A stretch of 34,811 nucleotides of DNA from Acidimicrobiales bacterium (GTDB lineage Bacteria; Actinomycetota; Acidimicrobiia; Acidimicrobiales; VFJN01). The position numbers and the translations under genes were made by a program. The stretch is from positions 1-34,811 of the forward strand of contig DATHJB010000067.1 of NCBI GenBank assembly GCA_035316325.1. Direction: 5' to 3'. Below, piece after piece: positions 1 to 34,811 of this stretch; the stretch's first letter is position 1; each line of letters opens with the position of its first letter. Under the pieces are notes generated by a model. The model did no database searches. It was not told the origin of the DNA and saw only the letters and a list, made by a program, of their open reading frames with translations.

Positions 1-407
1 CCGATCGCCACGGCGTCTGGCGTCGCTTGGGCAGCCGCCGCCAGGTGGGGCCGCCCGACCTGGTGGTGTGGCGCGTCGAGTTCCACCGCCTCGCCCCCGA
101 GCCCGGCACCGTGCCGCTCCCGCAGCAGGACGACCTGGGCCCCGACGACGTCGCCGAGCTCGACCGCCGCCTCGACCGCCTCGACGCCGTGAGCACCCAC
201 GGCCCGTGGACCCGCCCGACCCTGCACCTCATCGCCCAGCGCCCGGCCGTCGTGTCGAGCCGGCTGGCCGAGACCCTGGGCCGCGACCGACCGTCGTTCA
301 AGATCGACGTCCGGAAGCTCAAGCGCCTCGGGCTCACCGAGAGCCTCGAGGTCGGCTACCGCCTGTCGCCCCGGGGCGACGCCTACCTGAAGCTCAGTCC
401 GTCCTGA
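1..407 (+). CDS. C-terminal fragment of an unrecognised protein
   Basis: The reading frame is already open at base 3 and runs to TGA at 405-407, so the gene almost certainly begins before the window. The visible 134 residues show a basic stretch with a Trp-Arg pair, an acidic linker, then a C-terminal segment rich in Lys, Arg and Leu that looks like a winged-helix (FKIDVRKLKRLGLTESL, followed by a wing-like GYRLSPRGDAYL). I infer a small helix-turn-helix-like module from this pattern only; I do not recognise the family. The gene converges on the GDPD gene, and its stop lies inside a perfect 17-bp tandem duplication (386-419). Confidence 0.6.
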   Translation, partial: DRHGVWRRLGSRRQVGPPDLVVWRVEFHRLAPEPGTVPLPQQDDLGPDDVAELDRRLDRLDAVSTHGPWTRPTLHLIAQRPAVVSSRLAETLGRDRPSFKIDVRKLKRLGLTESLEVGYRLSPRGDAYLKLSPS

Positions 408-419
408 AGCTCAGTCCGT
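386..419. repeat. Perfect 17-bp tandem duplication at convergent stop codons
   Basis: CCTGAAGCTCAGTCCGT occurs twice back to back, at 386-402 and 403-419. The TGA of the plus-strand gene (405-407) and the TGA of the minus-strand GDPD gene (411-413) both lie in the second unit. Because 17 is not a multiple of three, both frames shift across the duplication, yet each gene still meets a stop within it. Confidence 0.9.
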
Positions 420-1178
420 GACCCAGGCGGTGCGCTCGTCGAGCACCTGCTTCAGCACGTCGGGAGCGTCGGTCATGATGCCGTCGACGCCGAGGTCGAG
501 GAGGGCGACCATCTCTTCGGGTTCGTTGATCGTCCACACGTGCACCTGGATGCCCCGGCTGTGGGCGGCCTCCAGGAAGCGGGCCGTCACCAGCGGCACC
601 GGCCCCCGCTTCACCGGCACCTGAGCGCACGCGGCGGTGAAGCGCCCCGCCGGCAGCCCCCGGGAGGCGGCGATCAGCCGGGCCACCTGGCGCGGCCCCA
701 TCGACGTGCAGATCCGGTCGCCGAGCAGCGCCCGGATCTGGGCCAGCCGCCGGTCGGAGAACGACCCGATGCAGACCCGGTCGACGGCGTCGGTGCGGCG
801 GATGGCGTCGGCCAGCGGCTCGACGGCGGCGTCGTGCTTGGGGTCGATGTTCACCCGCACGTCGGGGTGCAGGCCGAGCAGGTCCTCCAGCAGGGGCACG
901 GGCTCGGTGCCGCCCACCCGGGCCTTGCGGACCTCGGCCCACGGCATCTCGCCGATGACGCCGCTGCGGTCGGTCACCCGGTCGAGCGTGTCGTCGTGCA
1001 GCGCCACGAGCACGCCGTCGGCCGTGACGTGGGCGTCGGTCTCGATGTAGCGGTAGCCCATCTCGATGGCGGCCTCGAACGCCGACATGGTGTTCTCGCC
1101 CGGTCCACCCGACCGGTGGGCGCCCTGATGCGCGAAGGGGATCGGGCCGGGCCAGTCGAGGAACGGAAAGTTCGCCAT
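411..1178 (-). CDS. Glycerophosphodiester phosphodiesterase (GDPD) family protein
   Basis: A 255-residue TIM-barrel phosphodiesterase that would hydrolyse glycerophosphodiesters to glycerol-3-phosphate and an alcohol. The family signature is visible: AHQGAH at 16-21 (catalytic His17), GENT at 27-30, the metal-binding pair Glu46 and Asp48 in YIETDAH, and His61 in LHDDTLDR. Near the C-terminus come HVWTINEPEEM and GVDGIMTD, typical of the last two strands. Position 18 is Gln where the classical HR motif has Arg; I recall such AHQG variants in actinobacterial members. No signal peptide is visible, so it is probably cytoplasmic. I chose ATG 1178 because MANFPFLDWPGPIPFAH matches the usual N-terminus; a longer frame would run into the neighbouring plus-strand gene. 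Confidence 0.9.
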   Translation of the reverse strand: MANFPFLDWPGPIPFAHQGAHRSGGPGENTMSAFEAAIEMGYRYIETDAHVTADGVLVALHDDTLDRVTDRSGVIGEMPWAEVRKARVGGTEPVPLLEDLLGLHPDVRVNIDPKHDAAVEPLADAIRRTDAVDRVCIGSFSDRRLAQIRALLGDRICTSMGPRQVARLIAASRGLPAGRFTAACAQVPVKRGPVPLVTARFLEAAHSRGIQVHVWTINEPEEMVALLDLGVDGIMTDAPDVLKQVLDERTAWVTD

Positions 1179-1310
1179 GTGCAATCGGACCGTAGCCGTC
1201 TCGCAACACTCGGGTGCCTGCATCCAGTGACGTAGTTCGAGTATCTGGAAAGTCGCGACGCGCCGGGGGGCGGGGTGGCGAACCTGGCCCTCGTTTGGGA
1301 GGGTTGACGA

Positions 1311-1691
1311 GTGGACGAGCCCACCCGGTTCTGGTCGTTGGACGAGGCGAACGGTGCGCTCCGTTGGGTCGGTGACGTGGTCGAGCGGGCGCAGGACCTG
1401 CTCGCCGAGTACCGGGCGCAGACGTCGACCAGCGTGCGCATGGTGCGCCAGAACGGCCACGGCGTGGTGCCCGCCGACCCGCTGCCCATCAAGGCCTGCA
1501 TCGACGAGCTGGCCAAGGAGGGCGTCGTGCTGCGCGACATCGAGCGGGGCCTGATCGACTTCCCCGCCCGCGCTCCGGACGGGCGCTGGTACTGGCTGTG
1601 CTGGCTGCCGGGCGAGGACGAGATCGGCTGGTGGCACTGGCCCGACGACGGCTTCGCCGGGCGCGCGTCCATCACCGACCGTCCTGCCTGA
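1311..1691 (+). CDS. DUF2203 family protein
   Basis: A 126-residue protein with the DUF2203 pattern: an N-terminal RFWSLDEANGALRWV (typically the F-T-x-x-E-A-x-x-x-L-P start), a helical middle, and the conserved core GVVLRDIERGLIDFPAR at about 82-98, followed by a Trp-rich end with a CWLPGEDEIGWWHW-type strand. The function of the family is unknown to me. The start is GTG 1311, preceded by a GGGAGGG Shine-Dalgarno at 1298-1304, so unlike many neighbours it is a leadered gene. It is divergent from the GDPD gene, with about 130 bp between them that must hold both promoters. Confidence 0.85.
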   Translation: MDEPTRFWSLDEANGALRWVGDVVERAQDLLAEYRAQTSTSVRMVRQNGHGVVPADPLPIKACIDELAKEGVVLRDIERGLIDFPARAPDGRWYWLCWLPGEDEIGWWHWPDDGFAGRASITDRPA

Positions 1692-1771
1692 CCCCTCCTG
1701 GCCGACAGCGCGAACTGCTCACGACACGCCGTATTCACACGTTCGTCGGGAGACAGCACGCGTAATCCCGA

Positions 1772-1777
1772 TACCGT
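1772..1777 (+). promoter_or_regulatory. -10 box TACCGT for a leaderless start at 1785
   Basis: TACCGT ends 7 nt before GTG 1785. It overlaps the alternative GTG at 1776, which argues that 1776 lies upstream of the transcript start and that 1785 is the true start codon. Confidence 0.6.
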
Positions 1778-1784
1778 GGCGCCA

Positions 1785-2561
1785 GTGGACGTGACCGACC
1801 GGTTCGCGGAACTGGTGCGTGGGCCGGAGGAGCACTGTCGGCTCGACCTTGGGGCGCTGCTCATCGCCGCCCATGCCCGACGGGACCTCGACGTCGAGGA
1901 AAACCTGACCCGCCTCGACAAGCTGGCGAGCGGCTGCCCGGAGCCCACGCTCGACGGCGTGACCAGCCATCTCTTCCAGGGCGAGGGCTTCCAGGGCGAC
2001 ACCGACGAGTACAGCCACCCGCGCAACTCGCTGCTCGACTCCGTGCTCGACCGCAAGCGCGGCATCCCCATCACCCTGTCGGTGGTGGTGCTGGAGGTGG
2101 CCCGCCGGCTCGACGTGCCGTTGGAGGGCGTGGGGATGCCCGGCCACTTCCTGGTGCGCGACAAGGTCGATCCGTCGCTCTACGTCGACCCGTTCTGGCG
2201 GGTGCAGCTCGACCGGGCGGGTTGCGAGAAGCTGTTCCGGGCCCTGCACGGCGAGAAGGCCCGCCTCGAGGAGCGCTTCCTGGAGACCGTCGGCAACCGG
2301 GCGATCCTGGCCCGGATGCTCACCAACCTGCGGCGCTCGTTCGCGGGGGTGGGCGACCGCACCGGGGCGCTGTGGGCGCAGTGCCTGCGGGTGCTGGTGC
2401 CGGGGGCGACGGCGGAGGACCGGCGGGAGCTGGCCGCGCTGCTGGCCGCCAACGGCCGCTTCGACGCCGCCGCCGAGGAGCTCGACGCCATCGCCGACGA
2501 CGGCTGGGGCAGCGACAGCGACCGCGTCGCCGCCCGCGCCATGCGCGCCAAGCTCAACTAG
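1785..2561 (+). CDS. SirB1-type transglutaminase-like protein with C-terminal TPR-like helices
   Basis: A 258-residue protein of the SirB1/Transglut_core2 family. The hallmark block is RGIPITLSVVVLEVARR followed by LDVPLEGVGMPGHFLVR, at about 92-125. It carries the conserved Gly-His-Phe-Leu-Val-Arg strand but no transglutaminase catalytic Cys, as usual in this family. The N-terminal part is helical (HCRLDLGALLIAAHARRDLD). The last 80 residues are Ala/Leu/Arg-rich helical repeats (NLRRSFAGVGDRTGALWAQCLRVL and on), typical of the TPR-like tail. The biochemical role is not established. I chose GTG 1785 from the leaderless promoter just before it; GTG 1776 would add three residues. A copy of the hairpin repeat begins 15 nt after the stop. 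Confidence 0.85.
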   Translation: MDVTDRFAELVRGPEEHCRLDLGALLIAAHARRDLDVEENLTRLDKLASGCPEPTLDGVTSHLFQGEGFQGDTDEYSHPRNSLLDSVLDRKRGIPITLSVVVLEVARRLDVPLEGVGMPGHFLVRDKVDPSLYVDPFWRVQLDRAGCEKLFRALHGEKARLEERFLETVGNRAILARMLTNLRRSFAGVGDRTGALWAQCLRVLVPGATAEDRRELAALLAANGRFDAAAEELDAIADDGWGSDSDRVAARAMRAKLN

Positions 2562-2575
2562 CCCCGGCGTCCCAC

Positions 2576-2627
2576 CCGAAACTTCGACAGGGGTGGCGCC
2601 ATAGCGACCATCGCTGTCGAGATTTCG
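2576..2627. repeat. Hairpin repeat, copy 1 (between tandem genes)
   Basis: The arms CGAAACTTCGACAG and CTGTCGAGATTTCG pair at 12 of 14 positions; between them is a second imperfect palindrome, TGGCGCCATAGCGACCA. The same design and nearly the same arms recur at 4610-4664 and 30766-30822. It starts 15 nt after the SirB1-like stop and lies before the acyl-CoA dehydrogenase promoter, so it may act as a transcription terminator, although no T-tract follows. Confidence 0.75.
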
Positions 2628-2639
2628 CCCTCGGTGGTG

Positions 2640-2659
2640 ACTTGACCCGCCGGTCAAGT
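2640..2659. promoter_or_regulatory. 20-bp palindromic operator over the acyl-CoA dehydrogenase promoter
   Basis: ACTTGACCCGCCGGTCAAGT has two perfect 8-bp arms (ACTTGACC and GGTCAAGT) around CGCC. Its last base is the first base of the TACCGT -10 box. A repressor bound here would block the promoter. The TetR gene immediately downstream of the dehydrogenase (3948) is the obvious candidate ligand; that link is inference. Confidence 0.7.
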
Positions 2660-2664
2660 ACCGT
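2659..2664 (+). promoter_or_regulatory. -10 box TACCGT of the acyl-CoA dehydrogenase (leaderless)
   Basis: TACCGT ends 6 nt before ATG 2671, with no Shine-Dalgarno between. The palindrome at 2640-2659 abuts it on the upstream side. Confidence 0.6.
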
Positions 2665-2670
2665 GCCGGC

Positions 2671-3903
2671 ATGACGCTCACCGCCCCGACGGACCGGGCG
2701 CCAGGGGGAGCCGGGGACGACGAGGCCCGGGTGCTCGACCTCTGTCGCCAGTTGCTCGACGAGCTCCCGCCCGCCTCGACCGACCGGGTCGAGTTCCTGG
2801 GCCGGCAGTTCGACCTCGGCCTCGCCTGGGTCCACTTCCCCGAGGGCGACGGCGGGCTGGGCCTGTCGCCGAGGCTGCAGCGGTTGGTCAACGAGACGCT
2901 GTGGGCGCAGGGCGCGCCGGCCGCCAGCGGCCGGAACCCGATCGGCCACGGCATGGGCGCCCCGACGGTGGCGACCCACGGCAGCGAGGCCCAGCGCCGG
3001 CGCTACCTGCGCCCGCTGTTCACCGGTGAGGAGATCTGGTGCCAGCTCTTCAGCGAGCCGGGGGCCGGGTCCGACGTGGCCGGGCTCTCCAGCAAGGCCG
3101 TGCGCGACGGCGACGAGTGGATCCTCAACGGACAGAAGGTGTGGACCACGCTGGCCCACGTGAGCCGCTGGGGGATGATCGTCGCCCGCTCCGACCCGCA
3201 GCAGCCCAAGCACAAGGGGCTCACGTACTTCGTGGTCGACATGCACGCCCCGGGCGTCGAGGTGCGGCCGCTCTACCAGCTCACCGGTGAGGCCGAGTTC
3301 AACGAGGTGTACTTCACCGACGTCCGCATCCCCGACGCCGAGCGCCTCGGCGAGGTGGGGGAGGGCTGGCGGGTGTCGCTCACCACGCTGATGAACGAGC
3401 GGGTGGCGATCGGCGGCCAGATCCCCCGCCGCGGCGCGGGCTTCGTCGGCGAGCTGACGAAGATCTGGCGCGAGCGCCGGGCGCCGGGCACCCCCGGCCG
3501 GGCCGAGGACCTCGACACGTTCATGCGGCTGTGGATCCGGGCCGAGGTGTCGCGGCTCACCAACATCCGGGGCGGCCAGGCCCGGGCGAAGGGCACGCCG
3601 GGGCCCGAGGGGTCGATCGGCAAGCTCGCCATGGCCGAGCTCCACAAGGACATCGCGTCGTTCGCGGTGACGCTGCTGGGGGCCGACGGGATGCTGTTCC
3701 CCGACGGCTACCCGCACGAGCGCCCGGCGGCGACGGCCCTGTGGCGCAACGCCCAGCAGGCGTTCCTGCGGTCGCGGGCCAACTCGATCGAGGGCGGCAC
3801 GACCGAGATCATGAAGAACATCCTCGCCGAGCGCGTGCTGGGCCTCCCGGGCGACGTCCGGGTCGACAAGGACCGCCCCTGGCTCGACGTCCCCCGCTCC
3901 TGA
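2671..3903 (+). CDS. Acyl-CoA dehydrogenase (FadE family)
   Basis: A 410-residue FAD enzyme that would introduce a trans-2 double bond into an acyl-CoA and pass electrons to ETF. In order: an N-terminal helical domain; the strand region LFTGEEIWCQLFSEPGAGSDVAGL with the FAD/substrate signature CQLFSEPGAGSD at about 128-139; WILNGQKVWTTLAH; GLTYFVVDM; and the C-terminal helical domain ending SIEGGTTEIMKNILAERVLGLP, the usual FAD-contacting tail. Length is normal. The N-terminal 20 residues are low-complexity. The start ATG is fixed by a -10 box 6 nt upstream. With the palindromic operator before it and a TetR gene 44 bp behind it, this looks like a small autoregulated lipid-degradation unit. 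The chain length of its substrate cannot be told from sequence. Confidence 0.92.
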   Translation: MTLTAPTDRAPGGAGDDEARVLDLCRQLLDELPPASTDRVEFLGRQFDLGLAWVHFPEGDGGLGLSPRLQRLVNETLWAQGAPAASGRNPIGHGMGAPTVATHGSEAQRRRYLRPLFTGEEIWCQLFSEPGAGSDVAGLSSKAVRDGDEWILNGQKVWTTLAHVSRWGMIVARSDPQQPKHKGLTYFVVDMHAPGVEVRPLYQLTGEAEFNEVYFTDVRIPDAERLGEVGEGWRVSLTTLMNERVAIGGQIPRRGAGFVGELTKIWRERRAPGTPGRAEDLDTFMRLWIRAEVSRLTNIRGGQARAKGTPGPEGSIGKLAMAELHKDIASFAVTLLGADGMLFPDGYPHERPAATALWRNAQQAFLRSRANSIEGGTTEIMKNILAERVLGLPGDVRVDKDRPWLDVPRS

Positions 3904-3934
3904 GCGCCCCGACCGCGCCGCGGCGGGTGGCGGT

Positions 3935-3940
3935 TAACCT
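3935..3940 (+). promoter_or_regulatory. -10 box TAACCT of the TetR gene (leaderless)
   Basis: TAACCT ends 7 nt before ATG 3948 and is part of a GGTTAACC palindrome (3932-3939). The TetR gene can therefore be transcribed separately from the dehydrogenase. Confidence 0.6.
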
Positions 3941-3947
3941 CGGCGCG

Positions 3948-4580
3948 ATGGCGCTGGCCGCGGGGGGAGGGGTGCGGCGGGGTCGACCCCCGGCGCAGAG
4001 CAGCGAGGACACGTTCGAGCGGATCCTGCGGGCGTCCCGGCAGTGCTTCAGCCGCAGCGGCTACGACCGCACGTCGATCGCCGACATCGCCAAGGAGGCG
4101 GGGGTCACCCCGCGGGCGCTGTACCACTACGTCGCCTCCAAGCGCGACCTGTTCGCGGCGGCGGCCGACGCGGCGCTGCGGCGCTTCGGTGCCGAGGTGA
4201 CGGCCCGGGTGCTGGTGCACGACGACGCCCGCTCGCGGCTGCGGGCCTACATCGACGTGTTCCGGGCGCTGCACCGGGAGGACCCGAGCCTGGTGGCGTT
4301 CGTGAGCCTGTCGGCGTTGGAGTCGCGCTGGAACCCCGACCTGCCCGACCCGCTCGACGACGTGATGGACCAGCTCGTGCTGGCCAACCGCTGGCTGATC
4401 GACGAGGCGATCGAGCACGGCGAGCTGGCCGACGGCATCGACCCCGCGGGCGCCACCGCCCTGCTGGAGGTCTTCGGCGCCGGCCTGACGTTGCTGGCGG
4501 GCGGCGACCGCGACGCCGACTACCCCGCGATGCTCGACGTGATGGAACGCCTCCTCGACGGCGACCTCTTCCGCCCGTAG
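3948..4580 (+). CDS. TetR-family transcriptional regulator
   Basis: A 210-residue repressor-type protein. The N-terminal DNA-binding domain begins SSEDTFERILRASRQCFSRSGYDRTS, with the helix-turn-helix at about 42-63 (TSIADIAKEAGVTPRALYHY) and the usual SKRDLF cap. The remaining 140 residues are helical, as expected for the ligand-binding and dimerisation domain, which is unique to each member. The first 18 residues are Gly/Arg-rich, a common actinobacterial N-arm. It follows the acyl-CoA dehydrogenase at 44 bp and has its own leaderless promoter. I infer that it controls the dehydrogenase through the palindrome at 2640-2659, with an acyl-CoA as likely effector. Confidence 0.9.
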   Translation: MALAAGGGVRRGRPPAQSSEDTFERILRASRQCFSRSGYDRTSIADIAKEAGVTPRALYHYVASKRDLFAAAADAALRRFGAEVTARVLVHDDARSRLRAYIDVFRALHREDPSLVAFVSLSALESRWNPDLPDPLDDVMDQLVLANRWLIDEAIEHGELADGIDPAGATALLEVFGAGLTLLAGGDRDADYPAMLDVMERLLDGDLFRP

Positions 4581-4609
4581 CTGGCGGCAGCAGCAACGGC
4601 GAACGTCTC

Positions 4610-4664
4610 ACCGAAATCTCGACAGGAATGGTCGCTATAGCGCCAACTGCGTCGAAATTTCGGT
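4610..4664. terminator. Hairpin repeat, copy 2, between convergent genes
   Basis: Arms CCGAAATCTCGAC and GTCGAAATTTCGG pair at 12 of 13 positions, with one more A-T pair outside. The centre holds the palindrome CGCTATAGCG. It lies 30 nt after the TetR stop and touches the stop codon of the minus-strand LON-domain gene (4664-4666), so it is placed to end transcription from both sides. No T-tract is present. Confidence 0.7.
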
Positions 4665-5284
4665 TACGTCGGGCCGAGTTGGGCCTGGAGGAGCTCGATC
4701 TGGTCGGTGAGGAGGGTCTCGAGAAGGGTCCAGCGGTCGAGGAGGGTGGGGGCGGCGAGGAGCTGCTGGCGGTCGGCGGGGCCGAGGGGTGCCGCGAGGA
4801 TCGCCTGGTAGCCGGCGACGACGGGGTTGTCGCTGAGCTCCAGGTCGAGCGGGGCGGCGGGCCGGCCGAGCTCCAGGGACAGGGCCGCCGCCCGTCGCAG
4901 CAGGGGCAGCACCGCGTCGTTCGCCGCGCCGGGCTCGTCGGGCCACGCCGAGGTCTCGGCCCGGGGGTAGGGGTCGTCGGGCAGCCAGCGGTCGACCCGG
5001 ATGCGCCCGACGCCGGCGGCGACCACGGCCCAGCGCCCGTCGGGCTGCTCCTCGGCACGCACGACGCGGGCGAGGGTCCCCACGTCGGTCCGCACGTCGC
5101 CGCCGCCGACCTCGGACCCCCGCTCGATCAGCACCACCCCGAAGGTCTGGTCGCCGGCCATGACGTGCTGCAGCATCTCCCGGTACCGCGGCTCGAACAC
5201 CTGCAGCGGCAGGACCATCCCCGGCACCACCACCGTCCCCAGCGGAAACATCGGAGTGACCGTCACCCCCGCACCATCGCACAC
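4664..5284 (-). CDS. LON substrate-binding (N-terminal) domain protein
   Basis: A stand-alone LON N-domain of about 200 residues: MFPLGTVVVPGMVLPLQVFEPRYREMLQ at about 12-39 carries the signature P-L-x-x-x-x-x-P-G-x-x-L-P-L-x-x-F-E-x-R-Y, followed by FGVVLIERGSE and a GTLARVVRAEEQPDGRW strand. The ATPase and protease domains of Lon are absent. Such proteins are thought to recognise polypeptides, but their partner is unknown. The start is uncertain: GTG 5284 opens the frame, and GTG 5266, at residue 7, is also reasonable. It is divergent from the DUF6351 lipoprotein gene across a 47-bp region that contains an inverted repeat. Confidence 0.85.
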   Translation of the reverse strand: MCDGAGVTVTPMFPLGTVVVPGMVLPLQVFEPRYREMLQHVMAGDQTFGVVLIERGSEVGGGDVRTDVGTLARVVRAEEQPDGRWAVVAAGVGRIRVDRWLPDDPYPRAETSAWPDEPGAANDAVLPLLRRAAALSLELGRPAAPLDLELSDNPVVAGYQAILAAPLGPADRQQLLAAPTLLDRWTLLETLLTDQIELLQAQLGPT

Positions 5285-5301
5285 GCCGGCCGCCGATCGC
5301 C

Positions 5302-5325
5302 TAAATTCCTCCGGTAGGGAATTAA
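5302..5325. promoter_or_regulatory. Inverted repeat in a divergent promoter region
   Basis: AATTCC (5304-5309) and GGAATT (5318-5323) form a perfect 6-bp inverted repeat around TCCGGTAG; one flanking base on each side extends it with a mismatch. It is a local A/T-rich patch between the LON-domain gene and the lipoprotein gene, suited to a shared operator. Confidence 0.45.
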
Positions 5326-5331
5326 GGGGGG

Positions 5332-7482
5332 ATGATGCGCAAGCTTCTGGGGATCATGGTGGCGGTCGCGCTGGTGGCCGCCGGCTGTTCAGACGACGAC
5401 GGCGGCGGCGGTGACGACGCCGGCTCGACCGACGCGTTGCAGGTGGAGGTGGTGTCGTCACAACCGGAGTACGTGACCGGCGGCGACGCCCTGGTCGCGG
5501 TCACGGCCGACGACGGCGTCCTCGACGGCGTGACCGTCACGGTCGACGGCGAGGACGTGACCGACGCCTTCGCAGAGGAATCGGGACGGCTCGTGGGCCT
5601 GGTCGAAGGGCTCGCCGACGGTGACAACGCGGTCGAGGCCCGCCGGGGCGACGACCGCGGCGAGGCGACCCTGGTGAACCACTCCGACCAGGGCCCGGTG
5701 TTCTCCGGCGAGCCACTGGAGCTGGTGAGCTGCACGACCGACACGTTCGGGCTCGAGGCGTCGACACCCGCCGACGGCTGCTTCGCCCCCACCAAGGTGA
5801 CCTGGGAGTACGTCGACGCGGCGGGGGAGCGGCACCCGCTGGCCGACCCGGAGGCCGCGCCCGCCGACGTCCAGACCGTGGAGGTCGCCGGCGAGTCCAT
5901 GCCGTTCGTGATCCGCATCGAGACGGGCGTGCTGAACCGGTCCGTCTTCCGGATCGACAAGCTCGAAGGCGCCTGGAACGAGCGGCTCGTCTACCGCTTC
6001 GGCGGCGGCTGCGGCACCACGTTCAGCCAGGGGTTCATGGGCACCGGCCCGGCCTCGCAGGAGCTGCTCCAGCTCGGCTACGCCACCGCCACGGCCACCT
6101 TCAACACCTACCAGGTGCTGTGCAACGACGTGATCTCGGCGGAGACGGCGTCGATGGTGAAGGAGCACTTCACCGAGGCCTACGGCGAGCCCGCGTTCAC
6201 GATCGGCGAGGGCGGCTCCGGCGGCGCCATCCAGCAGATCCTGCTGGCCCAGAACTACCCGGGCCTGCTCGACGCCATCGCCCCCAGCGTCCCCTTCCCG
6301 GACGCCTTCTCGATCTCACCCGGCGTGTTCGACTGCGCCCTGCTCGGCGACTACTACGCCTCGCCCGAGGGCGGGCAGCTGAGCGACGAGCAGCGCCAGG
6401 CGGTCAACGGCCACGCCACCACCGGCAGCTGCGACCTGTGGGCCCGCACGTTCGCCCAGGGGATCGACCCGGCCGCCGGCTGCCGGCTCGACCTGGCGGC
6501 GGCGTTCGTCGGCGCGGGCGACGCGGCCGGCCCGGGGCCCGGCGGCATCCCCGCCGAGGTCATCTACGACGCCGACACCAACCCCGACGGCCTGCGCTGC
6601 ACGGTGTGGGAGACCAACGTGGCGCTCGTGGGGCGCGACCCCGACACCGGCTTCGCCAACTCGGGCTACGACAACCGCGGCGTGCAGTACGGCCTCGACG
6701 CCCTGAACGCCGGGGTCATCACCCCGGCCCAGTTCCTCGACCTCAACGAGCGGGTCGGCGGCTTCGACATCGACGGCCAGCCGCAGCCCGAGCGCTCCGC
6801 GGTGGACCCGGACATGATGGCCCTCGCCTTCACCACCGGCCGGGTGTCGGGGCCGTGGGGTGGCCTGCCGGACACGCCGATCATCCTGATCAACGTGTTC
6901 ACCGACGAGATGGGCGACATCCACGACCGGGTGCGGTCGTTCTCCCTGCTCGACCGCCTGTCGGGCGACGACGGCGAGACGCCGGCGACCGTGTCGCTGT
7001 GGACGCTGGAGGCCGGGTCGGGCGGCCTGGTCGAGACGCTCACCGGCGCCATCGGCGACCGCGCCACCCAGCCGACGCTCGCCCTCGACACCTGGCTCAC
7101 CGACGCCACCGCCTACCAGGACGACCACCCGGACGCCGAGTGGCGGGAGGCGCTGGCGGAGGCCAAGCCCGAGGCCGCCGAGTCGCGCTGCTTCGTCGAC
7201 GAGGAGGAGCACGTCGTGGCGCCCGACGACGAGGTCTGCGCCGAGGCGTTCCCCATCAGCGAGGAGCCCCGGATGGCGGCGGGCGGCCCCCGGTCGGGTG
7301 ACGTCCTGAAGTGCCAGCTGGTCCCCGTCGACGAGGCCGAGGACCAGTACGAGGTCGACCTCTCCGCCGCCGATCTCGACCGCCTCGCCGAGATCTTCCC
7401 CGACGGCGTCTGCGACTGGACGCAACGCTCCGTCGGCTATCAGGAACCCGACGGCACCTGGCAGTCCTTCAACGACGAGTAG
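5332..7482 (+). CDS. DUF6351-type lipoprotein, predicted alpha/beta hydrolase
   Basis: A 716-residue exported protein. It starts MMRKLLGIMVAVALVAAGC, a lipoprotein signal with lipobox VAAGC (lipidated Cys19), then an Asp/Gly-rich tether. Residues about 36-110 form an Ig-like beta domain (QPEYVTGGDALVAVTADDG). The large catalytic part has GEGGSGGAIQQILLAQNYPG with a Gly-Gly-Ser-Gly-Gly nucleophile elbow, and later INVFTDEMGDIHDR, which may supply the acid and His. Several Cys pairs suggest disulfides outside the membrane. I recognise the layout as DUF6351; the substrate is unknown, perhaps a polyester or an ester of the cell envelope. A strong AAGGGGGG Shine-Dalgarno precedes ATG 5332; ATG 5335 is an alternative. 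Confidence 0.75.
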   Translation: MMRKLLGIMVAVALVAAGCSDDDGGGGDDAGSTDALQVEVVSSQPEYVTGGDALVAVTADDGVLDGVTVTVDGEDVTDAFAEESGRLVGLVEGLADGDNAVEARRGDDRGEATLVNHSDQGPVFSGEPLELVSCTTDTFGLEASTPADGCFAPTKVTWEYVDAAGERHPLADPEAAPADVQTVEVAGESMPFVIRIETGVLNRSVFRIDKLEGAWNERLVYRFGGGCGTTFSQGFMGTGPASQELLQLGYATATATFNTYQVLCNDVISAETASMVKEHFTEAYGEPAFTIGEGGSGGAIQQILLAQNYPGLLDAIAPSVPFPDAFSISPGVFDCALLGDYYASPEGGQLSDEQRQAVNGHATTGSCDLWARTFAQGIDPAAGCRLDLAAAFVGAGDAAGPGPGGIPAEVIYDADTNPDGLRCTVWETNVALVGRDPDTGFANSGYDNRGVQYGLDALNAGVITPAQFLDLNERVGGFDIDGQPQPERSAVDPDMMALAFTTGRVSGPWGGLPDTPIILINVFTDEMGDIHDRVRSFSLLDRLSGDDGETPATVSLWTLEAGSGGLVETLTGAIGDRATQPTLALDTWLTDATAYQDDHPDAEWREALAEAKPEAAESRCFVDEEEHVVAPDDEVCAEAFPISEEPRMAAGGPRSGDVLKCQLVPVDEAEDQYEVDLSAADLDRLAEIFPDGVCDWTQRSVGYQEPDGTWQSFNDE

Positions 7483-7485
7483 GAC

Positions 7486-8073
7486 CTACAGCTCCACCAG
7501 CGGGACGTCGGCCACCCGGAGGTGGCCGGTCTCGTTGACCGCGTCGATCGTGCGACGGCCGTCGCTCGAGGCCAGGACGCGGCTGATACTGGTGTAGTGG
7601 GGGAGGAAGAACAGGGCCTGCTCGGCCTTCAGCACCCACGACAGGTACACGTTCACCACGCCGCCGTGGCACACCACCGCCACGTTCCCGGAGCCGTGGG
7701 CCGACACGATGCGCTCGATCGCGTCGACCACCCGCTGCTGGAACTCCGGGATGTCGTCGGGGAGCTCCATCCAGCGGGGGTCGCCGGCCGCCTTCAGCTC
7801 CTCGATGGGGATGTACGACGCCGCCCCCGCGTCGTATTCGGCGATGTCGGGCTCGGCCGTCACCTTGAGGCCCAGCCGGTCGGCCAGCGGTGCCGCCGTC
7901 TCCCGGGCGCGGCGCATCGGGCTGCTGTAGATCGCGTCGAACGACTCGGTCCCCAGCCAGTCGGCGAGGGCCTCGGCCTGCCGCTGCCCGACCGCGGAGA
8001 GCCCCGGGTCGGCCGGTCCGTCGGAGCCGTCGTCACGGCTGGGGCGGGCATGGCGGATCAGCACGAGTTCCAT
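7486..8073 (-). CDS. Histidine phosphatase family protein (phosphoglycerate mutase-like)
   Basis: A 195-residue member of the histidine phosphatase superfamily. Visible motifs are LVLIRHARPS at about 3-12 (phosphorylated His in RHA instead of the commoner RHG), LSAVGQRQAEALADWL, SSPMRRARETAAPLA, the acid segment EPDIAEYDAG, and VAVVCHGGVVNVYLS with the second catalytic His. The substrate is not deducible; such proteins include phosphatases of sugar phosphates and nucleotides. ATG 8073 is the natural start because the RHA strand follows at once; longer frames upstream run into the pyruvate kinase region. A TAGGCT hexamer lies 10 nt upstream. The gene converges on the lipoprotein gene, the two stop codons being 3 nt apart. 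Confidence 0.9.
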   Translation of the reverse strand: MELVLIRHARPSRDDGSDGPADPGLSAVGQRQAEALADWLGTESFDAIYSSPMRRARETAAPLADRLGLKVTAEPDIAEYDAGAASYIPIEELKAAGDPRWMELPDDIPEFQQRVVDAIERIVSAHGSGNVAVVCHGGVVNVYLSWVLKAEQALFFLPHYTSISRVLASSDGRRTIDAVNETGHLRVADVPLVEL

Positions 8074-8206
8074 TGTGATGGCGAGCCTAAGCCAGCCCCG
8101 AGACGCCGCCCTAGCGCGAACCGTGCGCGAAATGACGTACACGGGCATGTGAAAGGTACGAAAGCCTGTCCATTCGGCAGGAGCAGGGTGGATAGCGTGA
8201 CGAGAA

Positions 8207-9673
8207 GTGAAAGACCTCCCCCCGAGGAGCGCCGCACGGCGCACCAAGATCGTCGCCACGCTGGGCCCGGCATCCGACAGCCCCAGCGTGCTCGACCAAC
8301 TGCTCGACGCCGGCATGGACGTGGCCCGATTCGGCCTCGCCCACGGCACCCCTGAAGGCCACGTCAAGCGCATCGCCGAGGTACGGGCACGTGCCACCCG
8401 CCGCGGTCGAGCCGTCAGCATCCTCGCCGACCTCCCCGGCCCCAAGGTGCGCACCGGCCAGTTCCCCGACGGCGGGCTGTTCCTCGCCGAGGGCGACCGG
8501 CTCAGCATCTGCACCGGCGACGGCCCCAGCAGCAGCGAGATCATCACCGTCGACGAGTCGATGCTCACCCAGGTCGTGGCCCCCGGCGACACCATCGTCC
8601 TGGGCGACGGCACCGTCACGCTGCAGGCGCTCGAGGTGAACGAGACCTGCGTGAGCGCCGCGGTGCGCAGCGGCGGTCGCCTGCAGGGTCGCCCCGGCTG
8701 CCACCTGCCGTCCGACCGCTGGCAGCCGCCGGTGCCCACCGACCAGGACCTCGAGCTGATCCACCGGGTGGCCCACCACGCCGACTGGGTGGCCGTGTCG
8801 TTCGTGCGGCGGGCCGACGAGCTGGTGAAGGTCCGTGAGGCCATCGGCGACGGCGGCCCCCGCCTGATCGCCAAGATCGAGACCCGGGCGGCGGTCGACC
8901 ACCTCGACGAGCTGCTGGCGGTGTCCGACGGCGTGATGGTGGCCCGCGGCGACCTGGGCATCGACTGTCCCATCGAGGACGTCCCCTACCTGCAGAAGCG
9001 CATCATCGGCGCGTGCGTCGACCGGGGCATCCCGGTGATCACCGCCACCCAGATGCTGGAGTCGATGATCACCGCGCCCACGCCCACCCGGGCCGAGGCG
9101 TCCGACGTGGCCAACGCGGTCTACGACGGCACCGACGCGGTGATGCTGTCCGCCGAGACCGCCATCGGCCACGACCCGGTGCTGGCCGTCCGCACGATGG
9201 CCCGGATCGCCGAGCGGGCCGAGCGGGCCGGCGACTTCAACGACCGGGCCGTGCCGCTCAGCCGCGTCCGCCGCAGCCCGCAGCCGGCACCGGCCCGCAG
9301 CACCGCCGCCGCCGTCACGGTGGCGATGACCCGGGCCGCCGGCCAGGCCGCCGCCGAGCTCGACCTCGACGCCATCGTCTGCTGCAGCCGGTCGGGTCGT
9401 ACCGTGCGGGCCATGGCCGGGCTGCGGCCCCGCTGCCCGCTGATCGGCGCCAGCCCGTCGGCCACCACCGTGAAGCAGCTCGCCCTCTCGTGGGGCGTGG
9501 AACCCCTGGTGGTGGGGGAGTACACCACCACCGACGAGATGGTCTGGTGCGTGGTGGAGGCGTCGGTCGAGGCGGGCCTCGTCCGCCACGGGTCGACCGT
9601 CGCCGTGCTGGCGGGCGCCCCCGACTCGCCCACGAATGCCACCGACGTCCTGCGCATCGTCACCGTCAGGTGA
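8207..9673 (+). CDS. pyk: Divergent pyruvate kinase
   Basis: A 488-residue enzyme of the pyruvate kinase family (PEP + ADP to pyruvate + ATP). Conserved pieces: KIVATLGPAS; RPGCHLPSD (normally PGV.LP); VAVSFVRRADE; AKIET with catalytic Lys223 and Glu225; VARGDLG with metal-binding Asp249; and ITATQMLESM with Thr281, then SAETAIG. The C-terminal domain is complete. Two sites are unusual. The RLNFSHG loop reads RFGLAHG (41-47), so the Asn and Ser that bind potassium and phosphate are Gly and Ala. The next loop is DLPGPK (75-80), with Lys80 where potassium-dependent enzymes have Glu. This suggests a potassium-independent paralog with altered properties. GTG 8207 is chosen by homology; TAGCGT lies 8 nt upstream. 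Confidence 0.85.
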   Translation: MKDLPPRSAARRTKIVATLGPASDSPSVLDQLLDAGMDVARFGLAHGTPEGHVKRIAEVRARATRRGRAVSILADLPGPKVRTGQFPDGGLFLAEGDRLSICTGDGPSSSEIITVDESMLTQVVAPGDTIVLGDGTVTLQALEVNETCVSAAVRSGGRLQGRPGCHLPSDRWQPPVPTDQDLELIHRVAHHADWVAVSFVRRADELVKVREAIGDGGPRLIAKIETRAAVDHLDELLAVSDGVMVARGDLGIDCPIEDVPYLQKRIIGACVDRGIPVITATQMLESMITAPTPTRAEASDVANAVYDGTDAVMLSAETAIGHDPVLAVRTMARIAERAERAGDFNDRAVPLSRVRRSPQPAPARSTAAAVTVAMTRAAGQAAAELDLDAIVCCSRSGRTVRAMAGLRPRCPLIGASPSATTVKQLALSWGVEPLVVGEYTTTDEMVWCVVEASVEAGLVRHGSTVAVLAGAPDSPTNATDVLRIVTVR

Positions 9674-9777
9674 GCATCTCCAGGCCGTATGGCGACGAAA
9701 CCGTCTAAACCGAAACGCGTGGGCAAGGGCCGGATGAAGACCTCGGAGGGTGATCCAGGCCCGGGTGGGGGCGGCGG

Positions 9778-9783
9778 TAGCCT
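9778..9783 (+). promoter_or_regulatory. -10 box TAGCCT of the patatin gene (leaderless)
   Basis: TAGCCT ends 7 nt before ATG 9791, supporting that start over the earlier in-frame ATG 9689, whose extension is low-complexity. Confidence 0.6.
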
Positions 9784-9790
9784 CCGGGCC

Positions 9791-10717
9791 ATGGCAACGC
9801 TCCGTGACTTCAGCTTCCGGCGGAGGCGGGACGGCGAGCGGCCGAAGCAGCAGGTGGCGTTCGTGCTGTCGGGCGGCGGCAACCTGGGCGCCGTGCAGGT
9901 GGGCATGCTCCGGGCCCTGCTCGAGCACCAGATCGCGCCCGACCTGATCGTGGGCTGCTCGGTGGGCGCGCTCAACGGCGCGGCCCTGGCCGACGCGCCG
10001 ACGCTGGAGGGCGTCGAGCGGCTGGAGCAGAAGTGGCGCAGCGTGGAGGGCAACGACCTGATGCCCCGCAACCTGCTGCCCAACGCCGTCGCGCTGGCCC
10101 GCCGGGGCGAGGCCATCCACGAGAACGACGGCCTGCGCAACCTGATCGACCAGTCGATGCGCGCCCGCGACTTCGACGAGCTCAAGGTGCCGTTCCAGTG
10201 CGTCGCCACCGACGTGATGGGCGTGCGCGAGGTGTGGTTCGACCACGGACCGCTGATCGACGCGGTGCTGGCGTCGTCGGCCATGCCGGCGTTGTACCCG
10301 TCGGTCGAGATCGACGGCGTGAAGTACCTCGACGGGGCCATCGTCAACGACGTGCCGCTGTCGCGGGCCGTCGAGCTGGGCGCCACCACCCTGTACATCC
10401 TGCAGGTGGGGTCGTTCTCCCGGCCCCGGTCGCAGCCCCGCCGCCCGCTCGACGTGGCGGTGCAGGCCTACTGGATCGCCCGCCACCACCGCTACAAGCG
10501 CGACCTCGAGTCGCTGCCCGAGGGCGTCACCGCCCACGTGCTGCCCCACGGCCAGCCGCCGCTGATGCGCTACAACGACTTCACCCGCACGCCCGAGCTG
10601 ATCACCACCGCCTATGAGGCGTCGAGCGCCTACCTCGACGACGACGCCGCCCACACCGCGGCCGCCGAGAACGAGGGCCGCCAGGCCAGCTCCGGCGACG
10701 GTGTCTTCGCCTTCTAG
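9791..10717 (+). CDS. Patatin-like phospholipase family protein
   Basis: A 308-residue Ser-Asp dyad hydrolase acting on acyl ester bonds of lipids. The oxyanion-hole glycine stretch LSGGGNLGAVQVGMLRALLE is at 26-45, the nucleophile elbow VGCSVGALNGAAL at 54-66 gives Ser57, and YLDGAIVNDVPLSRAVELGA supplies Asp181 in the DGA motif. There is no signal peptide or membrane segment; the N-terminus is basic (FSFRRRRDGERPKQ), so it is probably cytosolic or membrane-peripheral. The last 30 residues are acidic and low-complexity. It stands between pyruvate kinase and DUF3151 on the same strand but has its own promoter. Confidence 0.9.
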   Translation: MATLRDFSFRRRRDGERPKQQVAFVLSGGGNLGAVQVGMLRALLEHQIAPDLIVGCSVGALNGAALADAPTLEGVERLEQKWRSVEGNDLMPRNLLPNAVALARRGEAIHENDGLRNLIDQSMRARDFDELKVPFQCVATDVMGVREVWFDHGPLIDAVLASSAMPALYPSVEIDGVKYLDGAIVNDVPLSRAVELGATTLYILQVGSFSRPRSQPRRPLDVAVQAYWIARHHRYKRDLESLPEGVTAHVLPHGQPPLMRYNDFTRTPELITTAYEASSAYLDDDAAHTAAAENEGRQASSGDGVFAF

Positions 10718-10742
10718 GCCCGTCCTTCCAGGCCCGCCCCCG

Positions 10743-10748
10743 TAGGCT
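10743..10748 (+). promoter_or_regulatory. -10 box TAGGCT of the DUF3151 gene (leaderless)
   Basis: TAGGCT ends 7 nt before ATG 10756. No Shine-Dalgarno lies between the patatin stop and this start. Confidence 0.6.
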
Positions 10749-10755
10749 CACCTCG

Positions 10756-11190
10756 ATGGCCGACCGACATGTGAGCTTCACGCCCAGCGGGCCCCCGGAG
10801 ACGGTGCTCGACCCCGAGCCCGAGGATGCCCGGGCGGCGCTCGCCAAGGCCATCGCCGAGGGCGACCGGGAGGCCGTGGCGGCGGTGGTGGCCAGCTGGC
10901 CCCGCTACCTCGACGCCTGGGCGCGGCTCGGGTCGCTGGGGCGCGATGCCGTCGAGCGCTACGCCTACTACCGCATCGGCTACCACCGGGGCCTCGACCG
11001 GCTGCGGGCCAGCGGCTGGCGCGGCTCGGGCTACGTCCGCTGGCAGCACGACGAGAACCGGGGCTTCCTGCGGGCGCTCGACGGGCTGCACCGGGCCGCC
11101 GACGAGATCGGCGAGACCGACGAGGCCGAGCGTTGCGCCACCTTCCTCCAGCAGCTCGACCCGGCCTGGCCGCCCGCCTCGCTCGACTGA
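10756..11190 (+). CDS. DUF3151 family protein
   Basis: A 144-residue protein matching the actinobacterial DUF3151 family: an N-terminal PxTVLDP-type strand, a helical region with the family's W-P-x-x-x-x-A-W-A motif (WPRYLDAWARLG), then the strongly conserved YAYYRIGYHRGLDRLRASGW, the NRGFLRALDGLHRAADEIGE helix, and an ending with ERCATFLQQLDP. Length and order are normal. The function is unknown. It is leaderless. It converges on the trypco2 gene, with a small hairpin in the 82-bp gap. Confidence 0.9.
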   Translation: MADRHVSFTPSGPPETVLDPEPEDARAALAKAIAEGDREAVAAVVASWPRYLDAWARLGSLGRDAVERYAYYRIGYHRGLDRLRASGWRGSGYVRWQHDENRGFLRALDGLHRAADEIGETDEAERCATFLQQLDPAWPPASLD

Positions 11191-11225
11191 CCTCGGCCCG
11201 TCGCGGCGGCGCCCGGCGACCGTTT

Positions 11226-11246
11226 CGGTGCGTGGACGCCGCACCG
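11226..11246. terminator. Hairpin between convergent genes
   Basis: CGGTGCG and CGCACCG form a perfect 7-bp stem around a 7-nt loop. It lies midway between the stops of DUF3151 (11190) and the trypco2 gene (11273). There is no T-tract. Confidence 0.5.
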
Positions 11247-11272
11247 TGGCCGTGGCCGGAGCCGACGAGCGG

Positions 11273-11614
11273 CTAGGACGATTGGAGCCAGTCGGACATG
11301 GCCGTGGTCTCGTTCTCGGCCAGCTCGATCAGCTTGAACGCCGGGCCGTAGAGCACCCGCAGCTTCTGGACGCGGGAGGCGTCGTCGGGCTCGGCGTCGC
11401 CGACGGCGACCACGTGGAAGTCGATGCCGTCGCCGTTCCGGGTGCGGGTGACCTCGAACTGGATCTCCAGCTCGACCTCCCGCAGCTCGAGCACCGGGTC
11501 TTCCGCCCGGTCGATGCGGCTGGCGTCGGCCTTCTCCAGTTCGGTGCGGACGGCGGAGATCAGTTCGGCGAGGCCGATGCTCGCTTCCGATCGGGGTTCG
11601 TCGGTCATGGCCAT
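11273..11614 (-). CDS. Trypsin-co-occurring domain 2 (trypco2) protein
   Basis: A 113-residue single-domain protein. IGLAELISAVRTELEKA followed by LELREVELEIQFEVTRTRNGDGIDFHVVAVGD and QKLRVLYGP matches the trypco2 pattern: an N-terminal IGLA-x-x-I helix, then an amphipathic strand pair. This domain was described, in work on predicted NTP-dependent conflict systems, next to trypsin-like proteases and MoxR/vWA or NACHT proteins. Here no protease or NTPase is adjacent, so it is an orphan copy. The start is either ATG 11614 or ATG 11608. The upstream chaplin-like gene on the same strand is separated by a strong hairpin, so it probably has its own promoter. Confidence 0.7.
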   Translation of the reverse strand: MAMTDEPRSEASIGLAELISAVRTELEKADASRIDRAEDPVLELREVELEIQFEVTRTRNGDGIDFHVVAVGDAEPDDASRVQKLRVLYGPAFKLIELAENETTAMSDWLQSS

Positions 11615-11658
11615 CCCCCGGGCGTCGTTACTCCTGCGAGCGTACGCCCTCCCGTGCC

Positions 11659-11708
11659 CGACCTGCCCCCGAAACCCGGCGCCCGACCGGGATTTCGGGG
11701 GCAGGTCG
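11659..11708. terminator. Long hairpin after the chaplin-like gene
   Basis: A 21-bp stem with a single bulged base: CGACCTGCCCCCGAAACCCGG (11659-11679) pairs with 11687-11708 across a 7-nt loop. It begins 6 nt past the minus-strand stop codon at 11715-11717. The CCCCGAAA/TTTCGGGG portion recalls the CCGAAA/TTTCGG ends of the repeat family, but the rest differs. Confidence 0.75.
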
Positions 11709-11714
11709 CCAGGA

Positions 11715-12431
11715 TCAGCCGGGGCAGGCGCCCGTGGCGTCCTTCACGACGCCCACGGCGATGCCGCACACCGTTATCGGGCCGTCGGATGTGACAGACA
11801 GGACGGAGTCCTGGCCGCTTGGGGCGGCGGCGGGGTGGTTGGTGGGATTCAGCGTCCCGACCCCGGGAACGTCCAGGCCGAGGGCGGGACCGGCGGGCGC
11901 CGCGGGCCCCTCGGGGCAGGCACCGACCGCGTCGCCGAGCAGAGCGACGGCGAGGCCGCAGACGGTGATCGGACCTGCAGCATCGGCTGCGACCAGGTCG
12001 TCGGCGGCCGCCACGCCAGCGGTCGCAGCGGTCGCCGTGTCGGACGTCGTCGCCAGGTCGTCGCGTTCCTCGGCCGCCGTCTGGAGAGCGTCGGCCAGGT
12101 CGTCATGGCCGGCGGTGCGCAGGGCGGCGACGAGGTCGGCGAGGGCCTCCGCCGACCGGTCGGCCGACGCGTCGGCGGTGGTTGCTGCGGTTGCGCCATG
12201 GGCACCTCCACTCGGGGCCGCCGCCGGACATGCAGCGGTGGCATCGCCGAGCAGCGAGATGCCGATACCGCACACGAGCACGGGCAGGTCCAGGTCGAGG
12301 TCGAGGGGCAGCGGCCCCTCGGCAGGCGCCGCGGGTGCGGCGGGTGCGGCCTGGGCGCCGCTGACGCAGGTGAGCAGGAGCCCGGCCGTGACGCTGGCGG
12401 TCACGGCGAGCTTGGCTACGAGGTTGTTCAT
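11715..12431 (-). CDS. Secreted protein with three chaplin-like cysteine repeats
   Basis: A 238-residue exported protein. The signal peptide is MNNLVAKLAVTASVTAGLLL up to AQA at 26-28. The mature part holds three copies of one motif: VLVCGIGISLLGDATAACP (51-69), ITVCGLAVALLGDAVGACP (155-173) and ITVCGIAVGVVKDATGACP (219-237). Each has two Cys exactly 14 apart, a Val/Ile/Leu core and a Gly/Lys-Asp-Ala turn. The 80-residue spacer between repeats 1 and 2 is Ala-rich and helical. The motif resembles streptomycete chaplins (VCGNxxxxxGLLNPxxGNxC), which are longer between the Cys and assemble into surface amyloid; I infer kinship or convergence only. GGGAGAG Shine-Dalgarno at 12436-12442, 4 nt before ATG 12431. 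It lies 52 bp behind the next gene, probably as an operon. Confidence 0.7.
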   Translation of the reverse strand: MNNLVAKLAVTASVTAGLLLTCVSGAQAAPAAPAAPAEGPLPLDLDLDLPVLVCGIGISLLGDATAACPAAAPSGGAHGATAATTADASADRSAEALADLVAALRTAGHDDLADALQTAAEERDDLATTSDTATAATAGVAAADDLVAADAAGPITVCGLAVALLGDAVGACPEGPAAPAGPALGLDVPGVGTLNPTNHPAAAPSGQDSVLSVTSDGPITVCGIAVGVVKDATGACPG

Positions 12432-12483
12432 CGATCTCTCCCGGTAGGTCGTCGTCTGGCTGGTGGGTCAGGCGGACGACGGG

Positions 12484-13278
12484 TTAGTCCGGGGTCGTGG
12501 GTGGGCGGCTGGCCGGGCGGTCCTCCGGCGCTTCGACGGCAGCGCCGAGTTGCGCTGCCGTCGAGGCCGCGACGAGCGCGGCTCGAGCGCCGGGGGTGCC
12601 TGTGACTTGTGGCCCGCGATCGGTGCGCGGCCCGGGGCCGCAGGGGACCGCGTCGGCCGAGCCCGACGGCGGCCGGTGCGGGGACGGCGTCGGCGTCGGC
12701 TCGCTGCGGTCCGCCCGGAGCGTGGGGGCGGCGTGACGGGTGGTCACCCCAGCGGCGGGCGTGGACGCAGGACCGGGTGGCAGGGGAGCCACCGGATCGA
12801 GCGCCCACGCCCGCTCGTCGTGCCGCCCGGGTCCTGCAGCAGCCTGCACGACCGGTGGACGCCGTGGGGCACGACGCGCCGCGACCGTCCGCACAAGGGG
12901 ACGGGCGGCGGGAACGGACGGGGGTTCGGGTGCGATCGCCGGAGCCGTCGGGACCGGGGCGGGAGCTTCCGGCTCGAACACCGGCGGGAGGAGGGTCTGG
13001 AGTGGCTCGACGACCGGATCGACGATCGGCGTCAGCACGTCGTCGACGAGCTCGGTGGTGGCGGGGACGAGCTGCAGCACGTCGTCGACGACGTCGGCGA
13101 GCCCGGCCGGTCGGGTGGTCGCAGGTTCCGTGGGCTCGTCGGCCGCTGTCGGCTCCGCCAGCCAGAACCAGACCGCGACCGCCACCGCTGCGGCGACGAG
13201 GAGCCGGGTCGACCGCCACAACGACGACGCCGGAAGCGCCGCCGCCCTGACGGTGCACTCACGGTCCTCATGCCGCAT
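12484..13278 (-). CDS. Membrane-anchored or secreted Pro/Val-rich protein
   Basis: A 264-residue protein I do not recognise. It has a charged N-terminus of about 25 residues, then one hydrophobic segment LLVAAAVAVAVWFWLA (26-41) that is either a signal anchor or a signal peptide, with possible cleavage near PTAA-DEP. Next is a short amphipathic region repeating Val-Asp-Asp-Val-Leu units (ADVVDDVLQLV at 61-71, ELVDDVLTPIVDPVVEPL at 76-93). From about 100 to the end it is Pro/Ala/Thr/Arg-rich and probably disordered, as in a wall-spanning stalk. Codon use is normal. I chose ATG 13278 because a GATATT -10 box lies 7 nt upstream; a longer frame would start at 13338. It precedes the three-repeat secreted protein and is likely its partner. 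Confidence 0.65.
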   Translation of the reverse strand: MRHEDRECTVRAAALPASSLWRSTRLLVAAAVAVAVWFWLAEPTAADEPTEPATTRPAGLADVVDDVLQLVPATTELVDDVLTPIVDPVVEPLQTLLPPVFEPEAPAPVPTAPAIAPEPPSVPAARPLVRTVAARRAPRRPPVVQAAAGPGRHDERAWALDPVAPLPPGPASTPAAGVTTRHAAPTLRADRSEPTPTPSPHRPPSGSADAVPCGPGPRTDRGPQVTGTPGARAALVAASTAAQLGAAVEAPEDRPASRPPTTPD

Positions 13279-13285
13279 GGCCGCC

Positions 13286-13291
13286 AATATC
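13286..13291 (-). promoter_or_regulatory. -10 box GATATT of the surface-protein pair (leaderless)
   Basis: On the minus strand GATATT ends 7 nt before ATG 13278. It departs from TANNNT at the first base only. Confidence 0.45.
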
Positions 13292-13345
13292 GGCCCGCTG
13301 GGAACCCCTGTCAACCCGTTGAGTGGCGAAATTCCCACGTTTAGT

Positions 13346-13386
13346 GGTAGGGGCGTCGGGGGACTGACGGACCCCTCGGCGCTACC
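13346..13386. terminator. Imperfect hairpin at the end of the acyltransferase gene
   Basis: GGTAG (13346-13350) pairs with CTACC (13382-13386), and further in CGTCGGGGG faces CCCCTCGGCG with mismatches and a bulge. The outer arm includes the minus-strand stop codon at 13382-13384. Confidence 0.4.
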
Positions 13387-14707
13387 CGCTGCGGGACAAC
13401 ACGGGCGACGCAGCGCTGCTGCTCGACTCCCGGGGCAACGCCGTATCGGTCTTCGACGTCCTCCCCGCCCACTTCATCAGCGGGCGTTCGAGGACGTAGA
13501 AGCTGGCCGCACCGAACGCCAGCGCCACGGCGGCCCGCGCGCCCATGGCCACTGCCGACGACGTGGGGGAGCCCTCGTGCCACGGGCCCGGCAGGTCGGC
13601 CAGCACGTCGAGGTGCCACAGGTAGATGCCGTAGCTCACCACGCCGACCGTCACCAGCGGCCGCCACGACAGCAGCCGCGGCACGAGCCCGACGGTCGCG
13701 CCGCCGAGCACCACGGGCGTCACCAGCAGCGCGGCCGCCAGCAGCTTGAGGGCGTGGCGGACGAGCATGTCGCCGGGCTCGTAGTCGAAGCCCTGCTGAA
13801 GGTACGACAGCACCACCAACGTGGCGCACGCCCCGATCCAGCACAGCTCGGTGGTGGGGACGCGGGCCGGTCGGCGCCGTTGCAGCCAGGCGGGGCGGCC
13901 GTCGACGGTGACGACGGCGAGCAGCATCCCCCAGCCGAGGCCGACGAGGTGCGGAGGCAGCACGGCGAAGGGCACGGGCAGCGGATTCTCTGCGGCGATC
14001 ACCGCGGCGGCGGTGCCGGCGGCGAGCAGTACGGCGACACCGGCCAGCTCCTGCCGGCGCCCGTCGAGGCCGCCCGCCCGGGCCAGGCGCCGCATCGCCC
14101 ACGCCCACGCCGGCACGAACGCGTAGAACGACACCTCCACCACCAGCGTCCACGACTGCCCCAGGCCCGCGGGGAGGAACAGGGACGCGTCGTCGCGGGG
14201 GAAGTAGCCCTGTGTGAGCGTGAGGTGCTGCACGAGCTGGGCGGTGTCGTCGAAGTGGATCCAGCCGAACAGCAGCAGCCCGCCGACGGCCACCAGGTAG
14301 GCGGGGTAGATGCGCACGGCGCGGCGCAGCAGGTAGCCGCGCAGGCGGGGCGGCGGTCGGCCGCGCACGTGGGCCCGGGCGAAGGGGCCGTAGATCAGGT
14401 AGCCCGACAGCACGAAGAAGACCTCGACGGCGGCGTCGAGGTGCTGCGCCAGCGGGTAGGCGACGTGCCAGGTCGCGGGCAGCAGGAAGACGCCGTGGTA
14501 CACGACGATGCCGAGCACGGCCAGCGCCCGCAGCCCGTCCAGCCCGACCGCGCGCGTCCCCGTGTCGACCGCCGCCACTGCCGGCAGCCGCACCTCGACG
14601 GCCGCGAGCCGCGGCAGGTCCGCCGTGATGGTCTCGTTCCCCAGCGCTCCTGCCCCCCCACGTCCCCACCAGAGACCGCGCGGTAACATCGTACCCCGCC
14701 AGGGCAT
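13382..14707 (-). CDS. Acyltransferase 3 family membrane protein (OafA/YrhL-like)
   Basis: An integral membrane O-acyltransferase of up to 441 residues that would acetylate or acylate an envelope glycan or lipid. The domain opens with LDGLRALAVLGIVVYHG at about 55-71; the conserved His follows in VYHG. FFVLSGYLIYGPFARA and LRRAVRIYPAYL are the usual next motifs, and YLWHLDVLADLP with a YVLERPLMKW end closes the domain. About ten hydrophobic segments are visible. The last 25 residues are Ser-rich. The start is uncertain: ATG 14707 opens the frame, but a minus-strand TACGAT -10 box at 14687-14692 lies inside it, so translation may begin at GTG 14593. It neighbours the two surface-protein genes on the same strand, which suggests an envelope role. 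Confidence 0.85.
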   Translation of the reverse strand: MPWRGTMLPRGLWWGRGGAGALGNETITADLPRLAAVEVRLPAVAAVDTGTRAVGLDGLRALAVLGIVVYHGVFLLPATWHVAYPLAQHLDAAVEVFFVLSGYLIYGPFARAHVRGRPPPRLRGYLLRRAVRIYPAYLVAVGGLLLFGWIHFDDTAQLVQHLTLTQGYFPRDDASLFLPAGLGQSWTLVVEVSFYAFVPAWAWAMRRLARAGGLDGRRQELAGVAVLLAAGTAAAVIAAENPLPVPFAVLPPHLVGLGWGMLLAVVTVDGRPAWLQRRRPARVPTTELCWIGACATLVVLSYLQQGFDYEPGDMLVRHALKLLAAALLVTPVVLGGATVGLVPRLLSWRPLVTVGVVSYGIYLWHLDVLADLPGPWHEGSPTSSAVAMGARAAVALAFGAASFYVLERPLMKWAGRTSKTDTALPRESSSSAASPVLSRSG

Positions 14708-14735
14708 GAGCGGTCTCGGCCGGCGCCGAGCCAGT

Positions 14736-14741
14736 TAGCTT
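14736..14741 (+). promoter_or_regulatory. -10 box TAGCTT of the flavin reductase operon (leaderless)
   Basis: TAGCTT ends 6 nt before ATG 14748. It lies in the 40-bp gap to the divergent acyltransferase frame. Confidence 0.55.
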
Positions 14742-14747
14742 CTGCGC

Positions 14748-15308
14748 ATGGCAGCTCCTGGAGGCTCAGGACCGATCGGACCGTTCCCGTCCGGTGTCGA
14801 GACGCCCGACGAGCAGGAGGAGTACGACCGCATGCGGCGGCGGTTGCTGTGGACCATGCCGTACGGGCTGTACGTCGTGGGATCGAGGCACGGCGACCGG
14901 CGCAACGCCATGACCCTGAACTTCGCCACCCAGGTGAGCTTCGAGCCGAAGCTGCTGGGCATCGGCGTGGAGAAGACGGCGCTCACCCACGAGCTGATCG
15001 AGGGCGGCGGGAGCTTCACGCTGAACACGGTCTCGCGGGAGGACCGGGCGATCGTCCGCAAGTTCACCAAGCCGGTGGAGGTCGACGAGGCGGCGTCGAC
15101 GCTCAACGGCTTCCCGTTCCACGACGGCCCCACCGGCGCTCCGGTGCTCGACCAGGCCACCGCCTGGATCGCCTGCGAGGTGCGCCAGCCGGTCGACTGC
15201 GGCGGCCACACGTTCTTCATCGGCGAGGTGGTGGCCTGCGCCTTCCAGCAGGCCGAGGACACGCCGGTGCTCCGCATGGAGGACACCCGCATGAGCTACG
15301 GGGGCTGA
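14748..15308 (+). CDS. Flavin reductase-like (FMN-binding split barrel) protein
   Basis: A 186-residue protein of the flavin reductase-like domain family, which binds FMN and reduces free flavin with NAD(P)H or serves as the reductase of a two-component oxygenase. Visible features are MPYGLYVVGSRHGDRRNAMTLNFATQVSFEPKLLGIGVEKTALTHELI at 37-84, where the Asn/Thr-rich strand and SFEPKLLGIGV fit the flavin-binding barrel, then SFTLNTVSREDRAIVRKF and a C-terminal HTFFIGEVVACAF strand. The N-terminal 25 residues are Gly/Pro-rich and probably flexible. The stop codon is followed after 2 nt by the PLP enzyme start, so the two are one operon. Its oxygenase partner, if any, is not in the window. Confidence 0.85.
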   Translation: MAAPGGSGPIGPFPSGVETPDEQEEYDRMRRRLLWTMPYGLYVVGSRHGDRRNAMTLNFATQVSFEPKLLGIGVEKTALTHELIEGGGSFTLNTVSREDRAIVRKFTKPVEVDEAASTLNGFPFHDGPTGAPVLDQATAWIACEVRQPVDCGGHTFFIGEVVACAFQQAEDTPVLRMEDTRMSYGG

Positions 15309-15310
15309 CC

Positions 15311-16549
15311 GTGACCGAGCCGTTCCCGTCGCAGGGCCGTTCCGCCGACGACCTCCTGGCCGAGCTGGAGTCGGGCCGGGGCGAGGACGCCGACTGGCGC
15401 CGGGCCCGCACGTTCAGCCTCGTCTACAACCCGGCCGACCCCGGGCTGGAGCACCTGCAGGAGGCGGTCGCCCTCGCCTACCTGCACGAGAACTACCTGA
15501 ATCCCTTCGCCTTCCCGAGCCTGCTGCGGATGGAGCGCGAGGTGGTCGCCATGGCGGCCGACCTGTTCCACGGCGACCCCCGCGGCGGCCGGCTGTCGAG
15601 CGGTGGCACCGAGAGCATCTTCCTCGCCGTCCAGGTGGCCCGGGACCACGCCCGGCTGGCCCGGGGCACCGAGGTGCCGTCGATCGTGGTGCCCGAGACC
15701 GCCCACCCGGCGTTCGCCAAGGCCTGCCACTACCTCGACGTGACCGAGGTCCGGGTGCCGGTGGGCGCCGACGGCCGGGCCGACCCGGTGACGATGGCGC
15801 AGGCGGTCGACGAGCGGACGGCGCTCGTCGTCGGCTCGGCGCCCTGCTACCCGTACGGCGTGGTCGACCCGATCCCGGCGTTGGCGGAGCTGGCGGCCGA
15901 GCGGGGGATCCTGTGCCACGTCGATGCCTGCCTGGGCGGTTGGCTGCTGCCGTTCCTGGAGCGGCTGGGCGAGCCGATCCCGCCGTGGGACTTCCGGGTG
16001 GAGGGCGTCACGTCGCTGTCGGCCGACATCCACAAGTACGGGTGGTGCTTCAAGGGCGCGTCGGTGCTGGTGCACCGGAACGAGGAGCTGCTGGGCCAGC
16101 AGTTCTTCGTGTTCGACCGCTGGCCCGGCGGCGTCTACGGCTCGGCGACCACCGCGGGCACCCGCCCGGCGGCGCCGATCGCCGCGGCGTGGGCGACGAT
16201 CCGCTACCTGGGCGAGGAGGGCTACCTGCGGCTGGCGGGACAGGTGCTCGACGCCGCCCGCCGGATCCGGGCCGGGATCGACGCCATCGACGGCCTGCAG
16301 GTGACCGGCGACCCGGTGGCTGGCGTGCTGGAGATCGCCTCGGCGGACCCGGAGGCGGTCGACGTCGCCGCGGTCGGCGACGTGATGGACGACCGCGGCT
16401 GGCACCTCGACCGCCAGCAGGGCGGCCTCCACGCCATCCTGTCGCCGTCCCACGTGGCCGTCGCCGACGAGTTCCTCGCCGACCTGGCCGCGGCCGTCGC
16501 CACCCATGGCGAGAGCCGCGGCGTCGAGGCCCGCTACGGGGGCGTCTGA
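15311..16549 (+). CDS. Group II PLP-dependent decarboxylase/lyase (sphingosine-1-phosphate lyase-like)
   Basis: A 412-residue fold-type I PLP enzyme. Conserved sites: HENYLNPFAFPSLLRMEREVV (59-79); RLSSGGTESIFLAV (94-107) for the phosphate cup; PETAHPAFAKA with His132 stacking on PLP; CHVDACLGGWLLPF with Asp205 bound to the pyridine nitrogen; and SADIHKYGWCFKGASVL with Schiff-base Lys242. VYGSATTAGTRPAAPIAAAW is the substrate-loop region. The order is closest to sphingosine-1-phosphate lyase and its bacterial relatives, and also to glutamate or tyrosine decarboxylases; I cannot choose a substrate. It is translationally adjacent to the flavin reductase (GTG 15311). A large nested palindrome begins 7 nt past its stop. 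Confidence 0.85.
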   Translation: MTEPFPSQGRSADDLLAELESGRGEDADWRRARTFSLVYNPADPGLEHLQEAVALAYLHENYLNPFAFPSLLRMEREVVAMAADLFHGDPRGGRLSSGGTESIFLAVQVARDHARLARGTEVPSIVVPETAHPAFAKACHYLDVTEVRVPVGADGRADPVTMAQAVDERTALVVGSAPCYPYGVVDPIPALAELAAERGILCHVDACLGGWLLPFLERLGEPIPPWDFRVEGVTSLSADIHKYGWCFKGASVLVHRNEELLGQQFFVFDRWPGGVYGSATTAGTRPAAPIAAAWATIRYLGEEGYLRLAGQVLDAARRIRAGIDAIDGLQVTGDPVAGVLEIASADPEAVDVAAVGDVMDDRGWHLDRQQGGLHAILSPSHVAVADEFLADLAAAVATHGESRGVEARYGGV

Positions 16550-16556
16550 GCCATGA

Positions 16557-16657
16557 CCCGAGTCGTTCGTGGTCGCCACGCCGAGGACGAGTCACTTGTG
16601 ATCGGAGACCGACCGCAAACGACTCGAGTCCGGCGGAGCGACCACAGATGACTCGGG
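16557..16657. repeat. Nested four-copy palindrome between the PLP enzyme and mobA
   Basis: Two inverted repeats, one inside the other. Outer arms 16557-16583 and 16631-16657 match at 22 of 27 positions; inner arms 16588-16605 and 16609-16626 match at 14 of 18. All four arms carry the same motif, about CGAGTCRTTTGTGGTCG, in the order plus, plus, minus, minus. The right outer arm contains the mobA start codon (16648). It could be a terminator, a regulator-binding array or a structured leader. Confidence 0.8.
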
Positions 16658-17247
16658 AATGGAGCGCCGCGGTGCTGTGCGGGGGCGGGAGCCGGCGCAT
16701 GGGCACCGACAAGGCGCTCGTGGAGATCGACGGCGCACCGATGCTGCGCCGGGTGGCGGTGGCGGTGCGGCGGGCCGGAGCGGGGCACGTGGCGGTCGTC
16801 GGCTCCGGGAGCCCCGACGACGACGCCCGCCGCCGGGGCGCGCTGGCCGGGCTCGACATCGAGGCCGTCGCCGACGACCACCCCGGCGAGGGTCCCCTCG
16901 GCGGCCTCCTCACCGCCCTCCGCACCGCCCGCCACGACGTGGTGCTGGTGGTCGCCTGCGACCTGGTGGCCCCCTCCGCCGCGGCGCTGCAGGCCACCGT
17001 CGCGGCCCTGGCGCACCACGACGTCGCCGTCCCGACCGGGGAGCGGGCGCAGTGGCTCCACGCCGCCTGGCACCGCCGGGTCGCCGAGCCCCTGCGCAAG
17101 CAGTTCGACGCGGGGGAGCGGTCGGTCGGGGGAGCCGTCGAAGCGGCGGGGCTGACCGTCGCTTGGGTCGACGACCTGGACACAGCCGCCCTCGCGGACG
17201 CTGACACGCCCGAGGACCTGCCTCGGCAAGTTCCCCGTAAGGGCTAG
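16648..17247 (+). CDS. mobA: Molybdenum cofactor guanylyltransferase (MobA-like)
   Basis: A 199-residue nucleotidyltransferase that would attach GMP to molybdopterin to form the bis-MGD type cofactor. The N-terminal AAVLCGGGSRRMGTDKALVEIDG (7-29) is the classical GTP-binding loop with Gly-rich turn and Lys. GEGPLGGLLTALRTARHDVVLVVACDLVAPSAAAL follows, with the metal-binding Asp of the ACDL motif, and VPTGERAQWLHAAWHR completes the active-site region. The C-terminus is slightly short but normal. ATG 16648 is the only plausible start; there is no Shine-Dalgarno, and the codon lies within the palindrome arm. Nucleotidyltransferases of related function (for example 2-phospholactate type) are less likely given LCGGGSRRMG. 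Confidence 0.8.
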   Translation: MTREWSAAVLCGGGSRRMGTDKALVEIDGAPMLRRVAVAVRRAGAGHVAVVGSGSPDDDARRRGALAGLDIEAVADDHPGEGPLGGLLTALRTARHDVVLVVACDLVAPSAAALQATVAALAHHDVAVPTGERAQWLHAAWHRRVAEPLRKQFDAGERSVGGAVEAAGLTVAWVDDLDTAALADADTPEDLPRQVPRKG

Positions 17248-17250
17248 CCT
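17245..17250 (+). promoter_or_regulatory. -10 box TAGCCT of the rhodanese gene overlapping the mobA stop
   Basis: TAGCCT ends 6 nt before ATG 17257. Its first three bases are the TAG stop codon of mobA, so stop codon and promoter are shared bases. Confidence 0.6.
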
Positions 17251-17256
17251 GCGGGA

Positions 17257-17595
17257 ATGGACGCCCCCCAGAGCACCGTCCCCGAGATCGATGTCACCGA
17301 GTTGGCGCGGCTGCAGGCCGCGGGCGTCACTTTGATCGACGTGCGCGAGCCCGACGAGTACGACGGTGGGCACGTCCCCGGCGCCGAGCTCATCCCCCTG
17401 GGCACCGTGCCCGAGCGCCTCGACGAGGCCCAGGCCAAAGAGGGCACCGTCTACGTCATCTGCGCCATGGGCGGCCGCAGCCACAAGGCCGCCGAGTTCT
17501 TCCGGACCAACGGCATCGACGCCGTCAACGTCGCCGGCGGCACCAAGGCCTGGATCGAGGCCGACCGACCCACCAACACGGGGATGGAGCCGTAG
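17257..17595 (+). CDS. Single-domain rhodanese-like protein
   Basis: A 112-residue rhodanese domain, which transfers or carries sulfane sulfur on a cysteine. ITELARLQ-type start (IDVTELARLQAAGVTLIDVREPDEYDGGHVPGAELIPL) covers strands 1-3 with the DVREPDEYxxGHVPGA signature at about 28-44. The active loop is ICAMGGRSHKAA with catalytic Cys69 followed by Gly-Gly-Arg-Ser. The end, VNVAGGTKAWIEADRP, is the usual last helix. It is complete and has no signal peptide. It follows MobA directly; a role in cofactor sulfur chemistry is possible, but single rhodanese genes are common everywhere. Confidence 0.9.
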   Translation: MDAPQSTVPEIDVTELARLQAAGVTLIDVREPDEYDGGHVPGAELIPLGTVPERLDEAQAKEGTVYVICAMGGRSHKAAEFFRTNGIDAVNVAGGTKAWIEADRPTNTGMEP

Positions 17596-17618
17596 GCCGT
17601 CTCGCCACCCCGGCCTAC
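17592..17618. terminator. Perfect 8-bp hairpin overlapping the rhodanese stop codon
   Basis: GTAGGCCG (17592-17599) pairs with CGGCCTAC (17611-17618) around an 11-nt loop. The left arm includes the TAG stop at 17593-17595, and the right arm ends 6 nt before the RNase D start. No T-tract is present. Confidence 0.6.
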
Positions 17619-17624
17619 ACGTGG

Positions 17625-18770
17625 GTGTCGACGCGCGCCGAGCTGGACGCCGTCGTCGCCTCCGCGTCGACGGCTGAGGCCTACGCCCTCGACACCGAGT
17701 TCCACCGCGAGCGCACCTACTACGCGCAGCTCGCGCTCCTGCAGCTGGGCTGGGACGGACAGATCGCGCTGGTCGACCCGCTGGAGGTCGACATCGCCCC
17801 GCTCGCCGAGCTGCTCGACGGCAACGGCGACTGCCTCATGCACGCGTCGGCGCAGGACCTGGCGATCCTCGAGCGGGCCTGCGGCGTGCTGCCCCGCAGC
17901 CTGGTCGACACACAGATCGCCGCCGGCTTCGTCGGGCTGGGGTCGCCGGGCCTCGCAGCGGTCCTGCAGCGGCGCCTGGGCATCCACCTCCCCAAGGCCG
18001 ACCGGCTCACCGACTGGCTGCGGCGCCCGCTGGGCGACAACGCCGCCGTGTACGCCGCCGCCGACGTCGCCCACCTGCACGACCTGTGGGAGTCGCTGGA
18101 GACGGAGCTGATCAAGCGGGGTCGGCTGTCGTGGGTGCTCGACGAGTGCGAGCAGCTGCGCCGGCGCTTCCGCGAGCCCGCCGACCCGGCCCGGGCCTGG
18201 TGGCGCATCAAGGAGGCCCGTCGCCTCAAGGGCCGGGGCCGCTGCGTGGCCCAGGCGGTGGCGGCGTGGCGCGAGCGCCGCGCCCAGGAGACCGACCGGC
18301 CCGTGCGCCACGTGTTGCCCGACCTGGCCGTCGTCGCCATCGCCGAGCGGCCGCCGCCCACCAAGGCCGACCTGCAGCGGGTGCGGGGCCTCGACGGCCG
18401 TCACCTGCGGGGCGGCGCGTCCGCCGAGCTGCAGGAGGCGATCGAGGAGGGCAAGGTGCTCGACGAGAGCGAGCTGCAGCTCCCCGAGCGCGACGGGGTC
18501 GACACCGCGGTGCGCCCCGCGGTGACGCTGGCGTCGGCCTGGGTGAACCAACTGGCCCACGACCTGCAGCTCGACACGTCGATGCTGGCCACCCGGGCCG
18601 ACATCGAGGCCCTGGTCCGGGGCGACGGAACGTCACGCCTCCTGTCCGGATGGCGCGAAGAAGTGGCCGGTGAGCCGGTGCGCCAGCTGCTGTCGGGGGA
18701 GGCCGCGCTGGCCTTCAACGGTGCCGGTGCCCTGGTGCTAGAACGCCGGTCGGGGCAGGTCATGTGCTAG
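17625..18770 (+). CDS. rnd: Ribonuclease D family 3'-5' exonuclease with HRDC domain
   Basis: A 381-residue exonuclease expected to trim 3' ends of stable RNAs. The DEDDy catalytic set is present: ALDTEFHRE with Asp23 and Glu25, LMHASAQDLAIL with Asp78, and AVYAAADVAHLHDLW with Tyr143 and Asp147. The HRDC domain follows at about 200-285 (CVAQAVAAWRERRAQETDRPVRHVLPD, then KADLQRVRGLDGRHLR). The C-terminal 90 residues are the helical tail of actinobacterial RNase D. The frame is open for some codons upstream of GTG 17625, but I see no better start. A hairpin lies immediately upstream. Confidence 0.9.
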   Translation: MSTRAELDAVVASASTAEAYALDTEFHRERTYYAQLALLQLGWDGQIALVDPLEVDIAPLAELLDGNGDCLMHASAQDLAILERACGVLPRSLVDTQIAAGFVGLGSPGLAAVLQRRLGIHLPKADRLTDWLRRPLGDNAAVYAAADVAHLHDLWESLETELIKRGRLSWVLDECEQLRRRFREPADPARAWWRIKEARRLKGRGRCVAQAVAAWRERRAQETDRPVRHVLPDLAVVAIAERPPPTKADLQRVRGLDGRHLRGGASAELQEAIEEGKVLDESELQLPERDGVDTAVRPAVTLASAWVNQLAHDLQLDTSMLATRADIEALVRGDGTSRLLSGWREEVAGEPVRQLLSGEAALAFNGAGALVLERRSGQVMC

Positions 18771-18815
18771 GAAAGTCCTTCGGCAGGCCCAATGGGGACT
18801 CCGAGCAGCACCTCC

Positions 18816-18835
18816 GCGGCGATAGAATTCGCCGC
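18816..18835 (+). promoter_or_regulatory. -10 box inside a perfect inverted repeat
   Basis: GCGGCGA and TCGCCGC flank TAGAAT (18823-18828), a 4 of 6 match to TATAAT with the key A2 and T6 present. It is placed to drive the 63-residue gene at 18865, leaving a leader of about 30 nt with a GGGAG Shine-Dalgarno (18853-18857). The perfect 7-bp arms could be an operator, or a terminator stem for RNase D. Confidence 0.6.
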
Positions 18836-18864
18836 CGTACGCAACCTCATGTGGGAGCAGGCCC

Positions 18865-19056
18865 GTGAAGAAGGGTCGACATCGCCGATTCGAGGAGGCG
18901 CGTGCGCTGAAGCGCAGCGACAGCCTCGACCTTTCCGCCATCTTTGACCCGGCGGATGCTGAGCCGTGCCCTGAGTGCGGCGCCGACCCTGGCGCCACAC
19001 ACGCCACCTGGTGCCTCTACGAGGCGGCAGAGGACGAGCACGACAACGCCAACTAG
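18865..19056 (+). CDS. 63-residue protein with a CCHC zinc-binding-like cluster
   Basis: A tiny protein I do not recognise. The first 20 residues are strongly basic (MKKGRHRRFEEARALKRSDS), the middle is LDLSAIFDP, and then come Cys35, Cys38, His46 and Cys50 in PCPECGADPGATHATWC, followed by an acidic tail. The spacing C-x2-C-x7-H-x3-C would suit a zinc knuckle, though it is not the retroviral spacing. A clear promoter and Shine-Dalgarno upstream, plus normal codon use, argue that it is real. Its TAG stop overlaps the stop of the convergent minus-strand gene in the tetramer CTAG. Confidence 0.7.
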   Translation: MKKGRHRRFEEARALKRSDSLDLSAIFDPADAEPCPECGADPGATHATWCLYEAAEDEHDNAN

Positions 19057-19817
19057 CCGGCCTCTCCACTAGCGGGCGGGCGCAAAACCGGGTGTGGAAG
19101 GAGCGTGGAACTGTCGCGCCGTCGTTCGATCTCCTCGACGACCCGGTCGTAGGCCCACTCGCCGACCAGCTCCGAGATCTCGTCGCGCAGCTCCTCGTAG
19201 ACGGGGCGGTGGCCGTCGAAGGCGTCGGGGGCGTCGGTGCACCACCAGTGGAAGTCCTCGCCGCCGCCACCCCAGTCGCGCCGCTTCCACTCGCGCAGGG
19301 TGGACGTGACGTGACCGGAGTCCTCGGTGTGGTCGATCCGGCGCAGCGGGAGCTGCCAGCAGACGTCGGGCTTCCAGTCCATGGGCCGCTCGCCGGCCTC
19401 CAGGGCGCCCCGGTGGAGGGCGCAGCCGGCGCCGCCGGGGTGGTCGGGGCCGTTGAGGAAGATGCAGGCGTCGTCGACCAACCGGGTGACCGTGTTGCCC
19501 TTCTTGGTGGTGCGCAGGGGGCCGTCCCGGCGCTCGGCCGCGGGCTTGTGCTGCCACTGCTCGTCGGTGAGGCGCTCGGCGGCGGTGCGCACCGAGGCCG
19601 CGTCCTCCTCGTCGACCAGGTGGGCGCCGTAGCTGCAGCAGCCCTGCTCCAGCTCGGGGACGGGGGCCGTGAGCACCCCGGGGCAACCCTGGCCGAAGAT
19701 GCAGCGCCAGTTGCTGGCGAGGAACGTGACGTCGAAGACCCAGGTCCGGTGCTCCTTCCGGTCCTCGAAGCTGACGTAGTCGTGAAGGTCGTCGGGGGGC
19801 GCGTCGGGCATCGCCAT
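19053..19817 (-). CDS. Cysteine-cluster protein (YkgJ/DUF3109-like)
   Basis: A 254-residue cytoplasmic protein with eight Cys: 39, 45, 60, 61, 118, 132, 153 and 193. The segments WRCIFGQGCPG, ELEQGCCSYGAHL, DDACIFLNG, GAGCALHRGAL and PDVCWQLPLRR resemble proteins with a conserved cysteine cluster thought to bind zinc or an iron-sulfur centre (YkgJ or DUF3109-like). The C-terminus, FHWWCTDAPDAFDGHRPVYEELRDEISELVG, is helical. The exact family is uncertain and the function unknown. The start is ATG 19817 or ATG 19811; upstream the region is shared with the divergent small gene at 19861. The stop codon shares CTAG with the opposite gene. Confidence 0.75.
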   Translation of the reverse strand: MAMPDAPPDDLHDYVSFEDRKEHRTWVFDVTFLASNWRCIFGQGCPGVLTAPVPELEQGCCSYGAHLVDEEDAASVRTAAERLTDEQWQHKPAAERRDGPLRTTKKGNTVTRLVDDACIFLNGPDHPGGAGCALHRGALEAGERPMDWKPDVCWQLPLRRIDHTEDSGHVTSTLREWKRRDWGGGGEDFHWWCTDAPDAFDGHRPVYEELRDEISELVGEWAYDRVVEEIERRRDSSTLLPHPVLRPPASGEAG

Positions 19818-19860
19818 CAAGATCGCGCATCCGGGTCGCGGCGTGGGGCATCCTGGGTGG

Positions 19861-20061
19861 GTGGCCGGTGAGTTCGACGACATCCGCAAGCGTCTGGAGT
19901 CCATCAGCGAGGAGCTGGCGGACCTCGCCATCGAGCGACTCCGTGAGTCGATCGACGCCGGTGGCCATGAGCTGCCGGTCGACGAGCGGCGGCTGACCCG
20001 GGCCCGCCGGGCGGTCGACAAGGCCGTGGTGCTGCTCGCCGAGCCCGACGACTTCGACTGA
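19861..20061 (+). CDS. 66-residue helical protein of unknown function
   Basis: A small acidic protein, VAGEFDDIRKRLESISEELADLAIERLRESIDAGG and onward to LTRARRAVDKAVVLLAEPDDFD, predicted to be two amphipathic helices that could form a coiled coil. There are no Cys, signal or membrane segments. GTG 19861 is preferred because CATCCT, a weak -10, ends 6 nt upstream; GTG 19843 would add six residues, GHPGWV-type, outside the helical pattern. It is 20 bp before the membrane protein gene, on the same strand, so both may be in one transcript. Confidence 0.65.
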   Translation: MAGEFDDIRKRLESISEELADLAIERLRESIDAGGHELPVDERRLTRARRAVDKAVVLLAEPDDFD

Positions 20062-20081
20062 CCCAGCGGTACGTAGGGTTA

Positions 20082-21677
20082 ATGTTCCGCCCCGTACCGG
20101 GCCGACACCTCTCACGAGACGGGCTGGCGGTCGGGGGACTGGCCGTCGCACTGGGGATGCCGCTGGTGGTGGCGCTCGTGGTGCTCCGCGACCCGCACTG
20201 GCTGACCCTGCACGACCTGGCGCAGGTGGAGATGCGGGTGCGCGACGTCAGCGGTGGGCACCCGCCGGCGTTGGGCCTGGGTGGGCGGATCGAGGGCTAC
20301 GGGCAGACGGGGAGCCACCCGGGGCCGGTGAGCTTCTACGCCCTGTGGCCGTTCTACGAGCTGTTCGGGGCGTCGAGCTGGGCGCTGCAGGCCGCGGCGG
20401 GGGTGCTGAGCGCCGTCGCCGCCGGGCTGGCGGTGTGGCTGGCCCACCGCCGTGGTGGCCTGATGCTGGCCCTGGCGGCGACCGCGGTGCTGGCGGTGCT
20501 GCTGCGGGGCTACGGAGCGGAGCTGCTGACGTCGGCCTGGAACCCGCACATGCCGCTGGTGTGGTGGTGGGTGTTCCTGCTGGCGGTGTGGTCGGTGCTG
20601 CTGGGCGACGTGGTGGCGCTGCCGGTGCTGGCCTTCGCCGGGGTGCTCTGCGCCGAGACGCACATCCCGTACGTGCTGCCGGTGGCGGCGCTGGGCGCTC
20701 TGGCGGTCGGCGTGGTGGTCGCCCGGGGGTGGCGCGACCCGTCGGGCCGACGGCCGCTGCTGGTGTGGGGCGGGGCGGCCGCCGGGCTGGCGCTGGTGCT
20801 GGTGGCGCCGCCGCTGGTGGAGGAGGTGACCCGCGACCCGGGGAACCTGACGGTCATCGTCGAGAGCTTCCGGCATCCCTCGTCCGCCCGGGTGTCGCGC
20901 GGCGAGGCCCTCGACGTGTGGCTCGAGCACCTCGACGTCGTCGCCCTCCTGCGCCAGCAGACCGCGGAGGTCGCCAGCACCACCGACACCAGGCTCGACC
21001 TCGGCGCCCGGCTGCCGGGCCTGGCGCTGCTGGCGGTGTGGGCGGGGGCGGTGGTGGTCGCGTGGCGGCGCCGCGACCGCGACCTGCTGCGGCTGCACCT
21101 GGTGGTGGCGGTCGCCGAGGGGGCGACGCTGCTGGCCATCTCCCGCATCTTCGGCCCGGTGTGGCCGTACCTGGTGCTCTCCTCGTGGGGCACGACGGCG
21201 CTGATGGTGCTGGCGACGCTGCTGACCTTCCGGCCGCTGGCGTCGGTGCGGCTCGGCGTGGTGGCGACGGCGGCCGCGGTGGCCGTGGCGGCGTTCGCGG
21301 TCGACAGCGCCTACACGGACAACGCCGAGATGGAGCTGGTGACCGCCGTCGGCGACCTGACGTCGGCGACAGCCGCCCGGCTCGACCACGACGAGCGCTA
21401 CCTGCTGGAGATCGACGACCCGGTGCACATCGTGACGCCGGCGTTCGGGTTCGTGCTGGAGCTGGAGAAGCGGGGCTACGACGTCCGCACCGGGGAGCGC
21501 CACGCCGCCGCCGTCCGCTCCCACCGGACCATCGCCCCCACCGACGCCGACGCGGTCCTGCACTTCGTGGTGGGCGAGGACCTGATCACCGAGTGGCGTT
21601 CCCGTGCCCAGCTCCTCGCCGAGGTCGACCCTGGGACCGAAGCGGAGCCACCCCTCGCGGTGTTCCTCGTTCCTTGA
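20082..21677 (+). CDS. Polytopic membrane protein, possibly glycosyltransferase 39-like
   Basis: A 531-residue integral membrane protein with about nine to eleven hydrophobic segments between residues 18 and 410, then a soluble C-terminal domain of about 115 residues (TDNAEMELVTAVGDLTSATAARLDHDERYLLEIDDP). After the first membrane segment comes a loop with acidic residues (LTLHDLAQVEMRVRDVSGGHPP) and HPGPVSFYALWPFYELFG, which resembles the large first periplasmic loop and P-x-x-x-Y motif of GT-C glycosyltransferases. I infer a lipid-linked sugar transferase or related protein, but the catalytic residues are not certain. ATG 20082 is the first start; no clear Shine-Dalgarno. It ends 3 nt before the stop of the convergent LOG gene. 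Confidence 0.7.
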   Translation: MFRPVPGRHLSRDGLAVGGLAVALGMPLVVALVVLRDPHWLTLHDLAQVEMRVRDVSGGHPPALGLGGRIEGYGQTGSHPGPVSFYALWPFYELFGASSWALQAAAGVLSAVAAGLAVWLAHRRGGLMLALAATAVLAVLLRGYGAELLTSAWNPHMPLVWWWVFLLAVWSVLLGDVVALPVLAFAGVLCAETHIPYVLPVAALGALAVGVVVARGWRDPSGRRPLLVWGGAAAGLALVLVAPPLVEEVTRDPGNLTVIVESFRHPSSARVSRGEALDVWLEHLDVVALLRQQTAEVASTTDTRLDLGARLPGLALLAVWAGAVVVAWRRRDRDLLRLHLVVAVAEGATLLAISRIFGPVWPYLVLSSWGTTALMVLATLLTFRPLASVRLGVVATAAAVAVAAFAVDSAYTDNAEMELVTAVGDLTSATAARLDHDERYLLEIDDPVHIVTPAFGFVLELEKRGYDVRTGERHAAAVRSHRTIAPTDADAVLHFVVGEDLITEWRSRAQLLAEVDPGTEAEPPLAVFLVP

Positions 21678-21680
21678 AGG

Positions 21681-22700
21681 TCAGGTGAGAGGGGGAGCGC
21701 TGGGCAGGCGGTTGAGGGCCTCGATCAGGGAGCGGAACCGGCCGCCCTTGCGGACGTCGAACTGCATCACCAGGCGCGGCCGGTCGAGCTCGTCGCGGTC
21801 GGACACCTCGGCCTGCAGCGGCGGAGACGCCTCGATGCCGCCCTCGGTGCACACGTCGGAGAACTCCTCGGTCAGCTCGGCGATCTCCTTCGCCGTCGGT
21901 TCGGCCTGCAGCCGGACCACCAGCCGCCCGCCCACCCAGCGCATGGAGTGGTAGTTGCGCCAGAAGCCCCGCACCTCGGCGACGGCCTCGTCGACGTCGT
22001 CGGTGATCAGGTACAGGTTCGAGTCGCCGGGCGACACCAGCCCGCCCGCCTTCAGCTGCTCGTCGACGAAGCGCTGCCAGCCCTCCCAGTAGCCCAGGCC
22101 CTTCACGTCGAGCAGCACCAGCGGCGACGGGGTGGCCTTGCCGGTCTGGAACAGGGTGAGCAGCTCGTAGGTCTCGTCGAGCGTGCCGAAGCCGCCCGGC
22201 AGCGACACGAACCCGCTCGACTCCTTGATCAGCATGAGCTTGCGGGTGAAGAAGTACTTCATGCTCACCAACTTGTCGGAGCCGGCGAACAGGTCGGAGA
22301 TGCCCTCCTCGAAGGGGAGGCGGATGTTGATGCCGATGCTGCGGTCGCGCCCGGCGCCGACGTTGGCCGCCTCCATGATCCCCGGCCCGGCACCGGTGAC
22401 GACCATCCAGCCCGCCTCGGCCAGCTTGCGGGCCAGGACCTTGGCCTGCTCGTAGAGCGGGTCGCTGGGGTGGGTCCGGGCCGAGCCGAACACCGTGACC
22501 TTCCGGATCTCCTCGTAGGGGGCGAACATGCGGAACGCGGCCCGCATCTCCTTGAGGGCGTCGCGCGTGATCTTGAGGTTGAGCCGGTCGGCGTCGTCGC
22601 CGGCCAGCTCGTAGGCGGTGCGGATGATCTCGGCCAGGACGTCGCGGTTGCGCTCCGCGCCCGCCTGGTCGAGCAGTTGTTTCACGAGATCACGATCCAT
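21681..22700 (-). CDS. LOG family protein (TIGR00730-type, cytokinin phosphoribohydrolase-like)
   Basis: A 339-residue Rossmann-fold protein. Motifs: VTVFGSARTHPSDPLYEQA and GWMVVTGAGPGIMEAANVGAG for the nucleotide site, GINIRLPFEEG, then the family signature SLPGGFGTLDETYELL (PGGxGTxxE) with the catalytic Glu. The family cleaves nucleoside 5'-monophosphates to base and ribose-5-phosphate; annotation as lysine decarboxylase is historical. Compared with the usual 190-residue LOG protein it has an N-terminal helical extension of about 60 residues and a C-terminal one of about 70 (VVRLQAEPTAKEIAELTEEFSD). ATG 22700 is immediately preceded by a GC-rich hairpin, which may control initiation. Confidence 0.85.
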   Translation of the reverse strand: MDRDLVKQLLDQAGAERNRDVLAEIIRTAYELAGDDADRLNLKITRDALKEMRAAFRMFAPYEEIRKVTVFGSARTHPSDPLYEQAKVLARKLAEAGWMVVTGAGPGIMEAANVGAGRDRSIGINIRLPFEEGISDLFAGSDKLVSMKYFFTRKLMLIKESSGFVSLPGGFGTLDETYELLTLFQTGKATPSPLVLLDVKGLGYWEGWQRFVDEQLKAGGLVSPGDSNLYLITDDVDEAVAEVRGFWRNYHSMRWVGGRLVVRLQAEPTAKEIAELTEEFSDVCTEGGIEASPPLQAEVSDRDELDRPRLVMQFDVRKGGRFRSLIEALNRLPSAPPLT

Positions 22701-22729
22701 GGCCCGCCAAGCCTGGCACGTGGCGGGCC
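22701..22729 (-). terminator. GC-rich hairpin abutting the LOG start codon
   Basis: GGCCCGCCA and TGGCGGGCC form a perfect 9-bp stem with an 11-nt loop. On the minus strand it lies 15 nt after the Hsp70-like stop and directly touches ATG 22700. It may terminate the upstream gene, or hide the initiation region of the LOG gene. Confidence 0.6.
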
Positions 22730-22744
22730 CGTTGCCGCGCCTCC

Positions 22745-24514
22745 TCAGCCGGCGCCCATCAGGTCGGTGACGCAGCCCGTCCCCGCGGTCGTGAAGGCGT
22801 CCTGGGCGGTGTTGTCGGCGTCGACCTCGCTGATGTCGGCGGCGGTGAGGAGGTCGTTGAAGTCGGCGAACGACGCGCCCGCGTCCCGCGTCCGGTCGTA
22901 CATGCAGCCACACATGTCCTCGGCCGGGATGCTGCCGAGGGTCGCCGCCGCCGACAGGTCCGGCGAGGCGACGCACTGCGACACGTAATCCGCCCGGGCC
23001 TCGTCGCTCCACTCGCTGCCCGGCAGGGCGGTCAGCGCCGGTCCCTGGCCGCTGCCGAGGCCGCCCAGGTCGTCGCTGATGTCCTCCAGCTGGCCGAGGA
23101 TGTCGTCGAGCGAGGTGGTGTCGGTGGTTCCGTTGGTGTCGTCGGTGGAGACCGGGGGCCCACCGGGGTCGGCGGAGCCAGGGTCGTCGTCATCGCCTCG
23201 GGTGGCCGCGATCGCCACCAGGACCACCACCACGACCAGCAGCGCGGCCGCGGCCAGGTAGAGGTTCCGGTTCTGCCCGCTCGACGGGGGCGTGGGGGCC
23301 GCGGCCATCGGCGCCGGTGTGGGGTACGCCGCGACGGGCTGCGGTGCGGGGGTCGGCCGGGGCGGCGCCGGCCGGGGGTCGACCGCGGGAGTGGGCGCCG
23401 GCGTCGCCGCGACAGCCGCCGCGGCCTGGGGTGGGGCCGGGCGGGCGGCCCGCCAGGCGACCAGCGAGGCGCCCAGCGGGACCGCGTCCTTCGGGTTGGC
23501 GTCGACGGCGACCGGGCGGCCCAGCTGCTCGGTGACCAGGTGGGCGACCATCGGGATGCGCGACGAGCCGCCCACCAGCAGCACGGCGGTCACGTCGTCG
23601 AGCCCGATGCCGGCCGACTCCACCGCCCGCCGCAGCGCCACGATCGTCTCGTTGAGCGCCGGCCGGATCATCGCCTCGAACTCGTGCCGGGTGAGCCGCA
23701 CCTCGGTGTGCCGGTCGGGGAGCAGCACCGGGATCGACACGTCGGACTCCACCGACAGCGCCTCCTTGGCCTCCACGCAGTCCTGCCGCAGCTGCTGCAG
23801 CCCGGCCACCGTCGCCGGGTCGTCGGCGTCGAGCAGGGGGCTGTCGAGATCGATGCCCAGCACGTCGGACACGTGGCGGAGGATGGCGTGGTCGAAGTCG
23901 ATGCCGCCCAGGCGCTCGATGCCGTCGGGCCGCCCCACGATCCGGAACGACGTGCCCTCCACCCGCACCAGCGCAGCGTCGAAGGTGCCGCCGCCCAGGT
24001 CGTACACGGCGACCACCGAGCCCGGCGCCAGGTCGCGCTGCGCCGCGTAGAACGACGCCGCCGCCACCGGCTCGGACACGAAGTGGTCGACCTTCAGGTC
24101 GACGTGGCGGATCGCCTGGCGCAGCAGGTCGAGCTTGTACTCGCCCCAGTTGGCCGGGTGGGTGACCGCCAGCGACGCCGGCGACGACCCCTCGGTCGAC
24201 GCCACCTGGCCCACCACCCAGCGCAGCAGGCGGGCCATCAGCAGCTCGGCGGCGATGGGGCTGCCGCCCAGCAGGATCGGCGTGGGGTCGCCCACCCGCC
24301 GCTTGAACTCCCGGGCCACCCGGCTCGGCTCCGACACCGCCCGGCGGGCCGCGGCCTCGCCCACCAGCAACTCGTCGCCGCCGCTCCCGAGGTACACCAC
24401 CGACGGGATGGCCACGCTCCGGCTCCCCAGGGTGGCCGGCAGCGCCCGCCCGTCCCGGGCGATGGCCGCCGCTGTGTACGTCGTCCCCAGGTCGACGCCG
24501 AGGTGATAGGTCAT
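22745..24514 (-). CDS. Membrane-anchored Hsp70-like ATPase with a cysteine-containing outer domain
   Basis: A 589-residue protein. Residues 1-355 are an Hsp70/actin-fold ATPase domain: phosphate-1 GVDLGTTYTAAA (6-17), connect-1 SEPVAAASFYA, phosphate-2 VYDLGGGTFDAALV (170-183), and adenosine motif VLLVGGSSRIPMV (311-323). The substrate-binding domain of DnaK is missing. Instead there is a Pro/Ala-rich linker (358-412), one membrane segment (418-437), an Asp/Thr/Gly-rich stretch, and a C-terminal domain with Cys514, Cys535, Cys537 and Cys581 (AEDMCGCMYDRTRDAG). The ATPase would be cytoplasmic and the tail outside. The role is unknown; I infer signal or force coupling across the membrane. ATG 24514 is fixed by the ATPase strand. 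It follows fbiC on the same strand after a hairpin. Confidence 0.8.
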   Translation of the reverse strand: MTYHLGVDLGTTYTAAAIARDGRALPATLGSRSVAIPSVVYLGSGGDELLVGEAAARRAVSEPSRVAREFKRRVGDPTPILLGGSPIAAELLMARLLRWVVGQVASTEGSSPASLAVTHPANWGEYKLDLLRQAIRHVDLKVDHFVSEPVAAASFYAAQRDLAPGSVVAVYDLGGGTFDAALVRVEGTSFRIVGRPDGIERLGGIDFDHAILRHVSDVLGIDLDSPLLDADDPATVAGLQQLRQDCVEAKEALSVESDVSIPVLLPDRHTEVRLTRHEFEAMIRPALNETIVALRRAVESAGIGLDDVTAVLLVGGSSRIPMVAHLVTEQLGRPVAVDANPKDAVPLGASLVAWRAARPAPPQAAAAVAATPAPTPAVDPRPAPPRPTPAPQPVAAYPTPAPMAAAPTPPSSGQNRNLYLAAAALLVVVVVLVAIAATRGDDDDPGSADPGGPPVSTDDTNGTTDTTSLDDILGQLEDISDDLGGLGSGQGPALTALPGSEWSDEARADYVSQCVASPDLSAAATLGSIPAEDMCGCMYDRTRDAGASFADFNDLLTAADISEVDADNTAQDAFTTAGTGCVTDLMGAG

Positions 24515-24543
24515 GTCGTGAAGAACCCCAGAACCGGTCTCAG

Positions 24544-24600
24544 ACGAGATTGCGTTCGAAAACCCGCGTGGAGCCGGCCGGCGAACGCAATTTCGCTCGT
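24544..24600. terminator. Long imperfect hairpin between fbiC and the Hsp70-like gene
   Basis: ATTGCGTTCG pairs perfectly with CGAACGCAAT; after a 4-nt bulge the outer ACGAG pairs with CTCGT. The 23-nt loop contains CCGGCCGG. It begins 2 nt past the fbiC stop (24603-24605, minus strand). No T-tract is present. Confidence 0.65.
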
Positions 24601-24602
24601 TG

Positions 24603-26975
24603 TCAGCTGACGGCGGCTTCCGCGCGGGCCACGGGACGACCGTAGAGCGTCGTGCGCTGCTCCAGGCGGCGCCCCAGGCCCTCCACGAGCGCACCCAGGT
24701 GGTCGAGCGACAGCTCCTGGCCGTGCGACGCACCCGCCGCCCGGGAGATGTTCTCGTCCATCAACGTGCCGCCCACGTCGTTGCACCCGGAGCGCAGGAG
24801 CTGCTCGGTGCCGTCGAGCCCGAGCTTCACCCACGACGCCTGCACGTTGTCGATCAGCCCGCGGTAGGCGATGCGGGCCACGGCGTGGACCAGGATCACC
24901 TCGCGGAACGTGGGGCCGCGGCGGGCCTTGCGCTGCAGGTAGATCGGCGTCGCCATGTGCACGAACGGCAGGCCGACGAACTCGGTGAAGCCGCCGGTCT
25001 CCTGCTGCAGGTCGCGGGTGCGCAGCAGGTGGCGGGCCCAGGAGTCGGGCCGCTCGACCGCTCCGAACATGATCGTCACGTTCGACCGCAGGCCCACCTG
25101 GTGGGCGGTGCGGTGGGCGTCGAGCCACTCCTCGGTGTCGATCTTGTCGGGGCAGAGGACGGCCCGCACCGGGTCGTCGAGGATCTCGGCGGCGGTGCCC
25201 GGGAGCGACTTGAGGCCGGCGTCCATCAGCCGCTTCATGTAGACGTCGAGCGGCTCCTCCAGGCGCTTGGCCCCCTCGGTGACCTCCAGGGCGGTGAAGC
25301 CGTGCAGGTGCATGTCGGGCACCTCGGCGTGGAGCGCCTTGGCCACCTCGATGTAGTAGTCGCCGTCGAAGTCGGGGTGGATGCCGCCCTGCAGGCACAC
25401 CTCGGTGGCGCCCAGGTCCCACGCCTCACGGGCGCGGCCGGCGATGTCGTCGAGCGTGAGCAGGTAGGGCGTGCCCCGCAGGTTGAGCGACAGCGGGCCC
25501 TTCGAGAACCCGCAGAACTTGCACTTGAAGGTGCAGACGTTCGTGTAGTTGATGTTGCGGTTGTGGACCCAGGTGACCGTGTCGCCCACGGTCTCGGCCC
25601 GCAGCTCGTCCGCGAGCGCGGCGACCGCGCCCACCTCGGGGCCGCGGGCGGCGAACAGGGTGACGATCTCGTCGAAGCCGACGGTCTGGCCCTGCCGGAC
25701 GCCGTCGAGCACCTCGGCGACGGCGCCCCGCACCCGGTCGTGCGGCGCCGGGACGACGGCGGGCGCCGTGACGTCGGCCCCCGAGTACCACGCGGTCGAC
25801 CGCTCACCGATCAGCAGGATCTCCGCCCCGGTGCCGGCCTTGGCGTCCTCCAGGGTGTGCTCCGGGAGCACCGCGCCCGGATCGTCGCGGCCCAGGCCCT
25901 CGGCGTCGGAGCGGTCCATCACCGGGAACCGCAGCTTGGGGTCGAGCCACGTGTCGGCCGCGCCCGTCCAGGCGTTGGAGTACTGCGGGTACACGGTGAG
26001 CCGGGGTGCCAGGGCGAAGCCGCGGGCCTCGGTCACCTTCCGCAGGGTGTCGAGCGCCGGCCAGGGCCGCTCCGGGTTCACGTGGTCGGCGGTGAGGGGG
26101 GAGACGCCGCCCCAGTCGTCGATCCCGGCGTCGAGCAGCATGCCGAAGTCGTCGGCCAGGTTGGGCGGCGCCTGCACGGCCACGTCGTCGGGCAGCACCA
26201 GGCGGGCGAAGGCGATCGCCTCCAGGTGCGCCTCGGGCGGGCAGGGCGCGGCGCCGTGCATGGCGGTGCCGGGCTTGGGCAGGAAGTTCTGGACGATCAC
26301 CTCCTGCACGTGGCCCCAGCGCCGGTGCGACTCGGCGATGGCCTCGAGCGCCTCGAGACGGTCGGCCCGGTCCTCGCCGATTCCCACGAGGATCCCCGTG
26401 GTGAAGGGGATGCGCAGCTCCCCGGCGGCTTCCAGCGTGGCCAGGCGGCGGGCAGGGACCTTGTCGGGCGCGCCCCGGTGGGCGTCGAGGTCGGGTCGCA
26501 GCGACTCGATCATCATCCCCTGGCTGGGGGCGACCTGCCGCAGCTTCGCCAGCTCGTCGGGGTACAGGGCGCCGGCGTTGGCGTGCGGCAACAACCCGGT
26601 CTCGTCGAGCACCAGCTGGCACATGGCGACCAGGTAGTCGACCGTCGAGGCGTAGCCGTGCTCGTCGAGCCACTGCTGCGCCACCGGGTAACGGGCCTCG
26701 GGCCGCTCACCCAACGTGAACAGGGCCTCGTGGCAACCCACCCGGGCGCCGGCCTTGGCGATCCGCAGCACCTGCTCGGGCGTCAGATAGGGCGCGTCGA
26801 GCCGGGCGGGCGGTTGGGCGAAGGTGCAGTAGCCACAGCGGTCCTGACACAGCTTCGTCAGCGGTATGAAGACCTTCGGCGAGTACGTCACACGGGTGCC
26901 GCTACGCCTGTCGCGGGCCACACGGGACCGGGCGAGAAGCGTGTCGAGCGGCAGGTCCAGGAGGCTGCCCATCAC
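24603..26975 (-). CDS. fbiC: FO synthase, CofG-CofH fusion (FbiC)
   Basis: A 790-residue bifunctional radical-SAM enzyme that makes the deazaflavin FO, the chromophore of F420, from 5-amino-6-ribitylamino-uracil and tyrosine. The N-terminal CofG half has the cluster motif CQDRCGYC (Cys43, 47, 50) and FTLGERPE. The C-terminal CofH half has NYTNVCTFKCKFCGFSKG with CxxxCxxC (Cys481, 485, 488), then CLQGGIHPDF. The two halves are joined near residue 400. Fused FbiC is typical of Actinobacteria; in archaea CofG and CofH are separate. Slightly shorter than the mycobacterial protein. GTG 26975 is chosen because TAGCGT lies 6 nt upstream; ATG 26972 follows at once. F420-dependent enzymes are therefore expected in this organism. 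Confidence 0.97.
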   Translation of the reverse strand: MMGSLLDLPLDTLLARSRVARDRRSGTRVTYSPKVFIPLTKLCQDRCGYCTFAQPPARLDAPYLTPEQVLRIAKAGARVGCHEALFTLGERPEARYPVAQQWLDEHGYASTVDYLVAMCQLVLDETGLLPHANAGALYPDELAKLRQVAPSQGMMIESLRPDLDAHRGAPDKVPARRLATLEAAGELRIPFTTGILVGIGEDRADRLEALEAIAESHRRWGHVQEVIVQNFLPKPGTAMHGAAPCPPEAHLEAIAFARLVLPDDVAVQAPPNLADDFGMLLDAGIDDWGGVSPLTADHVNPERPWPALDTLRKVTEARGFALAPRLTVYPQYSNAWTGAADTWLDPKLRFPVMDRSDAEGLGRDDPGAVLPEHTLEDAKAGTGAEILLIGERSTAWYSGADVTAPAVVPAPHDRVRGAVAEVLDGVRQGQTVGFDEIVTLFAARGPEVGAVAALADELRAETVGDTVTWVHNRNINYTNVCTFKCKFCGFSKGPLSLNLRGTPYLLTLDDIAGRAREAWDLGATEVCLQGGIHPDFDGDYYIEVAKALHAEVPDMHLHGFTALEVTEGAKRLEEPLDVYMKRLMDAGLKSLPGTAAEILDDPVRAVLCPDKIDTEEWLDAHRTAHQVGLRSNVTIMFGAVERPDSWARHLLRTRDLQQETGGFTEFVGLPFVHMATPIYLQRKARRGPTFREVILVHAVARIAYRGLIDNVQASWVKLGLDGTEQLLRSGCNDVGGTLMDENISRAAGASHGQELSLDHLGALVEGLGRRLEQRTTLYGRPVARAEAAVS

Positions 26976-26981
26976 CGGGGC

Positions 26982-26987
26982 ACGCTA
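26982..26987 (-). promoter_or_regulatory. -10 box TAGCGT of fbiC (leaderless)
   Basis: On the minus strand TAGCGT ends 6 nt before GTG 26975. The 80 bp beyond it is shared with the divergent aldolase operon. Confidence 0.55.
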
Positions 26988-27007
26988 CCGGCGGACGGGC
27001 GGTTCGC

Positions 27008-27033
27008 TTCACACCCGGTTCACGCCACTTCAC
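27008..27033 (+). promoter_or_regulatory. Three TTCAC boxes one helical turn apart
   Basis: TTCAC starts at 27008, 27019 and 27029, that is 11 and 10 bp apart. The outer two are extended to CTTCACACC (27007-27015 and 27028-27036), exactly 21 bp apart. They lie on one face of the helix upstream of the aldolase -10, and the last overlaps the -35. This suggests a cooperatively bound regulator. Confidence 0.6.
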
Positions 27034-27057
27034 ACCTGCGAAACATGAACCTATGAT
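27029..27057 (+). promoter_or_regulatory. Sigma70-type promoter TTCACA-17-TATGAT for the aldolase operon
   Basis: TTCACA (27029-27034; 5 of 6 to TTGACA) and TATGAT (27052-27057; 5 of 6 to TATAAT) are 17 bp apart. The -10 ends 8 nt before ATG 27066, so the mRNA may be leaderless. It is the most consensus-like promoter in the window. Confidence 0.75.
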
Positions 27058-27065
27058 CATGTTTC
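27040..27065. promoter_or_regulatory. Perfect 9-bp inverted repeat over the -10 and start
   Basis: GAAACATGA (27040-27048) and TCATGTTTC (27057-27065) are exact reverse complements around an 8-bp spacer. The element covers the -10 box and touches ATG 27066, a typical repressor site. The regulator is not identified; no regulator gene is adjacent on this side. Confidence 0.8.
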
Positions 27066-27725
27066 ATGATGTGGGGGACTGAGCGAGAGCAGCTGGCTGC
27101 CGCCAGCCGACGGGTCGGCGAAGGGGGGCTGGTGGTCGGGACCGCCGGCAACCTGTCCGTGCGCTGCGGCGACGAGCACGTGGCCGTGACGCCCACCGGC
27201 GGGGTGCTGGCCAAGCTGACGGCCGACATGATCACGGTGGTCGACCTCGACGGCAAGCACGTCGACGGCGAGCTGGCACCGACCTCCGAGGTGCCGCTGC
27301 ACCTGGGCGTCTACGCCGACCAGCCCGACGCCCGGGCCGTGGCCCACGCCCACGCGCTGGCGTCGACCGCGGTGTCGTGCACGCACGACGAGCTGCCGGC
27401 CATCCACTACACGATCCTCCAGCTGGGCGGGCCGGTACGGGTGGCGCCCTACGCCACCTTCGGCTCCGAGGAGCTGGCCGCCAACGTCACCGCGGCGCTC
27501 GCGGGCCGCAACGCCGCGCTCATGCAGAACCACGGCTCGGTGGCCTACGGGCGCTCGCTCGACGAGGCCTGCGAACGCCTCGAGCTGCTGGAGTGGCTGG
27601 CGGAGCTCTACTCCCGGTCGGTCGCCCTGGGCACACCGCGGATCCTGTCCGACAAGGAACTGGAGGCCGTGATCATGGCCGCCATCGCCAACAAGTACGG
27701 CGCGATCCGGAAGGCGGACGGCTGA
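27066..27725 (+). CDS. Class II aldolase/adducin family protein (FucA/AraD-like)
   Basis: A 219-residue zinc aldolase or epimerase. GTAGNLSVR at 25-33 is the phosphate/backbone-binding Asn motif, TSEVPLHLGVY provides the catalytic Glu75, AVAHAHALAS the zinc ligands His94 and His96, and MQNHGSVAYG the third zinc ligand His156. These positions nearly coincide with those of E. coli fuculose-1-phosphate aldolase (Glu73, His92, His94, His155). It would split or epimerise a phosphorylated sugar, typically giving DHAP plus an aldehyde. ATG 27066 is followed in frame by ATG 27069. First gene of a coupled operon: its TGA overlaps the ATG of the aminotransferase (TGATG at 27723-27727). Confidence 0.9.
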   Translation: MMWGTEREQLAAASRRVGEGGLVVGTAGNLSVRCGDEHVAVTPTGGVLAKLTADMITVVDLDGKHVDGELAPTSEVPLHLGVYADQPDARAVAHAHALASTAVSCTHDELPAIHYTILQLGGPVRVAPYATFGSEELAANVTAALAGRNAALMQNHGSVAYGRSLDEACERLELLEWLAELYSRSVALGTPRILSDKELEAVIMAAIANKYGAIRKADG

Positions 27726-29179
27726 TGGGCGACCCGACCCGCGAGCACGAGTACGGCATCACCGACTGGCCGGACATCGACGACATCGTCAAGCGCTGCG
27801 ACGCCCTCGTCGCCACGCCGCCCCGGCCCCTGCGGCGCGACCGCATGGAGGCCTACCTCTCCTGGTTCGACACCCACTGCGCCGGCTCGAAGGCCGCGGC
27901 GGACGAGGCCCAGCAGGTCATCCCCGGCGGCGTCCAGCACAACCTGGCCTTCAACCACCCGTTCGCCCTCGCCGTCGAGAAGGCCGAGGGCGCCTACCTG
28001 TGGGACGTCGACGGCAACCGCTACATCGACTTCCTCCAGGCCGGCGGCCCCACCGTGCTGGGCAGCAACTACGCCCCGGTGCGCGAGAAGGTGATCGAGC
28101 TGCTGCAGACGTGCGGGCCGGTCACCGGTCTGTTCCACGACTACGAGCTGAAGCTGGCCCGCCTCATCCACGACTTCATGCCCGCCGTCGAGCAGTTCCG
28201 CATGCTGGGCAGCGGCACCGAGAGCGTGATGGCGGCGCTGCGGGCCGCGCGGGCCTACACCGGCCACGAGCACGTGGTGAAGGTGGGCGGCGGCTACCAC
28301 GGCTGGAGCGACCAGGTGGTGTACGCCCTGCGGCTGCCCGGCACCGGCGCCCTCGACGCGACCGGCATCCCGCCCGACAACCTGGCCCGCACCCACGAGT
28401 TCTTCCCCCACGACGTCGACGAGCTGCGGTCGGTGCTGGAGGCCAACCGCGACAAGGGCGGCACCGCGGCGCTGATCGTCGAGCCCGTCGGCCCCGAGAG
28501 CGGTGTGCGGCCGGTGCCGTACGACTTCGCCGCGCAGGCCCGGGAGCTGTGCGACGAGTTCGGGGCGCTGCTGATCTTCGACGAGGTGGTCACCGGGTTC
28601 CGGCTCGGCCTCGGCGGCGCCCAGGGCTACTTCGGCGTGCGGCCCGACCTGACCGTGTTCGGCAAGTGCGTCGCCGGTGGCTATCCGGCGGCCGGGGGCG
28701 TCGGGGGCAGCCAGGACGTGATGTCGGTGTTCGCCGGCGGGCTGTCGTCGAAGGGCGTGAAGGTGCTGGTGGGCGGCACACTGTCGGCCAACCCGCTGAG
28801 CTGCGCCGCCGGCTACCACTCGCTGCTGGAGATGGAGCGCACCGGGGCGCCGGTGCTGGCGGGCCGGGCCGGCGACCGGCTGCGGGCCGGGCTGGAGCAG
28901 CTGATCGGGCGCTACGACCTGCCCTACGTCACCTACAACTTCGGGTCGATCGTGCACCTGCACACCTCGGGGGTGCTGCAGCTCGACCTGCGCGACCCGG
29001 CGGCGTTCGGCGAGGTCGGCCCCCGGCGTCACATGCTCGAGGAGATGGGCGCGGCGTTCGCCGCCGAGGGGATGATCACCCTCGCCGGCAGCCGGCTGTA
29101 CACGAGCATGGCCGACACCGACGAGGTGGTCGACGACGCTCTGAGCCGCTTCGACCGCGTCTTCTCCGGCGTGGGATGA
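27725..29179 (+). CDS. Class III aminotransferase (glutamate-1-semialdehyde aminomutase-like)
   Basis: A 484-residue fold-type I PLP enzyme. IPGGVQHNLAFNHPFA (66-81) and AYLWDVDGNRYIDFLQAGGPTVLG are the class III N-terminal motifs. LGSGTESVMAALRAARAYTGHEHVVKVGGGYHGW (161-194) strongly resembles glutamate-1-semialdehyde 2,1-aminomutase. Asp286 in LLIFDEVVTGFR binds the pyridine nitrogen, and Lys314 in FGKCVAGGYPAAG holds PLP. The first 55 residues are an extension beyond the normal start of the fold. Because it sits between an aldolase and a sugar kinase, a haem role is unlikely; I infer removal or shift of an amino group on a small amino-sugar or amino-alcohol. It is coupled at both ends: TGATG with the aldolase and ATGA with the kinase. 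Confidence 0.85.
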   Translation: MGDPTREHEYGITDWPDIDDIVKRCDALVATPPRPLRRDRMEAYLSWFDTHCAGSKAAADEAQQVIPGGVQHNLAFNHPFALAVEKAEGAYLWDVDGNRYIDFLQAGGPTVLGSNYAPVREKVIELLQTCGPVTGLFHDYELKLARLIHDFMPAVEQFRMLGSGTESVMAALRAARAYTGHEHVVKVGGGYHGWSDQVVYALRLPGTGALDATGIPPDNLARTHEFFPHDVDELRSVLEANRDKGGTAALIVEPVGPESGVRPVPYDFAAQARELCDEFGALLIFDEVVTGFRLGLGGAQGYFGVRPDLTVFGKCVAGGYPAAGGVGGSQDVMSVFAGGLSSKGVKVLVGGTLSANPLSCAAGYHSLLEMERTGAPVLAGRAGDRLRAGLEQLIGRYDLPYVTYNFGSIVHLHTSGVLQLDLRDPAAFGEVGPRRHMLEEMGAAFAAEGMITLAGSRLYTSMADTDEVVDDALSRFDRVFSGVG

Positions 29180-30744
29180 CGGGCGTGTACACGCTCGCCG
29201 TGGATCTGGGGACCAGCGGGGTCAAGGTCGCCCTGGTGTCGACCGACGATGGAACGATCGCCGGGCACGAGACCGAGCCGACCACGTTGCGGTTGCTGCC
29301 GGGAGGCGGCGCCGAGCAGGACCCCGACGACTGGTGGCGTGCCGTCGTGACGGCATCTCGGCGCTTGCTGGGAGGTGCCGGGGTGCCGTCCGACGACATC
29401 GCCGCCGTCTGCATGAGTGCCCAGTGGGGCGGGACGGTGGCGGTCGACGAGGCCGGCCGTCCCGTGCACCCGGCGGTCATCTGGATGGACAGCCGGGGCG
29501 CCCGTCACAGCCGCGCGCTCACCGGCGGCGGCATCACCGTCCCCGGCACCAGCTACAACGCCCGGCGGCTGGCCACCTGGCTGCGGCGCACCGGGGGCGT
29601 GCCGTCGCCCACCGGCAAGGACCCGGTGGGGCAGGTGCAGTGGCTGCGCCACGAGGCGCCCGACGCCTACGCCGCCGCCCGCTGGTTCCTCGACGTGCCC
29701 GAGTACCTCACGATGCGGCTCACCGGGCGGGCCGTCGCCGGCTACGACACCGCGGCGCTGCGCTGGTGCAGCGACAACCGCGACCCCTACTCGGTGCGCT
29801 GGGACGAGGAGCTGGCCGCCCGCTCGGGTTTCGACCCGGCGACCCTGCCCGAGCTGGTGCCGCCGGCGTCGATCGTGGGGCCGATCCTGCCCGAGGTGGC
29901 CCGGGAGCTGGGGCTGGGCACCCACGTCCAGGTGGTCGCCGGCACGGGTGACACCACGGCGGCCGCGGTCGGGGCGGGCACGGTGGGCGACCACCAGGCG
30001 CACCTCTACGTCGGCACGTCGGCCTGGCTCACCTGCCACGTGCCCTACAAGAAGACCGACCTGCGCACCAACATCGCCTCGTTGCCGGCCGTCGTGCCCG
30101 GCCGCTACTGGGTGGCGACCGTGCAGGACGTGGCCGGCAAGGCCCTCACCTGGCTGGCCGACAACGTCGTCTACCCCGACGACGTGCCCGCCGACGCCCT
30201 GGCCCGGCTCAACGCCATGGCCGCGTCCGCACCGCCGGGCAGCGACGGCGTGGTGTTCACGCCCTGGCTCAACGGCGAGCGCACCCCGGTGGAGGACCAC
30301 CGCCTGCGGGGCGGCTGGTTCAACATGTCGCTGGCGACCGACCGGACGACGCTGGTGCGGTCGGTGTTCGAGGGCGTGGCGCTCAACGCCCGCTGGATGC
30401 TGGAGACGGTCGAGGGCTTCGTCCGCCTGCCCCGGGATGCGCGACGGTTCGACTCGCTGACGTTCGTCGGCGGCGGGGCCCAGTCGCCCCTGTGGTGCCA
30501 GACGATGGCCGACGTGCTCGACCGCCCCATCCGGCAGGCGGCGGAGCCGGTGCTGGCCAACGCCCGGGGCGCCGGCCTCATCGCCGCGGTCGCCCTGGGG
30601 AAGCTCACCTGGGCCGACATCCCCGACCGCGTCGCCATCCAGGCCACCTACGAGCCCGACCCCACCACGTGGTCGACCTACGACCGCGCCTACCGGACGT
30701 TCCGCGGGATCCACAAGCGGACCCGCACCCTCCACCGCCGCTGA
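29176..30744 (+). CDS. FGGY-family carbohydrate kinase (xylulokinase-like)
   Basis: A 522-residue sugar or polyol kinase of the actin-fold FGGY family. The N-terminal phosphate motif is YTLAVDLGTSGVKVALVS; CMSAQWGGTVAVDEAGRPVHPAVIWMDSRG has the substrate-loop W-x-D and catalytic region; VVAGTGDTTAAAVGAG is the second domain's phosphate site; and SLTFVGGGAQSPLWCQTMADVLDRPI is the FGGY signature-2 region. Length is that of xylulokinases. It would phosphorylate the substrate so that the aldolase can cleave it. ATG 29176 overlaps the aminotransferase stop as ATGA. The specific sugar is not deducible. A hairpin-repeat copy ends the operon. Confidence 0.92.
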   Translation: MTGVYTLAVDLGTSGVKVALVSTDDGTIAGHETEPTTLRLLPGGGAEQDPDDWWRAVVTASRRLLGGAGVPSDDIAAVCMSAQWGGTVAVDEAGRPVHPAVIWMDSRGARHSRALTGGGITVPGTSYNARRLATWLRRTGGVPSPTGKDPVGQVQWLRHEAPDAYAAARWFLDVPEYLTMRLTGRAVAGYDTAALRWCSDNRDPYSVRWDEELAARSGFDPATLPELVPPASIVGPILPEVARELGLGTHVQVVAGTGDTTAAAVGAGTVGDHQAHLYVGTSAWLTCHVPYKKTDLRTNIASLPAVVPGRYWVATVQDVAGKALTWLADNVVYPDDVPADALARLNAMAASAPPGSDGVVFTPWLNGERTPVEDHRLRGGWFNMSLATDRTTLVRSVFEGVALNARWMLETVEGFVRLPRDARRFDSLTFVGGGAQSPLWCQTMADVLDRPIRQAAEPVLANARGAGLIAAVALGKLTWADIPDRVAIQATYEPDPTTWSTYDRAYRTFRGIHKRTRTLHRR

Positions 30745-30765
30745 CCGCCCGACCGGACGACGACC

Positions 30766-30822
30766 GACCGAAACTTCGACAGAAGTGGTGGCCAGAGCGC
30801 CAGCCGTGTCGAGGTTTCGGTC
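30766..30822. terminator. Hairpin repeat, copy 3, between convergent genes
   Basis: GACCGAAACTTCGACA pairs with TGTCGAGGTTTCGGTC at 15 of 16 positions; the centre again holds a TGG...CCA palindrome (TGGTGGCCAGAGCGCCA). It starts 21 nt past the kinase stop and runs into the minus-strand TetR stop codon (30821-30823), the same arrangement as copy 2. Confidence 0.75.
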
Positions 30823-31462
30823 AGGGGCCGGCGTCGTCGACCACGACGGTGAGGTAGAGGCGCTGGAGGCGGCGGGCCTCGTCGAGGATGGCGTCGTCGC
30901 CCTTGGGGTCGAGGCGGAAGGCGAGCTGCAGCAGGGCGTCGGTGGTCTGGACCGCCACCTGGCACTTGCGGGCCAGCCGCTCGTCGTCGGCCAGGCCGTA
31001 CTGGGCCACCAGGATGCGGCGCAGGCCGTCGGCGATCGCCGCGTTGTTCATCTCGTCGGCCTGCTGGAGCTCCGGGCTCAGGTGCCGGCCGATCCACAGC
31101 GCCAGGTAGCCGGGCCGCGACCGGTAGATGTCGATGGCGGCGTCGATCACGGTGCCCACCACGTCGTCCCAGCGCTGCGACTCGGCGTCGGCCACCAGCA
31201 GCTCGATCATCCCGTCGAACTCGCCGATGTAGCGCCGGGCCAGGGCGTCGACCACGCCGGCCTTGTCGGCGAAGAACTGGTAGATGGTCCCCACCGGCAC
31301 GCCGGCCTCGTCGGCCAGCCGCCGCATGGTCAGCGCCGAGTACCCCTCGGTGGCCAGCACGTGGTCGGCCGCCTCCAGCAGGCGCTGCACCCGCTCCCGG
31401 CTGCGGGCCTGCTGCGGGTGGCGACGCAGCCGGATGTCGGGCGATCCGGGCTCCGTCGTCAC
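30821..31462 (-). CDS. TetR-family transcriptional regulator, coupled to a cyclase
   Basis: A 213-residue regulator. The DNA-binding domain starts at RSRERVQRLLEAADHVLATEGYSALTM, with the helix-turn-helix at 44-65 (LTMRRLADEAGVPVGTIYQF) and the FADKAGVVDALA cap. The C-terminal ligand domain (about 80-200) is helical, with YLALWIGRHLSPELQQADEMN. GTG 31462 overlaps the TGA of the cyclase gene as GTGA, so the two are translated together. That coupling is unusual: it hints that the regulator belongs to the cAMP response of the same operon. It is convergent with the aldolase operon and shares the repeat terminator. Confidence 0.88.
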   Translation of the reverse strand: MTTEPGSPDIRLRRHPQQARSRERVQRLLEAADHVLATEGYSALTMRRLADEAGVPVGTIYQFFADKAGVVDALARRYIGEFDGMIELLVADAESQRWDDVVGTVIDAAIDIYRSRPGYLALWIGRHLSPELQQADEMNNAAIADGLRRILVAQYGLADDERLARKCQVAVQTTDALLQLAFRLDPKGDDAILDEARRLQRLYLTVVVDDAGP

Positions 31463-32991
31463 GTCGGGACGCCCGGGGCCTCGGCGGACACGGGCTCGGG
31501 GATCGGCTCGCGGATCGGCGTCGGGCTGCTGCGGCCCCGCAGGGCGACGCTGCCCACGTCACGCCACTGCGCCGCCTCGCCGCCCGCCCGGCGGACCGCC
31601 TCGCCGGACGCCAGCACCTTCACCTGCCGACCCTTGGCCACGTCGGTGAGCCGCGCCGCCTCGTTCACCGCCGGCCCGATCACCGTGTACTCGTAGCGGG
31701 CCTCGGTGCCGACGTTGCCCGCCACCACCTGGCCCGACGACACCCCGATGCCGGCCTGCAGGCCCGGGTGGCGCTCGGCCAGGCCGCACATGCCGGACTG
31801 CAGCAGCCGGGCCGCCTGCAGGGCGCGGGAGGCGTGGTCGGGCTGATGGGCGGGCGCTCCGAACACGCACAGGGCGCCGTCGCCCTCGAACTTGTTGACC
31901 CAGCCGCCGTGGGCGTCGACGCAACGCACGACCACGTCGAAGAAGTCGTTGAGCGTGTCGACCACCTCGGTCGGCGGCAGCACCTCGGCCATCGCCGTGG
32001 AGCCGATGAGGTCGACGAAGACGATGCTGGCGTCGCTCTGCTGGCCGCCCAGGCCGGTGCCGTGCTCCAGGGCCCGCACCGCCACCGCCGGCCCGACGTG
32101 GCGGCGGAAGAGGTCCTGCACGTGCTCCCGTTCCCGCAGGCCCGCCACCATGTTGTTGAAGCCCGCCTGCACCTGGCCGATCTCGCCGCCGTCGTCGACG
32201 GTGAGGTGGACGTCGAAGCGACCGTCGCGCACCTGACCGATGGCGTCGCGCACGCTGTCGAGCGGGTCGGCCAGCGACTTGGCGGTGGCGATCGTGGCCA
32301 TCAGCCCGGCCCCGATCCCGGCGATGGTCAGCACCACCACCGCCTCGGGGGGCATGCGGGTCTCGGGCACCGCCACGTCGAGGCCGAAGGCCAGCAGCGG
32401 CACGCACGACCCGGCCGCCCAGGCGAACAGCAGGCGGGTGCGCACGCCCAGGGTGGCCGGTCGGCGGGGCGGCTCCCCGGCCAGGGCGAGGGCGAACAGA
32501 GAGGTGAACGTCCGCTCGATCAGCAGGAAGCCGAGGGCGCAGGTGACCAGGCCGCCGAGGACGATGGCGTTGACGATCTGCAGCACGTCGAGCGCCCCGG
32601 CGCCGGCCAGGGGCGCCGCGATGCCGTACATCACCGCCCCGACCACCCAGAACAGCAAGGGCCGCAGCGCCGACCACCAGGGCAGGCGCAGCACCGCGGC
32701 CCGCTCCTCGTCGGTCGGCGGGCGCTCCTCCACCACCCAGGCCACCGAGCGGGAGAAGGCCAGGTAGGCCCACACGTTGGCCAGCACGGCCGACACCGCG
32801 AACGTCGCCCCGAACGCCAGCAGCACCAGCGGTAGCCCCACCTTCGGGGCGATGCTCTCGCCCAGCGTCAGCTGGCTGTACGCCAGCACCACGCTGCCCC
32901 CGGCGACGTTGGCGAGCAGCAGGCGCCGGAACACCGACACCCGGATGCCCCGCACCAACTCGCCCAGCGGCGTGAGGTCGCCTCGTTCCAC
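31459..32991 (-). CDS. Membrane adenylate/guanylate cyclase with HAMP domain
   Basis: A 510-residue class III cyclase. About six membrane segments occupy residues 20-260 (for example LLLANVAGGSVVLAY, LPLVLLAFGATFAVSAVLA, PLLFWVVGAVMYGIA). A HAMP domain follows at about 258-312 (AKSLADPLDSVRDAIGQVRDGRFDV). The catalytic domain (about 330-490) has VFVDLIGSTAMAE with metal-binding Asp, KFEGDGALCVFGAP with substrate Lys and the second Asp, and VIGPAVNEAARL with the transition-state Asn and Arg. The layout equals the Rv1318c/Rv3645 group. Key residues look intact. GTG 32991 follows a -10 box by 7 nt; a longer frame upstream would overlap the divergent membrane-protein gene. Confidence 0.9.
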   Translation of the reverse strand: MERGDLTPLGELVRGIRVSVFRRLLLANVAGGSVVLAYSQLTLGESIAPKVGLPLVLLAFGATFAVSAVLANVWAYLAFSRSVAWVVEERPPTDEERAAVLRLPWWSALRPLLFWVVGAVMYGIAAPLAGAGALDVLQIVNAIVLGGLVTCALGFLLIERTFTSLFALALAGEPPRRPATLGVRTRLLFAWAAGSCVPLLAFGLDVAVPETRMPPEAVVVLTIAGIGAGLMATIATAKSLADPLDSVRDAIGQVRDGRFDVHLTVDDGGEIGQVQAGFNNMVAGLREREHVQDLFRRHVGPAVAVRALEHGTGLGGQQSDASIVFVDLIGSTAMAEVLPPTEVVDTLNDFFDVVVRCVDAHGGWVNKFEGDGALCVFGAPAHQPDHASRALQAARLLQSGMCGLAERHPGLQAGIGVSSGQVVAGNVGTEARYEYTVIGPAVNEAARLTDVAKGRQVKVLASGEAVRRAGGEAAQWRDVGSVALRGRSSPTPIREPIPEPVSAEAPGVPT

Positions 32992-32998
32992 GCCCGCC

Positions 32999-33004
32999 AG
33001 GGTA
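32999..33004 (-). promoter_or_regulatory. -10 box TACCCT of the cyclase-TetR operon (leaderless)
   Basis: On the minus strand TACCCT ends 7 nt before GTG 32991. Confidence 0.55.
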
Positions 33005-33015
33005 GGGGGCGGGCT

Positions 33016-33038
33016 GGGGGCCTGTACTTTCAGCCCCC
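33016..33038 (+). promoter_or_regulatory. -10 box TACTTT inside a GGGGGC/GCCCCC hairpin
   Basis: TACTTT (33025-33030) lies 9 nt before ATG 33040, in the loop of a perfect 6-bp stem (33016-33021 with 33033-33038). It probably drives the membrane-protein gene. The stem may be an operator or chance in GC-rich DNA. Confidence 0.4.
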
Positions 33039-33039
33039 G

Positions 33040-33654
33040 ATGATTGGCGACAGGTTGCTGGACCGGTGGTTCGACATCTGGTGGGCCGTGCGCCGGCGAC
33101 CGGCGGTCGTGACTGTGTTGAGCGTCTTCGGTGTCGTGGCCGCCGTGGTGGTCGTCTTCGTCGTCGGGCGGGAGCTGCTCGACGACGACCCCCGCCGGGT
33201 GCCCGACCGCATCTGGCACCTGGCCGACGCGTGCGAGTCGCCCGGCGAGCCCTACGTCGACGCCGCCCGGCACCGCGGCCCGGCCCCGCACCCGGTGGCG
33301 GTCTTCCCCGCGCTGTCGTACCAGGTCGACGACCCCTCCGTGTGGCTCCCGGAGGACCCGGCCCGGGTGCAGCTCGTCGCCTGCATCGACCGGCTGGGCC
33401 TCGTCGCCTCCCCGCCGGAGGGCTACGACGAGTGCGAGTACGTCGGAGACGGCGGGATCGTGGACGTGCAGACGGCCAGGTACCGCATCACGGTCTACGA
33501 GCTCCGGACGGGCCGCGAGCTCGGATCGGAGGAGCTGGTCGGCGAGCTCGACCACTGCCCCGACATGCTCACCGAGGGCCAGCGGCTCTACAGCCTCCTG
33601 AGCCACGACCAGCTGACCCTCGTCCTCACCCCCCACGTCGCCCGGAACCTCTGA
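33040..33654 (+). CDS. Single-pass membrane protein of unknown function
   Basis: A 204-residue protein. The N-terminus is short and charged (MIGDRLLDRWFDIWWAVRRRPA), followed by one membrane segment at about 23-43 (VVTVLSVFGVVAAVVVVFVVG), then a soluble domain outside the membrane by the positive-inside rule. The outer domain has four Cys (ADACESPG, LVACIDRLG, YDECEYVGD, LDHCPDM), probably two disulfides, and alternates short strands (VQTARYRITVYELRTGRELG). I do not recognise it. It is divergent from the cyclase-TetR operon with 48 bp between the starts. Confidence 0.75.
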   Translation: MIGDRLLDRWFDIWWAVRRRPAVVTVLSVFGVVAAVVVVFVVGRELLDDDPRRVPDRIWHLADACESPGEPYVDAARHRGPAPHPVAVFPALSYQVDDPSVWLPEDPARVQLVACIDRLGLVASPPEGYDECEYVGDGGIVDVQTARYRITVYELRTGRELGSEELVGELDHCPDMLTEGQRLYSLLSHDQLTLVLTPHVARNL

Positions 33655-33665
33655 CCCGCTAGCGC

Positions 33666-33686
33666 TTGGCCCTCATCGATGGGCAA
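33666..33686 (+). terminator. Weak hairpin with a short T run after the membrane-protein gene
   Basis: TTGGCCC pairs with GGGCAA (one bulged G) around a loop holding ATCGAT, followed by TTTG. It is 12 nt past the stop at 33654. The stretch 33655-33761 also holds a small direct repeat, GCATCGT twice (33718-33731). I see no lysine riboswitch in it. Confidence 0.4.
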
Positions 33687-33761
33687 TTTGCTAGGGATCC
33701 GGCGGTCACGCCCAGTAGCATCGTGCATCGTGCCTGCTCATACGTGTTGGGCGCGATCTTC

Positions 33762-34811
33762 ATGAGCGCCCTACCGCGCCGTCTGCTGCCGGACAATGCT
33801 TCGGTGAACGCAGACGGGTCTCTCGCCATAGCGGGCTGCTCGTTCGAGGATCTCGTCGCTGAGTTCGATACACCGCTCTTCGTCTACGACGAAGCTCATC
33901 TCCGGGCTCGCTGCCGCGAAGCGGTTGATGTCTTCGGGGACGGCGTGGCCTACGCCAGCAAGGCGTTCCTCTGTGTCGCCATGGCCCAGTTGGCTCACGA
34001 AGAGGGCCTGTGCCTGGACGTTGCAACGGGCGGCGAGCTGCACGTCGCGCTCGCCGCGGGCGTTCCGGCCGATCGTCTGGTGCTTCACGGCAACAACAAG
34101 AGCGTCGACGAGCTGCGGCGGGCACGTGAGGCGGGGGTCGGGCGGATTGTCGTGGACAGCCTCGACGAGCTGGACCGCTTGGACCGCCTGAACCTCGAGG
34201 ACGGACTGGTCCCACAGGTCCTCGTCCGGGCGACACCAGGTGTCGAGGCACACACCCACGAGTTCGTCCGGACGGGCCAGCTCGACTCCAAGTTCGGTTT
34301 CGGTATCGCCTCGGGGGAGCTCACCAAGGCCGTCGAGAGAGCCGCAGGATCACCCGCAGTCGATCTCGTCGGCGTTCACGTGCACATCGGTAGTCAGGTG
34401 TTCGTCGCGGACTTCTTCCACCAGGCGATCGAAGTGATCGCTCCCTGGGTTCGGGCGCTCGATCTGCCGGAGCTGTCTGTGGGTGGCGGACTCGGTGTGC
34501 CCTACGTCGAGGGTGAGGAAGCGCCCACGATCACCGAGTGGGGAAGGACCGTGATCGACTCGTGTCGAGCCGCCGGGATCGACAGCCGCATCGTGGCCGA
34601 GCCCGGGCGCTCGATCGCCGCGCAAGCTGCTGTCACCCTCTACACCGTGGGCACGATCAAAACGGTGCCCGACATTCGGACGTACGTGTCGGTGGATGGT
34701 GGGATGAGCGACAACCCCAGGCCAATGTTGTATGGCAGTGGCTACGAAGCCTTCCTCCCCCGAGACGTGGATGCCGAGAGATCGCTCACCGTCACCGTTG
34801 TCGGCAAGCAC
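33762..34811 (+). CDS. lysA: Diaminopimelate decarboxylase-like protein (LysA family), 3' end missing
   Basis: 350 codons of an alanine-racemase-fold PLP decarboxylase, cut by the window end. LLPDNASVNADGSLAIAGCSFEDLVAEFDTPLFVYDE is the LysA N-terminus. VAYASKAFLC has the PLP Lys; GLCLDVATGGELHVAL, DSKFGFGI, VGVHVHIGSQV, LSVGGGLGVPY and RIVAEPGRSIAA are the conserved barrel motifs, the last binding the PLP phosphate. VSVDGGMSDNPRPMLYG leads into the C-terminal domain. ATG 33762 fits the family start; no clear Shine-Dalgarno. Codon use differs from the rest of the window, with many A/T-ending codons (GCT, GTT, GAT, TTG, TAT, AAA). It may be the lysine enzyme, or a paralog in a transferred cluster; D-ornithine/arginine-type decarboxylases share the fold. 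Confidence 0.85.
   Translation, partial: MSALPRRLLPDNASVNADGSLAIAGCSFEDLVAEFDTPLFVYDEAHLRARCREAVDVFGDGVAYASKAFLCVAMAQLAHEEGLCLDVATGGELHVALAAGVPADRLVLHGNNKSVDELRRAREAGVGRIVVDSLDELDRLDRLNLEDGLVPQVLVRATPGVEAHTHEFVRTGQLDSKFGFGIASGELTKAVERAAGSPAVDLVGVHVHIGSQVFVADFFHQAIEVIAPWVRALDLPELSVGGGLGVPYVEGEEAPTITEWGRTVIDSCRAAGIDSRIVAEPGRSIAAQAAVTLYTVGTIKTVPDIRTYVSVDGGMSDNPRPMLYGSGYEAFLPRDVDAERSLTVTVVGKH

Follow-up and report, generated by a model that had tools for sequence, protein, structure and literature searches.

A putative two-gene surface-coat module with a short-loop chaplin relative and a structured RNA junction in an Acidimicrobiales bacterium

The adjacent genes P0002 and P0001 lie in a window of 34,811 nucleotides of Acidimicrobiales DNA. 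They are best explained as a surface-coat module of two genes whose RNA junction would couple the translation of a coat protein (P0001) to that of its partner (P0002), a reading considered moderately probable. The repeats of P0001, the homology chain leading from it to the chaplins, the conservation of the gene pair and a complementarity at the junction specific to each locus were shown by computation. The conserved C-terminal PD tail of the partner and the RNA junction are features beyond those of the preliminary description of this region. The coordinates are collected in Table 1.

Table 1. Positions in the window of P0001, P0002, their junction and the flanking elements.
Feature	Position	Strand	Basis
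P0001, secreted 238-aa protein, three short-loop chaplin-like units	11715..12431	minus	sequence and homologs
P0001 signal peptide, residues 1-28, MNNLVAKLAVTASVTAGLLLTCVSGAQA	12348..12431	minus	sequence
P0001 unit 1, residues 50-69, Cys54-Cys68	12225..12284	minus	motif count
P0001 unit 2, residues 154-173, Cys158-Cys172	11913..11972	minus	motif count
P0001 unit 3, residues 218-237, Cys222-Cys236	11721..11780	minus	motif count
Structured RNA junction, stem with enclosed hairpin	12432..12507	minus	fold z -3.5, 0/200 shuffles as stable
Closing stem CCCGG/CCGGG, 5 bp, reaching the P0001 Shine-Dalgarno	12489-12493 : 12440-12444	minus	predicted fold
Inner hairpin CGUCGUC/GACGACG, 7 bp	12475-12481 : 12450-12456	minus	predicted fold
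P0001 Shine-Dalgarno GGGAGAG	12436..12442	minus	sequence
P0002, secreted Val/Pro-rich partner, 264 aa, C-terminus ...SRPPTTPD	12484..13278	minus	sequence and loci compared
P0002 putative signal peptide, residues 1-46, cleavage near PTAA-DE	13141..13278	minus	inferred from sequence
P0002 VDDVL..VDPVVEP segment, residues 60-96, predicted helical, moderate confidence	12991..13101	minus	AlphaFold2 H60-96, block pLDDT 57-77
P0002 conserved tail RPPTTPD, codons contributing to the 5' arm of the RNA stem	12487..12507	minus	loci compared and fold
Promoter-like site TTGACA-17-GATATT	13286..13314	minus	1 found, 0.1 expected
Acyltransferase gene, Acyl_transf_3	13382-14707	minus	Pfam

P0001 and its relation to the chaplins

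The secreted 238-residue protein with cysteine pairs 14 residues apart was found as previously described, and its secretion signal was evident by inspection (..LLLTCVSGAQA-APA). The pattern VCG-x7-DA-xx-AC occurs three times (VCGIGISLLGDATAAC, VCGLAVALLGDAVGAC and VCGIAVGVVKDATGAC) with a constant Cys spacing of 14; the three units stood as first proposed, and the stretch between VCG and DA, given earlier as 7 to 8 residues, was always 7 long. At least three such Cys pairs arose by chance in 18 of 200,000 shuffles of mature P0001. The units were hydrophobic (GRAVY 0.8 to 1.3), kept the PVxVCG...C core, had linkers of 89 and 49 residues between them and contained no GN motifs. A C-terminal sorting signal was sought in P0001 and none was found, the chain stopping right after unit 3 (...ATGACPG). 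The AlphaFold2 model of the chaplin-like unit reached a pLDDT of 58, with no secondary structure assigned.

P0001 itself gave no match to PF03777 at the curated cut-off in the Pfam scan, and a Streptomyces chaplin profile reached it at E 0.044, no better than shuffles; both results count against the module reading. Scans of P0001 and P0002 with Pfam and NCBIfam gave nothing convincing. The preliminary description had asked whether the repeats were confined to a single protein, and homologs were present elsewhere. The best one among 99 related genomes (1.6e-6) was a 602-aa protein of genome G008; it has a C-terminal LARTG and ten units, every one of them 14-spaced, and matched the Pfam family ChpA-C (PF03777) at 8e-14. 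Further relatives turned up when named genomes were scanned, in Blastococcus, Modestobacter, Geodermatophilus, Aquihabitans, an Acidimicrobiia MAG and Nocardiopsis, and 14-spaced relatives from Aquihabitans (1e-34), Modestobacter (5e-5) and Nocardiopsis (2e-9 and 1e-6) scored above the PF03777 cut-off. A profile of Geodermatophilaceae units found P0001 at 4e-19 and one of Nocardiopsis units at 4e-9, and the Nocardiopsis units were joined to Streptomyces chaplin units by profile alignment at 97.7% probability. Judged by descent from the chaplin domain through intermediates, P0001 belongs to the family on this profile chain; judged by two Cys about 18 apart together with GN motifs, it does not. 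The earlier placement outside the known chaplin groups was abandoned, since close homologs pass the Pfam chaplin cut-off.

The Cys spacing was 14 in 61 of 61 units from Acidimicrobiia, Geodermatophilaceae and Nocardiopsis, a constancy that is partly ascertainment because many of these units were retrieved with 14-spaced queries, and 18 in 36 of 37 units from Streptomyces, a genus assigned to the Streptomyces-type genomes from their chaplin sets. A chaplin-like repeat with shorter Cys spacing, as originally suggested, was supported. The four-residue loop deletion of the 14-spaced units takes out the NPAFGN segment. Further PF03777 domains were found in the genome of the window on contigs C70, C238 and C212. 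By inspection those on C70 and C238 were 18-spaced; the C212 protein (3.7e-9) combined an LPVTG C-terminus with the 14-residue spacing of P0001. Sorting signals of the LAxTG/LPxTG type are carried by relatives of P0001 and by the C212 protein, and this genome gave four sortase matches.

Additionally, the Nocardiopsis locus reads peptidase, partner, chaplin-type gene, and the peptidase is 70-73% identical to one flanking a Streptomyces chaplin pair; from its sequence motifs and general knowledge we take it to be an M20 peptidase. On account of the profile chain, the 14-spaced homologs matching PF03777 and this shared neighbourhood, P0001 is treated as an unanchored relative of the chaplins whose loop is shorter by four residues, and not as a canonical chaplin.

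In the family of genome G348, presumably the Microbacteriaceae, PF03777 was found in 44 of 199 genomes, about one in five (L143-L182), mostly in Cys-free, multi-unit, sortase-anchored proteins. On this count, chaplin-type proteins are commoner outside Streptomyces than an older survey suggests (PMC4255298).

The partner gene and its neighbourhood

P0002 begins with a hydrophobic N-terminus followed by PTAADE and contains 21% Pro after the N-terminal segment; VDDVL occurs in it twice (VVDDVLQLV and LVDDVLTPIV), in agreement with the Pro-rich partner with VDDVL repeats described at first. The membrane anchor ascribed to it was dropped, as an [AVSG]xA site just behind the hydrophobic core was present in 50 of the 51 partners with a recognisable core, which favours a cleaved signal peptide. 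P0002 is probably secreted rather than anchored. Most partners were 240-470 aa long. Pfam gave no match for P0002 or nine other partners, no rodlin family model being matched, and NCBIfam gave none for P0002 or two others. P0002 is predicted to be largely disordered; the low confidence of the AlphaFold2 models of unit and partner counts against the module reading.

Genes of the compared loci were called with a simple purpose-written script. P0002 ends 52 nt before P0001, and its RPPTTPD terminus resembles the RPAVTPD of the Val/Pro-rich proteins that precede the chaplin genes on contigs C70 and C238 of the same genome. At 17 further loci from several actinobacterial lineages, the chaplin-type gene was likewise directly preceded by a frame ending in PD, with gaps of 80-167 nt except at L050, where the start codon is uncertain. 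The prediction was tested in the G348 family, and a partner was present upstream at 40 of the 40 fetched loci, with gaps of 57-169 nt and tails ending in PD (38) or PG (2). Over the compared set, 40 loci of which were out-of-sample, the partner lay directly upstream of the chaplin-type gene in 60 of 60, so that the co-occurrence to be checked according to the preliminary description was found. A PD C-terminus was seen in none of 423 other called genes. The PG tails occurred only at L163 and L173, in one genus.

Nevertheless, the partner was absent at C212, at four Nocardiopsis short-chaplin loci and at the Streptomyces chaplin loci examined; a search for it in Streptomyces gave weak partial matches only, and a profile built from 12 partner sequences did not recover the partners on C70 and C238. 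The absences and the profile result count against the module reading, and because of the latter the homology of the partners rests on position, architecture and tail. No partner gene of such kind was found in the open-licence literature searched.

Each of the loci on C70 (L010:1-2241) and C238 (L011:1-2343) held a partner followed by two chaplin-type genes, the second extending, at the end of the contig, into a Pro-rich tail. In genome G012 (L098:3619-5358), a gene for a sigma factor of the ECF type (Sigma70_r2 at 2.5e-10, plus a hydrophobic segment and a weak match to zf-HC2) took the place of the partner directly upstream of a 14-spaced chaplin-like gene. The C-terminal part of its product is Val/Asp/Pro-rich and resembles the partner, and the gene may encode a sigma/anti-sigma fusion controlling a coat gene.

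On the minus strand of the window, the genes follow one another in the direction of transcription as acyltransferase gene, P0002 and P0001. The acyltransferase, included in the module at first, was excluded from it, since no counterpart was found among the called genes of the other loci and a promoter-like site intervenes. This site separates the pair from the acyltransferase gene and ends 7 nt before the P0002 start codon, so the P0002 transcript is possibly leaderless. Just downstream of P0001 a Trypsin-co-occurring domain 2 protein is encoded (PF19631, 4.5e-12; 11276-11614, minus strand), and farther away a protein with HAMP and adenylate/guanylate cyclase domains (PF00672, PF00211; 31459-33636, minus strand).

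The RNA junction between the two genes

The codons of the partner tail are complementary to the Shine-Dalgarno (SD) region of the chaplin gene. Raw duplex energy was discarded as evidence because ordinary neighbouring gene pairs reach similar values (on average -18 kcal/mol), and the comparison of own with swapped tail-SD pairs was used as the only discriminating test. Over 49 non-redundant loci the pairing energy was -19.9 kcal/mol for own and -14.6 for swapped pairs; an energy as low as that of the own pairs occurred in 0 of 5000 permutations. The difference was thus 5.3 kcal/mol, and in 159 ordinary gene pairs it amounted to 0.07 kcal/mol. The same test gave 0 of 20,000 within the G348 family alone, and 0 of 20,000 again when only the final 8 codons were used. 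The 14 nt behind the stop did not by themselves pair in a locus-specific way.

In full folds, at least 6 expected tail-SD pairs were formed in 53 of 60 junctions, and the junctions folded with a mean z of -3.8 (z <= -2 in 55 of 60). In the Geodermatophilaceae consensus a closing stem surrounds two hairpins; compensatory changes affect 7 pairs, all of them in the inner hairpins, and the closing stem is invariant. RNAalifold gave no structure for the G348-family alignment, probably because junction lengths are too variable to align, and no Rfam family reached the gathering score for the junction. Seven loci without tail-SD pairing, among them C70, C238 and three from Nocardiopsis, count against the module reading, as do the short closing stem of the window and the rank of the P0001 SD, which comes 7th among 60 when paired with the tail of P0002. 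Owing to this rank the junction evidence from the window alone is moderate. A conserved structure that would hide the downstream ribosome-binding site and overlaps the upstream stop was found for the family, and in weaker form for the window.

The codons of the tail were themselves constrained. The Pro at position -2 was encoded by CCC or CCT at 40 of 40 G348-family loci, despite CCG being common elsewhere in these gene ends, and the stop codon was TGA in 39 of the 40 partners. This codon bias and the SD complementarity weakened the view of the PD tail as purely a protein motif. The tail still reads PD at the seven loci that lack the pairing, a hint that selection may act on the terminus of the protein as well.

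Proposed function and comparison with known systems

In the mechanism proposed here, P0002 would be made first, possibly from a leaderless transcript, and its last codons would pair with the P0001 ribosome-binding site, hiding the start signal. Ribosomes finishing P0002 would then open the stem and free the P0001 SD (translational coupling by RNA unfolding), and an aggregation-prone coat protein would be made only together with its partner. Once both proteins had been exported, the P0001 units, disulfide-bonded or not, would probably build a hydrophobic film on the cell or at an interface, perhaps with the anchored chaplin-type protein of C212, and P0002 would probably help the coat protein to nucleate, to attach or to remain in solution. 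The coupling, the role of the partner, co-assembly and the formation of a film or amyloid are what we infer, and amyloid need not follow from three small paired-Cys units. There is precedent among the chaplins, where robust aerial growth requires long as well as short forms and the Cys residues are important in vivo (PMC3079736).

An unlikely alternative, although one with some weight, is that P0001, small, secreted and disulfide-bonded, works as an adhesin or in association with the wall, holding the chaplin unit by descent and forming neither amyloid nor a hydrophobic film. The loss of the NPAFGN segment through the loop deletion, the missing GN motifs, the linkers between the units and the low pLDDT of the unit model would all fit such a protein; the hydrophobicity of the units, the retained PVxVCG...C core and the presence of the 14-spaced unit in sortase-anchored chaplin-like relatives would not. 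Furthermore, abundant and strong extracellular functional amyloid was reported for Geodermatophilus obscurus, a species from a genus with the 14-spaced form (PMC3035280), which also argues against this alternative.

The pair and the coat protein could also be real with the PD tail only a consequence of the RNA stem; in that case the partner would have no role in assembly and might be a translated leader controlling the chaplin gene. We regard this as rather improbable. The choice of CCC or CCT for the Pro codon and the local complementarity of the tail codons to the SD are what it would predict, and the rest of the partner evolves fast, is of low complexity and belongs to no Pfam or NCBIfam family. 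Nevertheless, PD is kept at the loci without pairing and also in 11 cases of an unpaired CCC codon for the Pro, and the partners are long for a leader and have conserved signal peptides. That the junction RNA serves as a processing or protein-binding site, for instance in autoregulation by the partner or by an RNA-binding protein, and not in coupling, seems quite unlikely: the two inner hairpins with compensatory changes would suit it, whereas coupling needs the closing stem only, but it is precisely between the last codons and the SD region that the locus-specific complementarity lies, as expected for coupling by RNA unfolding (PMC12548453).

The two-gene coat module with coupled translation may hold more widely. 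It is conceivable, and put forward tentatively, that chaplin-type coats outside Streptomyces are generally two-gene systems in several lineages, that the PD partner is required for assembly and that the RNA junction couples translation. Chaplins have been studied almost only in Streptomyces; if the proposal is true, the partner and the RNA control would give direct access to the means by which bacteria keep amyloid from assembling too early, and they would supply candidate genes for the amyloid of G. obscurus, for which no gene is named in the accessible part of the report (PMC3035280).

Among known systems, the chaplins ChpA-H of Streptomyces coelicolor (PF03777, formerly DUF320) share with P0001 a secreted hydrophobic unit, the PVxVCG core and a Cys pair, and the likeness extends to long multi-unit P0001 relatives with LAxTG-type sorting signals, to Pfam matches and to the M20-peptidase neighbourhood. 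They differ in a Cys spacing of 18 instead of 14 and in the NPAFGN loop and GN motifs that P0001 does not have, whereas P0001 carries three units in one unanchored chain; the partner gene and the RNA junction were not seen at the Streptomyces chaplin loci examined. In TapA-TasA and CsgB-CsgA an amyloid coat protein is encoded beside an accessory secreted protein. The analogy of P0001/P0002 with these pairs is one of gene arrangement only, the partner here having a presumed role. The rodlins RdlA/RdlB resemble the partner as secreted proteins that shape the assembled chaplin layer (PMC5314377); unlike them, the partner matches no family, is Val/Pro-rich and mostly disordered in prediction, and its gene immediately precedes one chaplin-type gene. 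Outside Streptomyces, CwpA/CwpB of Actinoplanes missouriensis are hydrophobic surface proteins that depend on sortase and have been compared with long chaplins; in the accessible part of that report they are described as lacking chaplin domains, and a partner gene is not mentioned there (PMC13251363). Spaced coupling by RNA unfolding has been discussed for E. coli rpmI-rplT at +52 nt (PMC12548453). The genes are different and coupling in P0002-P0001 is a prediction, but the spacing of 52 nt is common to both.
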